Shown piece after piece: positions 1-64,000 of a stretch of 64,000 nucleotides of DNA. Source of the stretch: Mycobacterium barrassiae (GTDB taxonomy: Bacteria > Actinomycetota > Actinomycetes > Mycobacteriales > Mycobacteriaceae); contig NZ_JACKUK010000034.1 in NCBI RefSeq assembly GCF_025822765.1, positions 62,001-126,000 of the forward strand, written 5' to 3'. The first letter of the stretch is position 1; every line of letters starts with the position of its first letter. Below the pieces are notes generated by a model. It was given only the letters and a program-made list of their open reading frames with translations. It searched no databases and was not told where the DNA came from. Made by a program: the position numbers and the translations under genes.

Positions 1-182
1 AGGTCGAGTCCATGGGCCGCAAACGCGGCGTTGTACGCCTCCCGGTGACCGTCGCATTCGATGTCCGTCAAAGCATCGAGGTCGAAGATCACCGCCCGAA
101 GCGGACATCGGGCTCCGGCGGGCGAGGCGGAATCCCACCAGAAGCGGCCGGCGCGCCAAGTCGTCTCATGCGTTGTCGGCAT
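1..182 (-). CDS. HAD-superfamily hydrolase, N-terminal part (runs off the window)
   Basis: A minus-strand reading frame of 60 codons starts at ATG (182-180) and continues past base 1. The protein begins MPTTHETTWRAGRFWWD and then reads AVIFDLDALTDIECDGH. The DLD at residues 34-36 is HAD motif I: the first Asp is the nucleophile, the second the general acid. The flanking residues resemble beta-phosphoglucomutase/CbbY-type phosphatases. Only motif I is inside the window, so the substrate cannot be told. It is divergent from the response regulator gene at 290. No strong Shine-Dalgarno sequence precedes the ATG, so the exact start is less sure than the frame. Confidence 0.8.
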   Translation of the reverse strand, partial: MPTTHETTWRAGRFWWDSASPAGARCPLRAVIFDLDALTDIECDGHREAYNAAFAAHGLD

Positions 183-216
183 GCAGCTAGGGTGGCCCAC
201 ATCACAGTCTGCTACC

Positions 217-232
217 TCCCCCATTTGGGGGA
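217..232. promoter_or_regulatory. 16-bp perfect palindrome, candidate operator
   Basis: TCCCCCATTTGGGGGA is a perfect inverted repeat lying in the divergent gap between the HAD gene (start 182) and the response regulator (start 290). Position and symmetry suggest a dimeric transcription factor site, possibly autoregulation by the NarL-type regulator next to it. The binding protein is an inference. Confidence 0.5.
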
Positions 233-289
233 TCGGCGATGCCAACTTCTCCTACCCGCGTAAAACACCAGGTCATTAAGGTGGTGAAC

Positions 290-952
290 ATGACGTCCGG
301 CACTCCGGTGCGGCTTGTACTGGTCGACGATCACGAGATGGTCATCGAAGGTCTCAAAGCCATGCTCGCCGCCTTCCGCGACCGCGTAGAGGTGGTCGGG
401 CAGGCGATCGGGGCCGAACGGGCGGTCAGCGTCGTCGACGAACTCGACCCCGACATCGTGCTGTCAGACGTGCGCATGCACGGCTCGAGCGGCCTGGACC
501 TGTGCATGGAACTTCGCGAACGCAATCCCGAGCGCAAGGTCGTGATGCTGTCGGTCTACGACGACGAGCAGTACCTCTTCCAGGCCCTGCGTGTCGGCGC
601 GTCCGGATACCTGCTGAAGAGCATCAGCAGCGACGAACTCGTCCGGCAGCTCGAGTTCGTCCATCGCGGGGAAACCGCGATCGACCCGAGCATGGCGGCC
701 AGAGCGGTCGATACCGCGGCGCGGATGCAGCGCGACGAGTTCTGGCCGGGAGCGCGGCAGGGGTTGACGCAGCGCGAGAGCGAGATCCTGTCGTATGTGG
801 TGAACGGGCTGTCCAACCGGGCCATCGCAGGCAAGCTGGTGATCGGCGAAGAAACCGTCAAGACGCACCTGAGTTCCATCTACCGCAAGCTCGGAGTCAC
901 CGATCGCACGGGCGCGGTGGCCACGGCGCTGCGGGAGGGCATCTACCAATGA
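290..952 (+). CDS. NarL/FixJ-family response regulator
   Basis: The 220-residue protein has an N-terminal receiver domain (LVLVDDHEMV, phospho-acceptor Asp60 in IVLSDVRM, conserved Lys in GYLLKS) and a C-terminal LuxR-type helix-turn-helix (LTQRESEIL ... VKTHLSSIYRKLGV). It is a DNA-binding output partner for the histidine kinase whose ATG overlaps its stop (ATGA at 949-952). The start at 290 (MTSGTPVRL) places the receiver domain at the usual distance from the N-terminus; an in-frame ATG at 239 would add 17 residues without family character. Target genes are unknown; the palindrome at 217-232 is a possible autoregulatory site. Confidence 0.9.
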   Translation: MTSGTPVRLVLVDDHEMVIEGLKAMLAAFRDRVEVVGQAIGAERAVSVVDELDPDIVLSDVRMHGSSGLDLCMELRERNPERKVVMLSVYDDEQYLFQALRVGASGYLLKSISSDELVRQLEFVHRGETAIDPSMAARAVDTAARMQRDEFWPGARQGLTQRESEILSYVVNGLSNRAIAGKLVIGEETVKTHLSSIYRKLGVTDRTGAVATALREGIYQ

Positions 953-2181
953 CATGGCCGCCCCGGCCGCCCAACGCGGTCCACGACCTCGTCGACGCCG
1001 ACCGCGAACTCGCCCTGCTGCGCGAGTTGATCCAGGCGGCGTCCTCGGGACCCGGCGTCGAACCGCTGGCCGCCGCGGCGGCACGAATGATCACCGCCGC
1101 CACCGCCAGCGACGTCTGCTTCGTCCACGTCCTCGACGACAGCGACCGGTCCCTGACGCTCGCGGGCGCCACCCCGCCGTTCGACGCCGAGATCGGCAAG
1201 ATCCGATTGCCGTTGGGCCAGGGCATTTCCGGATGGGTCGCCAGCCACCGCGAGCCCGTCATCATCACCGAGGACAAGGAGAGCGACCCCCGCTATATGC
1301 CGTTCCAGTCGCTGCGCGGCCGCGACTTCACGTCGATGGTGTCGGTGCCCATGGAGACCGACCCCGGCGGGCTGGTCGGGGTGCTCAACGTGCACACCGT
1401 CGAGCGCCGCGAGTTCACCGCGCGTGACGTCGAGCTTCTGTTGGTGATCGGCAGGCTGATCGCAGGCGCGCTGCATCAGGCCCGGCTGCACCGCCAGCTG
1501 GTGGCCCGCGAGCGGGCACACGAGAACTTCGTCGAGCAGGTGATCGAGGCGCAGGAGATCGAGCGGCGACGGCTGGCGGGCGATATTCACGACGGAATCT
1601 CGCAGCGCCTGATCACCCTGTCGTACCGGCTCGACGCGGCCAGCCGCTCGGTGTCCGACGATCCGACCGCGGCCGCCGAACAGCTGGGTAAGGCACGCGA
1701 ACTGGTCGATCTGACGTTGCAGGAGGCCCGAGCCGCGATCAGCGGGCTACGGCCGCCGGTGCTCGACGACCTCGGCCTTGCGGGTGGGCTGGCCAGCCTG
1801 GCGCGTTCCATCCCGCAGATCGGCATCGAGGTCGATCTGGTGGAGGCGCGCCTGCCCGACCACGTCGAGCTCGCGATGTACCGGATCGCGCAGGAATGCC
1901 TGCAGAACGTCGTCAAGCACGCGAAGGCCACGTCCGCGCGGCTCACGTTCGCCGTCGATGCGACGGACACCGGGAGCGTCGCACGCCTCGAAATCATCGA
2001 CGACGGTGTCGGTTTCGACACTTTCGAGCATCCCCTGGGCAGCGACGAGATGGGCGGCTACGGCCTGCTGTCGATGGCTGAACGCGCCGAGATCGTCGGT
2101 GGCCGGCTCAACATCCGGTCGAGGCCCGGCTCAGGCACCGCCGTGACCGCGACGATCCCGCTGCCGTCCCAACTCCAGTGA
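949..2181 (+). CDS. Soluble GAF-domain sensor histidine kinase
   Basis: The 410-residue protein has a GAF domain at about residues 35-180, a HisKA_3 dimerisation/phospho-acceptor segment with His214 (RRRLAGDIHDGISQ), and a HATPase_c domain with N-box (QECLQNVVKHAKA) and G-boxes (DDGVGFD, GYGLLSMAERA). No membrane segment is visible, so it should sense a cytoplasmic ligand or redox/gas signal through the GAF domain. It is co-transcribed and translationally coupled with the response regulator. DevS-type kinases share the GAF-HisKA_3 build but carry two GAF domains; this one has one. The ligand is unknown. Confidence 0.9.
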   Translation: MTWPPRPPNAVHDLVDADRELALLRELIQAASSGPGVEPLAAAAARMITAATASDVCFVHVLDDSDRSLTLAGATPPFDAEIGKIRLPLGQGISGWVASHREPVIITEDKESDPRYMPFQSLRGRDFTSMVSVPMETDPGGLVGVLNVHTVERREFTARDVELLLVIGRLIAGALHQARLHRQLVARERAHENFVEQVIEAQEIERRRLAGDIHDGISQRLITLSYRLDAASRSVSDDPTAAAEQLGKARELVDLTLQEARAAISGLRPPVLDDLGLAGGLASLARSIPQIGIEVDLVEARLPDHVELAMYRIAQECLQNVVKHAKATSARLTFAVDATDTGSVARLEIIDDGVGFDTFEHPLGSDEMGGYGLLSMAERAEIVGGRLNIRSRPGSGTAVTATIPLPSQLQ

Positions 2182-2182
2182 T

Positions 2183-2225
2183 TTGTGTGCGTTGAGGAGC
2201 GGCCACCGCTCGCGAACGCACACAA
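2183..2225. repeat. Long palindrome between convergent genes, copy 1 of a two-copy family
   Basis: Outer arms TTGTGTGCGTT (2183-2193) and AACGCACACAA (2215-2225) are perfect complements. Inner arms GAGGAGCGG and CCGCTCGCG pair at 7 of 9 positions around a CCA loop. The element fills the gap between the histidine kinase stop (2181) and the MarR stop (2230), so it could fold as a bidirectional terminator. A second copy with the same outer arms is at 17405-17451. Confidence 0.7.
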
Positions 2226-2229
2226 TTCG

Positions 2230-2742
2230 CTAGAAATCGCCGGCGTTGCGGCGCAGCGTCTCGATGGACTGGGCGAGCGCTTTGGACTCGCGCTCGGACA
2301 TCCCGATATCGGCGAACACCTCGTTGTTGAGGGTGACGGTGGCATCCTCGACCGTCGACCGACCGAGTTCGGTGATCCGCACCAGGGTGGTGCGCCCGTC
2401 CGTCGGATGCGGGATGCGCTCCACCAGGCCGTCGGCTTCGAGCCGCCGGATGGCGTGCGTGACGCTGGTGACGTGGACCTGAAGGCGGTCGGACGCCTTG
2501 GTGATCGGCAGCGCCCCGTCCCGGGTGAACGCCAACAACCGCAGCAATTCGAACCGGGAAAAGCTGAGGTCATACGGCCGCAGCGCGTTCTCGACGCGGG
2601 CCAGCAGAATCTGGTGCGCCCGCATCACCGAGGTGACCGCGACCATGCCGTCGGCTACGTCACCCCACCCGAAGCGCTCCCAATTTTCGCGCGCCAACGC
2701 GATGGGATCGCGCTTGCGCGGCCACGATGGTTGCGAGGGCAC
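2230..2742 (-). CDS. MarR-family transcriptional regulator (Rv0737-like)
   Basis: The 170-residue protein carries a MarR winged helix: LSFSRFELLRLLAFT, then ITKASDRLQVHVTSVTHAIRR (recognition helix) and the wing RIPHPTDGRTTLVRITELGR. In M. tuberculosis the gene after sigL-rslA is a regulator of this kind (Rv0737), so this is probably its orthologue, separated from rslA here by a four-gene insertion. It lies 45 bp downstream of the aminotransferase in the same direction and could be read from the same transcript. The MarR family usually responds to small aromatic or lipophilic ligands; the ligand here is not known. Confidence 0.85.
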   Translation of the reverse strand: MPSQPSWPRKRDPIALARENWERFGWGDVADGMVAVTSVMRAHQILLARVENALRPYDLSFSRFELLRLLAFTRDGALPITKASDRLQVHVTSVTHAIRRLEADGLVERIPHPTDGRTTLVRITELGRSTVEDATVTLNNEVFADIGMSERESKALAQSIETLRRNAGDF

Positions 2743-2787
2743 GCCTCTTCATACCGCACATGACGGCCGTCGGGATCGAGTACCGGG

Positions 2788-3822
2788 TCAGAGCGCGGCG
2801 GCCACCGCGTTCAGCACCGCACGCGTCGACTGTCGGTTGCCGACCGTGATCCGCACTCCCCCGTCGGCGTAGCCGCGGACCTGCAATTCGGTGCCTTCGA
2901 ACGCCTCCCGCCACTGCCGGCCCCACGACGGCAGGTAGACGAAATTGGCGTGCGCGTCGGTGCTGTACACCCCCATCGCCCGCAATCGCATGCGCAGGTA
3001 GCGCCGTTCGGCGGTGACCATCCGGATCCGTTGCTGCAGCTCACTTTCCGCGTCATAGGATGCGGCGACCGCCACCAAGCCGGTGATGGCGATACCGAAC
3101 GGCAGCTGCATGGTCCACATCTTGCGGGCCAGCTCGGGGGCACAGAAGCCGTAGCCGACGCGCAGCCCGGCCAACCCGTAGGCCTTCGAGAAGGTCCGCA
3201 CCGCCACGACATTCGGATACCGCTCGATCAACGCAGGGGTGTCGATGCGGTGATGGGGCGAGAGGAACTCCACGTACGCCTCGTCGAGCAGCACCACGGT
3301 GTCCGACGGGACACGATCGAGGAAGCGCTCGATGTCGGCCGAGGACTCGACGGTGCCCGTGGGGTTGTGCGGCCGGCACACCACCACGACCCTGGCGTTC
3401 GCGGCGGCGTCGGCCATGGCGTCAAGGTCGTGGTGTCCGTGCCGATCGAGCGGGACGGTGACCGACTCCAACCGGGCCATCTGGGCGAAGATCGGATAGC
3501 CGTCGAACGTCGGTGAGGTCATCACGATCCTGTCGCCAGGGTTCGTGAGGGCGCTCAGCATCTGCATGATGACGCCCGTGGCGCCGACGCCGATGACGAC
3601 CTGTTCGTCGCGCACCCCGATATGGTCGGCGATCAGTGCGCGAAGCCGCTCGGGCAGGAACTCGGGATACCGGTTGCCTGCATCGATCGCGGAGATGAGC
3701 GCGGACCTCACAGTCGGCAACGGCGCGAACGGATTCTCGTTGAGCGACAGGGCCATTGAGTTCACCGCGCTGGGTAGCGCGCCGACCGCGGCATCCGTGA
3801 CGGCGCGGTTCGGGCTGGCCAT
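2788..3822 (-). CDS. PLP-dependent aminotransferase, HisC/Pat-like
   Basis: A class I/II fold aminotransferase of 344 residues. Visible motifs: PHNPTG (Asn153), LLDEAY (Asp180), and the PLP Schiff-base Lys213 in TFSKAYGLAGLRVGY. Closest family character is histidinol-phosphate/aromatic aminotransferases. Its ATG (3822-3820) shares one base with the stop of the KAS III-like gene (TGATG), so the two are translationally coupled and it is the last catalytic gene of the SigL-type operon. It is unlikely to be the housekeeping HisC given this setting; it more likely aminates a ketone or keto acid made by the upstream enzymes. Its substrate is not known. Confidence 0.85.
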   Translation of the reverse strand: MASPNRAVTDAAVGALPSAVNSMALSLNENPFAPLPTVRSALISAIDAGNRYPEFLPERLRALIADHIGVRDEQVVIGVGATGVIMQMLSALTNPGDRIVMTSPTFDGYPIFAQMARLESVTVPLDRHGHHDLDAMADAAANARVVVVCRPHNPTGTVESSADIERFLDRVPSDTVVLLDEAYVEFLSPHHRIDTPALIERYPNVVAVRTFSKAYGLAGLRVGYGFCAPELARKMWTMQLPFGIAITGLVAVAASYDAESELQQRIRMVTAERRYLRMRLRAMGVYSTDAHANFVYLPSWGRQWREAFEGTELQVRGYADGGVRITVGNRQSTRAVLNAVAAAL

Positions 3823-4832
3823 CAGCCCCGACCTCCCCACCGCACGGCGGCAGCCCCGGCGAAGTCGCCGGCGTGGGCGAAGGCCGACATCATCACGACG
3901 TCGCCCTTCTTCAGCTGGCCGTCGGTGATGGCGCGGTCGAGGTTGACGGGTATCCCCGCGGCGAACATGTTCCCGCACTCGTCGAACGTGTCGCGGTGAC
4001 GTTCCTTCGGCAGCTCCAGCGCCTCGCGCCAGTTCCGCAGGAACGCCCGGTTCGGCTGGTTGGTGACAAGCAGGTCGAGATCCCTTGGCTTGACCCCGAT
4101 CCGGTCGCAGACGGCGTACGACACCTCGGGCACCTGACGGTTGCCGCGGGCCAGCACCTTCGTGATCTTGCTTTCGGTGAACCCGATGGACGCCTCGCCT
4201 TCGCCGGGCTGCCACCACTTGCGCGGCGGATCGACCGCAATCGTCATATCGCCGGCGTACTGACCGTAGGTGCGGCATTCGATGTCGAGGATCGGTGACT
4301 CGTCGGACAGCGACACCAGACCCACCGCGGCACCGTCACCAGGGACCGCCGCCTGCGCCTTGCGCCGGACCGTCGGTTGATTGAACGCCTGCCCGGCCGC
4401 GTTCGAAGCGATCGCGATCAGCGCGGTGCGCCCTTCGCCCGACTCGATCAGGGTGCGTGCCACCTTCAGGCCGAGCACAAACGCCGCACATCCTCCGTTG
4501 TGCAGATCGAGCACCCAATTCGGTTTCATGCCAAGGCGATGCGCCGTTCCGCCGCCGCCACCGTAAAACGGGACATCCGGCATCTGGGTGTGCGTGATGA
4601 GGATGTCGGCACCCGCGATCACATCGTGGCCATGGCGTTCGATCAGTCCGGCCGCGGCGCGCTCGACCATGTCGATGGCGGTCTCGTCCTCGGCGACGTG
4701 GTGGCGGAACTTCGGCGCACGGAACATCAGGTTGTCCCGTAGGTCGTCGGATTCGGCGAACTGCGCGTAGTAGTCCGCGCTGATCGGCTCTCCGGGTAGG
4801 TATGTCGAAACATCGATCAGGCTGACGGTCAT
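3822..4832 (-). CDS. 3-oxoacyl-ACP synthase III-like protein with altered catalytic triad
   Basis: The 336-residue protein follows the FabH/KAS III thiolase-fold layout: nucleophile Cys115 in LHNGGCAAFVLG and Asn288 in DECGNMFAAG. The stretch that normally holds the catalytic His (PHQAN in FabH) reads TNQPN, so Asn258 stands where His is expected. In KAS III enzymes that His helps decarboxylate malonyl-ACP; its absence suggests an acyltransferase or a different condensation rather than classical chain initiation. CerJ-type KAS III-like acyltransferases are a known precedent for a non-condensing role. The gene is 7 bp downstream of the SRPBCC gene and coupled to the aminotransferase. Confidence 0.8.
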   Translation of the reverse strand: MTVSLIDVSTYLPGEPISADYYAQFAESDDLRDNLMFRAPKFRHHVAEDETAIDMVERAAAGLIERHGHDVIAGADILITHTQMPDVPFYGGGGGTAHRLGMKPNWVLDLHNGGCAAFVLGLKVARTLIESGEGRTALIAIASNAAGQAFNQPTVRRKAQAAVPGDGAAVGLVSLSDESPILDIECRTYGQYAGDMTIAVDPPRKWWQPGEGEASIGFTESKITKVLARGNRQVPEVSYAVCDRIGVKPRDLDLLVTNQPNRAFLRNWREALELPKERHRDTFDECGNMFAAGIPVNLDRAITDGQLKKGDVVMMSAFAHAGDFAGAAAVRWGGRG

Positions 4833-4839
4833 AGCGTCC

Positions 4840-5511
4840 TCACTTCATCCAGTCCGGGGTGATGGAAAGCCCGTTGCGGTGGCGGTATTCGGCGATTGCC
4901 TTGAGGTTCTTCAGCTCCAGCAGGTGGCCGGGGCCGAACATGTCCCAGAAGTCTCCGACCCAGACCGGTCGCTGCGGCGGCGCAGTCTCGGGGTAGGGGT
5001 TGTTGTCGTAGAAGGGGTGGTGGCAGTTGGTCCACAGCACCACCGAACCGGGCTTGTCGAACACCAGCTGGGCGTCGACGATGCGCATCAGGTAGATCAT
5101 CCACAGGTGCTTGCCCTGATCCCACGCGCAGTGGTAGTCGACCGTGCGGGCCTCTTTGTTCGCCACGGTACGGGTGAATATCGGGCTGCCGGTCTCGCCG
5201 CCGAGTTTGTCGTACGCGACCCACAGGCCGGGCTCCTCGGTGGGCTCGAAACCGCGGAGGCTGTAGGTCCACTCCTCGAGACAGCGAGTGTCGGCCATGT
5301 AGTCGAACAGCTCGTCGGGCGGGCAGTCGACGTAATCGTTGACGGTGCAATAGGTTCCGAACACCTCATCATGCGGATACACCGAGCGCATCATCTCCAT
5401 GATGATCGGCGTCGCCTTCTCTCTCGGCGACGTCTCGACGCGGATCACCCCGTCGATCGGATCGGCGGTTCCCCGGTGGACGGTGATGTCCTCAAGTGCG
5501 GGCAGCGACAT
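4840..5511 (-). CDS. SRPBCC/START-domain protein (polyketide cyclase-like)
   Basis: The 223-residue protein shows the helix-grip pattern of SRPBCC proteins: VNDYVDCPPDELFDYMADTR followed by EEWTYSLRG and beta-rich stretches, ending in a long C-terminal helix. Such domains bind hydrophobic ligands and include aromatase/cyclases and hydratases. The start is set by AAGGAG seven bases before the ATG at 5511; a longer frame to 5553 lacks this support. Its first 20 bases overlap the end of the TPP-enzyme gene. It probably acts on, or carries, the intermediate passed between the TPP enzyme and the KAS III-like protein; that role is inference from the operon. Confidence 0.75.
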   Translation of the reverse strand: MSLPALEDITVHRGTADPIDGVIRVETSPREKATPIIMEMMRSVYPHDEVFGTYCTVNDYVDCPPDELFDYMADTRCLEEWTYSLRGFEPTEEPGLWVAYDKLGGETGSPIFTRTVANKEARTVDYHCAWDQGKHLWMIYLMRIVDAQLVFDKPGSVVLWTNCHHPFYDNNPYPETAPPQRPVWVGDFWDMFGPGHLLELKNLKAIAEYRHRNGLSITPDWMK

Positions 5512-7222
5512 TGACGTGCTCCTTCGTTGTGGTGCGCGGTTGACTGACTGCATCGGCAGAGTTGCCGAGAAACGCTGCGAACGGGGGGATCTCGTCGGCG
5601 GAGCACTCGATGCTGATGACCGAGGGGCCGTCCACGTCGAGTGCTGTCGCGAGAGCGTCGGGCAGCTCGTCGAGGTCGGTGACGTTGATCGACCTCAGGC
5701 CCGGGAACATCGCGGCCAGCCCGGCGCCGAGCCGGCTGGGCCCGAACCGGTTGTAGCTGTAGTGGTCGCCGTAGAACACCTGCTCACGCGTCACGCACAT
5801 CGCATGTGCGTGGTTGTCGAACAGCAGGAAGGTGACCGGGAGCCGGTACTGCACCGCCGTATGAATCTCCATACCGTGCATGAAGAACGAGCCGTCTCCG
5901 GCGATGACGACAGTCCGGCCGCCGGTGTCCGCGGCACGGCCGAACGCCATACCGATACCGGCGCCGAAGCTGTATCCCATCCCGCCCATGCCCAGTGCGA
6001 CGACGAAGCGGCCGCCTCGGCGCACGGGAAGATGATGTATTGCCGAGGCGCCGATGTTGCCGGCGTCGACGACGACGTCGACGGCATCGGGCAGCATCCG
6101 GTCGAGCACCGTCAGCGCATCGCGGTAACGAACGCCCGGCCCGTCGTGGGCGGGCGGGCGCAGCTCGGAACGCCGCATCGAATCGGGCACGCGTATGCGG
6201 GCCGGGCGGCCATGCCCCGACAGCGCCGCGGTCAGCGACGCCAGCGATCCGCGCAGATCGTCGGTGTGCACATGCGTGCACGGCAGATACGGTGTCTCGC
6301 CGCCGATGGAATAGACCTGTGTCGAGCGGAGCGCGTCGTCCAGTCCTGCGCGCGCCGTCACCGACAGCCTGGTGCCGACGACGAGGCACAGCGCGCTCTC
6401 GGCGATGGCCTCCGCGACTCCCGGGTGGCCCATCACGCCGGTCACTCCGAGCGCGGACGACGACCCCATCCCCGGTGTGCCCGCGGCGTCTTTCGCGTCG
6501 GGAACGCATGCCACGCGTGCCCGTAACAGCGACCGCAGCCGCTCGAGCTCCGCGCGGGCGTCGTCACGGACCACTTGTTCACCGGCGATGATCGTCACGG
6601 GTCCGTCGATGCGGCGCAGCGCACGCGCGATCGGATGCGGATTGCCGGTGTACCGGTTCTGATGGTTGATCGCCAAGGCAGAGCCGTTCACCGAGGTGAG
6701 GGTCGCCTGCTGAATATCCTTGGGCAGCAACAGGACCGCCGGTCCACCGGTGCGCGCCGCCGCGATCGCCTCCGGTAGCACCGTAAGGATGTCCTCGGGC
6801 GTCGTCACCCGCTTGCAGTACACCGACACCGCCGAGAACAGCGCGTGGGCGTCCAGCGCTCCGTTCAGTCCACTGGTGTCCTGAAACGCGCCCCGCCCGT
6901 CCAGGGACGTCGGCGCCTGTCCGATGAGCGCCAGCACCGGAACCCGGCTCGCGAAGGCCTCACCGAGGCCGGGCACCGTGTTGAGGCATCCGCCGCCGGA
7001 CGTCGCGGCCACCACGCCGAGTCCAGATCCGCTGCGGCTGTAGCCGTCGGCCATTGTCGCGGCAGAGAACTCGTGCTTCGCCAGGACTGCGGTGATGTCC
7101 GCGCGGTAGTACGCCGCGTCGTAAAGGTCTTCGATGTTGGCGCCGTCGACGCCGAATATGTAATCGACGCCGATCCCCGCGAGAGTGCCGACGATGTGGT
7201 CGACTACCCGATGCCTGCCCAT
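5492..7222 (-). CDS. Thiamine pyrophosphate-dependent enzyme, acetolactate synthase-like
   Basis: The 576-residue protein has the three-domain layout of the POX/acetolactate synthase group: N-terminal PYR domain with the cofactor-activating Glu51 (LAKHEFSAAT), a central domain, and a C-terminal PP domain with the TPP/metal motif (GDGSFF ... FDNHAHAM). These enzymes decarboxylate 2-keto acids and ligate the resulting acyl anion to an acceptor carbonyl. It differs from housekeeping IlvB by its length and by the absence of an ilvN partner. It is first in the operon, 48 bp after rslA, and its ATG lies six bases after a perfect SigL-type -10, implying a leaderless mRNA. Substrates are unknown. Confidence 0.85.
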   Translation of the reverse strand: MGRHRVVDHIVGTLAGIGVDYIFGVDGANIEDLYDAAYYRADITAVLAKHEFSAATMADGYSRSGSGLGVVAATSGGGCLNTVPGLGEAFASRVPVLALIGQAPTSLDGRGAFQDTSGLNGALDAHALFSAVSVYCKRVTTPEDILTVLPEAIAAARTGGPAVLLLPKDIQQATLTSVNGSALAINHQNRYTGNPHPIARALRRIDGPVTIIAGEQVVRDDARAELERLRSLLRARVACVPDAKDAAGTPGMGSSSALGVTGVMGHPGVAEAIAESALCLVVGTRLSVTARAGLDDALRSTQVYSIGGETPYLPCTHVHTDDLRGSLASLTAALSGHGRPARIRVPDSMRRSELRPPAHDGPGVRYRDALTVLDRMLPDAVDVVVDAGNIGASAIHHLPVRRGGRFVVALGMGGMGYSFGAGIGMAFGRAADTGGRTVVIAGDGSFFMHGMEIHTAVQYRLPVTFLLFDNHAHAMCVTREQVFYGDHYSYNRFGPSRLGAGLAAMFPGLRSINVTDLDELPDALATALDVDGPSVISIECSADEIPPFAAFLGNSADAVSQPRTTTKEHVNVAART

Positions 7223-7228
7223 ATACAG

Positions 7229-7256
7229 GACACGATTGGCTAGCCGATTCGGTTCA
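7229..7256 (-). promoter_or_regulatory. Consensus SigL promoter of the four-gene operon
   Basis: On the minus strand TGAACC (7256-7251) is followed after exactly 16 bases by CGTGTC (7234-7229). This matches fully the M. tuberculosis SigL consensus as I recall it (TGAACC, 16-17 bases, CGTGTC). The -10 ends six bases before the ATG at 7222, so transcription should begin at or next to the start codon. Confidence 0.85.
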
Positions 7257-7270
7257 TTCGGTGTCTGGAA

Positions 7271-7996
7271 TCACAGCTTCTTTTCCAACAGTACCTGTCC
7301 GGAATCGGGCGAAACCAGTTGCACTGCAGCGATTTCATCCACCGGAAGAGGCGTGTTGGCGCTCGGCAACGCCGTCGCACCCGACAACCCGAGCCACGTC
7401 GCAATCTGACTCTGGCTTCCATCGCGTCCCACGACGACCATGCCGAGGTTCTGCGGCGGAGCGTCGCGTCGGCCCCAATCCCCGTAGGTGCATGCCATGT
7501 CGATGCGGGTGCCCCAGCCGTAACCGGTCATGCTGATGGTCGCGTTGATCGGCGTGTCCGACACCTTCGTCATTTCCATTGCCCCGGCGACAGGTTCCGA
7601 ACCCTGCTGCAGTCCGAAACTCTGTGGACGGATGGCGAACACCAAGGCGATGGCCACCACGGCGGCCGCGGCGGCGAGCGCGGCGGTGGTCATCCAGCGC
7701 GAGCGTCTGCGTCGTGACTGGACTCGGGTCAGCAACGAATCCAACATGTGAGGCGGCGGCTGCGATTGCTCACCGTCGATCGCCGCGACATCCGCGGTGT
7801 CGAGCGTGGCAAGCAGCGGCGGGATCTCACTCAGCTCCGCGACGGCGGCGCGGCAGCGCGGACATGTTGGCAGGTGTGCCTCGTATTCGCGGCGGTCCTC
7901 CGCGGTCAAGGAGCCGAGCACGTAGGCGGCGTCCCAGGTGGCAAAGCGGTCGTCGTCCAAATCCTCACCGCCTATGTGCAGCCCCAAGCGTGTCAT
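7271..7996 (-). CDS. rslA: Anti-sigma factor RslA
   Basis: The 241-residue protein has the zinc-binding anti-sigma motif His41-x3-Cys45-x2-Cys48 (HLPTCPRC), a single transmembrane helix at about 102-122 after a basic stretch (SRRRRSR), and an extracytoplasmic C-terminal domain. RslA sequesters SigL and releases it on oxidation/zinc loss in M. tuberculosis. The gene overlaps sigL by four bases (ATGA), the usual arrangement for an ECF sigma/anti-sigma pair. The last 110 residues face outside and may sense envelope conditions. Confidence 0.92.
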   Translation of the reverse strand: MTRLGLHIGGEDLDDDRFATWDAAYVLGSLTAEDRREYEAHLPTCPRCRAAVAELSEIPPLLATLDTADVAAIDGEQSQPPPHMLDSLLTRVQSRRRRSRWMTTAALAAAAAVVAIALVFAIRPQSFGLQQGSEPVAGAMEMTKVSDTPINATISMTGYGWGTRIDMACTYGDWGRRDAPPQNLGMVVVGRDGSQSQIATWLGLSGATALPSANTPLPVDEIAAVQLVSPDSGQVLLEKKL

Positions 7997-8517
7997 CGTG
8001 TCACCCCCATTTCCTGCAACGTGAGCCGCAAGGCCCGCATGCCGTAGTGCAGCCGCGACTTCACGGTGCCTTCGGCGATCTGCAGGTCGGCAGCGATCTG
8101 GGCGGTCGTGGCGCCCTGGTAGTACGCGCGGCTGATGACCGCGCGGTGGTCCTCGGACAGCTGGGCCATGGCCTCAGTGAGCAACATGCGGTCCAGCGCC
8201 GTCTCCACCTCGTCGGGCCCTGCGTGGTCCGCCGCCTGTTCCATGTCGGGAGTGCCGGTTTCGCTGCGGAACCTCGCGCTTCGTCGTTCGTCGATGACAA
8301 GGTTACGCGCCACGGTGAACAGCCACCCCCGCGCGGATCTCTCGGTGTCGTCGGTCACCTCGGGGTGACGCCACGCACGCAGAAGCGTCTCCTGCACGAC
8401 ATCCTCCGCCCGAGCTGTATCCCCGGTGAGCTTCATGGCATAGCGCCAAAGCGCTGCGGCGTGCTCTTGGTAGAGCACCCGCATGACCTGCCCTTCCGCG
8501 GTCGCCGGGTCGTCCAA
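7993..8517 (-). CDS. sigL: ECF RNA polymerase sigma factor SigL
   Basis: The 174-residue ECF sigma factor shows region 2 (EDVVQETLLRAWRH ... RGWLFTVARNLVIDERR) and region 4 (SEDHRAVISRAYYQGATTAQIAADL ... GTVKSRLHYGMRALR). The start is a TTG at 8517, supported by GGAGG seven bases upstream; the next ATG lies 11 codons inside and would cut region 2. A SigL-type promoter at 8536-8563 just upstream indicates autoregulation. Position between map and rslA matches Rv0735. Confidence 0.93.
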   Translation of the reverse strand: MDDPATAEGQVMRVLYQEHAAALWRYAMKLTGDTARAEDVVQETLLRAWRHPEVTDDTERSARGWLFTVARNLVIDERRSARFRSETGTPDMEQAADHAGPDEVETALDRMLLTEAMAQLSEDHRAVISRAYYQGATTAQIAADLQIAEGTVKSRLHYGMRALRLTLQEMGVTR

Positions 8518-8535
8518 ATTTCAACCTCCGTCTGT

Positions 8536-8563
8536 AATACGAGGTTGCCGGTCATCCGGTTCA
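8536..8563 (-). promoter_or_regulatory. SigL autoregulatory promoter
   Basis: TGAACC (8563-8558), 16-base spacer, CGTATT (8541-8536) on the minus strand. The -35 is identical to that of the downstream operon promoter; the -10 keeps the CGT core. The start site would fall near 8529, giving a leader of about 12 bases that contains the GGAGG ribosome-binding site. Confidence 0.8.
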
Positions 8564-8679
8564 CTTACAGCGGGTGAAGCAGCGACGCGTCGCAGCTCAA
8601 GAATGCGCCGAAACAGCATTCCGGGTCGGGAAATTACGCGGCCCGCAGCCCGGAACGCTATTTCGCGAGTTCGGGAAGC

Positions 8680-9483
8680 CTAATTCGCCGGAGCGGTCAG
8701 GATTCGCGGTCCGTCATCCGTGACGGCCACGGTGTGCTCCCAGTGCGCGGCCCGGGAGCCGTCGGCGGTGACGACGGTCCATTGGTCCTCGAGCACGACC
8801 GTCTTCGTCGTGCCGAGGGTGAGCATCGGCTCGATGGCCAACACGGAGCCCGGCGCCAGGTGGGGGCCACGTCCCGGCGCCCCTTCGTTGGGCAGGAACG
8901 GGTCCATGTGCATTTCTCTGCCGATGCCGTGGCCGCCGTAGCCGGCGACGATGCCGAACTTGCGGTCGTACCGCTTCTCGGCGGCATGCGTGCCGACCTC
9001 GATCGCGTGCGACACATCGGTGAGCCGGTTGCCTGGCACCATCGCCGCGATACCGGCTTCCATGGCTTCGCGGGTGGCTGCCGACAGCGCGTCGTCGACG
9101 GGGATCAGCGCACCGACGCCGAAGGTGACGGCCGAATCACCGTGCCAGCCGTCGAGGATCGCACCGCAGTCGATGGACACCAGATCGCCTGCCGCCAGGA
9201 TCTCGCTCGCGGACGGAATGCCGTGCACCACACGCTCATTGACCGACGAGCAGATGCTGGCCGGGAAACCGTGATAGCCGAGGAACGACGGGATACCGCC
9301 GCCGTCGCGGATCACCGACTCGGCGATCTGGTCCAGCTCGAGCGTGGACACACCCGGGGCGGCGGCGTCGCGGACAGCCTGCAGGGCTGACGCGACCAGC
9401 GCGCCCGCCGCGGCCATCGCGTCGAGTTCACCGGGGGTGCGCTGCGGGACGGTCCGGCGGTTCCGCAGCCCGGGCAGGCCCAT
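8680..9483 (-). CDS. map: Methionine aminopeptidase type I
   Basis: The 267-residue pita-bread-fold metalloprotease removes N-terminal Met from nascent proteins. The metal ligands are visible in order: Asp in [16 protein letters not shown] (two Asp), His in [12 protein letters not shown], Glu in AIEPML and Glu in AHWEHTVAV. It sits directly after adk (3 bp gap) in the secY-adk-map order typical of actinobacteria; the ATG at 9483 begins [11 protein letters not shown] 162-bp gap with the sigL promoter separates its stop from sigL. Confidence 0.95.
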
Positions 9484-9486
9484 CGC

Positions 9487-10035
9487 TTACTTTCCGAGCG
9501 CGCGCAACGCCCGGGCGAAGACCTCGTCCAGTGCGCCGACCGCGTCGACGGTCTGCAGGTTGTTGTGCGAGTAGTACTCCAGCAGCGGCTCGGTCTCGTC
9601 GCGGTAGACCTGCATCCGGTTGCGGATCACGTCTTCGGTGTCGTCGGCGCGGCCGCGGGCCTTGAGCCGCTTGAACAGCTCCTCCTCCGAGACGGAGAAC
9701 TCCAGCACGGCGTCGAGTTTGGTGTTGTGGTTCTTCAGCATCTCGTCGAGCGCCTTGGCCTGCTCGACCGAACGCGGGTAGCCGTCGAGGATGAAGCCGG
9801 CGGCCGCGTCCTCCTGCTCGATCCGGTCCTCGACGAGCGCGTTGGTCAGGCTGCTTGGCACCAGGTCGCCGGCGTCGAGGTAACGCTTGGCCTGGACCCC
9901 GAGCTCGGTGCCTTCGCTGATGTTTTTGCGGAACAGGTCCCCGGTCGAGATCTGCGGGATGCCGAGCTTCTCGGAGAGCTTCTGCGCCTGGGTACCTTTG
10001 CCCGCCCCCGGCGGTCCGAGTAGAACGACTCTCAC
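9487..10035 (-). CDS. adk: Adenylate kinase
   Basis: The 182-residue enzyme interconverts ATP + AMP and two ADP. It opens with the P-loop [14 protein letters not shown] and shows the AMP-binding ISTGDLFR and DGYPRS motifs. It is the short form without a zinc lid, as usual in mycobacteria. The start is GTG at 10035, overlapping the secY stop by four bases (GTGA); this gives the family's normal N-terminus, while a longer frame upstream is secY read in another phase. Confidence 0.95.
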
Positions 10036-11369
10036 TTCAGGAACCCTTCGTAGTTGCGTTGCATCAGCTGGCTCTCGATCTGTTTGACGGTATCCAAGCC
10101 GACACCGACCATGATCAGAACCGCAGTACCGCCGAACGGCAAGTTCTGCACGGAGCCGGTATTGCCGATCTGCAGGAACATATTCGGCAAGACGGCGATC
10201 ACGCCCAGGTAGATCGAGCCCGGCAGGGTGATCCGGTTGAGCACGTAGCGCAGGTAATCGGCGGTCGGCCGGCCCGGGCGGATGCCGGGGATGAACCCGC
10301 CGAACTTCTTCATCTCGTCGGCACGCTCGTCGGGATTGAACGTGATGGACACATAGAAGTACGTGAAGAAGACGATCAGCGCGAAGTAGATCGCGATGTA
10401 GGTCGGGTCGGCCGGGTTGGTCAGGTACTCGGCGACGAACCGCGCCCACCACCCGTTGGCGGCGTTCTGGTTGCCGCTGGTGACCAGCTGGGTGATCAGG
10501 TGCGGGATGTAGATCAGCGACGACGCGAAGATGACCGGGATGACGCCTGCCTGGTTGACCTTCAGCGGCAGGTAGGTCGAGGTGCCGCCGTACATGCGTC
10601 GGCCGACCATGCGCTTGGCGTATTGCACCGGGATACGTCGTTGGCCCTGCTCCACGAACACCACGCCGACGACGATGCCCAGCGTGGCCACGCAGACGGC
10701 GGTGAAGACGAGGCCGCCGCGGCTGTCCAGGATGGACTTGCCCTCGCCAGGGATGGCCGACGCGATGCTGGCGAAGATCATCAGCGACATGCCGTTGCCG
10801 ATGCCCCGCTCGGTCACCAGCTCGCCCATCCACATGACCAGCGCGGCGCCCGCGGTCATCACCAGCACCATCACCACGAGGGTGAAGATGTTCAGGCCCT
10901 CACTCTGGCCCTGGATGATGTCCAGCGTGCAGCCCTGCAGCAGGCCGCCGTTGGCCGCGAGCGCGATGATGCTGGTGGACTGCAGCAGCGCCAGGGCAAT
11001 CGCCAGATAGCGCGTGTACTGCGTCATCTTGGTCTGGCCGGACTGACCCTCTTTGCGCAGCTGCTCGAACCGCGGGATCACGACGGTCAGCAGCTGGATG
11101 ATGATGCTGGCGGTGATGTACGGCATGATGCCGACCGCGAACACCGACAGCTGCAGCAACGCCCCGCCGGAGAACAGGTTGATCAGTGAATAGACCTGTC
11201 CCGAGTCGCCTCCGCTGACCTGGGCGATGCACTGCTGAACGTTCGGATAGTTGACGCCGGGCGACGGGATCGAGGCACCTACGCGGTAGAGGATGACGAT
11301 GCCGATGGTGAAGAGGATTTTTCGCCTCAGGTCCACTGTTCGCAGTGACGAGATGAAAGCCGAAAGCAC
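10032..11369 (-). CDS. secY: Protein translocase subunit SecY
   Basis: The 445-residue integral membrane protein is the channel of the Sec translocon. It shows about ten hydrophobic segments, the plug-region [22 protein letters not shown] after TM1, and the cytosolic ribosome/SecA loop [16 protein letters not shown]. The start is GTG (11369) with AGGAGGA a few bases upstream. It heads the secY-adk-map operon. Confidence 0.95.
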
Positions 11370-11647
11370 TCTTCCTCCTGCGCAGCCGACCTGTCACTAG
11401 CGGCATGCAAATGTGGCTGGTCTGACCAGCGCGTTCTTGGTTAAGTCTGGGTGTCCATCACGTGCGACCCCGTCAGGCGCGCAGCCTGCGAAGTCACGTG
11501 TCAAACAGTCTAGAAGACTAACAGTTGCAGCTCCTTTGCCCTGCATCCAGTGACCCTGACTTGCGCTCACAGTGACTTCTCAGCTCGGGAACATACCGTG
11601 GTGTCATCTCGTTATATCCGCTAAGTAAATAACTCTCGTAGGGGCTG
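11370..11647. other. Divergent intergenic region between secY and the methyltransferases
   Basis: About 280 bases with no gene recognised. It must hold the promoters for secY (minus) and the methyltransferase run (plus). The only clear structure is a 15-bp inverted repeat, GCTGGTC-T-GACCAGC, at 11416-11430. The stretch 11500-11640 is less GC-rich than its surroundings. Confidence 0.5.
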
Positions 11648-11650
11648 ATG

Positions 11651-12583
11651 ATGGCAAGGACTGACAACGACACCTGGGATCTCGCATCGAGCGTCGGTGC
11701 GACCGCGACGATGGTCGCCGCGGCCCGCGCGATCGCGACCGCGGCCGACGACGCGCTGATCAACGATCCGTTCGCCGAGCCGCTGGTGCGCGCGGTGGGC
11801 GTGGACTTCTTCACCAAGCTGGCCAGCGGCGAGTTGCGCGTCGAGGATCTCGACGTCGACCACGCGTCGGTGGGGATGGCGCGGATGACCGACAACATGG
11901 CGGTGCGGACGAAGTTCTTCGACGAGTTCTTCCAAGACGCCGCGGCGGAGGGGATCCGGCAGGCCGTCATCCTGGCGTCGGGCCTCGACTCTCGCGCCTA
12001 CCGCCTGGACTGGCCCGCGGGCACGACGGTGTACGAGATCGATCAGCCCGAGGTGATCGAGTTCAAGACAAGGACACTTACCGAGTTCGGCGCCGAGCCG
12101 ACCGCCGATCGCCGCACGGTCGCCGTAGACCTCCGCTTCGATTGGCCATCGGCACTGATCGCCGCCGGCTTCGACCCGAGCCGGCCCACCGCGTGGAGCG
12201 CCGAAGGACTGCTCGGCTATCTGCCGCCGGAGGCGCAGGACAAACTGCTGGACACCATCACCGAGCTCAGTGCCGTCGGCAGCCGCGTCGCGGTGGAAAG
12301 CTCACCGAGCATCTCCCCCGAGGACAGCGAGAAGGCGATGGAGCGCATGCAGGAGGCGGCGCAGCAATGGCGCAACCACGGCTTCGAGCTCGACTTCGGT
12401 GACCTCATCTATATGGGCGATCGCAACGAGGCGTCGGCATACCTGGCCGAGCGCGGCTGGCAGATCTCCTCGCAGAGCGTCAAGCAGCTGTTGAGTGAGA
12501 ACGGCCTGCCGGCATTCGCCGAGGAGGACGAGGACACCGCGCGCTTCGGCGAGTTGCAGTACGTCACCGGCATACTCGGCTGA
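11651..12583 (+). CDS. SAM-dependent methyltransferase, LCM/PPM-like family, paralogue 1
   Basis: About 310 residues, beginning [16 protein letters not shown] like its third paralogue, which supports the second of two adjacent ATGs. It has the SAM-binding motif [20 protein letters not shown] and the acidic [11 protein letters not shown] typical of the large mycobacterial family annotated as putative leucine carboxyl methyltransferase-like enzymes (Rv0725c, Rv0726c, Rv0731c). The natural substrate of these proteins is not established. It is first of three tandem paralogues; its TGA shares its A with the next ATG. Confidence 0.85.
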
Positions 12584-13497
12584 TGAGCAGCACGGACAGC
12601 CGAACGGACGGCGACAGCTGGGATCTGGCGTCCAGCGTCGGTACCACCGCGACGATGGTCGCCGCGGCGCGCGCCGTGGGCAGTCGAGAGGACAACGCGC
12701 TCTTCGACGACCCGTACGCCGCGCCACTGGTCCGTGCGGTGGGTCTGGACTTCTTCACCCGACTTGTCGACGGCGAGGTCGAGCTGCCCGACGACGGCCA
12801 ACCGGGCGGTCCGGCGTTCCTGGCGATGTCCATCGCGGTGCGCACGCGGTTCTTCGACGATTTCTTCACAGATGCCTGCGCCGCGGGGATCAGGCAGGCG
12901 GTGATCGTGGCGTCCGGTCTGGACTCACGCGCCTACCGGCTGCCGTGGCCGGATGGGACCGTCGTCTACGAGATCGACCAGCCGCAGGTCATCGAGTTCA
13001 AGACCTCGACGATGGCGTCGATCGGTGCGGTCCCCGCCGCACAGCATCGGACCGTCGGCATCGACCTGCGGGAGGACTGGCCGAAGGCCTTGCGCGACAG
13101 TGGGTTCGATGTGAATCAACCGACGGCGTGGAGCGCCGAGGGGCTGCTGGTCTACCTGCCGCCGGACGCGCAGGACCGGCTCTTCGACGACATCACTGCG
13201 CTCAGTGCACCGGGTAGCCAGTTGGCCACCGAGTACCACCCGGATGCCGCGGCCAGCATCGGCTCGCGCATGAAGGCGATCAAGGCGCAATTCGATGACG
13301 CGCCAGATCTGGACATCACGCAGTTGTTCTACGACGGTGAGCGCAACGGTGTGGTCGAGTACCTCACCGAACACGGCTGGCAGGTGTCGGCCCGCCGTCG
13401 CCCGGACGTCTTCGCCGGCTACGGGCGTGAGTTCCCCGATACCGAAGCCCTTGTACCGCTGCGCGATTCACTTGCCGTGATCGCGACCAGAAAGTAG
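12583..13497 (+). CDS. SAM-dependent methyltransferase, LCM/PPM-like family, paralogue 2
   Basis: The 304-residue paralogue keeps the same core: [50 protein letters not shown], and WSAEGLLVYLPPDAQD. It is coupled to paralogue 1 by a one-base overlap (TGATG). It differs mainly in the N-terminal segment after the first 60 residues and the C-terminal 60 residues, where substrate recognition is expected to lie. Function unknown beyond SAM use. Confidence 0.85.
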   Translation: MSSTDSRTDGDSWDLASSVGTTATMVAAARAVGSREDNALFDDPYAAPLVRAVGLDFFTRLVDGEVELPDDGQPGGPAFLAMSIAVRTRFFDDFFTDACAAGIRQAVIVASGLDSRAYRLPWPDGTVVYEIDQPQVIEFKTSTMASIGAVPAAQHRTVGIDLREDWPKALRDSGFDVNQPTAWSAEGLLVYLPPDAQDRLFDDITALSAPGSQLATEYHPDAAASIGSRMKAIKAQFDDAPDLDITQLFYDGERNGVVEYLTEHGWQVSARRRPDVFAGYGREFPDTEALVPLRDSLAVIATRK

Positions 13498-13502
13498 GAG
13501 AC

Positions 13503-14402
13503 ATGGCACGTACGGACAACGATTCGTGGGACCTGGCATCCAGCGTCGGTTCGACGGCGACGATGGTCGCCGCTCAGCGGGCGCTGAGCAACCGCGAAGG
13601 ACTCATCTTCGACCCGTACGCCGAGCCGCTGGTGCGCTCGGTCGGCCTCGACTTCTTCGTCAAGGCGCTCGACGGCGAGATCAACCTCAACGACGTCGAT
13701 CCCCGATTCAATGTGCGGCGCGCGGCGGAGGGAATGGCCGTTCGCACACGCCATTTCGACACTCTGTTCACCGATGCGATCGCCGCAGGGGTGCGCCAGG
13801 CGGTGATACTGGCCGCCGGCCTGGACGCGCGAGCGTATCGGCTCGCCTGGCCCGCCGGAACCACCGTCTACGAGCTGGACCAGCCCGAAGTCATCGCTTT
13901 TAAAAGCGATACGCTCGCCCAGCTGGGCGCCGAACCCGCAGCGGATCGCAGGGCCGTCGCGGTCGATCTCCGCGATGACTGGCCGAAAGCACTGCTGGAC
14001 AACGGCTTCGACCCGACCCAGCCGACGGCCTGGATCGCCGAGGGACTGCTGATCTACCTGCCGCCCGAGGCGCAGGATCTGCTGTTCGACCGCATCGACG
14101 AGCTCAGTGCTCCGGGTAGCCGCGTCGCCACCGAACACATACCGGATATCAGCGCCTTCAACGACGAGAGGGCGCAGGAGATCGCCGCGCGGTTCACGCA
14201 GTACGGACACAACATCGAGATGTCGGAGCTGATCTATCAGGACGAGCGCAACGACGTCATCGAGTATCTGACGGCACGGGGCTGGGACGTCACGGCTCAG
14301 AAGGTGCGGGACGCCTACGCCGCCAACGGGTTCGAGTTCCCCGAGGACGGGGCGATCGGCTTCTTCGCCGATATGAGCTACCTTACGGCGATCAAGGGCT
14401 AG
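13503..14402 (+). CDS. SAM-dependent methyltransferase, LCM/PPM-like family, paralogue 3
   Basis: The 299-residue paralogue begins [16 protein letters not shown] and carries AVILAAGLDARAYRLAWPAG and ELDQPEVIAFK. It is 5 bp downstream of paralogue 2 behind TAGGAG. Its stop is 13 bp from the convergent kinase stop, with no room for a terminator hairpin. Three tandem copies stand where M. tuberculosis has one next to secY and two next to sppA, so the family has been locally reorganised. Confidence 0.85.
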   Translation: MARTDNDSWDLASSVGSTATMVAAQRALSNREGLIFDPYAEPLVRSVGLDFFVKALDGEINLNDVDPRFNVRRAAEGMAVRTRHFDTLFTDAIAAGVRQAVILAAGLDARAYRLAWPAGTTVYELDQPEVIAFKSDTLAQLGAEPAADRRAVAVDLRDDWPKALLDNGFDPTQPTAWIAEGLLIYLPPEAQDLLFDRIDELSAPGSRVATEHIPDISAFNDERAQEIAARFTQYGHNIEMSELIYQDERNDVIEYLTARGWDVTAQKVRDAYAANGFEFPEDGAIGFFADMSYLTAIKG

Positions 14403-14415
14403 ACGCCCCGTTGAC

Positions 14416-15744
14416 TCAACGCTTGGCCAGCTCGCAGAACCTGCCATAACGGTCGTCGACGGCCGCTCGCCACAGCGGATCGGGCTCGACGACGCGTTGG
14501 ACCGATGCCCACCTCGCCGCGTCGGTGACCGACGATTCCAGTCCGACCGCCATTCGCCCCAGAAACGCCGCACCGAGCGCCGCCCCTTCGGCGACACCCG
14601 AGACGCTCACGGGCAGGCCCGTCGCGTCGGCGATCGCCCGCATCCACGGCGCGACCCGCGTGCCGCCCCCGGACGCGATGATGCGTGACGCCCGCGCACC
14701 ACTCATCTCGATGAGTTGCCGCACAACGAATCCCGAGGCTTCGAAGGCCGCCCGTCGCACTGACGCGCCGTCGTGGGTGAGGTTCAGCCCGTCGAGCACG
14801 CTGCGGCGGTCGGGATCGTGCAGTGGAACGCGTTCGCCGCGCAGATACGGCGACCACACCGGCACACGTCCGGGGTCGGCCTCACCGTCGTCGGCCACGA
14901 GGCGGTCCACCCAGCCGAGGAAGAGGCCGCCCGCGTTGCTCGGGCCGCCGATCTGGAACTTGCCCGGCCGCGGATGCGGGAGCGTCCACAGGCCCGGAAC
15001 CTCACGTAACTCGCCGATCGTCACCCACACGATCAGGGTGGTACCGCACATCACGAGGACGTCGCCGTCCTCGTCGGCGCCCGCCACCAGTTGTTCACAC
15101 ACCGCGTCGACCGCGCCTGCACCCAACACGGCGTCGGCGTCGCGGACCTGACCCGCGGCGGTGCCGGTCGTCTCGACCCGCGGCATGGTGTCCGGTGACG
15201 TGCCGCACTCGGCGCAGACCGATGCGCTCCAGCCAGTGCCGTCGAACAACGGGTACGCGGTGCTGGCCGTGGAGTTGTCGATCATCGGCTCGCCCGCCAG
15301 CGCGTAATTGGCCACCGCCGTCGCCGGCCAGTAGCCGTGCGCGCCTGGCGCCTCCCCCACCGTCCAGCGCAGGAATTCGACGGCCTCGCCGGACAGAAAC
15401 GACGCGGCCGGACCGGTCGTGGACCGACCACGGCCGTCGCCGTAGAGCAGGCCGGGCGTCTGCGGACGTCCCTGCTCGTCGACGGCGGTCAACGACGGCA
15501 CCATCGCGGTGACCGTCACGGCAGCAGCGCCGTCGCCGCCCAGTTCCCCCAGCGCCTTCAGGGCTTCTGAAGGGCCCCGCCGCCAAGCCTCGTCGGCGTC
15601 GTGCTCGAGCCGATCGGCGGCGGGCACCCGCACTCGGTGCGGAATTCGCGTCCTGGCCGCCACCTGGCCGTCCTCGTCGGCAGCGACGGCCTTGACCGCG
15701 GTCGTACCGATGTCGATGCCGATTGTCACCGCTTTGGCTGACAC
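14416..15744 (-). CDS. FGGY-family carbohydrate kinase (XylB-like)
   Basis: The 442-residue kinase opens with the FGGY phosphate-1 motif IGIDIGTTAVKAVAADEDG and ends with the adenosine motif ASGGGTRVAPWMRAIADATG. FGGY kinases phosphorylate pentoses, tetritols or related polyols. GTG at 15744 (VSAKAVTIGID) puts the motif at the normal N-terminal place. Upstream reading frame beyond this overlaps the divergent dehydrogenase and is not used. It forms a divergent set with the dehydrogenase and aldolase, matching the xylB, serA2, fucA block of M. tuberculosis. The sugar is not identified. Confidence 0.85.
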   Translation of the reverse strand: MSAKAVTIGIDIGTTAVKAVAADEDGQVAARTRIPHRVRVPAADRLEHDADEAWRRGPSEALKALGELGGDGAAAVTVTAMVPSLTAVDEQGRPQTPGLLYGDGRGRSTTGPAASFLSGEAVEFLRWTVGEAPGAHGYWPATAVANYALAGEPMIDNSTASTAYPLFDGTGWSASVCAECGTSPDTMPRVETTGTAAGQVRDADAVLGAGAVDAVCEQLVAGADEDGDVLVMCGTTLIVWVTIGELREVPGLWTLPHPRPGKFQIGGPSNAGGLFLGWVDRLVADDGEADPGRVPVWSPYLRGERVPLHDPDRRSVLDGLNLTHDGASVRRAAFEASGFVVRQLIEMSGARASRIIASGGGTRVAPWMRAIADATGLPVSVSGVAEGAALGAAFLGRMAVGLESSVTDAARWASVQRVVEPDPLWRAAVDDRYGRFCELAKR

Positions 15745-15774
15745 GGGCGCCACCGTACGCCAGCATGTGCATAC

Positions 15775-16752
15775 GTGGACAGACTTCGCGCGCTCGTGAC
15801 GGCGCCCCTCCGCGGTGCGGGTTTCGACAAGCTGCGCCAGCTGGCCGACGTCGTCTACGACCCATGGATCGAACAACGCCCGCTGCGGATCTACTCCGCC
15901 GAACAATTGGCCAAGCGAGTCACCGATGAACACGCGGATCTCCTTGTGGTGGAGAGCGATTCGGTGAGCGGACCGGTGTTCGACCTGCCGCTGCGGGCGA
16001 TCGCATCCACCCGTGGCGATCCCAACAATGTCGACATCGCGGGGGCCACCGCGGCGAGAATACCGGTGCTGCACACCCCCGGTCGCAACGCCGACGCCGT
16101 CGCCGAGATGGCGATCGCGCTGCTGTTCGCGACCACCCGCCACGTGCTGGGCGCCGACGCCGATGTCCGTGCCGGCGAGGTGTTTCGCGACGGCACCATC
16201 CCCTATCAACGGTTTCGGGCATGGGAGATCGCGGGCCTGACAGCCGGTTTGGTGGGCCTCGGCGCGGTGGCGCGCGCATTGCGGTGGCGGCTGGAGGGAC
16301 TCGGCGTGACGGTCATCGCCCACGACCCGTACAACGACGAGGCCCGACACAGCCTCGACGACCTGCTCGCCGAGGCCGACGTCGTCTCACTGCACGCACC
16401 GGTCACCGACGAGACCGTGGGGATGATCGGTGCCGACCAGTTCGCGAGGATGCGGGACGGTGCGGTGTTCCTCAATACGGCACGGGCGCAACTGCATGAC
16501 ACCGACGCGCTGGTCGACGCCCTGCGCAGCGGCAAGGTCGGGGCGGCCGGACTGGACCATTTCGTCGGCGAGGTCCTGCCCGCCGACCATCCGCTCACGA
16601 AGATGCCCAACGTCGTGCTGACGCCTCACATCGGCGGAGCCACGTGGAACACTGAGGCACGGCAGGCGCAGCTGGTCGCCGACGGCCTCGGTGCGCTGCT
16701 GTCCGGGCGCGCGCCCGCACATATCGTCAACCCGGAGGTGCTGACGTCGTGA
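15775..16752 (+). CDS. D-isomer-specific 2-hydroxyacid dehydrogenase (SerA2-like)
   Basis: The 325-residue NAD-dependent enzyme has the Rossmann motif TAGLVGLGAVARALRWRL, catalytic Arg in FLNTARAQLHDTDAL, and catalytic His in LTPHIGGATWNT. It lacks the C-terminal ACT/ASB domains of the biosynthetic phosphoglycerate dehydrogenase, so it is more likely a catabolic sugar-acid dehydrogenase. GTG start at 15775; only 30 bp separates it from the divergent kinase. It overlaps the aldolase by four bases (GTGA). Confidence 0.85.
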   Translation: MDRLRALVTAPLRGAGFDKLRQLADVVYDPWIEQRPLRIYSAEQLAKRVTDEHADLLVVESDSVSGPVFDLPLRAIASTRGDPNNVDIAGATAARIPVLHTPGRNADAVAEMAIALLFATTRHVLGADADVRAGEVFRDGTIPYQRFRAWEIAGLTAGLVGLGAVARALRWRLEGLGVTVIAHDPYNDEARHSLDDLLAEADVVSLHAPVTDETVGMIGADQFARMRDGAVFLNTARAQLHDTDALVDALRSGKVGAAGLDHFVGEVLPADHPLTKMPNVVLTPHIGGATWNTEARQAQLVADGLGALLSGRAPAHIVNPEVLTS

Positions 16753-17405
16753 GATTCGTCGCCGATCCCGAGGAGGCGGTGCTCGCCGCCGCCAGGGACA
16801 TGCTGCGCCGCGGCCTGGTCGAGGGCACGGCGGGCAACATCTCGGCCAGGCGCGAGGACGGCAACGTCGTCATCACCCCGTCCTCGGTGGATTACTCCGC
16901 GATGACGCTCGACGACCTCGTGCTCGTCGACCCGGACGGCGGGGTGCTGACCGCCAAGGACGGCCGGAGCCCGTCGACGGAGATGGCGCTGCACCTGGCG
17001 TGCTATCGCGCGTTCGACGACATCGGCAGCGTGATCCATAGCCATCCGGTGTGGGCCACCATGTTCGCGGTCGCCCATCAGCCGATTCCCGCCGTCGTCG
17101 ACGAGTTCGCCGTGTACTGCGGTGGCGACATCCGGTGTGCGGACTATGCGGCATCGGGAACCCCTGAGGTCGGCCACAACGCCGTCAAAGCGTTGGAGGG
17201 CAGGGCCGCTGCGCTGATCGCCAACCACGGTTTGGTCGCCGTCGGCCCGCGGCCCGACAAGGTGCTGCACGTCACCGCACTGGTGGAGCGGACCGCGCAG
17301 ATCGTCTGGGGCGCAAGAGCTCTCGGCGGTCCGGTACCGATCCCCGACGAGATCAACAACAACTTCGCCGCGGTGTACGGCTATCTGCGCCAGAACCCCA
17401 TGTGA
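16749..17405 (+). CDS. Class II aldolase (L-fuculose-phosphate aldolase-like)
   Basis: The 218-residue protein belongs to the FucA/AraD/adducin family: zinc ligands in VIHSHPVWA (two His) and ANHGLVAVG (His), catalytic Glu in STEMALHLACY, and the phosphate-binding GTAGNISAR near residues 28-36. It would cleave a ketose-phosphate to DHAP plus an aldehyde. Start GTG inside the dehydrogenase stop shows coupling. With the kinase and dehydrogenase it suggests a polyol or sugar-acid degradation pathway. Confidence 0.88.
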   Translation: MRFVADPEEAVLAAARDMLRRGLVEGTAGNISARREDGNVVITPSSVDYSAMTLDDLVLVDPDGGVLTAKDGRSPSTEMALHLACYRAFDDIGSVIHSHPVWATMFAVAHQPIPAVVDEFAVYCGGDIRCADYAASGTPEVGHNAVKALEGRAAALIANHGLVAVGPRPDKVLHVTALVERTAQIVWGARALGGPVPIPDEINNNFAAVYGYLRQNPM

Positions 17406-17451
17406 TTTGTGTGCGTTTTCGAGCGCTCACCGCTCCTGAACGCACACAAAT
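17405..17451. repeat. Long palindrome between convergent genes, copy 2 of a two-copy family
   Basis: Outer arms ATTTGTGTGCGTT (17405-17417) and AACGCACACAAAT (17439-17451) are perfect complements; inner GAGCG and CGCTC also pair. It spans the junction of the aldolase (stop 17405) and sppA (stop 17451) and even supplies bases of both stop codons. Same outer arms as the element at 2183-2225. Confidence 0.75.
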
Positions 17452-19247
17452 CAGAAGCGATAGTCCCCCAACCACAGCGCACTGACGCCGCTCACGGACC
17501 GATCGGCCTGGCTGAGCACGCCGGCCACCGAACGTCCCACGAGAACAGCGAGCGCCTCGGGCAACGACGCGGCCGCGGGCGCCGACGACGGCTTGGGGTG
17601 CAGGAAGTCCATGAACGACGAGCCCGGATAGCTCACCAGGCGGACGTCGTCGTCAGGGTCGAGGCCCGCAAGCACCTTGGCACGGCTGATCGCGGTGCGA
17701 AGCCCGCCGAGCTCGTCGACGAGACCGCGCTCATACGCGTCGGCGCCCGTCCAGACCCGGCCGCGGGCGACCGCGTCGACCGCCTCCACATCCATCTTGC
17801 GTCCGGCGGCGACCCGCTCGACGAAGTCGGTGTAGAACAGGTCGGCCTCCGCCTCGACGGCAGCGTGCTGCGCGTCGGTGAACGGCTGGTTGATCGACCA
17901 GGCGTCGGCATTGGCGTTGGTCCGCACCGAATCCGAGCCGACACCGAGGCGGTCCTTGAGCTCACGCGCGACCAGCTTGCCGGTCACGACGCCGATCGAG
18001 CCGGTGATGGTGCCCGGGTTGGCCACGATCACGTCGGCCGCCATCGTTGCGTAGTAACCGCCCGACGCCGCGACGGCTCCCATCGACGCGACGACGGGTT
18101 TCCCGTTGTCCCGGATCCGAACCACCTCGCGCCAAATGGTTTCCGACCCGGTGATCGCTCCGCCCGGGCTGTCCACCCGCAACACGATGGCGGAGACGGA
18201 GTCGTTGGCCGCGGCCTCGCGCAACGCCGCGGCGATGGTGTCGCCGCCGGCGCTGGAATTACCGAACGGCAGCACCTGCGGTCCACCGCGGCCGCTGACG
18301 ATCGGGCCGTGCAGCGTGACGACGGCGATAGTCGGCTTTTTCTTACGACCCGGCACCGCAGGCATGGGTGGTGACGGCCGCGACGCGGTGGCCTTCGCGT
18401 ACCGCGACAGGTACAGCCGCGGCGGCGCGTCCTCGGAATCCGCGTCGCCGGTCTCCGGTGAGATACCCGGCGCCCCAACGAGTTCGCCGATGCGGGCATA
18501 CGCCTCGTCGCGGAATCCGATTCGGTCGATCAATCGGCCGGTGACGGCATCGTCGCGTAGCAACGGTGCCTTGTCGGCGAGCGCGTCGACCTCCGCCGGA
18601 TCGAGCCGGCGCGACTCCGCGACCGCCTGCCAGACCTGGCCATGCAGGCTCTCGATCAGCCGGCGATCGGCCTCACGGTGCGAATCGGTGTAGCTGTCCT
18701 GCGTGAAAACGTTTGCGAACGACTTGTATTCGCCGCGCGCGACGAACTGCGCCTCGATACCCGCCTTGTCCAGTGCATCGCGCAGGAACGTCGCGTTGGT
18801 GGCGAATCCGATCAGTCCGACGGTGCCCGAGGGCTGCATCCACACCTCGCGAAACGCCGACGCGAGGTAGTACGACAGCGTGCCAGGGTAGGTCTCGGCC
18901 CACGCCAGCGAGGGCTTGACATCGCTGAACGCGGAAATCGCCGCGCGCAACTCCTGTACGGGTCCGGCTGCGGCGGCGGGAAGTTGGACGCGCGCGATCA
19001 GCCCCGCCACCCGCGGATCGTCTGCGGCACGATGGATGGCGTCGACGGCGTCGCGCAGGACCAACGTCCGGTTGCCGCCGGTGATGATCGCCAGTGGGTC
19101 GAAACCACTGGTCTCCTGCGGCGGCGCCATCAGGTCGAGTTCGAGCACGCATCCGTCGGGGATGCCGTGGTGCCGAGCGGTGTCGACCCGCCTGCCGAGC
19201 GCGCGAAGGTCGTCGATACCGGGGATCCCTGGCAGAAATGCGAACAT
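17451..19247 (-). CDS. sppA: Signal peptide peptidase SppA, protease IV (67K type)
   Basis: The 598-residue S49 peptidase has two tandem ClpP-like domains; the C-terminal one carries the nucleophile Ser in [20 protein letters not shown] followed by GTITGSIGV. The 67K family degrades cleaved signal peptides at the membrane. The ATG at 19247 gives [11 protein letters not shown]. Same position as Rv0724 beside rplO, though here a small secreted-protein gene lies between. Confidence 0.9.
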
Positions 19248-19323
19248 TCTCTGAGCCTACCGACGGCTTCGGAGACGACCGGGGTCCGTCATTGCGGCTG
19301 CTCGTTGACTCTGCGCCGGTGAG

Positions 19324-19668
19324 TCAGCCCGGCATGATCTTCGTGAACTGCGGGCAGTAGACGGCCACCGAAACCCGCATGAAGCCAACTGCCTGCGCAC
19401 GACTGAGGTTGGCGTTCTGCAGCGAGGCGACGATGTTGCGCACCAGCGGTGCCGGATTCGGGTTGCGCGCCATCTCCAGGGCCAGCGTGTTGCACACATT
19501 GCGCCCCAACGCCGCGAGGTCGGTTTCATCACCCGAGGTGATGCCGAGGGAGTTGACCGCCTTCTCGAATTGCTCGTCGGCATCCTGCGCCTGCGCAGTC
19601 GCGGCGCCGAACACCGCGAGACCGGCGGCGACCATCACGATGGTGACGGCGCGACGGAGAGTGGTCAT
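19324..19668 (-). CDS. Small secreted protein, DUF732-like
   Basis: The 114-residue protein has a classical signal peptide (RRAVTIVMVAAGLAVFGAATAQA, cut near residue 28) and a helical domain with two cysteines that can pair (GRNVCNTLALE, VAVYCPQFTKI). The pattern FEKAVNSLGI ... SRAQAVGFM is that of the mycobacterial DUF732 family, whose function is unknown. AGGAG six bases before the ATG at 19668 supports this start over longer frames. Confidence 0.8.
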   Translation of the reverse strand: MTTLRRAVTIVMVAAGLAVFGAATAQAQDADEQFEKAVNSLGITSGDETDLAALGRNVCNTLALEMARNPNPAPLVRNIVASLQNANLSRAQAVGFMRVSVAVYCPQFTKIMPG

Positions 19669-19762
19669 CTCAACTCCTGCAGTTTCGGCCCCCGCGTCCC
19701 CCGCGTCCCCCGCGATATTGATCGCACCGACGAGTGATCGTGTTACCAGCTTCATTACACAA

Positions 19763-19789
19763 GAGCCCCTACCGTATCGGCAGGGGCTC
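19763..19789 (-). terminator. Hairpin after rplO, end of spc operon
   Basis: GAGCCCCT (19763-19770) and AGGGGCTC (19782-19789) form a perfect 8-bp stem around an 11-base loop whose CCG and CGG can pair further. It lies 17 bp after the rplO stop. The following tract on the minus strand is TTGTGT, so it is only weakly U-rich. Confidence 0.7.
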
Positions 19790-19805
19790 ATGCGTACAAC
19801 TGGAA

Positions 19806-20246
19806 CTACAGCTCGGTTGCGGATCCGCCCGCGGCGGTGATTTTCTCGCGTGCGCTCCCGCTGAACTTGTGCGCGGAGACGTTGACCTTGACGGTGAGCT
19901 TGCCGTCGCCGAGCACCTTCACCAACGAGTTCTTGCGCACCGCACCCGACGCCACCAGCTCGTCGACACCGACGTCGCCGCCCTTGGGGAACAGCTTGTT
20001 GATGTCGCCGACGTTGACGACCTCGTACTCGGTGCGGAACCGGTTACGGAAGCCCTTGAGCTTCGGCAACCGCATGTGGATGGGCATCTGACCACCCTCG
20101 AACATCGCGGGGACGTTCTTGCGTGCCTTGGTGCCCTTCGTACCGCGGCCGGCGGTCTTGCCCTTCGAGCCCTCGCCGCGGCCCACCCGGGTCTTCGCGG
20201 TCTTGGACCCGGGCGCCGGGCGCAGGTCGTGCAGTTTGATAGTCAT
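19806..20246 (-). CDS. rplO: 50S ribosomal protein L15
   Basis: A 146-residue ribosomal protein beginning [20 protein letters not shown] with the L15 signature [21 protein letters not shown] rich in Gly/Lys/Arg. It assembles into the large subunit. It is the last gene of the spc operon here, directly after rpmD (2 bp gap), with a hairpin behind it. secY-adk-map, which follow L15 in many bacteria, are about 8 kb away in this genome, as in M. tuberculosis. Confidence 0.97.
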
Positions 20247-20248
20247 CC

Positions 20249-20428
20249 TCAGACCTCTTCTACTTCCACGAGATGGTGGACGGCCTTGATGAGTCCACGG
20301 GTCTGCGCGTTGTCCTCACGGACCACCGACTGCCGGATCTTACGCAGTCCGAGGGTCCGCAGGCTTTCGCGTTGCTTCCAGCGCGCACCGATCGTGCTGC
20401 GCACCTGGGTGATCTTGAGCTCTGCCAT
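20249..20428 (-). CDS. rpmD: 50S ribosomal protein L30
   Basis: A 59-residue protein reading [19 protein letters not shown] ... LRTLGLRKI ... [15 protein letters not shown], the complete L30 pattern. The ATG at 20428 lies 2 bp after the rpsE stop and the TGA at 20249-20251 lies 2 bp before rplO. It is in the conserved rpsE-rpmD-rplO order. Confidence 0.96.
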
Positions 20429-20430
20429 GG

Positions 20431-21099
20431 TTACGCCGTTCCTTCACGCGCAGCCGACGCGGCCAGCGCCTCGGCTTCCCGCCGCGCCCGCAGCATGCCT
20501 GCCGGCGCCACGTCCTCGATGGACAGCCCACGCCGGGCCGCCACCTCTTCCGGACGCTGAAGCAGCTTGAGCGCGGCCACGGTGGCATGCACCACGTTGA
20601 TCGCGTTGTCGCTGCCCAGCGACTTGGCCAGGATGTCGTGCACGCCCGCGCATTCCAGCACCGCGCGAGCAGCGCCACCGGCGATCACACCGGTACCGGG
20701 GCTGGCCGGGCGCAGCATCACGACGCCTGCAGCGGCCTCGCCCTGCACCGGGTGGGTGATCGTCCCACCGATCAGCGGGACGCGGAAAAAGCCCTTACGC
20801 GCTTCCTCGACACCCTTGGCGATGGCGGCCGGGACCTCTTTGGCCTTGCCGTAGCCAACACCGACCATGCCCTTGCCGTCACCGACGATGACCAGTGCGG
20901 TGAAGCTGAACCGCCGGCCACCCTTGACCACCTTGGAGACACGGTTGATCGCGACGACGCGCTCGATGTAGTTGCTCTTGTCGCCGCTGTCGCGGCCACC
21001 ACGGCCGCCGCGGTCGTCGCGACGACCACGACCGTCGCGGTCTCCCCGGCCGCCGCCGCGGTTGTCCTGCGCCGGAGCGGCGCCAGCCTGCTCGGCCAT
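20431..21099 (-). CDS. rpsE: 30S ribosomal protein S5
   Basis: A protein of about 222 residues with an N-terminal low-complexity extension rich in Gly, Arg and Asp (about residues 1-40) before the S5 double-stranded RNA-binding motif ([21 protein letters not shown]) and the C-terminal domain. Long basic/acidic N-terminal tails are usual in mycobacterial S5. Two adjacent ATGs (21102, 21099) are possible; the second is chosen by spacing from AGGA. Confidence 0.95.
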
Positions 21100-21133
21100 C
21101 ATGCAGTCCTTCCCAAATGATTGAAGTCAGTCA

Positions 21134-21538
21134 TCAGAACTTCAGCCCGCCTTCGCGTGCCGCGTCCGCCAGTGCCGCGATGCGTCCGCCGTAGGTGTAG
21201 CCACCGCGGTCGAACACCACCGCCTCGATGCCCGCGGCCTTGGCGCGCTCGGCGATCAGCTGACCGACCCGCACACTGTGGGCCTTCTTGTCGCCATCGA
21301 CCGCGCGCACGTCGGGCTCGATCGACGATGCGGCCGCCACGGTGGTGCCGTTGAGATCATTCACCAGCTGAACGTGGATGTGCCGTGACGAACGGTGGAC
21401 CACCAGACGCGGCACCTCGGCGGTGCCGGCGATCTTCTTACGCAGTCGGGCGTGCCGACGCAGTCGCGAGACACGCCGCGTCTCGGACACGTTCTGCCCA
21501 ACGGGCTTACGCACCGACGCCTCAGTCTTCGTAGCCAT
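21134..21538 (-). CDS. rplR: 50S ribosomal protein L18
   Basis: The 134-residue 5S rRNA-binding protein has the L18 core ([54 protein letters not shown]). It stands between rplF (2 bp) and rpsE in standard order. Confidence 0.97.
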
Positions 21539-21540
21539 AT

Positions 21541-22080
21541 CTACTTACCTGTCTTTCCGACCTTGCGGCGGATCTGCTCACCCTCGTAGCGAATGCCCTT
21601 GCCCTTGTAGGGATCGCTCTTGCGCAGGCGGCGGATGTTGGCCGCGATCTGGCCGACCTTCTGCTTGTCGATGCCCGAGATCGAGAACTTCGTCGGTGAC
21701 TCCACGGCGAACGTGACGCCCTCGGGAGCGTTGATCAGTACCGGATGGCTGTAGCCCAAGGCGAACTCGAGGCTGTTGCCCTTGGCCACCACGCGGTAAC
21801 CGACGCCGAAGATCTCCATCTTGATGGTGTAACCCTCGGTGACCCCGGTGACGAGGTTGGCGACCAGCGTCCGCGACAACCCGTGCAACGAACGGCTGCG
21901 CCGCTCGTCGTCGGGCCTGGCCACCACGATGGCGCCGTCGTCGTCACGCGACACCTTGATCGGCTCGGCCACCGCGAGGGCAAGAGTTCCCTTGGGACCC
22001 TTGACCGACACGTTCTGGCCGTCGATCGTCACGTCGACCCCGGCGGGAACCGGGACCGGCTGCTTTCCAATTCGCGACAT
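21541..22080 (-). CDS. rplF: 50S ribosomal protein L6
   Basis: The 179-residue protein begins [17 protein letters not shown] and ends with the L6 signature [23 protein letters not shown] split over the C-terminus. It binds 23S rRNA near the GTPase centre. Thirteen bases separate it from rpsH. Confidence 0.97.
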
Positions 22081-22093
22081 AGCTAGTTCCCCC

Positions 22094-22492
22094 TCACCAC
22101 ACGTACGCGAGGACTTCGCCGCCCACGCCTTCTCGGGCTGCCTGACGGTCGGTCCTCAGACCGGACGACGTGGAGATGATCGCCACGCCAAGACCGCCGA
22201 GCACGCGCGGCAGATTGGTGGACTTCGCGTAGACCCGCAGACCGGGCTTGCTCACCCGGCGCAGTCCCGCGATGCTGCGTTCACGGCTCGGGCCGTACTT
22301 CAGTTGCACCACAAGCGACTTGCCCACCCGAGCATCCTCGGTGCGGTAGTCGGCGATGTAGCCCTCGCGCTTCAGGATCTCGGCGATGTTCGCCTTGATC
22401 TTGCTGTGCGGCAACGTCACCTCATCGTGGTACGCCGAATTGGCGTTGCGCAGACGTGTCAAGAAGTCTGCGATCGGATCCGTCATGGTCAT
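22094..22492 (-). CDS. rpsH: 30S ribosomal protein S8
   Basis: The 132-residue protein reads [17 protein letters not shown] and ends [11 protein letters not shown], with the central ISTSSGL motif of S8. It binds the 16S rRNA central domain and in many bacteria represses the spc operon by binding its mRNA. Two in-frame ATGs at the start; the first matches M. tuberculosis as recalled. Confidence 0.97.
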
Positions 22493-22578
22493 GACAGCCG
22501 GTTCACCTTCCTCGCGGCGGTTCCATCGTGTTCATCGATGGCCTACCGCAACCTTTTTGGTCAGTAGTAGTAGAGCTG

Positions 22579-22764
22579 TTACCAGCTGGACTTCTGCACA
22601 CCCGGCAGTTCGCCGGCATGTGCCATCTCGCGTAGGCAGATGCGGCAGAGCCCGAACTTGCGGTAAACCGCGTGCGGGCGACCGCACTTGCTGCACCGGG
22701 TGTAAGCGCGCACCTTGAACTTGGGCTTCTTATTGGCCTTGTTGACCAGAGCCTTCTTTGCCAT
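22579..22764 (-). CDS. rpsN: 30S ribosomal protein S14, zinc type
   Basis: The 61-residue short S14 has the zinc ribbon Cys-x2-Cys ... Cys-x2-Cys ([23 protein letters not shown]). Start ATG at 22764, 4 bp after the rplE stop. This is the Zn-binding form; mycobacteria also hold a zinc-free paralogue elsewhere that replaces it under zinc limitation, not present in this window. Confidence 0.96.
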
Positions 22765-22768
22765 CTGT

Positions 22769-23332
22769 TCAGTTCTCCTTGAACGGAAAGCCCAGCGCCC
22801 GCAACAGCGCTCGTCCTTCGTCGTCGTTGGTCGCCGAGGTGACGACGGTGATGTCCATGCCACGGGGGCGGTCGATGGAGTCCACATCGATCTCGTGGAA
22901 CACCGACTGCTCGGTAAGCCCGAACGTGTAGTTGCCGGTCCCGTCGAACTGCTTCGGCGACAACCCGCGGAAGTCGCGGATACGCGGCAGCGCGATCGAG
23001 ATCAGGCGGTCGAGGAACTCCCACATCCGGTCGCCGCGCAGCGTCACGCGCGCACCGATCGGCATACCCTCGCGCAGCTTGAACTGCGCGATGGACTTGC
23101 GGGCCTTGCGGATCTCGGGCTTCTGGCCGGTGATCAGCGCGAGGTCGTTGACCGCGCCGTTGATCAGCTTGGCGTCGCGGGCGGCGTCACCGACACCCAT
23201 GTTGACGACGACCTTGACCACGCCGGGGATCTGCATGACGTTGGCGTAGCCGAATTCCTTCTGCAACGCGTCCTTGATTTCCTCGCGGTAGCGCTGCTTG
23301 AGGCGCGGGAGGGTCTTCTCAGCGGTGGTCAT
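22769..23332 (-). CDS. rplE: 50S ribosomal protein L5
   Basis: The 187-residue 5S rRNA-binding protein has [16 protein letters not shown], the L5 signature [18 protein letters not shown] and [17 protein letters not shown]. The ATG at 23332 lies one base after the rplX stop; a longer frame to 23392 overlaps rplX and is not used. Confidence 0.96.
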
Positions 23333-23333
23333 G

Positions 23334-23651
23334 TCAGATGTCCTTGCCGTTGGTCTTGGCGATGCGGACCTTCTTGCCGGTCTCTTCGTCAATGCGGTAC
23401 GCGATGCGGGTGGGCTTGCCGTCGGAGTCGACGACCATCACGTTGCTGACGTGGATGGCAGCCTCCTGCGTGACAATGCCGCCGGACTGCGCGCCACGCT
23501 CGTTGCGCGAGATGGCGGTGTGCTTCTTGATCCGGTTGACGCCCTCGACGAGGACCTTGTCCCTGCTCGGATACGCCTGCAGCACCTTGCCCTTGGCGCC
23601 CTTGTCCTTCCCGGAGATGACCAGGACGGTGTCGCCCTTCTTGACCTTCAT
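23334..23651 (-). CDS. rplX: 50S ribosomal protein L24
   Basis: The 105-residue protein has the KOW motif at its N-terminus ([20 protein letters not shown]) and the L24 pattern [19 protein letters not shown]. It initiates large-subunit assembly. Its ATG directly abuts the rplN stop. Confidence 0.97.
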
Positions 23652-24020
23652 CTACAGCACCTCCGGAGCAAGCGAAACGATCTTCATGAAGCGCTTCTCG
23701 CGCAGTTCACGACCGACCGGCCCGAAGATGCGGGTACCGCGCGGGTCGTTGTCGGCCTTGATGATGACGGCGGCGTTCTCGTCGAACTTGATGTAGCTGC
23801 CGTCGGCGCGGCGGCGCTCCTTCACGGTGCGCACGATGACGGCCTTGACCACCTCGCCGCGCTTGACGTTGCCGCCGGGGATGGCGTCCTTGACGGTCGC
23901 CACGATGATGTCGCCGATGCCGGCGTAGCGCCGGCCAGAGCCACCGAGCACGCGGATGCACAAGATCTCCTTGGCACCCGTGTTGTCGGCGACCTTCAGC
24001 CGCGATTCCTGCTGAATCAC
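23652..24020 (-). CDS. rplN: 50S ribosomal protein L14
   Basis: The 122-residue first gene of the spc operon begins with a GTG codon (24020) preceded by AGGAG. Motifs: [20 protein letters not shown] and [21 protein letters not shown] promoter is visible 131-159 bases upstream, so this operon is transcribed separately from S10, which lies 14 kb away. Confidence 0.97.
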
Positions 24021-24150
24021 TCGAACTCCTCGACCTGGTTAATGTGTGCACGGCAGATACCGACCTGACGTGCGCGGTCTTGCTGTCACCGAAGGGCACG
24101 CGGGGCCCATCCGAACGGATCGGCCGAGGTCTGCCCAAGGCAACCCGTTG

Positions 24151-24179
24151 ATTCTAGGTGACGACCTGCGCAGAACCAA
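24151..24179 (-). promoter_or_regulatory. Promoter of the spc ribosomal operon
   Basis: On the minus strand TTGGTT (24179-24174), 17-base spacer, TAGAAT (24156-24151) make a good SigA-type promoter. The start site would be near 24144, leaving a leader of about 120 bases before rplN. The -10 overlaps one arm of an inverted repeat (24154-24198). Confidence 0.65.
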
Positions 24180-24198
24180 ATCACCGCTGGTCACCTAG
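24154..24198. repeat. Inverted repeat with 9-bp arms over the spc promoter
   Basis: CTAGGTGAC (24154-24162) and GTCACCTAG (24190-24198) are perfect complements separated by 27 bases that hold most of the promoter. Could be an operator or a chance consequence of a long-spaced palindrome; no regulator is known to me for it. Confidence 0.5.
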
Positions 24199-24210
24199 CG
24201 CAATGTCGCG

Positions 24211-24254
24211 CTGAGAGCGCCGTCGAGGCTATATATACACAGCATCGCTCTCAG
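24211..24254 (-). terminator. Hairpin downstream of the FGE gene with TATATATA loop
   Basis: CTGAGAGCG (24211-24219) and CGCTCTCAG (24246-24254) are perfect 9-bp complements with a 26-base spacer containing CTATATATACAC. It begins 22 bases after the FGE stop (24276, minus strand), so it may end the atsA-FGE transcript. The AT-rich loop could alternatively hold a -10 element. Confidence 0.45.
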
Positions 24255-24275
24255 ACTGACGTTGAGCTTTCATCA

Positions 24276-25157
24276 CTAGACATCAGCGACACACCGGAAC
24301 CCGATGTGGGTGGTCGCACTGTCCTGCGACTGGGGCGAGCGCGCCGAGGGACGGTACCGGTGGCAGTACTCGGGCGCACACAGGTGCGATCCGCCCTTGA
24401 GAGTCTGGTTCACGGCGGGGTTCGCCGTCAGGCCGGGCGTGCAGCAGCCTTTGCCGCCGTCGAGGCGGTGATGTGCCGAGAACTCCGTGGTCGTCCACTC
24501 CCAGACGTTGCCGATCATGTCGAGCAGGCCGAACGCGTTGGCCGGGAAGGTCCCGACAGGCGACGTGCCGATCCAGCCCAGGGCCCCCTCGTTCAGGTAG
24601 GGAAAACGGCCCTGCCAGGTGTTGGCCATCAGCTTGCCGTCCGGTGCGACGTCGTCGCCCCATGGATAGGTGGTGGCGGCGCCCGCCCGAGCGGCGTACT
24701 CCCACTCGGCTTCCGTCGGCAGCCGGCGGCCCGCCCACCGCGCGTACGCCGCCGCGTCGGGATACGCGATCTGCACCACCGGATGATCGAGGCGCTCCTC
24801 GAAGTTCCAGCCCTCGGCGCCGAACGGGCGCCGCCAGTTGGCCCCCGGTTCCCACGTCCACCACTGCCGCCAGTCCCTCAAATCGACCGGTCCGCTCGTC
24901 GGTTTGAAAACCAGCGCCCCCGGCACCAGATCCGCCGGCGCCGCACCGGGATACAGAGCCGGGTCGATCGGCTGTTCGGCGACGGTGAGATATCCAGTGG
25001 CGTCGACGAATTCGGCGAACTGGGCGTTGGTCACCGGGTGGCGTTCGACGGCGATCGCCGCCACGGTCACGGTGTGGGCGGGCGCCTCTTCCGGATAGAA
25101 CTGCGTCGAGCCCATCCGAAACGATCCGCCCGGCAGCTCGACGAGCTCGGAGAGCAT
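24276..25157 (-). CDS. Formylglycine-generating enzyme (sulfatase maturase)
   Basis: The 293-residue protein is a full FGE-sulfatase fold: MLSELVELPGGSFRMGSTQFYPEE at the start, RLPTEAEWEYAARAG, DMIGNVWEWTT, and near the C-terminus the active cysteine pair in GGSHLCAPEYCHRYRPSAR. FGE oxidises the Cys of CxPxR in type I sulfatases to formylglycine using oxygen and copper. The sulfatase two genes upstream has exactly that motif, so it is the obvious client. M. tuberculosis Rv0712 is the equivalent. Confidence 0.93.
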   Translation of the reverse strand: MLSELVELPGGSFRMGSTQFYPEEAPAHTVTVAAIAVERHPVTNAQFAEFVDATGYLTVAEQPIDPALYPGAAPADLVPGALVFKPTSGPVDLRDWRQWWTWEPGANWRRPFGAEGWNFEERLDHPVVQIAYPDAAAYARWAGRRLPTEAEWEYAARAGAATTYPWGDDVAPDGKLMANTWQGRFPYLNEGALGWIGTSPVGTFPANAFGLLDMIGNVWEWTTTEFSAHHRLDGGKGCCTPGLTANPAVNQTLKGGSHLCAPEYCHRYRPSARSPQSQDSATTHIGFRCVADV

Positions 25158-25161
25158 GGGT

Positions 25162-25869
25162 TCAGGGTAGTTCGATGGAGAAATCGTTCATCAGTGGCGA
25201 GGTGAACGGGTCGAAGTCCGCACTGGCGGGCCCCTGCACGTGCACCACCACGAGATAGTCACCCGAATTCGTCCAGATGTGCGCGATGCGGTCACCGAAC
25301 TCCACGGATTGGCCCGGCGCATCAGACCAGGAGCCGAGGAGCTTCTGGCCGCTGAACCCGCACAGCTCGGCGGGCAGCACGCTGACGCTGCTGACATCGG
25401 ATGCCGCCATCGCGTTGTCGGCGTACTTCTTGAACGCCGCCGCGGGATCGAGTGTCGTCTTCGCGATCGTGACCGTCGCCCAGATCCCGTCCGGGCCGGT
25501 GAGTTTCGCGCCGACATCCCCTTCGCCCGGCGCTGTCGACCAGCCTTGCGGAAGCGCCACGGTGATCTTCGGCGCCGCCGGATCAGCCACCGTCGCCGTC
25601 GCCACTTCATCCGCCGGAGGATCCGTCAGCTCACAACTGACCACGCCCGCGGGCACCGAGGTGCGCGTCGTCGGCAGGATGCCGGGTTCGGTGAGGTCGG
25701 CCTCCGGCGTCGGAATCGCGCGCGTCGTTGTCGTGGTGACGGTGGTCGTCGTTGTCGATGCGGTGGTCTGGTCGGCCTCGTCGGTGACCGGCGCACCCTC
25801 GCTGGTCTTGCCACACGCGGACACCATCACCAGGCACAGCGCGGCGAGTGCCGCCGATCGAATTCTCAT
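25162..25869 (-). CDS. Lipoprotein of unknown function, between atsA and FGE
   Basis: The 235-residue protein has a lipoprotein signal peptide with lipobox MVSAC (Cys19), a Thr-rich linker at about 38-50, and a globular domain (ITVALPQGWSTAPGEGDVG ... ELCGFSGQKLLGSW ... DYLVVVHVQGPA). The domain is reminiscent of mycobacterial LpqN/LpqT-type lipoproteins, but the match is weak. It sits 4 bp from FGE and 12 bp from atsA in one operon, so it may handle the sulfatase's substrate or product at the cell surface; that is inference. M. tuberculosis lacks it between these genes as far as I recall. Confidence 0.75.
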   Translation of the reverse strand: MRIRSAALAALCLVMVSACGKTSEGAPVTDEADQTTASTTTTTVTTTTTRAIPTPEADLTEPGILPTTRTSVPAGVVSCELTDPPADEVATATVADPAAPKITVALPQGWSTAPGEGDVGAKLTGPDGIWATVTIAKTTLDPAAAFKKYADNAMAASDVSSVSVLPAELCGFSGQKLLGSWSDAPGQSVEFGDRIAHIWTNSGDYLVVVHVQGPASADFDPFTSPLMNDFSIELP

Positions 25870-25881
25870 CAGTCCCTCGGC

Positions 25882-28233
25882 TCAGTCTTTCGCGAAAGCG
25901 CGCGCGAATTCACGCTCCAGATCCACGTACGGTGCACCGGAGACATCGACGTTCACCTGAGTGATCGTGCCACCCGTGAACGCGAACGGTGCCTTATATG
26001 CCCGCGATACCGGCGATCCGGTGTTGCGGCCGACGCTGAGGGTGGCTCCCGCGAGGCCGAACGTGCCGGGGTGGACCTTGACGCCCGAGCGTGACGCCAC
26101 CTCGGTGTCGTCGATGTACAGCGCCGCGTCGCCCAGTGGCGTGTGACTGCCCTCGACCGTTCCGGTGCGGGTGTAGGCGGCTCCGAAGGTGTGCTTGCCC
26201 AGCGGCACGGGTCCCGGTGAGGACAGCACCTGCTCCTCTTCGCCGAGGAAATTGTAGATGTAGTGCAGCCGCCCGTCCTGGATGAACAGCACATGTCCAC
26301 CGTGTCCACCGCCGTGCTTGAACAACACGCCCTCTGCCCCGGTGCTGTCGACGGTCACCTCTGCCATCACCACGAATGACCGCCCACTGACCTCCACGGC
26401 CGCGCCCATACCGACGTCGGCGGTGCCCGGGTAGTAGGTGTAGGACTCGCGAGCCCCGGTCAGGTAAGGCCGCTCCCTGCCAATGGTTTCGAAGATGGTC
26501 AGGTCGCCCAGCGGGAGCCCGTTGTACTTCTGCGCCTCGCTGAACCAGAGCGCCTGGAGTTCGGCGAGTTTGTCCGGGTGCTCGGCGGCCAGATCGTGAC
26601 ACTGGCTGCGGTCGGCTTCGATGTGGAACAGCTCCCATCGGTCCTTGTCGAAATGCGACCAGCCCGCAGGCGATGCGGCGTGCACGGTGTTGGCGAACCA
26701 TCCCTCGTGCCAGATGCCGCGCGTTCCCAGCATTGTGTAGAACTGCGTCGTCTTACCGGTTGCGGCCTTCGGATCTTCAAGGGCCGCTTTGAAGCTGACG
26801 CCGTCGAGAGGTTTCTGGACGATGCCCTTGACGGTCTCGGGCGGCTCGATGCCGAGCATTTCGTACACCGTCGGGGTGATATCGCAGACGTTGACGTAGT
26901 TGTCGCGCACCTCGCCGTGCGCCGCGAGGCCCGCGGGCCACGAGATGATCGCGGTGTCGGCGATACCGCCCTCGTGTGAGGCGTAGCGCTTGAACAACTT
27001 GTACGGCGTGTTGAACGCCATCGCCCAGCCGATCGGATAGTGGTTGTAGGTCTCTGGCCCACCCAGGTTGTCGATGAATCGCAGGCCTTCTTCCACCGTG
27101 TCGACGTAGCCGTTGAAGAACTTGACCTCGTTGACCGAGCCGTTGGGACCGCCCTCGCCGCTGGCACCGTTGTCCGAGATGACCACGATGATGGTGTTGT
27201 CGAGTTGGCCGGACTCCTCCAAATAGTCCAGGATGCGCCCGATTTGGGCGTCGGTGTAGCTCAAGAATCCTGCGAACACCTCGGCCATCCGGCAGAACAA
27301 CCGCTTTTCGTCGTCCGCGAGCGAGTCCCACGGCCGCACGGTGTCCTGGTCGGGCCACGGTTCCCCGTTGGGGCCCTTGACATCCGAGTACGGGTTGACC
27401 GGCGACAGCTCGGTATCAGCCGGGACGATACCGAGGCGCTTCTGGTTCTCCAGCACGATCTCGCGATAGCGCTCGTAGCCCATGTCGAACTTGCCGGAGT
27501 ACTTGTCGGCCCACTCCTTGAAGACGTGGTGCGGGGCATGGCCGGCCCCCGGGCAGACGTAGGAGAACCACGGCTTGTCGGGTGCGATCACCTTGGCGTC
27601 ACGGATGAACTCGATTGTCTTGTCCGCGAGGTCCTTCGACAGGTGATAGCCATCCTCCGGGAGCCCCGGCGGCGCGACGGGATGGTTGTCGTAGACGAGT
27701 TCGGGATACCACTGGTCGGTCTCGCCGCCCAGGAAACCGTAGAACCGCTCGAAGCCCCGCGACAGCGGCCAATGCCGCTTGGTGGACGCAAGATTGGATT
27801 CCTCCAGCGGGGTCAGATGCCACTTGCCGATGCAGTAGGTGTTGTAGCCCTTCTCCGCGAGGACCTCCGAGACCAGTGCTGTGTCGTCGGGGATGCGTCC
27901 GTTGCAGCCCGGGAACCCTTCGGTGAACTCCTCGATGGTCGCCATACCGACAGTCGTCGCGTTGCGTCCGGTGAGCAACGACGCGCGCGTCGGTGAGCAC
28001 AGTGCGGTGGTGTGAAACTGCGACAGACGGACGCCACGCTCGGCGATGCGGCTCATCGTCGGCATCTCCACCAGACCGCCGAAGCAGTCCCAGGTGGCGA
28101 TGCCGGTGTCGTCCCAGACGAGATAGAGGACGTTGGGGGCGCCCTCCGGTGCGGTGGGCGCAGCGTAGGGGCCCCAGTCCGGTTCCGAATCGCGGATATC
28201 GAGTTCGATCTTGCCGTTGAATTCCGTCGCCAT
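25882..28233 (-). CDS. atsA: Type I sulfatase (arylsulfatase AtsA)
   Basis: The 783-residue enzyme has the formylglycine motif TTALCSPTRASLLTGR (Cys79), the metal-binding NVLYLVWDDTGIATWDCFGG, GKWHLTP, and DNGASGEGGPNGSVNE. It hydrolyses sulfate esters; the substrate is not known. No signal peptide is visible, so it should be cytosolic or exported by an unusual route. The last 200 residues form a beta-rich C-terminal domain. It heads the atsA-lipoprotein-FGE operon. Confidence 0.93.
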   Translation of the reverse strand: MATEFNGKIELDIRDSEPDWGPYAAPTAPEGAPNVLYLVWDDTGIATWDCFGGLVEMPTMSRIAERGVRLSQFHTTALCSPTRASLLTGRNATTVGMATIEEFTEGFPGCNGRIPDDTALVSEVLAEKGYNTYCIGKWHLTPLEESNLASTKRHWPLSRGFERFYGFLGGETDQWYPELVYDNHPVAPPGLPEDGYHLSKDLADKTIEFIRDAKVIAPDKPWFSYVCPGAGHAPHHVFKEWADKYSGKFDMGYERYREIVLENQKRLGIVPADTELSPVNPYSDVKGPNGEPWPDQDTVRPWDSLADDEKRLFCRMAEVFAGFLSYTDAQIGRILDYLEESGQLDNTIIVVISDNGASGEGGPNGSVNEVKFFNGYVDTVEEGLRFIDNLGGPETYNHYPIGWAMAFNTPYKLFKRYASHEGGIADTAIISWPAGLAAHGEVRDNYVNVCDITPTVYEMLGIEPPETVKGIVQKPLDGVSFKAALEDPKAATGKTTQFYTMLGTRGIWHEGWFANTVHAASPAGWSHFDKDRWELFHIEADRSQCHDLAAEHPDKLAELQALWFSEAQKYNGLPLGDLTIFETIGRERPYLTGARESYTYYPGTADVGMGAAVEVSGRSFVVMAEVTVDSTGAEGVLFKHGGGHGGHVLFIQDGRLHYIYNFLGEEEQVLSSPGPVPLGKHTFGAAYTRTGTVEGSHTPLGDAALYIDDTEVASRSGVKVHPGTFGLAGATLSVGRNTGSPVSRAYKAPFAFTGGTITQVNVDVSGAPYVDLEREFARAFAKD

Positions 28234-28287
28234 GGCAGCCCTGTCCCGGTTCGCTGATCGCCGCTTGGTCGACGATCGCGGTGGAGA

Positions 28288-28977
28288 TTACCCCGGCGAT
28301 ATGAGTTCAGACTGAGAATTCGACGCCGGCGGCGCGGCGCGCTTTCGGGTCAGCCACCATTGCACGGCGGCCAGTGGAATTGTCCAGCCCAGCCACGCGC
28401 CCAGGCCTGCCACGAACCACAGGTAATGCTCCTCGTCGCCGCCAAAGACGCTGTCCTGCAAGGGCTGCAGCGAAATGAACAGTACGGGCGTCCAAATTCG
28501 GTTGGTGATCGTGGACAGTGCGACCGTCGCGCTGCGGACCATGTGCTTGCGGTGCTCGGCGAAGCGCCGGTGCCGCGCCGCGACGAATCCGTTGATCGTG
28601 AACCACTGCCATACCGCGCCCAAGAGCACGTTGCTGACCGCGAGTAGCGGACCGAACGGGGTGGCGGCCCCGATCACCATCGCCGATGCCGCGGCGGGGA
28701 TCGCGGCGGCGACGTACACACGCCCCGTGCGGCGGTGCAGTGCGGGATGACGGGCGCGAAGCCGCGGCCAGATCTGCGCGACGGCCGAGATCATGGCGAC
28801 GCTGCCGAGCATCACGTGAGCGACGAGCAGCGGATAGTGCCACGCGAACGTCGGGGGCACCCTGGTACCGCCGGTGAAGTACGGCGGCAACGAGAACAGT
28901 AGGAACGCAGTGACGATGACGGCCAGTGCCGGCGTCAACCATGCCGCACGCGACGTTGTTGCGTATGTCATACGCAT
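28288..28977 (-). CDS. DUF2306-type multi-pass membrane protein
   Basis: The 229-residue protein has about six hydrophobic helices and conserved His residues (WHYPLLVAHVMLG, RHPALHRRTGRVYV, RHRRFAEHRKHM), the pattern of the DUF2306 family (possibly heme- or quinone-associated, function unknown). Two ATGs are possible at 28977 and 28971; both lie inside a palindromic operator shared with the divergent TetR gene, so it is very likely repressed by that protein. Confidence 0.75.
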   Translation of the reverse strand: MRMTYATTSRAAWLTPALAVIVTAFLLFSLPPYFTGGTRVPPTFAWHYPLLVAHVMLGSVAMISAVAQIWPRLRARHPALHRRTGRVYVAAAIPAAASAMVIGAATPFGPLLAVSNVLLGAVWQWFTINGFVAARHRRFAEHRKHMVRSATVALSTITNRIWTPVLFISLQPLQDSVFGGDEEHYLWFVAGLGAWLGWTIPLAAVQWWLTRKRAAPPASNSQSELISPG

Positions 28978-28995
28978 TTAGCGTACGGCATACGC
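28960..28995. promoter_or_regulatory. Twin palindromic operators between DUF2306 gene and TetR gene
   Basis: Site 1, TGCGTATG-T-CATACGCA (28960-28976), is a perfect palindrome. Site 2, GCGTACG-G-CATACGC (28981-28995), has the same half-sites with one mismatch. Their centres are 20 bp apart, two turns of helix. Site 1 covers the start codon of the DUF2306 gene, so binding should block it directly. Confidence 0.8.
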
Positions 28996-29027
28996 AGATC
29001 GCCTGCAATCGCTTATGCTGGCGGCCG

Positions 29028-29726
29028 ATGAGCGATCCCCTACCCCGCGCGCTGGAGATCTTGTGGCACGAGTCGAGCGCGCCGAAACGCTCGGCAGGGT
29101 TGAGCCGCGAGCGCATCGTCGCCGCGGCCGTCGAACTCGCCGATGCGCACGGTCTTGGTGGGCTGTCGATGGCACGGCTGGCCGAGCGGCTCGGCTGCGG
29201 CACGATGTCGCTGTATCGACACGTCGCCAACAAGGACGAGTTGGTGACCTTCATGCTGTCGACGGCGCCGAGCCCGCCGCCCGCACCCTCCGATCCCGCG
29301 GATTGGCGTGGCGCCCTTACAGATTGGGCCGACGGGCTGTGGGAGCTCTACCACCGCCACCCCTGGATTCTGTCTGCCGCCGCGGCCGGCCCGCCCGCGG
29401 ACCCCGGTCAGGTGGCCTGGCTCGACGCAGGTCTGGCCACCTTGGCTCCGACGGGTTTGTCCGAGCGCGACAAGCTCGCTGCGGTGATGGCGGTGCTGCA
29501 CTTCGTTCGCGGCGCCGCCGCGCTGAGCGTCGAAGCGGCGGAGGTTGCAGGACCCGGCTACCCCGCTCTGCTACGGCAAGTCGTCGACGCCAGCCGATTC
29601 CCGGCGCTCGCGTCGGCATTGGAGGCCGGGGCGTTCGACGCCGACGGTGATCACCTGACCGATTTCCACTCTGGACTGCGGCAGCTCCTCGACGGTGTAG
29701 CCACCCGGGTGCGCGGCAATACCTGA
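29028..29726 (+). CDS. TetR/AcrR-family repressor
   Basis: The 232-residue protein has an N-terminal helix-turn-helix (RERIVAAAVELADAHGLGGLSMARLAERLGCGTMSLYRHVANKDELV) and an all-helical ligand domain of TetR_C_1-like character. The ATG at 29028 (MSDPLPRALEIL) is chosen because TATGCT lies at 29014-29019, nine bases upstream, implying a nearly leaderless mRNA. It is divergent from the DUF2306 gene and should bind the twin operators at 28960-28995. Confidence 0.85.
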   Translation: MSDPLPRALEILWHESSAPKRSAGLSRERIVAAAVELADAHGLGGLSMARLAERLGCGTMSLYRHVANKDELVTFMLSTAPSPPPAPSDPADWRGALTDWADGLWELYHRHPWILSAAAAGPPADPGQVAWLDAGLATLAPTGLSERDKLAAVMAVLHFVRGAAALSVEAAEVAGPGYPALLRQVVDASRFPALASALEAGAFDADGDHLTDFHSGLRQLLDGVATRVRGNT

Positions 29727-29757
29727 GGCCGTGCAGGAAGTCAGCCCCGGTGGGAGT

Positions 29758-31275
29758 ATGCCGAAGGTGGCGACAAGCAAACCGCAGACCATCTCCTACC
29801 CGCACCCCGGCTCGCGTCCCCGCCGTGACGACGACTACGCGGTGGATCCGCACGTGGTCGTGCTGTTCGGCGCCACGGGTGATCTGGCCAGGCGCAAGCT
29901 GATTCCCGGCCTCGCCTACCTCGATCAGTCCGAACTGGCCCCGCACATCGAGATCGTCGCCACGTCACTGGAGGACATCTCCACCGAGGACTTCCTCAAG
30001 CTGGCCAAGGAAGCCATCGACGAGTTCGGCACCCACAAACTCAGCAGCCAACAGTGGACGCGGTTCGCCGAGACCGTCACCTACGTACCGCAGAGCGCGG
30101 GACCCGAGGGGCTGGCGGCCGCCGTCGCCGCCGCGGAAGCCAAGCTGGGCCCCGACGTGCGCCGGCTGCACTACCTGTCAGTGCCACCGAAGGCGGCCCG
30201 CGCAGTCATCACGATGCTCAAGGAGGCCGATCTGGTCGACCGCTCCCGGGTGGTGATGGAGAAGCCGTTCGGGACCGATCTGGCCAGCGCCGTCGAGCTG
30301 AACAACTTCGTGCACGAGACGTTCGACGAAAGCCAGATCTTCCGCATCGACCATTTCCTCGGCAAGGAGGCGGCGCAGAACATCCTGGCCTTCCGGTTCG
30401 CCAACGGGCTGTTCGAGCCGATCTGGAACCGCAACTTCATCGATCACATCCAGATCGACATCCCCGAAACGCTGGGCCTGGACCAGCGCGCCAACTTCTA
30501 CGAGAGCACCGGCGCGTACAAGGACATGGTGGTCACCCACCTTTTCCAGGTGATGGCGTTCGTCGTGATGGAACCACCCACGGCGTTGGAGCCACGCGCG
30601 ATCAGCGAAGAGAAGAACAAGGTGTTCCGGTCCATGCTGCCGGTCCGATGTTCCGACGTGGTGCGCGGCCAGTTCGCCGGATACCGCGAATTGGAAGGTG
30701 TGGCAAAGGACTCCGATACCGAGACCTTCATCGCTCTGAAGGTCGGCATCGACAACTGGCGGTGGGCCGGGGTTCCGATCTACCTGCGCACGGGCAAGCG
30801 GATGGCCGAAGGCATGCGCATCATTTCGATCGCGTTCAAAGAGGCGCCGCGGTCGATGTTCCCGGCGGGGTCCGGCGTCGGCTCACAAGGGCCCGACCAT
30901 CTGACCTTCGACCTGGCGGACAACTCCAAGGTGTCGCTGTCGTTCTACGGCAAGCGTCCGGGGCCGGGCATGAAGCTCGACAAGCTGTCGATGCAGTTCT
31001 CGACGCAGGAGATCGACACCGTCGGTGACGTGCTCGAGGCCTATGAGCGTCTGATCCTGGATGCGATGCGTGGCGATCACACGCTCTTCACCACCGCCGA
31101 GGGGATCGAGTCGCTGTGGGAGCGCTCGGAGCAGCTGCTCGCCGACCCGCCGCCGGCGAAGCCCTACCCGCAGGGCACGTGGGGCCCCAACGCCATCCAC
31201 CAGTTGATCGCACCCAACGCGTGGCGGTTACCGTTCGAGCGGGCGTGGCGGGAAAACAAGAACAACGGAGACTAG
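29758..31275 (+). CDS. zwf: Glucose-6-phosphate 1-dehydrogenase
   Basis: An enzyme of about 505 residues with VVLFGATGDLARRKLIPGLAYL (NADP-binding), the active-site signature FRIDHFLGKEAAQNI, and NWRWAGVPIYLRTGKRM. It catalyses the first step of the oxidative pentose phosphate pathway. GTG at 29731, ATG 29758 and GTG 29767 are all possible starts; the N-terminus is not conserved. It is not in a tal-tkt-opcA pentose phosphate operon here, so it may be a paralogue of the housekeeping zwf and belongs to the accessory island. Confidence 0.93.
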   Translation: MPKVATSKPQTISYPHPGSRPRRDDDYAVDPHVVVLFGATGDLARRKLIPGLAYLDQSELAPHIEIVATSLEDISTEDFLKLAKEAIDEFGTHKLSSQQWTRFAETVTYVPQSAGPEGLAAAVAAAEAKLGPDVRRLHYLSVPPKAARAVITMLKEADLVDRSRVVMEKPFGTDLASAVELNNFVHETFDESQIFRIDHFLGKEAAQNILAFRFANGLFEPIWNRNFIDHIQIDIPETLGLDQRANFYESTGAYKDMVVTHLFQVMAFVVMEPPTALEPRAISEEKNKVFRSMLPVRCSDVVRGQFAGYRELEGVAKDSDTETFIALKVGIDNWRWAGVPIYLRTGKRMAEGMRIISIAFKEAPRSMFPAGSGVGSQGPDHLTFDLADNSKVSLSFYGKRPGPGMKLDKLSMQFSTQEIDTVGDVLEAYERLILDAMRGDHTLFTTAEGIESLWERSEQLLADPPPAKPYPQGTWGPNAIHQLIAPNAWRLPFERAWRENKNNGD

Positions 31276-31333
31276 CCACCTTCGCCGGGCAACTTGCATA
31301 CAAACTTCCGGGTTTGTCGATAACGTCACTTGG

Positions 31334-32044
31334 GTGCCCAGCATTCAGCGGTTTGACGAGTGGCTGAACCGCAAGCTCGAAGAGTTGGCGCGCAACGCCG
31401 GCGAGGACGTCAACACCTATGTCGCGCGCGCGGTGGCATCACAGATGGTCGCCGACGTACGACGCACCGATCCGATACTTCTCAAGGCACTCGTCGATCA
31501 TCTTTCCGAATCCGGCGTGCTTCAGACCGACTCGATGCCGGACGTGGAGATTGTCATCTCCGACCCTGATCGGCTGCGTGCCCTTGATGACACCGGGTTG
31601 CTCGACAGCCCTCGGGAGGAGGCCTTCGACCGGATCACCCGAGCCGCAGCCGACGCGTTGGACGTTAAGTTGGCGGCACTGACCTTGATAGCTGCGGACC
31701 GGCATTTCTTCTTGAGCACCGTCGGGATGGCCAATATGTCCGAGCCCGCGGATCGTTCCATCCCGTTGAACCAATCCATCGATCAATACTCGGTGGCCGA
31801 CGGCAATCCGCTGGTGCTTGAAGACGCCCGAAGCGACCCGGTTTTCATGAAGCACCCGGTGGTGCGCAGCGGCGCCGTCGCGGCATACCTCGGCATCCCC
31901 CTGATGAGTAGTGACGGCCACGCCATCGGCACGCTGTGTGTATACGACGACAAACCGCGGCAATGGGGCACCGGTCACATCCAGATCCTCAGCGACTTGG
32001 CACACCTCGCCGCTGACCGAATCTTCGGGCGCACCACCGCGTAG
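31334..32044 (+). CDS. GAF-domain protein with an N-terminal helical/RHH-like segment
   Basis: The 236-residue protein begins with SIQRFDEWLNRKLEELARNAGEDVNTYVARAV, which looks like a ribbon-helix-helix or short coiled segment, then a linker, then a GAF domain (about 95-232) of the type with DRHFFLSTVG and GAVAAYLGIPLMSSDGHAIGTLCVYD. No output enzyme domain is visible, so it may act as a ligand-sensing DNA-binding or scaffold protein. GTG start at 31334. Stands alone, 58 bp after zwf. Confidence 0.75.
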   Translation: MPSIQRFDEWLNRKLEELARNAGEDVNTYVARAVASQMVADVRRTDPILLKALVDHLSESGVLQTDSMPDVEIVISDPDRLRALDDTGLLDSPREEAFDRITRAAADALDVKLAALTLIAADRHFFLSTVGMANMSEPADRSIPLNQSIDQYSVADGNPLVLEDARSDPVFMKHPVVRSGAVAAYLGIPLMSSDGHAIGTLCVYDDKPRQWGTGHIQILSDLAHLAADRIFGRTTA

Positions 32045-32199
32045 ACACCGCAACTACGAATTCCGGCGCAGCTACCCCGAAAGCCATCGCCCGCTGGCGG
32101 ACTCAAATTTTCGACGCGCTGACATGCGTCACATTTCGTTCCCGCGGGTGACAAAACACCCTAGGATCGCTTTGCCAGAACCGCCGGAAAGCCTCACAA

Positions 32200-33732
32200 A
32201 TGCAGCTAGACGCGAAGGTTATGCCCCAGACGCCAAGTAGCCGTCCGACTACTCCGCGCCTGCGGGCGGTGCCCGTTCCATCCGTGGTGCCGCCGTCCCC
32301 GCACTGGGTTGAAGTCTTTCGGCGCGATCCGGGGTACTCGGTGGTCACTGTGGCGCTCGACCTGGTAACGGCCACCACGGCGGTAGCGCTGGCTCATCTG
32401 TCCTATCCGGGCGGACTCGAGGACGAGCGCAGCATCGGTTTGTATTCGTGGCTGTTCGTGCCGATCGTGCTTGTCGTTCTGTCGACGCGGTCGCTGTATC
32501 GGCAGAAGCTGAACCACGGATTTCTCGACGAGTTCGAACCGGTGGAAACATCAATTGCGATTTCCGCACTGGCAACCTTGACGGCCATCGTGCTGCTCGT
32601 TCCTCGGATGCAGGTTGGACAGGTTGTCGTACCCGGCGTCAGCCCGAGCGAGCTGGTATTGCGGATCTGGGTGTGCGCGGCGATTCTCATCCCCGGCGTC
32701 CGCCTGGCCAGGTCGTTGGCGAACCGCTGGTTGCGGCGCAAGTGGCGAGTTGGGAGGCCGGCGCTGGTCGTCGGGTCCGGCCCGGTGGCGCATCAACTCA
32801 TCAACCGGATGCGTCACGTACGCGACTACGGCTTGTGGCCCGCGGGGGTCCTGGACGATGCGCGGCCGTCCGACACGGATACGTTCGAAGTGCCTTACCT
32901 GGGCACCACCGGCAATCTCGAGAGCGCGGTACGTCAGACGCGCGCCGAGGAACTCATCATCGCTCCGTCGTCGCTTCCCGACGAACAGTTGGCGCGGACG
33001 GCCCAGCTGGCACAGGAGCTCGGCGTCCGCGTCCGGGTGGTTCCGCGACTGATGGACGCGGTCGGCGTCGGCACCCGCATCGAGCATCTCGGCGGCGTCC
33101 CTCTGATGGTGCTGACCAGAGTCAATCCGAGGGGTTGGCAGTTTGCGGTCAAGCACGCGTTCGACCGGACGGCTGCCCTGCTGGGGCTGGTGCTCATCTC
33201 GCCGCTGTTGATCGCCCTCGCCCTCGCGGTCAAGCTGAGTTCGCCAGGGCCGGTCTTCTTCAGCCAGGAGCGGATCGGGCGCGACGGCAAGGGCTTCGGC
33301 TGCCTGAAGTTCCGCACCATGCGCCCGGCTCCGGCCGCGGCCAAGTTCGAACCACAGGCCGGGGTGGCGCCGGGCGGCGTGGAAGGCGAGGATCGGCGCA
33401 CGTGGATCGGCAAGTTCATGCGCAAGTTCTCGCTGGATGAGCTGCCTCAATTGTTCAACGTCCTGCGCGGCCAAATGAGTCTGGTGGGCCCTCGCCCCGA
33501 GCGGCCGGAATTCGTCGAGCTGTTCGAGATGCATGTGCGCCGCTACGGCCAGCGGCACCGGGTGAAGGCCGGTATGACCGGCTGGGCTCAAGTTCACGGC
33601 CTGCGGGGACAGACCTCGATCGCCGATCGCGCCGAGTGGGACAACTACTACATCGACAACTGGTCGCTGCTCCTGGACTTCAAGATCCTGCTGCTCACGG
33701 TCCTTGCCGTGTTGCGATCCGCCGAGGACTGA
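32200..33732 (+). CDS. Polyprenyl-phosphate sugar transferase (WbaP/WcaJ-like)
   Basis: The 510-residue membrane protein has four to five N-terminal hydrophobic helices, a Rossmann-like middle domain (RPALVVGSGPVAHQLINRM) and a C-terminal catalytic sugar-transferase domain after a further helix (HAFDRTAALLGLVLISPLLIA, KFRTMRP, FSLDELPQLFNVLRGQMSLVGPRPERPEF, MTGWAQVHGLRGQ). Such enzymes put the first sugar phosphate on undecaprenyl-/decaprenyl-phosphate to start an exopolysaccharide or glycan repeat. It heads the plus-strand run of polysaccharide-type genes in this island. Confidence 0.88.
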   Translation: MQLDAKVMPQTPSSRPTTPRLRAVPVPSVVPPSPHWVEVFRRDPGYSVVTVALDLVTATTAVALAHLSYPGGLEDERSIGLYSWLFVPIVLVVLSTRSLYRQKLNHGFLDEFEPVETSIAISALATLTAIVLLVPRMQVGQVVVPGVSPSELVLRIWVCAAILIPGVRLARSLANRWLRRKWRVGRPALVVGSGPVAHQLINRMRHVRDYGLWPAGVLDDARPSDTDTFEVPYLGTTGNLESAVRQTRAEELIIAPSSLPDEQLARTAQLAQELGVRVRVVPRLMDAVGVGTRIEHLGGVPLMVLTRVNPRGWQFAVKHAFDRTAALLGLVLISPLLIALALAVKLSSPGPVFFSQERIGRDGKGFGCLKFRTMRPAPAAAKFEPQAGVAPGGVEGEDRRTWIGKFMRKFSLDELPQLFNVLRGQMSLVGPRPERPEFVELFEMHVRRYGQRHRVKAGMTGWAQVHGLRGQTSIADRAEWDNYYIDNWSLLLDFKILLLTVLAVLRSAED

Positions 33733-33910
33733 TCCTCGCCGTCATCCGGCTCGGCAGCGGAACTCCATTCACATCATTCCCGCAGGTCACATTCCTCGGG
33801 GTATGGCTGCTGAACTTTTTGCATTTAATTTCGAAATCACAATAAGTCGGGTTATATTTCATGAGAACTTGCCGTTGGGGGGCGTGTACGGGTTTGTAGG
33901 GGGGTGACCG
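33733..33910. other. AT-rich gap before the cis-prenyltransferase-like gene
   Basis: 178 bases, clearly more AT-rich than the surrounding sequence at 33810-33870 (TTTTTGCATTTAATTTCGA, GTTATATTTCATG). It contains a small perfect palindrome ATTTCGAAAT. It probably holds the promoter of the 33911-35969 pair. Such AT-rich patches in high-GC actinobacterial DNA are often bound by Lsr2 and mark acquired genes; that is inference. Confidence 0.5.
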
Positions 33911-34564
33911 GTGGATTCCCAACCAGCTCATGTCGGGTTGATTCCCGACGGTCTGCGGCGTTGGGCGCAGGCCAACGACGCGACGCTGGACGACGCCTAC
34001 CTCAGGGGCGCAGAAAAGGTCACCGAGATCCTGTTGGCGCTGCAGCGCAACGGCGTGCAGACCGCAACGGTCTACAACCTGAGTCAAGCGAATCTCTCCC
34101 GGACAAAGGCCGAGTTGGACGCGGTGTACGCGGCCTCGTTGCACTTTCTCACCACGCTGATTCCCGACCACTTCGATCACACCGCCTGCCGGGTGCGGTT
34201 GCACGGCAATCGGAATCTGTTGCCGCACAAGTACGTTGCAGCTGCAGAAGATCTGGAAACCGCGATGACCGGCAGCGACTTCCAGATCAACATCCTCTCC
34301 GCATACGACGCGCAACACGAGTTGCGTACCGCTCACGAGCGCGCTCTTCGCGAGGGGTGTGACATCACCGATGCACTGGAGATCGGAAACGTCGACCTGA
34401 TCATCAGGAGCACACCGGAGCAGCTACTCAGTGGCTTCCTGCCCCTGCAGAGCCAGTACGCCCAGCTGGTGTTTCTGCCGACCCCGCTCAACGATCTGAC
34501 CGAGCAGGACATAGCCGACCTCATCGCCGCCTATCGGCGCTTTCCCCAGCTTCGCGGCAGGTAG
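33911..34564 (+). CDS. Divergent cis-prenyltransferase (UppS-like) with altered active site
   Basis: The 217-residue protein follows the undecaprenyl diphosphate synthase fold: HVGLIPDGLRRWA (compare HxxxIMDGNGRWA), ATVYNLSQANLSR, and IRSTPEQLLSGFLPLQSQYA with FLPTPLNDL. The catalytic Asp in PDG and first Arg of the C-terminal motif are kept, but the Asn of DGN is Leu, the GHxxG His is absent, and the second Arg (EHR in UppS) is replaced. So it may make an unusual prenyl product or be a non-catalytic partner. GTG start; 7 bp upstream of the FAD enzyme gene. Confidence 0.78.
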   Translation: MDSQPAHVGLIPDGLRRWAQANDATLDDAYLRGAEKVTEILLALQRNGVQTATVYNLSQANLSRTKAELDAVYAASLHFLTTLIPDHFDHTACRVRLHGNRNLLPHKYVAAAEDLETAMTGSDFQINILSAYDAQHELRTAHERALREGCDITDALEIGNVDLIIRSTPEQLLSGFLPLQSQYAQLVFLPTPLNDLTEQDIADLIAAYRRFPQLRGR

Positions 34565-34571
34565 GGCTGCC

Positions 34572-35969
34572 ATGGAGTCGACGCGCAACCCGGTGATCAT
34601 CGGCGCCGGCCCCGCCGGCCTCACCGCGGCCCTGGAGTTGGCGAAGAACGGGGTCACACCGCGCATCTTCGAGGCGTCGGGGGCCGTCGGCGGGTTGGCA
34701 CGCACCCCGACCGATGGCGACTGGCGTGTCGATCCAGGCGGTCACCGCTTCTTCACCAAGAGCGAGGAAGTCGCCGCGCTATGGCGGTCTCTGCTTCCGG
34801 CCGAGGAGTGGATCTCGGTGCCTCGTAGCTCCGCCATGCTCGTGAACGGCCATCCGGTGCGGTATCCCCTAGTCGGACGCGATCTCCTGACGCAGATGGG
34901 TCTTCCGCGCGGCATGCAGGGCCTCGGGAGTTTCGTCTGGTCCAGACTGCGGCACGGATTACCTTCCATCGACCGCGCCGAGACATTCCGGGATTGGGGC
35001 ACAAGGCAATTCGGGAATTACTGGTGCGGCCTCTTCTTCGACGGCTATGTCCGGAAGACGTGGCTCACCAACCCTGACAATCTGGCAAGCGACTGGGCGA
35101 ACCAACGAATCAAGCCGATCAGCTGGCGCCGGCCGGACGCGGCGAATTCCACGAGTCCCGATGTCTTTCAATACCCGCGGCGCGGGCCCGGCCAGCTCTG
35201 GGAAGCCGCGGCGGCGGCCCTGGCGGACTTCGGAATCGTCCCTTCCCTCAACTCGAACGTCGCCCACATTCGGCAAAGCGGCAGCGGCTGGACGGTGGAG
35301 CTTCAAAACGGTGAGACCGCTTCTGGGGATGCCGTCTTCTCGACCATGCCGTTACGGCTGCTCATCGACAACCTGGAACCTCTGCCGCCCCAACATATTC
35401 GGGAGATCGCCGCGACTCTGAGGCACCGCTCCTTGATCACGGTCGCGGTCGCTTTGCAGAAGCACTACGACATTCCGTACAACTGGGTGTACACCCCCGG
35501 CAAGGACGTTCGGGTGGGCCGGATCCAGAACTACGGTCGATGGTCCAGCGCGCTCGCTCCGCAGAACTGGAACGGCACCTATCTCGGACTCGAGTACTTC
35601 ACCCTCCCAGGGGAAGATCTGGCGGTGGCGAGCAACGAAAGCCTCGGCGCCATAGTCCAACAAGACCTCCGCGCGCTCGGCTTCGACCACACCGCACTCG
35701 ACCACGTCATGATTGTGCGCTCGCAGTACGCATATCCGATCGAAGACTCGATGCGGGAGCGCAACGTCGCCCGAATTCGGGACTACCTGCGGCTACGCCA
35801 TCCCACGCTGCATCCCATCGGTCGTAATGGCATGCACCACTACGACAACCAAGACCACGCGATGCTCAGCGCGATGCAGAGTGTGGCGAAGTATTTCGGT
35901 GCCAAAGTCGATCCGTGGCAGGTGAACACGGATCGCAGCTATCACGAGACGGGGCTGGCGCGGGCGTGA
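34572..35969 (+). CDS. FAD-dependent oxidoreductase, UDP-galactopyranose mutase/amine oxidase-like
   Basis: The 465-residue flavoprotein starts with NPVIIGAGPAGLTAALELAKNG (dinucleotide fold), then GAVGGLARTPTDGDWRVDPGGHRFFTK, a motif shared by UDP-galactopyranose mutase-like and protoporphyrinogen oxidase-like enzymes in glycan gene clusters. C-terminal FAD-binding stretch near GRNGMHHYDNQDHAML. The neighbours (sugar transferase, cis-prenyltransferase-like) favour a role in sugar-nucleotide or lipid-carrier chemistry. The exact reaction is unknown. Confidence 0.78.
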   Translation: MESTRNPVIIGAGPAGLTAALELAKNGVTPRIFEASGAVGGLARTPTDGDWRVDPGGHRFFTKSEEVAALWRSLLPAEEWISVPRSSAMLVNGHPVRYPLVGRDLLTQMGLPRGMQGLGSFVWSRLRHGLPSIDRAETFRDWGTRQFGNYWCGLFFDGYVRKTWLTNPDNLASDWANQRIKPISWRRPDAANSTSPDVFQYPRRGPGQLWEAAAAALADFGIVPSLNSNVAHIRQSGSGWTVELQNGETASGDAVFSTMPLRLLIDNLEPLPPQHIREIAATLRHRSLITVAVALQKHYDIPYNWVYTPGKDVRVGRIQNYGRWSSALAPQNWNGTYLGLEYFTLPGEDLAVASNESLGAIVQQDLRALGFDHTALDHVMIVRSQYAYPIEDSMRERNVARIRDYLRLRHPTLHPIGRNGMHHYDNQDHAMLSAMQSVAKYFGAKVDPWQVNTDRSYHETGLARA

Positions 35970-35987
35970 GATCGAAGGCGGCCTGAG

Positions 35988-37943
35988 TCAGCCACGTCGC
36001 CTACGGTGGACGGCCAGCGCGACGACGCTGGCCCCGACGACCACACCGACGCCCGCGGTGATCCACCAGACAGGGTTCGAGCCGCCGTCGTCAGCGGTGT
36101 CCGCCGGCGCCGCGGCTTGTGTATCGATACTGACCGGATCGCTGCCCGGCAGAGAGATCACCGCCGCCCCGTCCAGCGCCGCCCACCGACGCACATCGCC
36201 GTCGAGCCAGTCGAGTAGCGAATCGAGTTGGTCCGGTGCATCCTCCGACGTGGCGAAGAGGACGGTGCGGTCCCCGCTGCGCCCGACTTGAAGCGACGCG
36301 AACGGCGTTGCCGGATCGAGTGTCAGCTTGGCTGGACTACCGCCCCCGACGCGCTGGACTTCGATGGCGCCGTCAGCCGAACTATGCACCGGCGGAACCA
36401 CTTTGTCGTCGTTCCAGCCATCGGCGGAGATGAGCACGGCGGGCGACGCGCTGTCGATGGCGGCCGAGAAGGGCACCACCTCGGTGTCGAGTCGCGCACC
36501 GCTGAGACGTTGCAGTCCCGCCATGATCGACACCGCCCGGGCGGTGTCGTCGAACGACTCGGGTTCCACGCCGACCTGCACCCTGGGCATCAGCGCCTGG
36601 GGAACCGACTGGAATCCGAGCGGGTCGGGGGGATTCGCGACGCTGCTGTCCACTGTGGTGTCGCCATCGACGGTCAGCGTCACCGGTTGGAACTCGCCAC
36701 ATTGTCCGGTGTTGCCTGCGATATCGACGGTGACGGAAAGCTTTGTGTTGCGCCGTAGTTCGGACTGCGGCACGCTGACGGATCGGTCGATCTGACCGCT
36801 CGAGTCGGCGGTCCACCGGTCGATCTGCCTGCCGCCGACAGCCACCACCACCTGTCCGCCGACGGTGGAGGGCAGCGGCGTGTAGGAACCCGTCAGGTGC
36901 ACCCGCACGTCCCGTACGGGGTGTCCGATCCGGGTCTGGTCGAGCGAGACGACCACCTGCGGCTCGAACGCCGTCGCAGTCAGCTCGGGTTGGCCGAGAT
37001 CGCGGATGCTGACCTGGTTCATCTGCTCTGCGGGTGACGAGTTGATCGGACCTGCAACCACTTTGGAGGACAGTGCCAGTTGGGACAGCGCGCTGCTGAG
37101 CAGCCTCGTCTGGTTCGTGAGCTCGTCCGACGAACCGCTGATCTGCAGCGCGGGAACTCCCCCGTCGTGGCTCTGCAGCGAAAGGGCGGCGTCCGACCCC
37201 TCACGAATGACGATGTTGCGTTCCAGCGGAGCCGACGGGGGCACCGGACGGTCATTCTCCAAGGCCGCGATGTCGATGTCGGTGTTCTGTCTGCCGTACC
37301 GGTTGACGACAGCGGTGGTCAGCTGCACCGCTGCATCGGATTCCGCAGCGGTGGGCTTCTGCGGGGTGAAGATCGTCAGCTTCTCCAGCACCGGCGGAAG
37401 GAAGTCCGACACCCTGGTAGGTGCCACCTCCTTACCCGTGTAGTCGATTGCGGCATCGGCGAGTTGAAGCGGAACCGTCGGGTCGAACAGGCAGTCCCCC
37501 TCTTCGGGCAGCAATCGGCTGCGCACCGTGAACGTGACGGAATCGTCGACGACCCGCGCCCCTGTCAGAGGAATCGACAGCGGGGTGCTCTCCGCCATCA
37601 GCAGCTCGATTCGTGACAGCGTGCGCCCTTCCTGGCTGACCATGAGGGTCCCGCCTCGGACATACGGCGGCAGTTCGACGTCGGCGGTCAGTGCGCCGGG
37701 TGTCAAACCCTTCGGAACCGGGACGGTGATCGTCTGTGTGCCCTGCAGCCCGTGCAGCGAGATGTCACCGTCGACGCCGAGCGACGTCAGGCTGAGCGTC
37801 GGCGCATCCGCCACCTCGCCCCCGTCGCCAGGAGCCGCATTCACCTGCGGTGAACCGAAATTGACGGTCAAGACGGCAACGACAGCGGCGCTCGCGGAAA
37901 CGAGCGTCGCCTTTTTCAGAACACGCGCAAGGGCAGCCCCCAT
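35988..37943 (-). CDS. Secreted, membrane-anchored BcsB-like protein
   Basis: The roughly 651-residue protein has a signal peptide (VLKKATLVSASAAVVAVLTVNFG), a long beta-rich exterior region, and a C-terminal membrane helix with basic tail (WWITAGVGVVVGASVVALAVHRRRRG). The layout and stretches such as DSVTFTVRSRLLPEEGDCLFDP and SVPQSELRRNTKLSVTVDI are like the BcsB subunit of cellulose synthase. No BcsA-type synthase is in the window. It is convergent with the FAD enzyme gene. The ATG at 37943 is chosen because it places the signal peptide correctly; a TTG at 37979 is possible. Confidence 0.7.
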   Translation of the reverse strand: MGAALARVLKKATLVSASAAVVAVLTVNFGSPQVNAAPGDGGEVADAPTLSLTSLGVDGDISLHGLQGTQTITVPVPKGLTPGALTADVELPPYVRGGTLMVSQEGRTLSRIELLMAESTPLSIPLTGARVVDDSVTFTVRSRLLPEEGDCLFDPTVPLQLADAAIDYTGKEVAPTRVSDFLPPVLEKLTIFTPQKPTAAESDAAVQLTTAVVNRYGRQNTDIDIAALENDRPVPPSAPLERNIVIREGSDAALSLQSHDGGVPALQISGSSDELTNQTRLLSSALSQLALSSKVVAGPINSSPAEQMNQVSIRDLGQPELTATAFEPQVVVSLDQTRIGHPVRDVRVHLTGSYTPLPSTVGGQVVVAVGGRQIDRWTADSSGQIDRSVSVPQSELRRNTKLSVTVDIAGNTGQCGEFQPVTLTVDGDTTVDSSVANPPDPLGFQSVPQALMPRVQVGVEPESFDDTARAVSIMAGLQRLSGARLDTEVVPFSAAIDSASPAVLISADGWNDDKVVPPVHSSADGAIEVQRVGGGSPAKLTLDPATPFASLQVGRSGDRTVLFATSEDAPDQLDSLLDWLDGDVRRWAALDGAAVISLPGSDPVSIDTQAAAPADTADDGGSNPVWWITAGVGVVVGASVVALAVHRRRRG

Positions 37944-38004
37944 ATGGCCGAAGGTATAGCCATGGGCCCCGATCGACAAACGAGGGCCCCGCCGCCCGGG
38001 ATAC

Positions 38005-38037
38005 GAAAAACCCCCGACACGCCGTGTGTGCGGGGGC
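38005..38037 (-). terminator. Rho-independent terminator of the S10 operon
   Basis: On the minus strand GCCCCCGCACACAC pairs with GTGTCGGGGG around a short loop and is followed by TTTTTC. It lies 20 bases after the rpsQ stop. A clear stem plus U-tract like this is uncommon in mycobacteria. Confidence 0.85.
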
Positions 38038-38056
38038 TTTCCTTTTGCGGTCCGGC

Positions 38057-38353
38057 CTATTTCGCCTTTTCGAGAATCTCGACGAGACGCCAGCGCTTGG
38101 TCGCAGACAGCGGCCGCGTCTCCATCAGGGAGACCCTGTCGCCGATACCGGCGTCGCCGTTCTCGTCGTGCGCCTTCACCTTCTTGGTGGTCCGGATGAT
38201 CTTGCCGTAGAGCGGGTGGCTCTTACGATCTTCCAGTTCGACGACGATGGTCTTCTGCATCTTGTCGCTCACGACGTAGCCGATGGCGGTCTTGCGACGG
38301 CCACGCGGCTGTTCGGTGCGAGGTGTGTGCTTGGGGCCCTTGGTTTCTGCCAT
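38057..38353 (-). CDS. rpsQ: 30S ribosomal protein S17
   Basis: The 98-residue protein has an N-terminal basic extension ([16 protein letters not shown]) before the S17 core [19 protein letters not shown] ... [18 protein letters not shown]. Last gene of the S10 operon; its ATG overlaps the rpmC stop by one base. Confidence 0.97.
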
Positions 38354-38586
38354 TACGAATCCTCACCTGCGGGCCCGGATGCCAGACCCAATTCACGTTC
38401 ACGTAGCACGGTGTACACGCGTGCGATTTCCTGGCGCACCGTACGAAGCCGGCGGTTGTTTGCCAGCTGTCCCGTCGCCATCTGGAAGCGAAGATTGAAC
38501 AGCTCTTCCTTGGACTCGCGCAGCTTGTCCTTCAACTCGTCGTCGGTCAGCTCGCGCAGTTCGCCCGGCGTCACTCCCACAGCCAT
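38353..38586 (-). CDS. rpmC: 50S ribosomal protein L29
   Basis: The 77-residue protein reads [20 protein letters not shown] and [19 protein letters not shown], the L29 signature. The ATG shares its A with the rplP stop. It lies next to the tunnel exit on the ribosome. Confidence 0.96.
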
Positions 38587-39002
38587 CAGAAGTGCTCCTC
38601 TCGGGTAACAATGCGTGCCTTGATCGGCAGCTTGTGGATCGCGCGGGTCAGCGCCTCGCGCGCGGTCTTCTCGTCGGGGTAGCTGAGCTCGAAGAGCACG
38701 CGGCCCGGCTTGACGTTGGCGACCCACCACTCCGGCGAACCCTTACCGGAACCCATGCGGGTTTCGGCGGGCTTCTTGGTCAGCGGACGGTCCGGGAAGA
38801 TGTTGATCCACACCTTGCCGCCACGCTTGATGTGCCGGTTGATGGCGATACGAGCGGACTCGATCTGCCGGTTGGTGATGTACGCGTGCTCCAGCGCCTG
38901 GATGCCGTAGTCACCGAAGCTCACCGAGGTGCCACCGCTGGCGATGCCGCGCTGTCTCGGGTGATGTTGCTTGCGGTGCTTGACCTTGCGGGGAATCAAC
39001 AT
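38586..39002 (-). CDS. rplP: 50S ribosomal protein L16
   Basis: The 138-residue protein reads [19 protein letters not shown] and contains the L16 signature [24 protein letters not shown]-like stretch ([26 protein letters not shown]). It binds near the A site. 3 bp after rpsC. Confidence 0.97.
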
Positions 39003-39005
39003 GGT

Positions 39006-40491
<1,486 letters not shown>

Positions 40492-40492
<1 letters not shown>

Positions 40493-40773
40493 TACCGGCG
40501 CTTAGCCTTCCGGTCGTCCTTGATGTGACCCTTGAACGTGCGGGTCGGTGCGAACTCGCCGAGCTTGTGTCCGACCATCGCCTCGGTGACGAACACCGGG
40601 ACATGCTTGCGGCCGTCATGCACCGCGAAGGTGTGCCCGATGAAGTCGGGGATGATCGTCGATCGACGCGACCAGGTCTTGATGACCTGCTTGGTGTTCT
40701 TCTCGTTCTGTGCGTCGACCTTCTTGAGCAGGTGGTCGTCGACGAACGGACCCTTCTTGAGGCTGCGAGGCAT
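40492..40773 (-). CDS. rpsS: 30S ribosomal protein S19
   Basis: The 93-residue protein begins [19 protein letters not shown] and contains [23 protein letters not shown], the S19 signature. Located between rplB and rplV in the standard S10 order. Confidence 0.97.
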
Positions 40774-40783
40774 TTACTGGCTC

Positions 40784-41626
<843 letters not shown>

Positions 41627-41657
41627 GCTTCTCTAAATCTCTCTGCTATCCCCGGGC

Positions 41658-41960
41658 TTAAGCCGGTGCTCCGAACAGGTCGATCGGCTTGCTGCCCTCG
41701 GCCAGCGTGACGATGGCGCGCTTGGTGTTCTTGCGCTTGCCGTAGCCGGTGCGGGTGCGCTTGCGCTTGCCCTGCCGGTTCAGCGTGTTCACCGAGTCGA
41801 CCTTGACCTTGAAGATCTTCTCGATCGCGATCTTGATCTCGGTCTTGTTCGAGTCGGGGTGAACGACGAACGTGTACACGTTGTCTTCGATGAGCCCGTA
41901 GGACTTCTCGGAGATCACCGGCGCCAAGATGATGTCGCGTGGGTCAGTGACGGTCGCCAT
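41658..41960 (-). CDS. rplW: 50S ribosomal protein L23
   Basis: The 100-residue protein shows [20 protein letters not shown] and [19 protein letters not shown], the L23 pattern. It forms the docking site for SRP and trigger factor at the tunnel exit. It overlaps the rplD stop by one base. Confidence 0.97.
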
Positions 41961-42622
41961 CAGGCCGACACCTCCTCATCCTTCTTCGTGTGAGCTGAGA
42001 TGTAGGCATCCAGCGCCTCCACGCTGAACACCACGTCATCGGCCTTGAGCACGTCGTAGGTGTTCAACTGATCCGGGGAGAGCACATGCACGCCGGGCAG
42101 GTTGCGAACGCTCTTGGCGCCCGTCTCGTCGGCACGGCCGATCACGATGAGAACCTGCTTGTTCTGCGTCAGCGTTCCCAGGAACGCCTTGGCGCTCTTG
42201 GTCGACGGGGTCTGACCCTCGACGAGCTCGGTCACCGCATGAATACGGCCGTTGCGCGCCCGGTCCGAGAGCGCCCCGCGCAGGGCGGCGGCGATCATCT
42301 TCTTCGGGGTCCGCTGGCTGTAGTCACGCGGCTGCGGACCGTGCACGGTGCCACCGCCGGTGAACTGAGGTGCACGCGTCGAACCCTGACGGGCGCGGCC
42401 GGTGCCCTTCTGCCGGTACGGCTTCTTGCCACCACCGCGGACATCGCCACGGGTCTTGGTCGCATGCGTGCCCTGACGCTTGGCCGCCAGCTGCGCCTCG
42501 ACAACCTGATGCATCAGCGCGATGTTCGCCTCGACGTCGAACAGCTCGGCGGGCAGCTCGACAGAGCCGTCCTTCTTACCCGCCGGGGTGTGGACATCAA
42601 TCTTCAGAGTCTTCTCGGCCAT
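41960..42622 (-). CDS. rplD: 50S ribosomal protein L4
   Basis: The 220-residue protein has the central basic loop [19 protein letters not shown] and [18 protein letters not shown] that lines the exit tunnel. In enterobacteria L4 represses its own operon through the S10 leader; whether the long leader here does the same is unknown. Confidence 0.97.
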
Positions 42623-43275
42623 TACTTCTCGCCTCGCTTGATTGCGCTGCGGACCATCACCAGTCCGCCGTTGCGGCCGGGGATGGCGCCCTTGATCAAC
42701 AGCACGCCGTTCTCGGCATCGACCTTGTGCACCAACAGGTTCTGCGTCGTCACGCGGTCGTTACCCATGCGACCCGACATGCGGGTGCCCTTGAACACGC
42801 GGCCGGGTGTAGCGCAGCCACCGATGGAACCCGGGCGGCGGTGCACCGCCTGGGCACCGTGGCTGGCGCCCTGGCCCCTGAAGCCGTGACGCTTCATGGT
42901 GCCGGCGAAGCCCTTACCCTTCGAGGTCCCCGTCACGTCGACATAGGTGCCGTCGGAGAAGATCTCGGCGGTCAGCTCCTGACCGAGCTCGTACTCAGCG
43001 GCCGCAGCCTCGTCGTCGAGCCGCAGCTCGGCGAGGTGGCGGCGCGGGTTGACGCCGGCGGCCGAATACTGGCCCGTCACCGGCTTGTTCACCTTGCGTG
43101 GGCTGATCTCGCCGTACGCGAGCTGCACGGCCGAGTAGCCGTCACGCTCGGGCGTACGGATGCGGGTGACGACGTTGGGGCCGGCCTTGACGACCGTCAC
43201 CGGCACGACCCGGTTGTTCTCGTCGAACACCTGCGTCATGCCCAGCTTGGTGCCCAGAATCCCTTTTCTAGCCAT
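42622..43275 (-). CDS. rplC: 50S ribosomal protein L3
   Basis: The 217-residue protein begins [17 protein letters not shown] and contains the L3 signature [19 protein letters not shown]. It is one of two initiators of 50S assembly. 14 bp after rpsJ. Confidence 0.98.
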
Positions 43276-43289
43276 GAATCCGTGGTCTC

Positions 43290-43595
43290 CTACTGGATGT
43301 TGACGTCGACACTGGCCGGCAGATCGATGCGCATGAGAGCGTCAACGGTCTTCGGCGTCGGGTCGAGGATGTCGATCAGCCGCTTGTGCGTACGCATCTC
43401 GAAGTGCTCCCGCGAGTCCTTGTACTTATGCGGGGAGCGGATGACGCAATACACGTTCTTCTCGGTCGGCAGCGGCACCGGGCCGACCACACTGGCGCCC
43501 GTACGGGTGACCGTCTCGACGATCTTGCGCGCCGAGGCGTCGATCGCCTCATGGTCGTAGGCCTTCAGCCTGATGCGGATCTTCTGTCCCGCCAC
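43290..43595 (-). CDS. rpsJ: 30S ribosomal protein S10 / transcription factor NusE
   Basis: The 101-residue protein reads [18 protein letters not shown] and [13 protein letters not shown]-like core ([17 protein letters not shown]). It works both in the 30S head and as NusE in antitermination. GTG start at 43595 behind AGGAG. First gene of the S10 operon, with promoter about 280 bases upstream. Confidence 0.97.
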
Positions 43596-43863
43596 GCTTC
43601 TCCTACCTCACTACTAACGGGCCCGTCGTGGGCCTGGTCGGTAGCCGCGCTCCAGGACCAACCCGGTCGCGCAGCCCTAGCCGCCGCTGTTTACCTGTCT
43701 GTGGTTCACCGACCCCCGCGCTCGGGTGTGTCGCCCTCACGCACACTCGCCCGCGTCGGAAATCCGTCACGCTCGAGGTGGGGACCGGACGCGCCCGTTC
43801 GGGCGCCGGTCGTATGCCCCGTGCCAGACAGTCCCGCATGGGTGCCGTCCCGGCTCAAGGCAA
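43596..43863 (-). other. Long leader of the S10 operon with two GC hairpins
   Basis: About 268 untranslated bases separate the predicted start site from rpsJ. Hairpin A: GCGCCCG (43791-43797) and CGGGCGC (43800-43806), a perfect 7-bp stem extended by CCGG pairs. Hairpin B close to the ribosome-binding site: GGCCC-ACGAC-GGGCC on the minus strand at about 43620-43634. No protein-coding frame in it looks real. A regulatory leader is plausible. Confidence 0.55.
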
Positions 43864-43870
43864 CCTGAAC

Positions 43871-43899
43871 AGTATGCCCTAGATCCTGGCGTGCTCCAA
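43871..43899 (-). promoter_or_regulatory. Promoter of the S10 ribosomal operon
   Basis: On the minus strand TTGGAG (43899-43894), 17-base spacer, CATACT (43876-43871). Spacing and hexamers fit a SigA-type promoter and it is the best such pair upstream of rpsJ. Confidence 0.65.
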
Positions 43900-43951
43900 A
43901 TCCCTGCTCACCCGTCCGGGCCAGGGCATATCGGCCGGTGGTCGGCCTGAT

Positions 43952-44013
43952 CGCCGAGACTGCCCACAGATCGCGGATTCGCGCGAAATCGCGATCTGTG
44001 CGCAGTCTCGGCG
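43952..44013. repeat. Very long near-perfect palindrome upstream of the S10 promoter
   Basis: Arms of 24 bases at 43952-43975 (starting CGCCGAGACTGCCCACAG) and 43990-44013 (ending GCGCAGTCTCGGCG) differ at one position. The 14-base centre itself contains the palindrome TTCGCGCGAA. It separates the remnant gene at 44032 from the S10 promoter, so it may insulate the ribosomal operon from upstream transcription. Confidence 0.8.
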
Positions 44014-44031
44014 GAGCTATTGGCCAGGTGA

Positions 44032-44139
44032 TCAGGCCAGGTAGGTGCCGCGGAAATGCGCGAGCACCGCTTCGATGTCGTGGGCGTTCCATGCGCTGAC
44101 CCAGTGATCGGCGAAAGTCTTCGGGTCGGGTGTCGGCAT
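44032..44139 (-). pseudogene. Truncated NTF2-like (SnoaL-type) gene remnant
   Basis: A 35-codon frame reads MPTPDPKTFADHWVSAWNAH and continues DIEAVLAHFRGTYLA before a stop. The pattern FAxxWvxAWNxHDxExvLxhF is the first helix-pair of NTF2-like/SnoaL-like proteins, which normally run to 120-150 residues. The rest of the domain is missing and the sequence goes straight into the long palindrome at 43952-44013. It lies 4 bp after the esterase stop and is likely a decayed partner gene. Confidence 0.7.
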
Positions 44140-44143
44140 CCGA

Positions 44144-45727
44144 TCAACCTTTCAAGCTCGCCCAGAACGGGCACCGATGCGTCTGCTCGAACGAGGTGAC
44201 GACGCGGTTGCCGTCGGGCTGCAGCGACATCCGTTCGCCCGCATCGCCCGGGGTCAACGGGGGCCAGTCGGGTCCTGGCGAACCGGTCGCGACGAAGCGG
44301 CTCACGTAGTCGATCATCTGCTCGGAGAGGCGTTCCTGCGCGGCGTTCAGCGGTGGCGCCCCTCCGACGTCGAACAGATACCGCAGTTCCAGAGAATGAG
44401 CCGCGCCGATCGGAAAGGGTGCCTCGCGTATCGGTTCCGGCGCGGGCGCATCGGGATCGTCGAACACGAACGAATACACCGGAGCGTCTTTGGCGAGCGC
44501 GTCCGCCAGTTCGTCGGCGACGCAGGCGAACACGCCGTCGGTCGTCGCTGTCGAAAAGGCAAGCGGCACACTGCCTCCGAACCGGTCGGGCGGGTAATGC
44601 TGGGCCACTGCCGGCGCATTCGCCCCGAAGGCTTCGGCGAGCAACTCGGGGTACTGCGGCACATCCATCGGGCGCCCGCGAATGAACTGCAACGCGGTGA
44701 AGAGGTTGAACTCGTCGGCTGTGGTGCCGATCATCACTGGCACCTTCGCGGCGCGACCTTCAGCGGCGCCGCGCATCGGGTCTACGGGCAGCACCGCGGT
44801 ACCCGTTACCGGTCCGCTGAGCTGTTCGGTGCCGATGCGGCCGTAGTACAGCGGCCGCTGCAACCTGTCGACGGGCAGCGCACGCAGACACTCCGCGGCC
44901 GTCGCGTCATCAGCGCAGCCAGCCTCTGCGGCGTACTGCATGCTCACTTTTTCAGCGGCAGGCAGATCGACTTGGGCTTGGCACGGCCCGCTGAAGACGA
45001 TCGCCGCCCGGAACAGGCCCTCCGATTCGGGCGACACCAGATGGTCGCAGACCGACATGCCGCCGGCTGACTCACCGGCGATCGTCACCTGGTCCGGGTC
45101 GCCGCCGAACTCAGCGATGTTGTCGCGCACCCAGCGCAACGCGGCCTGCTGGTCAGCCAGTCCGTAATTGCCCTGACCCAGTGCAGGGTGCGCCAGGAAT
45201 CCGAGCGCGCCCAGCCGGTAGTTGATGGTCACGACGACCATGTCGCCCCGGCCGGCCAACCGCCGCGAGTTGTAGATGTCGCCGCTGCCCGCGAGGAAAC
45301 TGCCGCCGTGGATCCACACCATCACCGGGCGTTTGTCGGCCGACGGCGGCGGTGTCCACACGTTGAGCGTCAGGCAATCCTCGCCGGTTGGGCGGCGATC
45401 CTCATCGCTGATGTCCTGTACACATTGCGCTCCCGGCCGGGTTGCGTCGCGGAACCCGTCCCACGGAGAAACAGGCGCCGGAGGCTGCCACCGAAGTGGA
45501 CCGACCGGCGGTGCAGCATAAGGGATTCCGGCGAAGTAGCGGTGATCCAGCGAGGTGGTTCCGCGCACCGCGCCGGCCTGCGTGTGGACGACGGCCGGGT
45601 CGTCGGGCACCACGATCGCGTCCCGGTTGGCGGCGGACTCCCCACGGCCGCAGCCGCCCAGCACGACCATGGCGGCCATCAGCAGTGCTACCGTCCGCCG
45701 ACCCCGGCCCGCCGTTGCCCTGCGCAC
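44144..45727 (-). CDS. Type B carboxylesterase lipoprotein
   Basis: The 527-residue protein has a signal peptide with lipobox VLGGC (Cys about 26), so it is predicted to be anchored outside the membrane. Catalytic features of the type B carboxylesterase family: oxyanion-hole HGGSF, nucleophile elbow TIAGESAGGMS, acidic residue in TTADEFNLF and His in GAAHSLELRYLF. Cysteines in GAQCVQDIS/GEDCLTLNVW match the conserved disulfide. It hydrolyses carboxyl esters; substrate unknown. GTG start at 45727. Confidence 0.88.
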   Translation of the reverse strand: MRRATAGRGRRTVALLMAAMVVLGGCGRGESAANRDAIVVPDDPAVVHTQAGAVRGTTSLDHRYFAGIPYAAPPVGPLRWQPPAPVSPWDGFRDATRPGAQCVQDISDEDRRPTGEDCLTLNVWTPPPSADKRPVMVWIHGGSFLAGSGDIYNSRRLAGRGDMVVVTINYRLGALGFLAHPALGQGNYGLADQQAALRWVRDNIAEFGGDPDQVTIAGESAGGMSVCDHLVSPESEGLFRAAIVFSGPCQAQVDLPAAEKVSMQYAAEAGCADDATAAECLRALPVDRLQRPLYYGRIGTEQLSGPVTGTAVLPVDPMRGAAEGRAAKVPVMIGTTADEFNLFTALQFIRGRPMDVPQYPELLAEAFGANAPAVAQHYPPDRFGGSVPLAFSTATTDGVFACVADELADALAKDAPVYSFVFDDPDAPAPEPIREAPFPIGAAHSLELRYLFDVGGAPPLNAAQERLSEQMIDYVSRFVATGSPGPDWPPLTPGDAGERMSLQPDGNRVVTSFEQTHRCPFWASLKG

Positions 45728-45797
45728 CCCCGCGAGCCTACTGACACCTCGCGGGACGACCGGCCGCTCGATCGCTTACTATGGCGTCACACCAATA

Positions 45798-45813
45798 CTT
45801 GACACCTGTCAAG
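45798..45813. promoter_or_regulatory. Operator-like palindrome before the first P450 gene
   Basis: CTTGACA-CC-TGTCAAG is a perfect 16-bp inverted repeat ending 20 bases before the P450 ATG. A near-identical element stands before the second P450 gene (47163-47178), so both genes are likely controlled by one repressor. Confidence 0.75.
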
Positions 45814-45833
45814 AGCGCCGGAGCGAGGTAACC

Positions 45834-47084
45834 ATGAGCACGCCGATCATCGATGACGCTGCCAAAGTGCTGGCCGACCCGAAGGCCTATGCCGACGAGC
45901 CCAGACTGCACGCCGCGCTGACCCACCTGCGCAAGAACGCCCCGGTGACGCTTGTCGACGTGCCGGACTTCTATCCGTTCTGGGCGATCACCAAGCACGC
46001 CGACATCATGGCCATCGAGCGGGACAACGAGCTGTGGATCAACGCCCCGCGCCCGATGCTGATCACCAAGGACAAGGACGACCTGGCCAAGGCCAACCTC
46101 GAAGCCGGCGGCGGGCTGCGCAGCTTGGTCCACATGGACGACCCGCACCACCGCGACATCCGCAAGATCGGCGCCGACTGGTTCCGGCCGAAGGCCATGC
46201 GCGCGCTGAAGACCCGCGTCGACGAGCTCGCCAAGATCTATGTCGACAAGCTGGTCGAGAAGGCCCCGGAGTGCGACTTCGTCCAGGAGGTCGCGGTCAA
46301 CTTCCCGCTGTACGTCATCCTGTCGCTGCTGGGCCTGCCGGAGTCCGACTTCCCCCGGATGCTCAAGCTCACCCAGGAGCTCTTCGGCAACGAGGACGAC
46401 GAGATGACCCGCGGGCAGAGCGCGGAGGACCTCAACGCGGTCATCCTCGACTTCTTCAACTACTTCACCGCGCTGACCGCCGAACGCCGCAAGAATCCGA
46501 CCGAGGACCTGGCGTCGGCGATCGCCAACGCCAAGATCGACGGCGAGTACCTCAATGACGTCGACTGCCTGTCCTACTACGTGATCGTCGCCAGTGCGGG
46601 CCACGACACCACCAGTGCGGCGATCTCCGGCGGTCTGCTGGCGCTTATCGAGAACCAGGACCAGCTGGCTCGTCTCAAGGCGCAGCCGGAACTGATGGGC
46701 ACCGCGGTCGAGGAGATGATCCGCTGGACCACCCCGGTCAAGGAGTTCATGCGCACCGCCACCGCCGACACCGAGGTGCGCGGCGTCCCGATCAAAGAGG
46801 GCGAATCGGTGCTGCTGTCCTACGTCTCGGCGAACCGCGACGAAGAGATCTTCGACGAGCCGTTCCGCTTCGACGTCGGCCGCGACCCCAACAAGCACCT
46901 CTCGTTCGGTTACGGCGTGCACTTCTGCCTCGGCGCCGCACTGGCACGGATGGAGATCAACAGCTTCTTCAGCGAGCTGGTGCCGCGGCTGGAGTCGATC
47001 GAGCTGACCGGGAAGCCGGAGTTCATCGCGTCGACGTTCGTCGGTGGGCTCAAGCGCGTGCCGATCAGGTACTCGCTTCGCTGA
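45834..47084 (+). CDS. Cytochrome P450, tandem copy 1
   Basis: The 416-residue soluble P450 has the I-helix motif ASAGHDTTSAAISG, K-helix ExxR (EEMIRWTTPVKEFMR), and the heme Cys in FGYGVHFCLGAALARME. It needs a ferredoxin and reductase, possibly the reductase at 59949. Substrate unknown; the family resembles mycobacterial steroid/fatty-acid or alcohol hydroxylases. Start ATG at 45834 follows GAGG. It is closely similar to the next gene, which indicates local duplication. Confidence 0.92.
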   Translation: MSTPIIDDAAKVLADPKAYADEPRLHAALTHLRKNAPVTLVDVPDFYPFWAITKHADIMAIERDNELWINAPRPMLITKDKDDLAKANLEAGGGLRSLVHMDDPHHRDIRKIGADWFRPKAMRALKTRVDELAKIYVDKLVEKAPECDFVQEVAVNFPLYVILSLLGLPESDFPRMLKLTQELFGNEDDEMTRGQSAEDLNAVILDFFNYFTALTAERRKNPTEDLASAIANAKIDGEYLNDVDCLSYYVIVASAGHDTTSAAISGGLLALIENQDQLARLKAQPELMGTAVEEMIRWTTPVKEFMRTATADTEVRGVPIKEGESVLLSYVSANRDEEIFDEPFRFDVGRDPNKHLSFGYGVHFCLGAALARMEINSFFSELVPRLESIELTGKPEFIASTFVGGLKRVPIRYSLR

Positions 47085-47162
47085 ACCGCCTCCTGCGCGG
47101 TGATGTCCCTGCGATGGAGCCCAACCTCGCGGCGCGAAGTGGTGTCGGTCACATAGACTGCT

Positions 47163-47178
47163 CTTGACACCCGTCAAG
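47163..47178. promoter_or_regulatory. Operator-like palindrome before the second P450 gene
   Basis: CTTGAC-ACCC-GTCAAG, the same 16-bp site as at 45798-45813 with one base changed, ends 18 bases before the ATG. TAGACT at 47153-47158 is a possible -10, which would put the site over the transcription start. Confidence 0.75.
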
Positions 47179-47196
47179 TCGTTCCCGAGGAGCTTC

Positions 47197-48462
47197 ATGA
47201 GCACGTCGACGATGGACCAGGAATCGCAGGAAGCCGCGAGAGTCTTCGTAGATCCGACGGCATATGCCGACGACGACCGGTTACACGCCGCGCTTGCTCA
47301 TCTCCGGGCGCACAACCCGGTCCCCTACGTGGATCACGAGCCGTACCGGCCGTTCTACGCGATCACCAAACACGCCGACATCATGGCCATCGAGCGCGAC
47401 AACAATCTGTGGCTCTCCGAGCCGCGGCCGCTGCTGGCCACTGCCGCCGCCGACGATCTCGGCAAGCAGCAACTCGAAGCCGGGATGGGGTTGCGCACCC
47501 TGATCCACATGGACGACCCGCACCACCGCGACGTCCGCAAGATCGGTGCGGACTGGTTCCGTCCCAAGGCCATGCGTGATCTCAAGGTCCGCGTCGATGA
47601 ACTGGCCAAGACCTACGTCGACAAGTTGCGCGACATCGGGCCGGAATGCGATTTCGTCACCGATATCGCAGTGCACTTCCCGCTCTACGTCATCCTGTCG
47701 CTGCTCGGCCTACCCGAGGAGGACTTCCCGCGCATGCACCAGCTCACCCAGGAGCTGTTCGGCGGGGACGACGAGGAATACAACAAGCGCGGCAAGACGC
47801 CGGAGGAGCAGCTGGCGATCCTGATCGACTTCTTCACCTACTTCGCCCAGCTGACCGCGTCGCGTCGCGAGCACCCGACCGACGATCTGGCATCGGCGAT
47901 CGCCAACGGCCGCATCAACGGTGAGCCACTGTCCGACGTCGACACCGCCTCCTACTACGTCATCGTCGCGACGGCGGGACACGACACCACCAAGGACGCC
48001 ATCTCCGGCGGACTGCTCGCGCTGATCGAAAACCCCGGCGAACTGGAGCGCCTGCGCAAGGATCCCGGGCTGATGGGCACCGCGGTCGAGGAGATGATCC
48101 GGTGGACGACGCCGGTCAAGGAGTTCATGCGTACCGCCGCCGAGGACACCGAGGTTCGCGGGGTACCGATCAAGAAGGATGAATCCGTCTATCTGGCTTA
48201 CGTTTCCGGCAACCGGGACGAGGAGGTCTTCGACGAGCCGTTCCGCTTCGACGTCGGCCGCGACCCCAACAAGCACGTCGCGTTCGGATACGGGGTGCAC
48301 TTCTGCCTTGGCGCCGCGCTGGCGCGGATGGAGATGAACAGCCTGTTCTCCGAACTGGTTCCTCGACTGGAGTCCATCGAACTCGCGGGCAAGCCCGAAC
48401 TGGCGGCTACGACCTTTGTCGGCGGGCTCAAGCACCTGCCGATTCGGTACACCGTGCGCTGA
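47197..48462 (+). CDS. Cytochrome P450, tandem copy 2
   Basis: The 421-residue P450 carries ATAGHDTTKDAISGGLLALI, EEMIRWTTPVKEFMR and the heme-ligand FGYGVHFCLGAALARME, nearly as in copy 1. ATG at 47197 (MSTSTMDQESQEAARVF) behind GAGGAG; a longer frame begins inside the operator and is not used. Differences from copy 1 are spread through the substrate-recognition parts (B-C region and F-G region), so the two may differ in substrate. Confidence 0.92.
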   Translation: MSTSTMDQESQEAARVFVDPTAYADDDRLHAALAHLRAHNPVPYVDHEPYRPFYAITKHADIMAIERDNNLWLSEPRPLLATAAADDLGKQQLEAGMGLRTLIHMDDPHHRDVRKIGADWFRPKAMRDLKVRVDELAKTYVDKLRDIGPECDFVTDIAVHFPLYVILSLLGLPEEDFPRMHQLTQELFGGDDEEYNKRGKTPEEQLAILIDFFTYFAQLTASRREHPTDDLASAIANGRINGEPLSDVDTASYYVIVATAGHDTTKDAISGGLLALIENPGELERLRKDPGLMGTAVEEMIRWTTPVKEFMRTAAEDTEVRGVPIKKDESVYLAYVSGNRDEEVFDEPFRFDVGRDPNKHVAFGYGVHFCLGAALARMEMNSLFSELVPRLESIELAGKPELAATTFVGGLKHLPIRYTVR

Positions 48463-48468
48463 GCGCGG

Positions 48469-49110
48469 CTATTCCTTCTCTTGCTTGGCTTTCTTGGCAT
48501 GCGTGGCCAGGAATCCGTCGACCGCAGCCTCGGCGCATGCACGGTAATCGAAATCGGCCAAAGTGCTGAGCCGTCCGAGGACCAGGGGACCGATCAGCAG
48601 CGCGATCGCGCGTATGCGGTCGGGCACCTCGATCTCGGCCGCTGCTTGGGGACTGTCGAAGATGGCGTCGAACGGTACCGAGTAGAGCGCGATGATGCGC
48701 GCCCGCAACGGGCCGGCGGTATCCGAATCCGCTTGCCGCACATCGGAATAGTCGCCGGCATCAGGACCTGAGGCCAGCCACGTCAGGGCGGTGAGCATCG
48801 CGGGCACCTCGGCGATCGCGTCCGTCCACCCTTCGACGACCGCGATCAACTGCTCGCGCAGGTCGCCTTCGGGCGGCGGCATCGGTGCGGGTTGCAGCAG
48901 GCTCATGAACGCCGCGCTCAACAGATCGTTGGCGCTCGAGAAATGGCGGTAGAGCGTGGCCCTCGCCACGTTGGCGGTCCGTGTGACCGCGTCGATCGTC
49001 ACGGCGCTCGGACCGCCCGCGCGCAGGAGCGACGTCGCGGCCTCGAGCAGACGCGCCCGCGAGCGGGCGGGCCGCGGGTCCGTACTGCGGCCCACGCGCG
49101 AGACGGCCAT
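48469..49110 (-). CDS. TetR-family repressor, divergent from the MFS exporter
   Basis: The 213-residue protein has a TetR helix-turn-helix (RARLLEAATSLLRAGGPSAVTIDAVTRTANVARATLYRHFSSANDLL) and a helical ligand-binding half, ending KKAKQEKE. Its stop is 7 bp from the second P450 stop (convergent). It is divergent from the MFS gene, with the palindrome 49144-49158 between them as likely operator. Confidence 0.87.
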   Translation of the reverse strand: MAVSRVGRSTDPRPARSRARLLEAATSLLRAGGPSAVTIDAVTRTANVARATLYRHFSSANDLLSAAFMSLLQPAPMPPPEGDLREQLIAVVEGWTDAIAEVPAMLTALTWLASGPDAGDYSDVRQADSDTAGPLRARIIALYSVPFDAIFDSPQAAAEIEVPDRIRAIALLIGPLVLGRLSTLADFDYRACAEAAVDGFLATHAKKAKQEKE

Positions 49111-49143
49111 CGTTTAGGCGACCTCCTGGTCGGGAACAGCTAC

Positions 49144-49158
49144 GAGACTGTCAGTCTC
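49144..49158. promoter_or_regulatory. Palindromic operator between TetR and MFS genes
   Basis: GAGACTG-T-CAGTCTC is a perfect 15-bp inverted repeat in the 67-bp divergent gap. It is the natural candidate site for the TetR repressor and would control both genes. Confidence 0.75.
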
Positions 49159-49177
49159 AAACCTCTCCTCCACCCCA

Positions 49178-50887
49178 TTGGAGCGCGATCACGTGGTCGA
49201 CACCCTCACCCGGTCTGACCAGAGTATCGACGCCGGCTTGGCAACCCTGTCCAGGTTCGGGCGGTTCTGGTTGCTCACGGTCGCCGCCCTCGACGTTCTG
49301 CTGGTCATTTCGTCGATGGTGGCGCTCAACGCCGCGCTCCCCGATATCGCGGTCGAGACCGCCGCGACCCAGACGCAACTCACCTGGATCGTGGACGGCT
49401 ACACGCTGGTCCTGGCCTGCCTGCTGTTGCCCGCGGGTGCGATCGGCGACCGGTATGGCCGACGAGGCGCCCTGGTGGCGGGCCTCGCGATCTTCGCGGT
49501 GGCGTCGATAGCACCGGTGTTCTTCGACAGTCCGGTGCAGATCATCCTCGCCCGGGTGCTCGCAGGTGTCGGGGCGGCGTTCATCATGCCCGCGACGTTG
49601 TCACTTCTGACAGCGGCATTCCCGAAAAGCGAACGGAACAAGGCCGTTGGAATCTGGGCCGGCGTCGCAAGTTCGGGTGCGATCGTCGGATTCATGGGCA
49701 CGGGCCTGCTTCTGCACGCCTTTGCCTGGCAGTCGATCTTCTATGCGTTCGCCGCATCGGCCGTCGTGCTCATCGTGTGTACGTTCACGATCGCCTCGTC
49801 ACGCGACGACAGCGCTACCCCGATCGACGGTATCGGCGCGGTGCTGATCGGTTCTGCCGTAGCGGTTTTCGTGTTCGGCGTGGTGGAGGCGCCGGTACGG
49901 GGATGGACTCATCCGCTGGTGTGGGGCTGCATGGCAGCCGGGGTTGCGCTGGCGGTGGCCTTCGGTGTGGTGGAACTGCGACGCCGACATCCTCTTCTCG
50001 ACGTCCGGCTGTTCGGGCGCCCCGACTTCACCACCGGGGCGATCGGCATCACCATCCTCTTCCTCGCCAACTTCGGGTTCTTCTTCATCGAGATGCAGTA
50101 CCTGCAGCTCGTTCTCGGCTACAGCCCACTGCAGACCGCGTTCGCACTCGCACCGCTGGCGGTGCCGATCATGATCCTCGGCGCAACGATGCATATCTAC
50201 CTCCCGAAGGTCGGGTTACGAACGGCCGTGGCGCTCGGCCTGTTTCTCATCGGCGTCGGGCTCTTCCTCATGCGTTACCTCGACGCAGGGGCGTCCTACC
50301 TCGATCTGGTCTGGCCGATGTTGGTCACAAGTGCGGGCATCGGCCTGTGCGTCGCGCCGACCACCTCGGCGATCATGAACGCCGTTCCCACCGAGAAGCA
50401 GGGCGTGGCGTCCGCGGTCAACGACACCACGCGCGAGGTCGGCGCCGCGGTCGGAATCGCCGTCGCCGGTTCCGTGCTGGCGGCGCAGTATGGGACCGTA
50501 CTGTCGCCGGAGCTGGCCGGCTTCCCGGGGCAGATCCGCGCGGCTGCACTGGAATCGCTGGCCAACGCGCTCGCCGTCGCCGACGAGATGGGCCCGCAGG
50601 GCACACATTTGGCCGACCTCGCCACGGCCGCGTTCATCGAGTCGATGAGCCTCTCACTGCTCGTGCTGTCCATCGTGTTGACCCTCGCCGCCGCCTTCGT
50701 CGCGGTGTGGGCACCCGGTCGCGACGGCAGGCAGTTCGAGTTCGCACGTCGGATCAACGAGCGCTGGTCGGGGTCAGGCTCGGGATCGGGAGATGAACTC
50801 GGCGACCCGGTGGCCGATCATGACGATGGTCGCGTGGGGGCCGCGGCTGGTGATGGCGGGAAGCACCGAGCCGTCGACCACCCATAG
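49178..50887 (+). CDS. MFS drug exporter, DHA2 (14-helix) family
   Basis: The protein of about 569 residues has around 14 hydrophobic segments with DHA2 markers: LTWIVDGYTLVLACLLLPAG, motif A GDRYGRRGALVAG, and RVLAGVGAAFIMPATLSLL. These are proton-driven multidrug exporters. Starts TTG 49178 or GTG 49193 are possible; no good ribosome-binding site. The last 114 bases overlap the opposite-strand mftG, so the tail after WAPGRDGRQFEFARRINERW is probably not functional sequence in its own right. Confidence 0.88.
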   Translation: MERDHVVDTLTRSDQSIDAGLATLSRFGRFWLLTVAALDVLLVISSMVALNAALPDIAVETAATQTQLTWIVDGYTLVLACLLLPAGAIGDRYGRRGALVAGLAIFAVASIAPVFFDSPVQIILARVLAGVGAAFIMPATLSLLTAAFPKSERNKAVGIWAGVASSGAIVGFMGTGLLLHAFAWQSIFYAFAASAVVLIVCTFTIASSRDDSATPIDGIGAVLIGSAVAVFVFGVVEAPVRGWTHPLVWGCMAAGVALAVAFGVVELRRRHPLLDVRLFGRPDFTTGAIGITILFLANFGFFFIEMQYLQLVLGYSPLQTAFALAPLAVPIMILGATMHIYLPKVGLRTAVALGLFLIGVGLFLMRYLDAGASYLDLVWPMLVTSAGIGLCVAPTTSAIMNAVPTEKQGVASAVNDTTREVGAAVGIAVAGSVLAAQYGTVLSPELAGFPGQIRAAALESLANALAVADEMGPQGTHLADLATAAFIESMSLSLLVLSIVLTLAAAFVAVWAPGRDGRQFEFARRINERWSGSGSGSGDELGDPVADHDDGRVGAAAGDGGKHRAVDHP

Positions 50888-52216
50888 CGCGTCGACGCCG
50901 CGCACCCGGCACTGCGCGTCCACCACGGCGGACTCGTCGCCGTCCCGACCCATCGGTGCGGTACAGCACAGATGTTGCGATGTCGACCACGACGCGGTCT
51001 CCGATTTCGCGTGCCTGCCTGCCAATTCGAGCGCGAGACCCGCACCGGAGCGCAAGGCAGCGACGTCCGCGGGTTCACTGTCGTAGTGGTGCTCGATGGC
51101 GGGCAGGACGGTCGGGTCGGCGGAGACCAGTCGGACCGTGCCGCGGGACCGCGGCCGCATCAGCGCGACCCCGACGTGGGGGTGATCACCCGGGTCGTCA
51201 CGGCGTCCGGTCACCATCGCGCCGAACCCCGCTGTGTAGGGCCTGATTTCGAGGCCGCCGTCAGTAGCCAGCACAGCCTCCAGCGGTGGCAGCCCGTGAG
51301 TCTCTGCCCAGTCGACGGGCAGCACCCACTCGGGATGGTCCGACGTCGCAGTGCCGACCGGCAGGTCCACCACCACGGGCACTCCTGCGGCGGTCAGCAC
51401 ATCCGCCGGTCCGATACCCGAAAGCATCAACAGGTGTGCCGATCCAATCGCACCGGACGACAACACGATTCGGTCCGCGGTCAGCACGGTCGGCCCGTCC
51501 GGCCCCACGCACTCGACGCCGACCGCCCGGCTGCCGACGATTCGGATGCGGGTGACCCGGGTATCGGTCAGCACCGTCAGGCCGGGACGGTCCATCGCCG
51601 GTTTCAGGTAGGCGCCACCGGGGCCGACCCGAGTTCCGCCGTTGATGTTCAGCGGAACGGCCCCCACACCCGGCGGCAACGGCGAATCCGGCGCCGACCC
51701 GTTGAGGTCATCGATCCACTGATATCCCGCGTCTATCGCGGCGTTGACGAAAGTGGCTGTGCACCCGTCGAATTCAGAGACACGTTGCACCTGGATCGGT
51801 CCCGAGCTGCCATGCAGGGGCCCGTCGAAGTCGGCATCGGACTCGATCGCACGGAAGTGCGGAAGCACGTCGTCCCACGTCCATTCCGATAACCCCCACC
51901 CGTCGTAATCCGACGGCAGTCCCCTGCAGAAGTAACCTCCGTTGACGGCGCCCGATCCGCCGACCACCGCGCCCCTCATGATCTGTGCGTGCCGCTGCGG
52001 ACGGTCGGTCAGCACCGTCGGATAGCGCCGGACCACCGAGCTCGCGGTGCCGATCGGCAGCCGAAGCCCGTTGGTGATCTGGCTCAGCACCGAGGGGTCG
52101 GAGGGGGCCGGCCCGGCTTCGACGACCGTCACACGGGCGCTCGGATCGGCCGAAAGTCGTTCCGCTAATACAGATCCGGCGCTACCAGCACCGACGATCA
52201 GCACATCGCTGTGCAA
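50774..52216 (-). CDS. mftG: GMC-family mycofactocin-linked oxidoreductase MftG
   Basis: The 480-residue flavoenzyme has the FAD-binding VLIVGAGSAGSVLAERLS, GMC signature 1-like RGAVVGGSGAVNGGYFCRG, signature 2-like SSGAIGSAHLLMLSGIGP, and the C-terminal active-site DGSVLPAITSRGPHATIVMIGHRVAEF. In mycobacteria MftG is reported to pass electrons from reduced mycofactocin to the respiratory chain. TTG start at 52216, 8 bp after mftF. Equivalent to Rv0697. Confidence 0.88.
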   Translation of the reverse strand: MHSDVLIVGAGSAGSVLAERLSADPSARVTVVEAGPAPSDPSVLSQITNGLRLPIGTASSVVRRYPTVLTDRPQRHAQIMRGAVVGGSGAVNGGYFCRGLPSDYDGWGLSEWTWDDVLPHFRAIESDADFDGPLHGSSGPIQVQRVSEFDGCTATFVNAAIDAGYQWIDDLNGSAPDSPLPPGVGAVPLNINGGTRVGPGGAYLKPAMDRPGLTVLTDTRVTRIRIVGSRAVGVECVGPDGPTVLTADRIVLSSGAIGSAHLLMLSGIGPADVLTAAGVPVVVDLPVGTATSDHPEWVLPVDWAETHGLPPLEAVLATDGGLEIRPYTAGFGAMVTGRRDDPGDHPHVGVALMRPRSRGTVRLVSADPTVLPAIEHHYDSEPADVAALRSGAGLALELAGRHAKSETASWSTSQHLCCTAPMGRDGDESAVVDAQCRVRGVDALWVVDGSVLPAITSRGPHATIVMIGHRVAEFISRSRA

Positions 52217-52224
52217 GGCGGGGT

Positions 52225-53637
52225 TCAGGTCCGGATCTGGGGCTTGAGGGCGCCGACATGCCGTTCACGCACCACGCCGGTCCACAGTCCCGCGCCGTAG
52301 GCGATGTCGTCGAGCCGCTTCAGCAGGATGTAAGTGAGCAGCCCGACCGGCTTCGCGTCGTCGTCACCGTTGCCGTTGCGGGTGATCCAATCGACCACCC
52401 CGTCGACGATGGCGGCGACCAGCACCACCTGGCGACACCGTCGGGACAGCAGTGCGGCGATGAACGCGACGGGCCAGTAGTGCCGGCAGATCGCCGACGC
52501 CAGCTGCAGCGCCGCGGACCACAGTCCGCGGGCGGCGACGACCGCCACTTCCTTCGGTTCGGTCTCGACGGTGGACAGCGAACGTGCGATCCGGCGACCG
52601 GTGATCGCGGCGACCACCATCGACGCCAGGTAGCCGATGCCCGAGCCCATCGCCATCAGCATCCAGGCGACCAGCGTCCACCCCGAGATGACCAGCGGAG
52701 CCGTCTTGCCCGGGTGCCGGACCGACAGCGGCGCCGCCGATTCACCGTAAAAAGCCCTGCGCGAGAACCATTCTCGTAGTTGTGTGCGGTGATCGTGGGC
52801 AACCAGCGCGACGGGTTCATACCGCAGGCGGGCACCGGCCTCGATCAGCCGCCAGCACAGGTCGACGTCTTCACCGGACTTGAGTGTCTCGTCGAAGCCG
52901 CCCAACTCCTTGAGCACGGTGGTTCGGCAGATGATCGCGGCGCTGGGCACGTAGGAGACGGTGCCGTAGGGAACCACAGGGGCCTCGCGCAGTCCGAGGT
53001 CGAGGGAGGACCTCACGGCCTCGTAGCGCGCCACCAGATTGTCGGGCTCGCGCAGTCCGACGATTCGCGGGGCCACCAGCGCCACCGCAGGGTCGCAGAA
53101 GTGGCCGAGCAGCGCCTCAAGCCACCCCCGCCGCGGGACGACGTCGGAGTCCAGGAACGCGATGTAGTCGGTGTGGCATGCCGCCATGCCGGTGTTGCGC
53201 GCGGCCGCGGGACCCTTGCTGCGGTCATGCCGCAGGATCTGAACGTCGCTGTACATCTGCGCGAAGTCGGCCTGCTGCACCGGGGTGACCGACCCGTCGT
53301 CGACCACGATGATGCGCATACCGCGCAGTGCCGCGACCAGCCGGCGAAGACCAGATGCATTGTTCCGCACCGGAATAACGACAGTGACATCACGGTGCGA
53401 CGGACCGGTCGCAGGTCGCGGATGCGCGACGGTGGCATCGAGGAGAGTGCGGGCCAGCTGCGCGCTGACCGCATCGTGCACCTCGAGCCGCCCGCCGTTG
53501 ATCATGGTCTGCGCCGCGGGCGCGAGCCGCAGCAGTCGGGTGGGCGATCCGCCCAGCAGGGCCGAACCCTCACCGAGCACCTTCACCCGGCGATCCACCT
53601 GGACGGCGAACCCGTCGGGCAGGCGTGGTCCTGTCAT
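52225..53637 (-). CDS. mftF: Mycofactocin glycosyltransferase MftF
   Basis: The 470-residue GT2 enzyme has [45 protein letters not shown] and the acceptor-side motif [15 protein letters not shown], then C-terminal hydrophobic helices. It adds the oligo-beta-1,4-glucose chain to the mycofactocin core. ATG at 53637 overlaps the mftE stop (ATGA), giving a start better than the upstream in-frame codons. Equivalent to Rv0696. Confidence 0.92.
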
Positions 53638-54377
53638 GTCAACATCCCGTCCCGGTCGGGCGTCCACCGGACCACGCGTCGCAAACACCCGTCGATCATC
53701 TCTGCAAAGATCCGCGCACCTTCCTCTGCGGTCGCCGTGGTGGGATCACCGAGAATACCCACGTCACTGACCGCGGCGATGCCGCCTTCGCGCATTGCCG
53801 GCATGAGCTGCCCCAACGGGGCGCGATTGCCGGGGACCCGTTGGTCGATCGACACGTCATCGGGCGAAATATGTAGCAATACAGACGTTTCGGTATGTCC
53901 GGCGTGGGCGTCTGCGTTCTTGGCGCTACAGGAGCACCAGCCCACGTCGCGACCCTCGTACCGGAGCAGAGCCGCGGCCGCTGCCAGCGCTTCGACGTTC
54001 CCTCCGTGCCCGTTGACGAAGACCAGACGCGACGCCCAGCGCGCGGCGGACCGGCCGAACTCCACCAGCAACAGACGCAGCGCAGAGGTGCCGATGGAGA
54101 CGGTGCCGTCGAACTCTTCGTGCTCGCCGCTGGCGCCGTACGCGATCGCGGGAGCGACCAGCCACTTCGATTCATCTCCGACGGCAAGCTGTCCGGCAAG
54201 AGCGCGGGCGACCGCCGTCGCGATGCGGGTGTCGGTGTCCAGCGGCAGGTGAGGGCCATGTTGCTCCGTCGAGCCGACGGGGACGATCAACGCTGATGAC
54301 GTGCTCTGCAGCTGCCACGACGTTGCGTTCGCGAGCTCGCCTCCAGAGGTCACCCGCCGATGGTAGGCCGAATTCAC
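53634..54377 (-). CDS. mftE: Mycofactocin peptidase MftE (creatininase family)
   Basis: The 247-residue metallopeptidase has [21 protein letters not shown] with metal-binding Glu and His, and [13 protein letters not shown], the creatininase-family pattern. It cuts the modified MftA to free the C-terminal Val-Tyr-derived AHDP. GTG at 54377 (VNSAYHRRV) matches the start of Rv0695 as recalled; an upstream ATG at 54425 would add 16 residues. A 134-bp gap separates it from mftD. Confidence 0.9.
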
Positions 54378-54511
54378 CTGGCGTGCGCCAATTGTTGGCG
54401 CATGCGAAGGAATTGATTTGCTCAAATTTTCGCCAGTGACAATGTGCCGTTCACGTCAGCCCCCTGCGCCACGCCTGTACCAGGAATTTCGCGCGCGTAA
54501 GCCGGTGGCGA

Positions 54512-55702
54512 TCAGGCGTTCGGGTTTCGGGGCACGCCGAGCGCCCTGGTGAACCCATCGGGCACCAGCACATCATCTGGACTGAGGTCGTGCACCGAGG
54601 CATGACCAAGTCCCATCAGGGCCGAGTCGATGCCGCCGCGCAGCACGTCGAGCACATTCTCGACGCCGGCCTGCCCGTTGGCGGCCAGCCCCCAGAGATA
54701 GGCACGTCCGATCATGACTGCGCGTGCGCCCAGCGCGACGGCCTTGACCACGTCGCTGCCGCGCCGGATGCCACCGTCGAGCACGACCTCGACGTCGTTG
54801 CCGACCGCCTCGACGATCGCGGGCAGCGCCCGAATCGACGCAGGCGTGCCGTCCAGGTTGTTGCCACCGTGGTTGGAGACCGAAATGGCCGAAACACCCG
54901 CGTCTACAGCACGTTTCGCGTCGTCGACGCGCATCACGCCCTTGAGCATGAATGGCCCACCCCACAGCTCACGCAGCCAGGCGATGTCCTCCCAGGTCGG
55001 CGGAGGGGTACCCATCCACTCGCCGTACGCCGCGAAGAACGGCGGGCCGGCTTCGCCGCGCGCGGCCTGGTTGGGCACGCGCAGGTTCGGCGGCCGCATG
55101 GTCTTGCTCCACTGCCACATCCACCCGGGCCTGCTCAGCCCCGTCGGCAGCATCCGCACGGTCGTACGCAGGTTCATCTCTTCGGGGATTTTCGGGCTGC
55201 CCCAGTCACGTCCGTGCGAGAAGCTCCAGTCGGTGGTCACGATCAGGCCGACGGCGCCCGCAGCCCGCGCACGCTCGACCCGCGCGGCGATCGCGTCCCG
55301 GCCACCGAGCCAGTACACCTGGAAGAAGAGTTTCGGGTTGGCGGCGATGACCTCTTCGATCGGCTTGCTGGCGAACGAGGACAGGCCCATGGCGGTGCCC
55401 CGCGCGGCAGCGGCCCGCGCGACGGCGACCTCACCCTCCGGGTGGACCGCCTGCACGCCCGTCGGCGATATCAGGACGGGAAGCGAAATATCCTGTCCCA
55501 TAACGGTTGTCGCGAGATCTCGCTTTTCGGTCGCGCCGATGACGTGCGGGGCGAAGCCCAGCTCGGAGAATGCGTCGACGTTGTCGGCGACGGTCACGCC
55601 GCGCTCGCTGGCCGCAAGCAGTGCGGAGTACACCGGCTTGGGCAGTCGCCGCTTGGCCCGCTCCTGGGCGGCGGCGACGGTTTCGAACCAAATGTCGGCC
55701 AT
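54512..55702 (-). CDS. mftD: Mycofactocin FMN-dependent oxidase MftD
   Basis: The 396-residue enzyme is of the LldD/glycolate-oxidase family: VLISPTGVQAVHPEGEVAVARAA, FQVYWLGGRDA, LKGVMRVDDAKRAVDAG, and VSNHGGNNLDGTPA with VVLDGGIRRGSDVVKA. It oxidatively deaminates AHDP to premycofactocin, giving the alpha-keto amide redox centre. Earlier annotation as lactate dehydrogenase (lldD1, Rv0694) is superseded by its role here. Confidence 0.92.
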   Translation of the reverse strand: MADIWFETVAAAQERAKRRLPKPVYSALLAASERGVTVADNVDAFSELGFAPHVIGATEKRDLATTVMGQDISLPVLISPTGVQAVHPEGEVAVARAAAARGTAMGLSSFASKPIEEVIAANPKLFFQVYWLGGRDAIAARVERARAAGAVGLIVTTDWSFSHGRDWGSPKIPEEMNLRTTVRMLPTGLSRPGWMWQWSKTMRPPNLRVPNQAARGEAGPPFFAAYGEWMGTPPPTWEDIAWLRELWGGPFMLKGVMRVDDAKRAVDAGVSAISVSNHGGNNLDGTPASIRALPAIVEAVGNDVEVVLDGGIRRGSDVVKAVALGARAVMIGRAYLWGLAANGQAGVENVLDVLRGGIDSALMGLGHASVHDLSPDDVLVPDGFTRALGVPRNPNA

Positions 55703-55706
55703 TGAA

Positions 55707-56894
55707 CTACACCGGGCTTTCGTTACAGAGCCGCGCAGGCGGTTTGGTCAGCAGCTTGAGCATGACCGGCTGACTGCGCGAGTGATCAACACTGGACTTG
55801 GGTTTGACGCGGTCGCGGGCCAGCGCCGGAGCTCCGTAGCCCTCGACGCATTCCGGGTCCGGACCATCCATTGGAAGACCGGTGAAGAACTTGGCCGCCA
55901 TGCAGCCGCCGCGGCAGCTGTCGTAATGGCCACAGCTGCTGCACGCTCCGGCGGACTGCGGCTCACGTAACTCGCGGAACAGCGGGGCGTTCTTCCAGAT
56001 GTTGTCGAAACCGTTGTCGGTCACGATGTTTCCGGCCAGGAAGCGGTCGTGGATGGCGAACGGGCACGCATAGACGTCGCCGACCGGGTCGATCAGGCAG
56101 ACCACTCGTCCGGCGCCGCACAGGTTCAGACCCGCCAGCGCGCCGGGCTCGCCGAGGCCGGACAGGTGGAAGAACGAGTCGCCGGTGAGGACGCCGTCGC
56201 CCTTGGCCACCAACCAGTCATACAGCTGCACCTGCTGTTCCGCGGTGGGGTGCAGGTCGTCCCACACATCGGCGCCGCGACCCGAGGGACGCAGCCGGGT
56301 GATCCGCAGGGTGGCGCCGTAACGCGCTGCCAGAGCGGCGAAGTCGTCGAGTTGGTCGACGTTCTCGCGGGTCACGACGACGGAGATCTTGGCGTCCTTG
56401 AAGCCCGCCTCGGCGAGGTTCTCCAGCGCACGGATCGCCATGTCGAATGAGCCCGCTCCCCTTACGGCGTCGTTGACTTCCGCCGTCGCGCCGTCCAGCG
56501 AGATCTGGACGTCGACGTAGTCGCTGGCCGCGAGGCGCGCTGCCACGTCGGCGTTGATGCGCACGCCGTTGGTGGAGAACTTGACCCCGACATGGTGAGC
56601 GGTGGCGTAGTCGACGAGCTCCCAAAAGTCCGACCGCACAGTCGGTTCGCCGCCGCCGATGTTCACGTAGAACACCTGCATGCGTTCGAGCTCGTCGATG
56701 ATGTCCTTGCACTGCTGCGTGGTCAGCTCGCGCGGATCGCGTTTACCCGACGAGGACAGGCAGTGCACGCACGCGAGGTTGCACGCGTAGGTGAGCTCCC
56801 ACGTCAGGCAGATGGGCGCATCCAATCCGTGCTCGAACTGCTCGATGAGGCGCGGCAGGGGCTGTGCAACCGGCCGGGAGTCAACTGATGTCAT
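55707..56894 (-). CDS. mftC: Mycofactocin radical SAM maturase MftC
   Basis: The 395-residue enzyme has the SAM cluster motif Cys-x3-Cys-x2-Cys in YACNLACVHCLSSSG and SPASM-type auxiliary clusters in the C-terminus (CPFAIHDRF, GACSSCGHYDSCRGGCMA). It oxidatively decarboxylates the C-terminal Tyr of MftA and crosslinks it to Val. Overlaps mftB by four bases. Equivalent to Rv0693. Confidence 0.95.
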   Translation of the reverse strand: MTSVDSRPVAQPLPRLIEQFEHGLDAPICLTWELTYACNLACVHCLSSSGKRDPRELTTQQCKDIIDELERMQVFYVNIGGGEPTVRSDFWELVDYATAHHVGVKFSTNGVRINADVAARLAASDYVDVQISLDGATAEVNDAVRGAGSFDMAIRALENLAEAGFKDAKISVVVTRENVDQLDDFAALAARYGATLRITRLRPSGRGADVWDDLHPTAEQQVQLYDWLVAKGDGVLTGDSFFHLSGLGEPGALAGLNLCGAGRVVCLIDPVGDVYACPFAIHDRFLAGNIVTDNGFDNIWKNAPLFRELREPQSAGACSSCGHYDSCRGGCMAAKFFTGLPMDGPDPECVEGYGAPALARDRVKPKSSVDHSRSQPVMLKLLTKPPARLCNESPV

Positions 56895-57190
56895 TGCGGC
56901 ACCAACATTTTCGATTGAGCGAGCACGCCGAGCGCGTGCAGGTACGGGGCCTGCTGCGCGTCGTCGATTCCGGCGGCGCGACAGGCGGACCGGACGTCGG
57001 GGTGGTCAGCAAGCGACTTGACCACCTCGACGATCGTCCGGTTCTTCAGAAACGACAGCTTGCGCGTACCGAAGTGATACAGCAGCGCGCCGAACGGCTC
57101 GGGCCGCACGGCCACCTGGTGGTGAAGCCGCCAGCTGAGGTCGGGATCGAACGTCGTCACGGTCCCGTCCTCAGCCGCAGACGAGGTCAC
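56891..57190 (-). CDS. mftB: Mycofactocin peptide-binding chaperone MftB
   Basis: The roughly 99-residue RRE-type protein (PqqD-like) binds MftA and presents it to MftC. Pattern: FDPDLSWRLHHQVAVRPEPFG and ALLYHFGTRKLSFLKNRTIVE. GTG at 57190, two bases after the mftA stop, is preferred; GTG at 57208 would overlap mftA. Confidence 0.9.
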   Translation of the reverse strand: MTSSAAEDGTVTTFDPDLSWRLHHQVAVRPEPFGALLYHFGTRKLSFLKNRTIVEVVKSLADHPDVRSACRAAGIDDAQQAPYLHALGVLAQSKMLVPQ

Positions 57191-57192
57191 GG

Positions 57193-57306
57193 TCAGTAGA
57201 CCCCGCACATCCCGTCGATCGACACCTCTTCGACGAGGGTCTCGGTGACGAGCTCATTGTCTGACGACGCCGCCACAGCGGCCTCTGCTGTCTGATTCGG
57301 CTCCAC
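57193..57306 (-). CDS. mftA: Mycofactocin precursor peptide MftA
   Basis: A 37-residue peptide, [18 protein letters not shown] then [19 protein letters not shown]. The last nine residues with terminal IDGMCGVY are the invariant core; Val-Tyr at the end becomes the cofactor. GTG start at 57306 sits 8 bases after AGGAAAGG. It leads the mft operon and is divergent from mftR. Confidence 0.95.
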
Positions 57307-57331
57307 TACCCGCACCTTTCCTTGACAGAAT

Positions 57332-57378
57332 CTCGACAAACTGTGATCGAGGTCGCAATAATATGGCATCGAGTGCCA
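57332..57378. promoter_or_regulatory. mftA/mftR divergent control region with two inverted repeats
   Basis: Repeat 1 CTCGA (57332-57336) and TCGAG (57347-57351). Repeat 2 TGGCA-TCGAG-TGCCA (57364-57378), perfect 5-bp arms. TATTAT on the minus strand at 57362-57357 can serve as the mftA -10. One of the repeats is probably the MftR operator. Confidence 0.5.
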
Positions 57379-57411
57379 GAATGAAAAGCCGGGGCCGGAA
57401 AAGGAGCGCAG

Positions 57412-58035
57412 GTGGACCCAGATTCCGAGCATCGCGTCGGCCGGCGCCGGTCCACGAGCTGGGACCACATCAGCAATGTGGCGCTCGAGTTGTTCGCCGC
57501 CCGCGGCTTCGAGGACGTCAGCGTCGACGACGTCGCCGAGGCAGCGGGCATCGCGCGGCGCACGCTGTTCCGGTACTACCCGTCCAAGAACGCGCTGCCC
57601 TGGGGTGACTTCGAGGCCCACCTGACCCACATGCGCGACCTGTTCGCCGACCTCGACCCGGAGGTGGGCATCGACGCCGCGTTGCGCACGGCGCTGTTGG
57701 CGTTCAACACCTTTGACGATGCCGAGACGGCACGACACCGACAGCGGATGCGCGTCATCCTCCACTCAGCGGAGCTTCAGGCCTACTCGATGACGATGTA
57801 CGCGGGCTGGCGCGCCGTCGTCGCCACGTTCGTCGCACGCCGGCTGGGCATGAAGGAGACTGACCTCGTACCGCAGACGGTCGCGTGGACCATGCTCGGC
57901 GCCGCGCTGTCGGCCTACCAGCATTGGCTCGACGACGAGTCGGTGCCGCTCCTGCAGGCGCTCGACGACGCCTTCGACACCGTCAGCGACGGGCTCAAGG
58001 CCCTGGACAGCCGCGCCGTCCCAAAAAATTCGTGA
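57412..58035 (+). CDS. mftR: Mycofactocin repressor MftR (TetR family)
   Basis: The 207-residue TetR protein has the helix-turn-helix [47 protein letters not shown]. MftR is reported to repress the mft operon and respond to long-chain acyl-CoA. GTG start at 57412 behind AAGGAG. Equivalent to Rv0691c, here in the expected divergent place. Confidence 0.9.
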
Positions 58036-58077
58036 TTAGGGCGTCGGAGTTGCGGCCGCCGCGGCGACGATAAGGGT

Positions 58078-58602
58078 GTGAGCGCCGAACCGGATGGCAA
58101 CGACGCTCCGCGCCAGCTGCTGGCGATGTACGACGAATCACTGCCCGTCGTGTACGGGTATTTCGTCCGCCGATGCAGCGACCGCGGAACCGCCGAGGAT
58201 CTGACGTCGGACACCTTCCTGGCGGCGATGGACGCCGCCCGTAAGGATGATCCGCCGCCGATGACGCTGCCGTGGCTGCTCGGGGTGGCCCGCCACAAGC
58301 TGGCCGACCATTACCGTCGCCGCCACGACCGGTTCAACGTCCCCGTCGCCGAGTTGCCGGAGCCCGTCGACGCGGGCGACGACTGGGACGCCGAGCTCGA
58401 CCGCATCGTCGCGGAGAGTGTGCTGGCCAAGCTGCCCGAGCAGCATCGCACCGTGTTGGCTCTGCGCTATATGGACGACTGCTCCGTGCCGGAGTGCGCG
58501 CAGCTGATCGGACGTACGGTGCACGCCACCGAGGCGCTGCTGGTGCGGGCCCGGCGAGCCTTCAGATCCCACTATCCGGAGCCGGAAGGAGGGAAGCCGT
58601 GA
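58078..58602 (+). CDS. ECF-type RNA polymerase sigma factor
   Basis: The 174-residue sigma factor has region 2 (YDESLPVVYGYFVRRCSDRGTAEDLTSDTFLAAM ... LPWLLGVARHKLADHYRR) and region 4 (LPEQHRTVLALRYMDDCSVPECAQLIGRTVHATEALLVRARRAF). No membrane anti-sigma gene follows; instead a VOC-domain protein overlaps its stop by four bases (GTGA). GTG start at 58078. The regulon is unknown. Confidence 0.88.
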   Translation: MSAEPDGNDAPRQLLAMYDESLPVVYGYFVRRCSDRGTAEDLTSDTFLAAMDAARKDDPPPMTLPWLLGVARHKLADHYRRRHDRFNVPVAELPEPVDAGDDWDAELDRIVAESVLAKLPEQHRTVLALRYMDDCSVPECAQLIGRTVHATEALLVRARRAFRSHYPEPEGGKP

Positions 58603-59879
58603 ACAACAGCCACGATCCGCTGCGCGTGCTGCATGGCGATGAGCTTGTCGTCCAACCTGATCCGGCGTTCGCGGCTCGACTGCGCTCACGACTGGAAAGG
58701 GCATTGAACCTGCCCAATCGAACCGAAGGAGTCGAAATGAGCGGAACCGATACCGCCATCGCAGAACTGACCCAGCCGGCGCCTGCCGCCGGTCTGCCGA
58801 GGCCTGGCGCACTGCCCTACCTCACCGTCGCCAACGCGCGCGAAGCGATCGACTGGTATGTCGACGCATTGGGCGCCGTCGTCGTCGGTGAGCCGTTCCT
58901 GATGGCCGACGGCCGTGTCGGGCACGCGGAGCTCGCGCTCGGTGGCGGCGTGCTGTACCTGGCCGACGAATATCCGGAGATCGGGCTGAGAGGTCCAGCC
59001 CCGCAATCGAACTCGGTCAGCCTGATGTTGGCGGTGCCCGATACCGATGCCGCGCTCGAACAGGCCCGTCAGCGAGGCGCCCGGGTGCAGCGGGAGCCGT
59101 ACGAGGACCACGGGTCGCGGGGCGCGACGATCATCGATCCGTTCGGGCATCGCTGGATGCTCAGCGGACCCGTCACCGGCGCTGTCGTGCCGATCCAGCA
59201 CGGCGACGTCGGCTACATCTCGGTATGGACGCCCGACGCCGACCGGGCGGCGGCGTTCTACGGCCGCGTGCTCGGCTGGGAATACGACGCGGCAACCCAC
59301 CAGGTCACCAACACCAAACAACACATCGGCATCCACAGCGTGCCGGGGCACACCACGCTGTTCTGCAGTTACGCGGTGCTCGATCTGGATGGTGCGCGAC
59401 AGGCGATCGTCGCCGCCGGTGGGACCGTGGACCAGCTGGAGGAGTTCGACTTCGGCGTGCTTTGCGGGGCGACGGATCCGGCCGGAACCAGTTTCGCGGT
59501 GTTCCAGCCGGCCCCGGGCATCCCCCGGCCCGAGTTGAACGGCACTGGGCCCGGCGAGCTTTCGTACATCACGTACGAGGTGCCCGACTCGGCCGCCTTC
59601 AAGGCGTTCTACAGCGGGCTGTTGTTCTGGACGTTCGAGCCCGGTCGCATCGACGACGGCTGGCAGGTGCAGGGCACCCACCCGATGGCGGGCGTCGCCG
59701 GCGGTAGCGCACAGGCCGTCACGGTGCCGATGTGGACCGTCGAGGACGTCGACGCCGCGGTGGCGCGCGTGCGTGAGGCGGGCGGCACCGTCATCGACGA
59801 GCCGTCGCAGCAGGCATACGGAAAGTCGGCGCTGTGCACCGACGACCAGGGCTCGAGGTTCTATCTCGGCGAGTTCTAG
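58599..59879 (+). CDS. Triple VOC/glyoxalase-domain protein coupled to the ECF sigma factor
   Basis: The 426-residue protein has a 45-residue lead (DPLRVLHGDELVVQPDPAFAARLRSRLERAL) then three VOC domains at about 60-155, 170-275 and 300-425 (ALPYLTVANAREAIDWYVDA; GYISVWTPDADRAAAFYGRVLGW; SYITYEVPDSAAFKAFYSGLLFW). VOC domains often bind metal and small toxic or antibiotic molecules. GTG start at 58599 couples it to the sigma factor; a second well-placed ATG at 58737 behind AAGGAG could make a shorter form. It may sense a ligand for the sigma factor; that is inference. Confidence 0.85.
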   Translation: MNNSHDPLRVLHGDELVVQPDPAFAARLRSRLERALNLPNRTEGVEMSGTDTAIAELTQPAPAAGLPRPGALPYLTVANAREAIDWYVDALGAVVVGEPFLMADGRVGHAELALGGGVLYLADEYPEIGLRGPAPQSNSVSLMLAVPDTDAALEQARQRGARVQREPYEDHGSRGATIIDPFGHRWMLSGPVTGAVVPIQHGDVGYISVWTPDADRAAAFYGRVLGWEYDAATHQVTNTKQHIGIHSVPGHTTLFCSYAVLDLDGARQAIVAAGGTVDQLEEFDFGVLCGATDPAGTSFAVFQPAPGIPRPELNGTGPGELSYITYEVPDSAAFKAFYSGLLFWTFEPGRIDDGWQVQGTHPMAGVAGGSAQAVTVPMWTVEDVDAAVARVREAGGTVIDEPSQQAYGKSALCTDDQGSRFYLGEF

Positions 59880-59889
59880 TTTGCGATTG

Positions 59890-59942
59890 CGATTTCGGCG
59901 TGGCTGGTCACGTTGAGCGTGACCCAGCACGCCGAAATCGCA
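59890..59942. repeat. Long palindrome between convergent VOC and ferredoxin reductase genes
   Basis: 24-base arms at 59890-59913 (starting GCGATTTCGGCGTGGCTG) and 59919-59942 (ending ACGCCGAAATCGC) pair almost completely around a 5-base loop TTGAG, with a three-base mismatch block. It sits between stops at 59879 and 59949, so it should act as a two-way terminator. Confidence 0.75.
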
Positions 59943-59948
59943 AGAAAA

Positions 59949-61124
59949 CTAGCCGAGAACGTCGGCGATCGGAGCGCCCGCGGCGATCTTGCCCCGGGCC
60001 TTCATCACCTTTCCTGGCATGCCGCCGCCGACCACTCCGGCCACGATGCCGTCGCGCTCGTAGTACGCCAGGAACTTGCGGCCGTCGTCCTCGACGACGT
60101 GGACGACGTCGTCGGCCTCGGGCTCGCCGAGGCACTGGATCTTGACGTCGTACTGGTCGCTCCAGAAGTAGGGCACCGAGGTTATGGCGGGGGTGTCCTG
60201 GCCGAGCATCGCGGGCACGAGCACGCGCGCCTGGTCGGCCACGTTGCTCCAATGCTCCACGCGCACTTGGTGTCCGAGAGTGTGACGCCAGGAAGCCACG
60301 TCGCCGATCGCCCACACATGCGGTGCGCTGGCACGGCCGCGGTCATCACACACGACGCCGTTGTCGATCTCGAGGCCGCTGCCCTCGAGCCAGCCGGTGG
60401 CCGGATGCGACCCGATGCCGATTACCACCAGATCCGCGTCGAGCTCGGTGCCGTCGTCGAGGACGACCTTCTCCACCCGGGCGGTTCCGCTGACTTGCGC
60501 GACGCCGATACCGCATCGCACGTCGACACCTTCGGCGCGGTGCAGCCGGGCGACCAGTTCACCGATCTGCCCGCCGAGCACCGACGCCAGCGGCGACGGC
60601 TGCGGTTCTACCAGGACCACCTCGACGCCCAGCCCGCGGAGACTCGCCGCCACCTCACAGCCGATGAATCCCGCGCCGATGACGACCGCGCGTCGCGCCG
60701 AGCCGGCCTCCTTGCGCAGCGCGAGGCTCTCGTCGAAGTTGCGCAGCACGTGAATTCCCTCGAGATCGGGGAACGACGGAATGCGTTTGGGCACCAGGCC
60801 CGTCGCGATGATCAACTCGTCGTAGTGAAGTTCGGTGCCGTCGGCCAGCGTCAACGTCTGCTTCGCGGTGTCGACCGATCGAGCCCCGTTGCCGAGCAAC
60901 AAGGAGATGTTGTTCTCTTCGTAGAACTCGGCGGGCTTGAGCGTGACGTCGTCGGTCTCCGCGCGCAGCACTTCCTTCGAAAGAGGCGGCCGGTCGTACG
61001 GCAGGTGGTCCTCGTCGCTGACGATGGTGACCGGGCCGGGGTACTCCGAGCGCCGCAACTGTTCGGCCGTGCGGGCTGCCGCCAGGCCGCCGCCGACGAT
61101 GACGACTCCTCCACTCGTGGACAT
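59949..61124 (-). CDS. FAD-dependent ferredoxin reductase (Rv0688-like)
   Basis: The 391-residue flavoprotein has two dinucleotide folds (GGVVIVGGGLAAARTAEQLR; RAVVIGAGFIGCEVAASLRG) and the FAD-binding HVWAIGDVASW. It is of the type that passes electrons from NAD(P)H to ferredoxins of P450 or dioxygenase systems. The ATG at 61124 (MSTSGGVVIVGG) fits the family. No ferredoxin gene is beside it. It could serve the two P450s at 45834-48462; this is inference. Confidence 0.9.
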   Translation of the reverse strand: MSTSGGVVIVGGGLAAARTAEQLRRSEYPGPVTIVSDEDHLPYDRPPLSKEVLRAETDDVTLKPAEFYEENNISLLLGNGARSVDTAKQTLTLADGTELHYDELIIATGLVPKRIPSFPDLEGIHVLRNFDESLALRKEAGSARRAVVIGAGFIGCEVAASLRGLGVEVVLVEPQPSPLASVLGGQIGELVARLHRAEGVDVRCGIGVAQVSGTARVEKVVLDDGTELDADLVVIGIGSHPATGWLEGSGLEIDNGVVCDDRGRASAPHVWAIGDVASWRHTLGHQVRVEHWSNVADQARVLVPAMLGQDTPAITSVPYFWSDQYDVKIQCLGEPEADDVVHVVEDDGRKFLAYYERDGIVAGVVGGGMPGKVMKARGKIAAGAPIADVLG

Positions 61125-61169
61125 GGGCAAATTTTGCACGATGCCGACAGCCAATTGGCGGCCACCCCG

Positions 61170-61616
61170 TCAGCCGCGGTCCCTGTCGATGATGTTGGTC
61201 AGCACCACGATGCTCTCGCTTCGTTCGACATCGGCCGCCGAGCGGATCCGTTCCAGCGCCTCCTCGAGATGGCGCATATCGCGCGCGACGACATGCAGGA
61301 TCGCATCGGCGGTTCCCGTCACGGTCGCCGCGCCGATCACCTCGGGAATGTCGATCCAGGCCGCGCGCAACCGTTCTGGTGCGATGGTGCCGTGCCGGAA
61401 CACCTGCACGTACGCCTCGGTGGTCCAGCCGAGCGCACTGCGGTCGACGACGGTGGTGAACCCGCGGATGACGCCGTTCTCGAGCAGCCGGTCGACCCTG
61501 CGTTTCACCGCGGGCGCCGAGAGGCTGACCCGCTCGCCGATCTCGGCGTAGGTGGCCCGCGCGTCATTGGCGAGTGCGGCCAGGATCCGCTCGTCCGTCT
61601 CATCCAGGCGGTCCAT
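61170..61616 (-). CDS. Lrp/AsnC-family regulator of the arginine/ornithine locus
   Basis: The 148-residue protein has the AsnC helix-turn-helix (DETDERILAALANDARATYAEIGERVSLSAPAVKRRVDRL) and a RAM ligand-binding domain. The start ATG at 61616 follows GGAGG. It is divergent from ddaH, with TTGC...GCAA sites between. In M. tuberculosis an AsnC-type regulator (Rv2324) stands next to the equivalent genes. Arginine or ornithine is the likely effector. Confidence 0.88.
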   Translation of the reverse strand: MDRLDETDERILAALANDARATYAEIGERVSLSAPAVKRRVDRLLENGVIRGFTTVVDRSALGWTTEAYVQVFRHGTIAPERLRAAWIDIPEVIGAATVTGTADAILHVVARDMRHLEEALERIRSAADVERSESIVVLTNIIDRDRG

Positions 61617-61676
61617 CGTCACCTCCACGCAACAAATCACCAGAATTCTACGTCTGAGGCAACAGATAGTAGGTCA

Positions 61677-61704
61677 TTGCGCAATAGACGGCGATTGCTT
61701 GCAA
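61677..61704. promoter_or_regulatory. Lrp-type operators between the regulator and ddaH
   Basis: Two TTGC/GCAA palindromes: TTGCGCAA (61677-61684) and TTGCTTGCAA (61695-61704). Both lie in the 113-bp divergent gap. They fit dimer sites of an AsnC/Lrp regulator in array. Confidence 0.6.
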
Positions 61705-61729
61705 AATGAATCGGCCATATCGTTGATTT

Positions 61730-62680
61730 ATGACGACTTCAGATCTCGCCGCGTCCGCGGCGCCGGTATCCGATGTCGCCGCACTGAGGCGCCCCGGCGC
61801 CGACAGAGCACCCGCGAGGCGCCCCGGCGCCGACAGAGCACCCGCGAGGCGCCCCGGCGCCGACAGAGCACCCGCGAGGCGCACTCCCCGCCCCCGCCAC
61901 TACGCAATGACGGCGCCGACGTTCTTTGCCGTCGAGTATGCGATCAACCCGTGGATGGACACCTCGGTGTCCGTGGACACCCATGTCGCGCTCAGCCAGT
62001 GGGAACGACTGCGTCAGACGTACAAGGAACTCGGCCACACCGTCGAGTTGGTCGAGCCGGTCGCCGGGCTGCCCGATATGGTCTACGCCGCCAACGGCGG
62101 CCTCATCGTCAACGGCGCGGCCGTCGTCGCACGGTTCGCCTATCCGCAGCGCGCAGGCGAATCGGCGGCTTATGCCGAGTGGATGAGCCGGCACGGCTAT
62201 GACGTCGCCGAAACCCGGCATATCAACGAAGGCCAGGGCGACCTGCTGGTCGTCGGCTCGATCATCCTGGCGGGATACGGTTTTCGTACGGAACGAGAAG
62301 CGCACGACGAGATCGCCGCCACCGTCAAGATGCCCGTCGTCAGCCTCGAGCTCGTCGATCCGCGGTTCTACCACCTCGACACCGCACTCGCCGTGCTCGA
62401 CGACACCACGATCGCGTTCTACCCGCCCGCATTCAGCGAGAAGTCCCGAGCGACCCTGCTCGAGCTGTTCCCCGACGCCATCGAGGTGGGCAGCGCCGAT
62501 GCATACGTACTCGGCCTCAACGCCGTATCCGACGGCCTCAACGTCGTTTTACCTGCCGCCGCAACCGGTTTCGCCGAACAACTCAGGAATGCCGGGTTCC
62601 GACCCGTCGGCGTCGATCTCTCCGAACTGCTGAAGGGCGGCGGATCCGTCAAGTGCTGCACATTGGAGGTACATCCGTGA
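61730..62680 (+). CDS. ddaH: Dimethylargininase / arginine deiminase-family hydrolase
   Basis: The 316-residue protein has the amidinotransferase fold: FFAVEYAINPWMD, LPDMVYAANGG, EGQGDLL, RFYHLDTALAVLD with the catalytic His, and catalytic Cys near the end in GGGSVKCCTLE. It converts methylated arginine (or arginine) to citrulline. Residues about 19-52 are a tandem repeat (RRPGADRAPA three times) not found in the family. It overlaps rocD by four bases. No ribosome-binding site precedes the ATG; a leaderless mRNA is likely. Rv2323c is the M. tuberculosis homologue, so this locus is elsewhere there. Confidence 0.87.
   Translation: MTTSDLAASAAPVSDVAALRRPGADRAPARRPGADRAPARRPGADRAPARRTPRPRHYAMTAPTFFAVEYAINPWMDTSVSVDTHVALSQWERLRQTYKELGHTVELVEPVAGLPDMVYAANGGLIVNGAAVVARFAYPQRAGESAAYAEWMSRHGYDVAETRHINEGQGDLLVVGSIILAGYGFRTEREAHDEIAATVKMPVVSLELVDPRFYHLDTALAVLDDTTIAFYPPAFSEKSRATLLELFPDAIEVGSADAYVLGLNAVSDGLNVVLPAAATGFAEQLRNAGFRPVGVDLSELLKGGGSVKCCTLEVHP
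61786..61882 (+). repeat. Three in-frame 30-bp tandem repeats inside ddaH
   Basis: The unit GAGGCGCCCCGGCGCCGACA plus GAGCACCCGC (30 bp) occurs three times exactly at 61786-61815, 61816-61845 and 61846-61875, then begins again to 61882. The unit contains the palindrome GGCGCCCCGGCGCC. As 30 is a multiple of three, copy change keeps the frame and alters the protein by ten residues. Confidence 0.95.
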
Positions 62681-63930
62681 CCATCGTCGACACCATGAAC
62701 GCCACCGAGGAAGCGATCGCCCTCGACGACCGCTACGTCGCACACAACTACTCGCCGCTGCCGGTGGTCGCCGCGAGTGCAGAGGGCGTCTGGATCACCG
62801 ACGTGGAGGGCCGACGCTATCTCGACTGTCTGGCGGCCTATTCGGCGGTCAACTTCGGCCACCGCAATCCGGAGATCACCGCCGTCGCCCACGCGCAGTT
62901 GGACAAGCTGACACTCGTGAGCAGGGCTTTTCACTCCGACCGCCTGGGCCCTTTCTGCGAGGCGTTGGCCGAACTCTGCGGCAAAGACATGGTGCTGCCG
63001 ATGAACAGCGGCGCCGAAGCCGTGGAGAGCGGCATCAAGGTCGCCAGGAAGTGGGGTACCGACGTCAAGGGCGTACCCGCCGGTCAGGGCAATATCGTGG
63101 TGGCGCGCAACAACTTCCACGGCCGCACCACGACGATCATCAGCTTCTCCGACGATGAGACGGCGCGACGGGGCTTCGGTCCGTACACGCCGGGGTTCCG
63201 GGCGGTGCCCTTCGGTGACGCCGACGCCCTCGCCGCGGCGATCGATGAGAACACCGTCGCGGTTCTGCTCGAACCGATCCAGGGTGAGGCCGGGATCATC
63301 GTGCCGCCAGGCGACTACCTGTCTCGGGTGCGTGCGCTGTGCACCGAGCGCAACGTGTTGATGATCGCCGACGAGATCCAATCCGGCCTGGCACGCACCG
63401 GACGCACCTTCGCCTGCGACCACTTCGACGTGGTGCCCGACATGTATCTGCTCGGCAAGGCGCTCGGCGGCGGTGTGGTTCCGCTTTCGGCCGTGGTGGC
63501 CAACCGGGACATCCTCAGCGTGCTGCATCCGGGTGAGCACGGCTCGACATTCGGGGGTAACCCGCTGGCGGCAGCCATCGGCACCACCGTGGTGGCGATG
63601 CTGCAGCGAGGCGAGTTCCAGTCGCGCTCAGCAGAACTCGGCGAGCAGCTGCACCGCCGACTGCACGCCCTCTTCGGGTACGGCGTGGTCGCGGTACGTG
63701 GCATGGGGCTGTGGGCAGGCGTTGACATCGATCCGGCCCTCGGCACCGGCAAGCAGATCAGCCGCAGGCTCGCCGAGCGCGGCGTCCTGGTCAAGGACAC
63801 TCACGGGTCGACGTTGCGTTTCGCTCCACCGCTGGTGATCACCGCCGAGGAGATCGACTGGGCGATTGATCAATTAGCCGATGTTCTGGCCGATGCGGGT
63901 CCACACTTGACCGGGAGCACCACGCGATAG
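62677..63930 (+). CDS. rocD: Ornithine aminotransferase
   Basis: The 417-residue class III aminotransferase has LEPIQGEAGIIVPPGDYL, the substrate-side VLMIADEIQSGLARTGRTFAC and PLP Lys in LLGKALGGGVVPLSAVVA, and NYSPLPVV at the start. It converts ornithine and 2-oxoglutarate to glutamate semialdehyde and glutamate. GTG at 62677 overlaps the ddaH stop (GTGA). With ddaH and the permease it forms an arginine-to-glutamate route. Confidence 0.93.
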   Translation: MTIVDTMNATEEAIALDDRYVAHNYSPLPVVAASAEGVWITDVEGRRYLDCLAAYSAVNFGHRNPEITAVAHAQLDKLTLVSRAFHSDRLGPFCEALAELCGKDMVLPMNSGAEAVESGIKVARKWGTDVKGVPAGQGNIVVARNNFHGRTTTIISFSDDETARRGFGPYTPGFRAVPFGDADALAAAIDENTVAVLLEPIQGEAGIIVPPGDYLSRVRALCTERNVLMIADEIQSGLARTGRTFACDHFDVVPDMYLLGKALGGGVVPLSAVVANRDILSVLHPGEHGSTFGGNPLAAAIGTTVVAMLQRGEFQSRSAELGEQLHRRLHALFGYGVVAVRGMGLWAGVDIDPALGTGKQISRRLAERGVLVKDTHGSTLRFAPPLVITAEEIDWAIDQLADVLADAGPHLTGSTTR

Positions 63931-63946
63931 GCCTTCAGGAGGCAGC

Positions 63947-64000
63947 ATGACAGCCCCATCGATAAGCCTCAGAGAGCAGCTGCTGCGCCGCCGGCCGGTG
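63947..64000 (+). CDS. Amino acid permease, N-terminal fragment (runs off the window)
   Basis: Only 18 codons are inside the window: MTAPSISLREQLLRRRPV, behind AGGAGG. The short basic N-terminus resembles APC-family permeases, and the M. tuberculosis order (rocD then rocE) supports an arginine/ornithine permease. The transmembrane part is outside. Confidence 0.6.
   Translation, partial: MTAPSISLREQLLRRRPV

What the first reader, a model, noticed from the sequence alone, without database searches (positions are those of the whole stretch)
2788..7256. Uncharacterised SigL-controlled biosynthetic operon: TPP enzyme, SRPBCC, KAS III-like, aminotransferase
Sequence: four minus-strand genes with overlaps or single-digit gaps start 48 bp after rslA. 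A full-consensus SigL promoter (TGAACC, 16 bases, CGTGTC) lies in that gap. Knowledge: M. tuberculosis has no such operon between rslA and Rv0737; its known SigL targets include pks10-pks7 and others. The enzyme set (acyl-anion ligation, KAS III-like acyl transfer, possible cyclase, transamination) fits an amino-ketone or cyclised small molecule, with a logic similar to PigD/PigE in prodigiosin. Inference: an envelope/redox-stress-triggered metabolite pathway.
Basis: partly seen in the sequence, partly recalled or inferred. Interest (0 to 1): 0.88.

Follow-up and report, generated by a model that had tools for sequence, protein, structure and literature searches.

The report
Predicted carbazole-type operon under SigL
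Next to a stress switch (SigL/RslA), this mycobacterium carries four genes that look like a distant version of the Streptomyces machinery for carbazole antioxidants, kept in many related genomes with the same switch site in front, so a redox-triggered small molecule is predicted but not yet shown.

Summary
Four tightly packed minus-strand genes (2788-7222) follow rslA; a full TGAACC-N16-CGTGTC box lies in the 48-bp gap. The box is conserved: it precedes the first gene in 58 of 59 sigL-linked loci with a full start, but almost never the later genes. The order sigL-rslA-TPP-SRPBCC-KAS-AT-marR is shared by 56 of 60 linked loci. The cyclase matches in 203 of 297 genomes of the genus.

The set does not resemble PigD/PigE. 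The SRPBCC protein's only PDB sequence match is CqsB2, the carquinostatin carbazole synthase (E 3.6e-45), with four of five proposed catalytic residues identical and Glu to Asp in the fifth. That pathway uses the same four enzyme types.

It is a separate branch: the KAS has Asn where KASIII has catalytic His (117 of 118 sequences), and the operon has no ACP or classical KASIII. Best reading: an oxidant-triggered, SigL-driven cascade joining an aromatic 2-oxo acid (likely indole-3-pyruvate), pyruvate and an acyl chain into an alkylated aromatic, probably a carbazole catechol/quinone. Conservation of the box is well supported; SigL dependence is untested; reactions, substrates and product are inferred.

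The parts
7993..8517 (-). sigL, ECF sigma factor
   Evidence: NF007227 (PRK09645) above cut-off; best PDB match M. tuberculosis SigL 6dv9, E 3.8e-74
7271..7996 (-). rslA, zinc-finger anti-sigma factor with HXXXCXXC (HLPTCPRC)
   Evidence: zf-HC2 PF13490; translation
8537..8563 (-). SigL-type box in front of sigL (TGAACC-N16-CGTAT)
   Evidence: such a box precedes sigL in 54 of 59 linked loci
7229..7256 (-). SigL-type promoter of the operon, TGAACC-N16-CGTGTC
   Evidence: conserved before the first gene in 58 of 59 linked loci
5492..7222 (-). ThDP (TPP) enzyme, CqsB3/NzsH-like by position and homology
   Evidence: PF02775, PF02776, PF00205; best PDB matches BbmA and CsmA; Glu51 in all 89 aligned sequences that have a letter there, 26 have a gap
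4840..5511 (-). SRPBCC/Bet v1-type cyclase, relative of carbazole synthase CqsB2
   Evidence: 6ipv CqsB2, E 3.6e-45, only PDB sequence match at E<=1; fold search with a weak model; catalytic residues; no Pfam or NCBIfam match at E<=0.001
3822..4832 (-). KASIII-like condensing enzyme with Cys115, Asn258 (in place of His), Asn288
   Evidence: PF08541, PF08545
2788..3822 (-). PLP aminotransferase class I/II, likely aromatic (Lys213)
   Evidence: PF00155; best PDB match 4r2n, putative phenylalanine aminotransferase, E 1.8e-57; best NCBIfam match a histidinol-phosphate transaminase model, below cut-off; nearest other copy in the genome 38% identical
2230..2742 (-). MarR-family regulator, by position the Rv0737 counterpart
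   Evidence: PF12802, PF01047; lies downstream in 58 of 60 linked loci; orthology to Rv0737 not tested directly

Best explanation
Oxidation of RslA frees SigL, which transcribes its own operon and, from TGAACC-N16-CGTGTC, a four-enzyme pathway. The aminotransferase turns an aromatic amino acid (most likely tryptophan) into its 2-oxo acid. [quoted passage not shown] The KASIII-like enzyme takes an acyl chain on Cys115 and condenses it with that acid. The SRPBCC cyclase closes and aromatises the ring, giving an alkylated catechol/ortho-quinone, probably a carbazole. The molecule would be a redox-active, possibly lipid-like compound made under oxidative or envelope stress. Shown here: the genes, their homology, the conserved box and linkage. 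Inferred: SigL dependence, every reaction, all substrates, the product and its role.
For: Promoter and linkage: 58/59 TPP starts with the box, 44/59 exact, against SRP 1/60, KAS 0/58, AT 0/55, marR 0/58, rslA 0/56; mononucleotide shuffles of the TPP upstream regions 0.03 on average. With spacers of 15-17 allowed, each box printed before TPP had 16. In an evenly drawn genus sample, of 71 genomes with both the cyclase and SigL places printed, 56 have them on one contig and strand within 15 kb. L112 and L113 (another genus of the family) carry the box before TPP too, and L112 also sigL-rslA. Cyclase; CqsB2 E105/Y144/Y172/H206/E209 correspond to D101/Y140/Y168/H196/E199. ThDP enzyme: its best PDB match, BbmA, is also that of the TPP enzyme in L120, whose cyclase is 71% identical to the CqsB2 stretch; [quoted passage not shown] The same four enzyme types make the carquinostatin skeleton (PMC7466098).
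Against: The KAS lacks the catalytic His (117 of 118), so decarboxylative condensation by the usual Cys-His-Asn route is in doubt. KAS and TPP are only 27% and 34% identical to the Cqs-type L120 copies. For L120 itself CsmA ranks below several acetolactate synthases, and the best NCBIfam model for the window TPP enzyme is acetolactate synthase, below cut-off. The operon lacks the ACP and classical KASIII of Cqs; the acyl donor is unknown. The aminotransferase resembles phenylalanine/histidinol-phosphate aminotransferases; tryptophan specificity is unproven. Sites of SigL, SigE and SigH are alike, and published consensus sequences found only 6 of 15 known sigma-sigma links (PMC4821874, passages), so the box alone does not prove SigL. 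Of 17 non-linked loci with a full TPP start, 15 lack the box, and 15 of the 71 genomes are not linked. In the KAS tree linked and non-linked copies do not separate cleanly. The cyclase model is weak (pLDDT 63.7). No expression or metabolite data.
Confidence: 0.58

Rival explanations
1. The same cascade, but starting from phenylpyruvate or 4-hydroxyphenylpyruvate: the cyclase makes a naphthalene-type or other non-indole aromatic, not a carbazole.
For: The best PDB match of the aminotransferase is a putative phenylalanine aminotransferase; the cyclase has Asp for CqsB2 Glu105; identity to CqsB2 is only 39-45%.
Against: Tyr140, Tyr168, His196 and Glu199 are kept in all 15 aligned sequences; in CqsB2 they are proposed to serve ring closure on indole (PMC7466098). 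A benzene ring is a poorer nucleophile (general chemistry).
Confidence: 0.22
2. The KAS is an acyl transferase (Cys-Asn-Asn) that makes an ester or ketone without decarboxylative condensation, and the SRPBCC protein binds or rearranges the product; the end product is an acyloin ester or pyrone-like lipid.
For: Catalytic His replaced by Asn in 117 of 118 sequences; the CqsB1 product turns spontaneously into indole-containing esters (PMC7466098).
Against: The cyclase residues are kept, and KAS directly follows SRPBCC among the searched genes in 58 of 60 linked loci; the invariant His320 and Asp323 might stand in for the lost His (not tested).
Confidence: 0.13
3. One reading: an amino-ketone pathway similar to PigD/PigE, with transamination last.
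For: A ThDP enzyme and an aminotransferase are present.
Against: The closest system has the aminotransferase first; the KAS and the CqsB2-type cyclase have no counterpart in PigD/PigE (recalled); the aminotransferase is class I/II.
Confidence: 0.03

Closest known systems
Carquinostatin / neocarazostatin skeleton enzymes (CqsB7, CqsB3, CqsB1, CqsB2; NzsH, NzsJ, NzsI)
   Same: Same four enzyme types; homologous cyclase with conserved catalytic residues; homologous ThDP and KASIII-like enzymes, compared through the Cqs-type locus L120
   Different: KAS lacks the His; no dedicated ACP, classical KASIII, prenyltransferase or P450 in the window operon; mycobacterial, behind a SigL-type box; cyclase 39-45% identical
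Lipocarbazoles of Tsukamurella pseudospumae
   Same: Antioxidant carbazoles with a 3-oxygenated skeleton, as named in PMC7466098 and its reference list. That Tsukamurella is a near relative of mycobacteria is recalled
   Different: Gene cluster unknown to me; no Tsukamurella genome was identified by name here
SigL regulon of M. tuberculosis
   Same: Same sigma/anti-sigma pair; SigL regulates cell-wall and polyketide genes (abstract of PMC2877774). The box type is recalled from the SigL literature
   Different: This operon is not among the targets I know (recalled); rv0737 directly follows sigL-rslA there (PMC13002591)
BbmA and CsmA (ThDP enzymes, 8x3x, 8x3z)
   Same: Best PDB sequence matches of the TPP enzyme; [quoted passage not shown]
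   Different: Substrates unknown for the window enzyme

Membership tests
Cqs/Nzs carbazole-skeleton cascade | CqsB2-type SRPBCC cyclase with Glu105, Tyr144, Tyr172, His206, Glu209 | tested here: met
   E 3.6e-45 to CqsB2; four identical, Glu105 is Asp101; best fold match 6ipv
Cqs/Nzs carbazole-skeleton cascade | KASIII-like enzyme with Cys-His-Asn | tested here: not met
   Cys115 and Asn288 in 118 of 118, His replaced by Asn258 in 117 of 118; only the Cqs-type L120 has His. That CqsB1 itself has His was not read from its sequence
[quoted passage not shown]
   Same best PDB match (BbmA) as the Cqs-type L120 enzyme; activity not testable here
Cqs/Nzs carbazole-skeleton cascade | Aminotransferase making indole-3-pyruvate | tested here: inconclusive
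   Class I/II, nearest solved relative a putative phenylalanine aminotransferase
Cqs/Nzs carbazole-skeleton cascade | Dedicated ACP and classical KASIII for the acyl donor | tested here: not met
   The stretch from rslA to marR is filled by the four genes. An ACP-type protein is called in 3 of 17 non-linked loci
Cqs/Nzs carbazole-skeleton cascade | Carbazole product | not testable with these tools
   Needs enzyme assay or metabolomics
SigL regulon | SigL-type -35/-10 with 16-base spacer, conserved | tested here: met
SigL regulon | Transcription depends on SigL | not testable with these tools
   Needs RNA from strains with and without sigL
PigD/PigE | ThDP enzyme plus an aminotransferase acting last, with no KASIII or SRPBCC cyclase (recalled) | tested here: not met
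   KASIII-like and CqsB2-like genes are part of the cassette in 59 of 60 linked loci

The most novel reading that the evidence does not exclude
Many mycobacteria (cyclase matched in 203 of 297 sampled genomes) carry an unrecognised SigL-switched pathway to an alkylated carbazole catechol/quinone, a redox-active lipid made when RslA is oxidised. Second copies not linked to sigL add fatty-acid activation, an MmpL protein and O-methyltransferases, so a family of exported carbazole-type lipids may exist in the mycobacterial envelope. The tubercle bacillus would have lost the operon but kept the switch. The condensing enzyme would use a Cys-Asn-Asn site that I know from no KASIII (recalled).
Probability: 0.4. 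Interest if true: 0.88.

Novelty: new variant of a known kind. Interest (0 to 1): 0.76.

Why it matters
SigL is studied in M. tuberculosis through scattered targets. In the linked genomes seen here, the operon behind sigL-rslA with the most constant SigL-type box is a small-molecule pathway. If the prediction holds, mycobacteria make carbazole-type redox compounds, which I saw reported for them in none of the listings (some of these are capped), and the question of what SigL is for becomes directly testable. It also gives a large natural set of CqsB2-type cyclases and a KASIII variant without the catalytic histidine.

Tried and rejected
PigD/PigE logic: rejected (see rivals). A chance promoter: rejected. 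Housekeeping acetolactate synthase, FabH or HisC as the identity of the enzymes: rejected. The nearest other copies in the genome are 26% (ThDP), 28% over part (KAS) and 38% (AT) identical. Direct look at M. tuberculosis: none of 396 sampled genomes has its exact SigL. The nearest, G029 (94%), has the whole operon (L133).

Weak points: the 80 loci are the best 80 of 491 and so favour close copies. One search dropped L031 (TPP hit split) from the TPP count; L076 is the one without a box; L064 and L071 count as non-linked because the fetched stretch ends too early (the tree labels L071 as linked). The pattern fixes the spacer at 16; one search allowed 15-17. The 203 include weak matches (E up to 1.6e-5) and decayed copies. 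rests on the printed places only (135 and 146 genomes), and 15 of 71 are not linked. The 118 rows include the window's own and places fetched twice; its TPP count leaves out 26 rows with a gap at Glu51. Gene calls are from a simple script, with doubtful starts; neighbour families rest on single-linkage clusters with one member each scanned in Pfam.
Full report
What is there. The window lies in a genome of 5.9 Mb, taken to be a Mycobacterium because the named best matches of its cyclase are mycobacterial; the nearest named relative of its KAS is that of Mycobacterium neglectum. The minus strand reads sigL (8517-7993), rslA (7996-7271), a 48-base gap, then four genes: ThDP enzyme (7222-5492), SRPBCC protein (5511-4840), KASIII-like enzyme (4832-3822), aminotransferase (3822-2788), followed by a MarR regulator (2742-2230). 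The overlap of 20, gap of 7 and overlap of 1 bases fit one operon. The 48-base gap holds TGAACC-N16-CGTGTC, whose -10 ends six bases before the ATG.

Is the promoter real? In 80 loci from public genomes (best 80 of 491 matches), 60 have sigL on the same strand upstream. Of these, 56 show exactly sigL-rslA-TPP-SRPBCC-KAS-AT-marR, and 59 have all four enzymes. A box TGAACN-N16-CGTNTN lies within 150 bases of the TPP start in 58 of 59, and 44 are perfect. Upstream of SRPBCC, KAS, AT, marR and rslA it is found in 1/60, 0/58, 0/55, 0/58 and 0/56; mononucleotide-shuffled upstream regions give 0.03 on average. sigL itself has it in 54 of 59, and in the window. With spacers of 15-17 allowed, the boxes printed before TPP all had 16. 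Copies counted as not linked to sigL have it in 2 of 17 (L048 and L071), and L071 counts as non-linked only because the fetched stretch ends inside rslA. A caution: SigL, SigE and SigH sites are alike, and published consensus sequences recovered only 6 of 15 known sigma-sigma links (PMC4821874, passages).

How widespread. The SRPBCC protein matches in 203 of 297 genomes of the genus (weak and decayed matches included) and SigL in 252 of 297 (E<=1e-50). Of 71 genomes with both places printed, 56 have them on one contig and strand within 15 kb: 45 at about 2.5 kb, 9 at about 8.2 kb, 2 at about 1 kb; 15 are not linked. Across the class, 27 of 394 genomes and 5 of 137 genera match at E<=1e-15. G029, whose SigL is 94% identical to that of M. 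tuberculosis, has the whole operon. PMC13002591 says that rv0737 directly follows sigL-rslA in M. tuberculosis (passages), so loss there is the simplest reading (inference). The same paper reports that Rv0737 and its M. smegmatis counterpart bind the sigL-rslA promoter, and that the counterpart lies in a separate cluster in M. smegmatis (passages). Three small genomes (3.2-3.3 Mb) hold only decayed pieces of the SRPBCC gene. In the KAS tree the labels linked and non-linked need four changes each, so the two settings are clustered but mixed.

What the enzymes are. The only PDB sequence match of the SRPBCC protein at E<=1 is CqsB2, E 3.6e-45. CqsB2 residues Glu105, Tyr144, Tyr172, His206 and Glu209, proposed as catalytic in PMC7466098 (parts 1-2 of 5 read; passages), align with Asp101, Tyr140, Tyr168, His196 and Glu199. 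A weak AlphaFold model (pLDDT 63.7) still finds CqsB2 first, at E 1.8e-13; next come other helix-grip proteins, aromatase/cyclases among them, at about 1e-3. The ThDP enzyme is nearest to BbmA and CsmA. BbmA is also the best match of the ThDP enzyme of L120, whose cyclase is 71% identical to the CqsB2 stretch, but there CsmA ranks below several acetolactate synthases. [quoted passage not shown] The best NCBIfam model of the window ThDP enzyme is acetolactate synthase, far below its cut-off. The aminotransferase is class I/II, nearest to a putative phenylalanine aminotransferase, with its best NCBIfam model a histidinol-phosphate transaminase below cut-off, and no close second copy in the genome (38%).

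The odd condensing enzyme. The KAS model (pLDDT 76.0) has the KASIII fold. The protein has Cys115 and Asn288, but Asn258 where KASIII has the His of HQAN (three FabH alignments). This holds in 117 of 118 sequences; the exception is the Cqs-type L120. His320 and Asp323 near the C-terminus are invariant in 25 of 25 and could take over, which is untested.

How it most likely works. By the review, carquinostatin's skeleton is made by an aminotransferase (Trp to indole-3-pyruvate), a ThDP enzyme (plus pyruvate), a KASIII-like enzyme (plus 3-hydroxybutyryl-ACP) and CqsB2. The window has one relative of each type. RslA keeps HXXXCXXC; in M. tuberculosis oxidation of that motif releases zinc and weakens SigL binding (abstract of PMC2877774). 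Thus: oxidant, free SigL, operon on, redox-active aromatic product. SigL dependence, the reactions, indole as substrate, the acyl chain and the role are inferences.

Second copies. In 17 loci without sigL, a fatty acyl-AMP ligase type enzyme is near the core in 8 of 17, an MmpL protein in 9 of 17, an O-methyltransferase of type PF00891 in 8 of 17, an ACP called in 3 of 17; a P450 in 7 of 17 and an O-methyltransferase of type PF01596 in 6 of 17 (labels from one member per family). This suggests long-chain acyl donors and export in part of that branch, so the acyl chain of the SigL branch may also be long (inference). In nine sampled genomes sigL and the cyclase lie about 8.2 kb apart. In one of these, L134, the extra stretch holds an FAD monooxygenase, a DUF4389 protein and a UbiE-like methyltransferase, besides genes on the other strand; L071 has counterparts of the first two by eye, not scanned. 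L071 also has a SigL-type box at 14945, inside the called frame of a flavin monooxygenase gene, near its start.

Against. The missing His, the missing ACP and classical KASIII, low identity of KAS and TPP to the Cqs-type copies (27%, 34%) and the lack of any product data keep this from being filed as a Cqs member. It works like one, most probably, and is a new variant. In the held library I saw no report of it: listings (20 of 1,498 shown; 11 of 11; 7 of 7; 15 of 603; 7 of 7; 15 of 64; 6 of 6); the carbazole review does not contain 'mycobacter' in its text. Many subscription papers are not held, among them Hahn 2005.

Noticed in passing
window 8537-8563 (-): SigL-type box (TGAACC-N16-CGTAT) in front of sigL itself, found before sigL in 54 of 59 linked loci; points to self-activation.
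   Followed up: yes
L050, L061, L070, L072, L074, L077, L078 (non-linked copies): A second cluster type: TPP-SRPBCC-KAS followed by a fatty acyl-AMP ligase type enzyme, MmpL and an O-methyltransferase, with an ACP called in three (L061, L070, L077); looks like an exported lipid pathway.
   Followed up: partly
L134:3537-5952, L071:564-2356: FAD monooxygenase (PF01494), DUF4389 protein and UbiE-like methyltransferase between rslA and TPP in L134; L071 has similar first two genes by eye. Possible tailoring genes.
   Followed up: partly
L071:14945 (+): A SigL-type box inside the called frame, near the start, of an FMO-like gene a few kb downstream of the operon; related FMO genes lie in non-linked clusters L048, L065 and L081.
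   Followed up: partly
G000:C25:204653-204680 and G000:C29:339256-339283: The two other TGAACC-N16-CGTRTC sites of the own genome: one at the start of a Ser/Thr kinase frame with Kelch repeats next to an FHA-domain gene, one at the start of a frame that looks like an IclR-type regulator (recalled, not scanned).
   Followed up: partly
G114, G075, G088: Three genomes of the genus of 3.2-3.3 Mb carry decayed SRPBCC pieces with stops or frame breaks; no SigL match was found in G114 and G075 at E<=1e-50.
   Followed up: no
L120: A Cqs-type cluster (cyclase 71% identical to the CqsB2 stretch, KAS with His) with a berberine-bridge-type FAD oxidase between the TPP and aminotransferase genes.
   Followed up: partly
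window 290-2181 (+): LuxR-type response regulator (290-952) and GAF histidine kinase (949-2181) next to the MarR gene.
   Followed up: no
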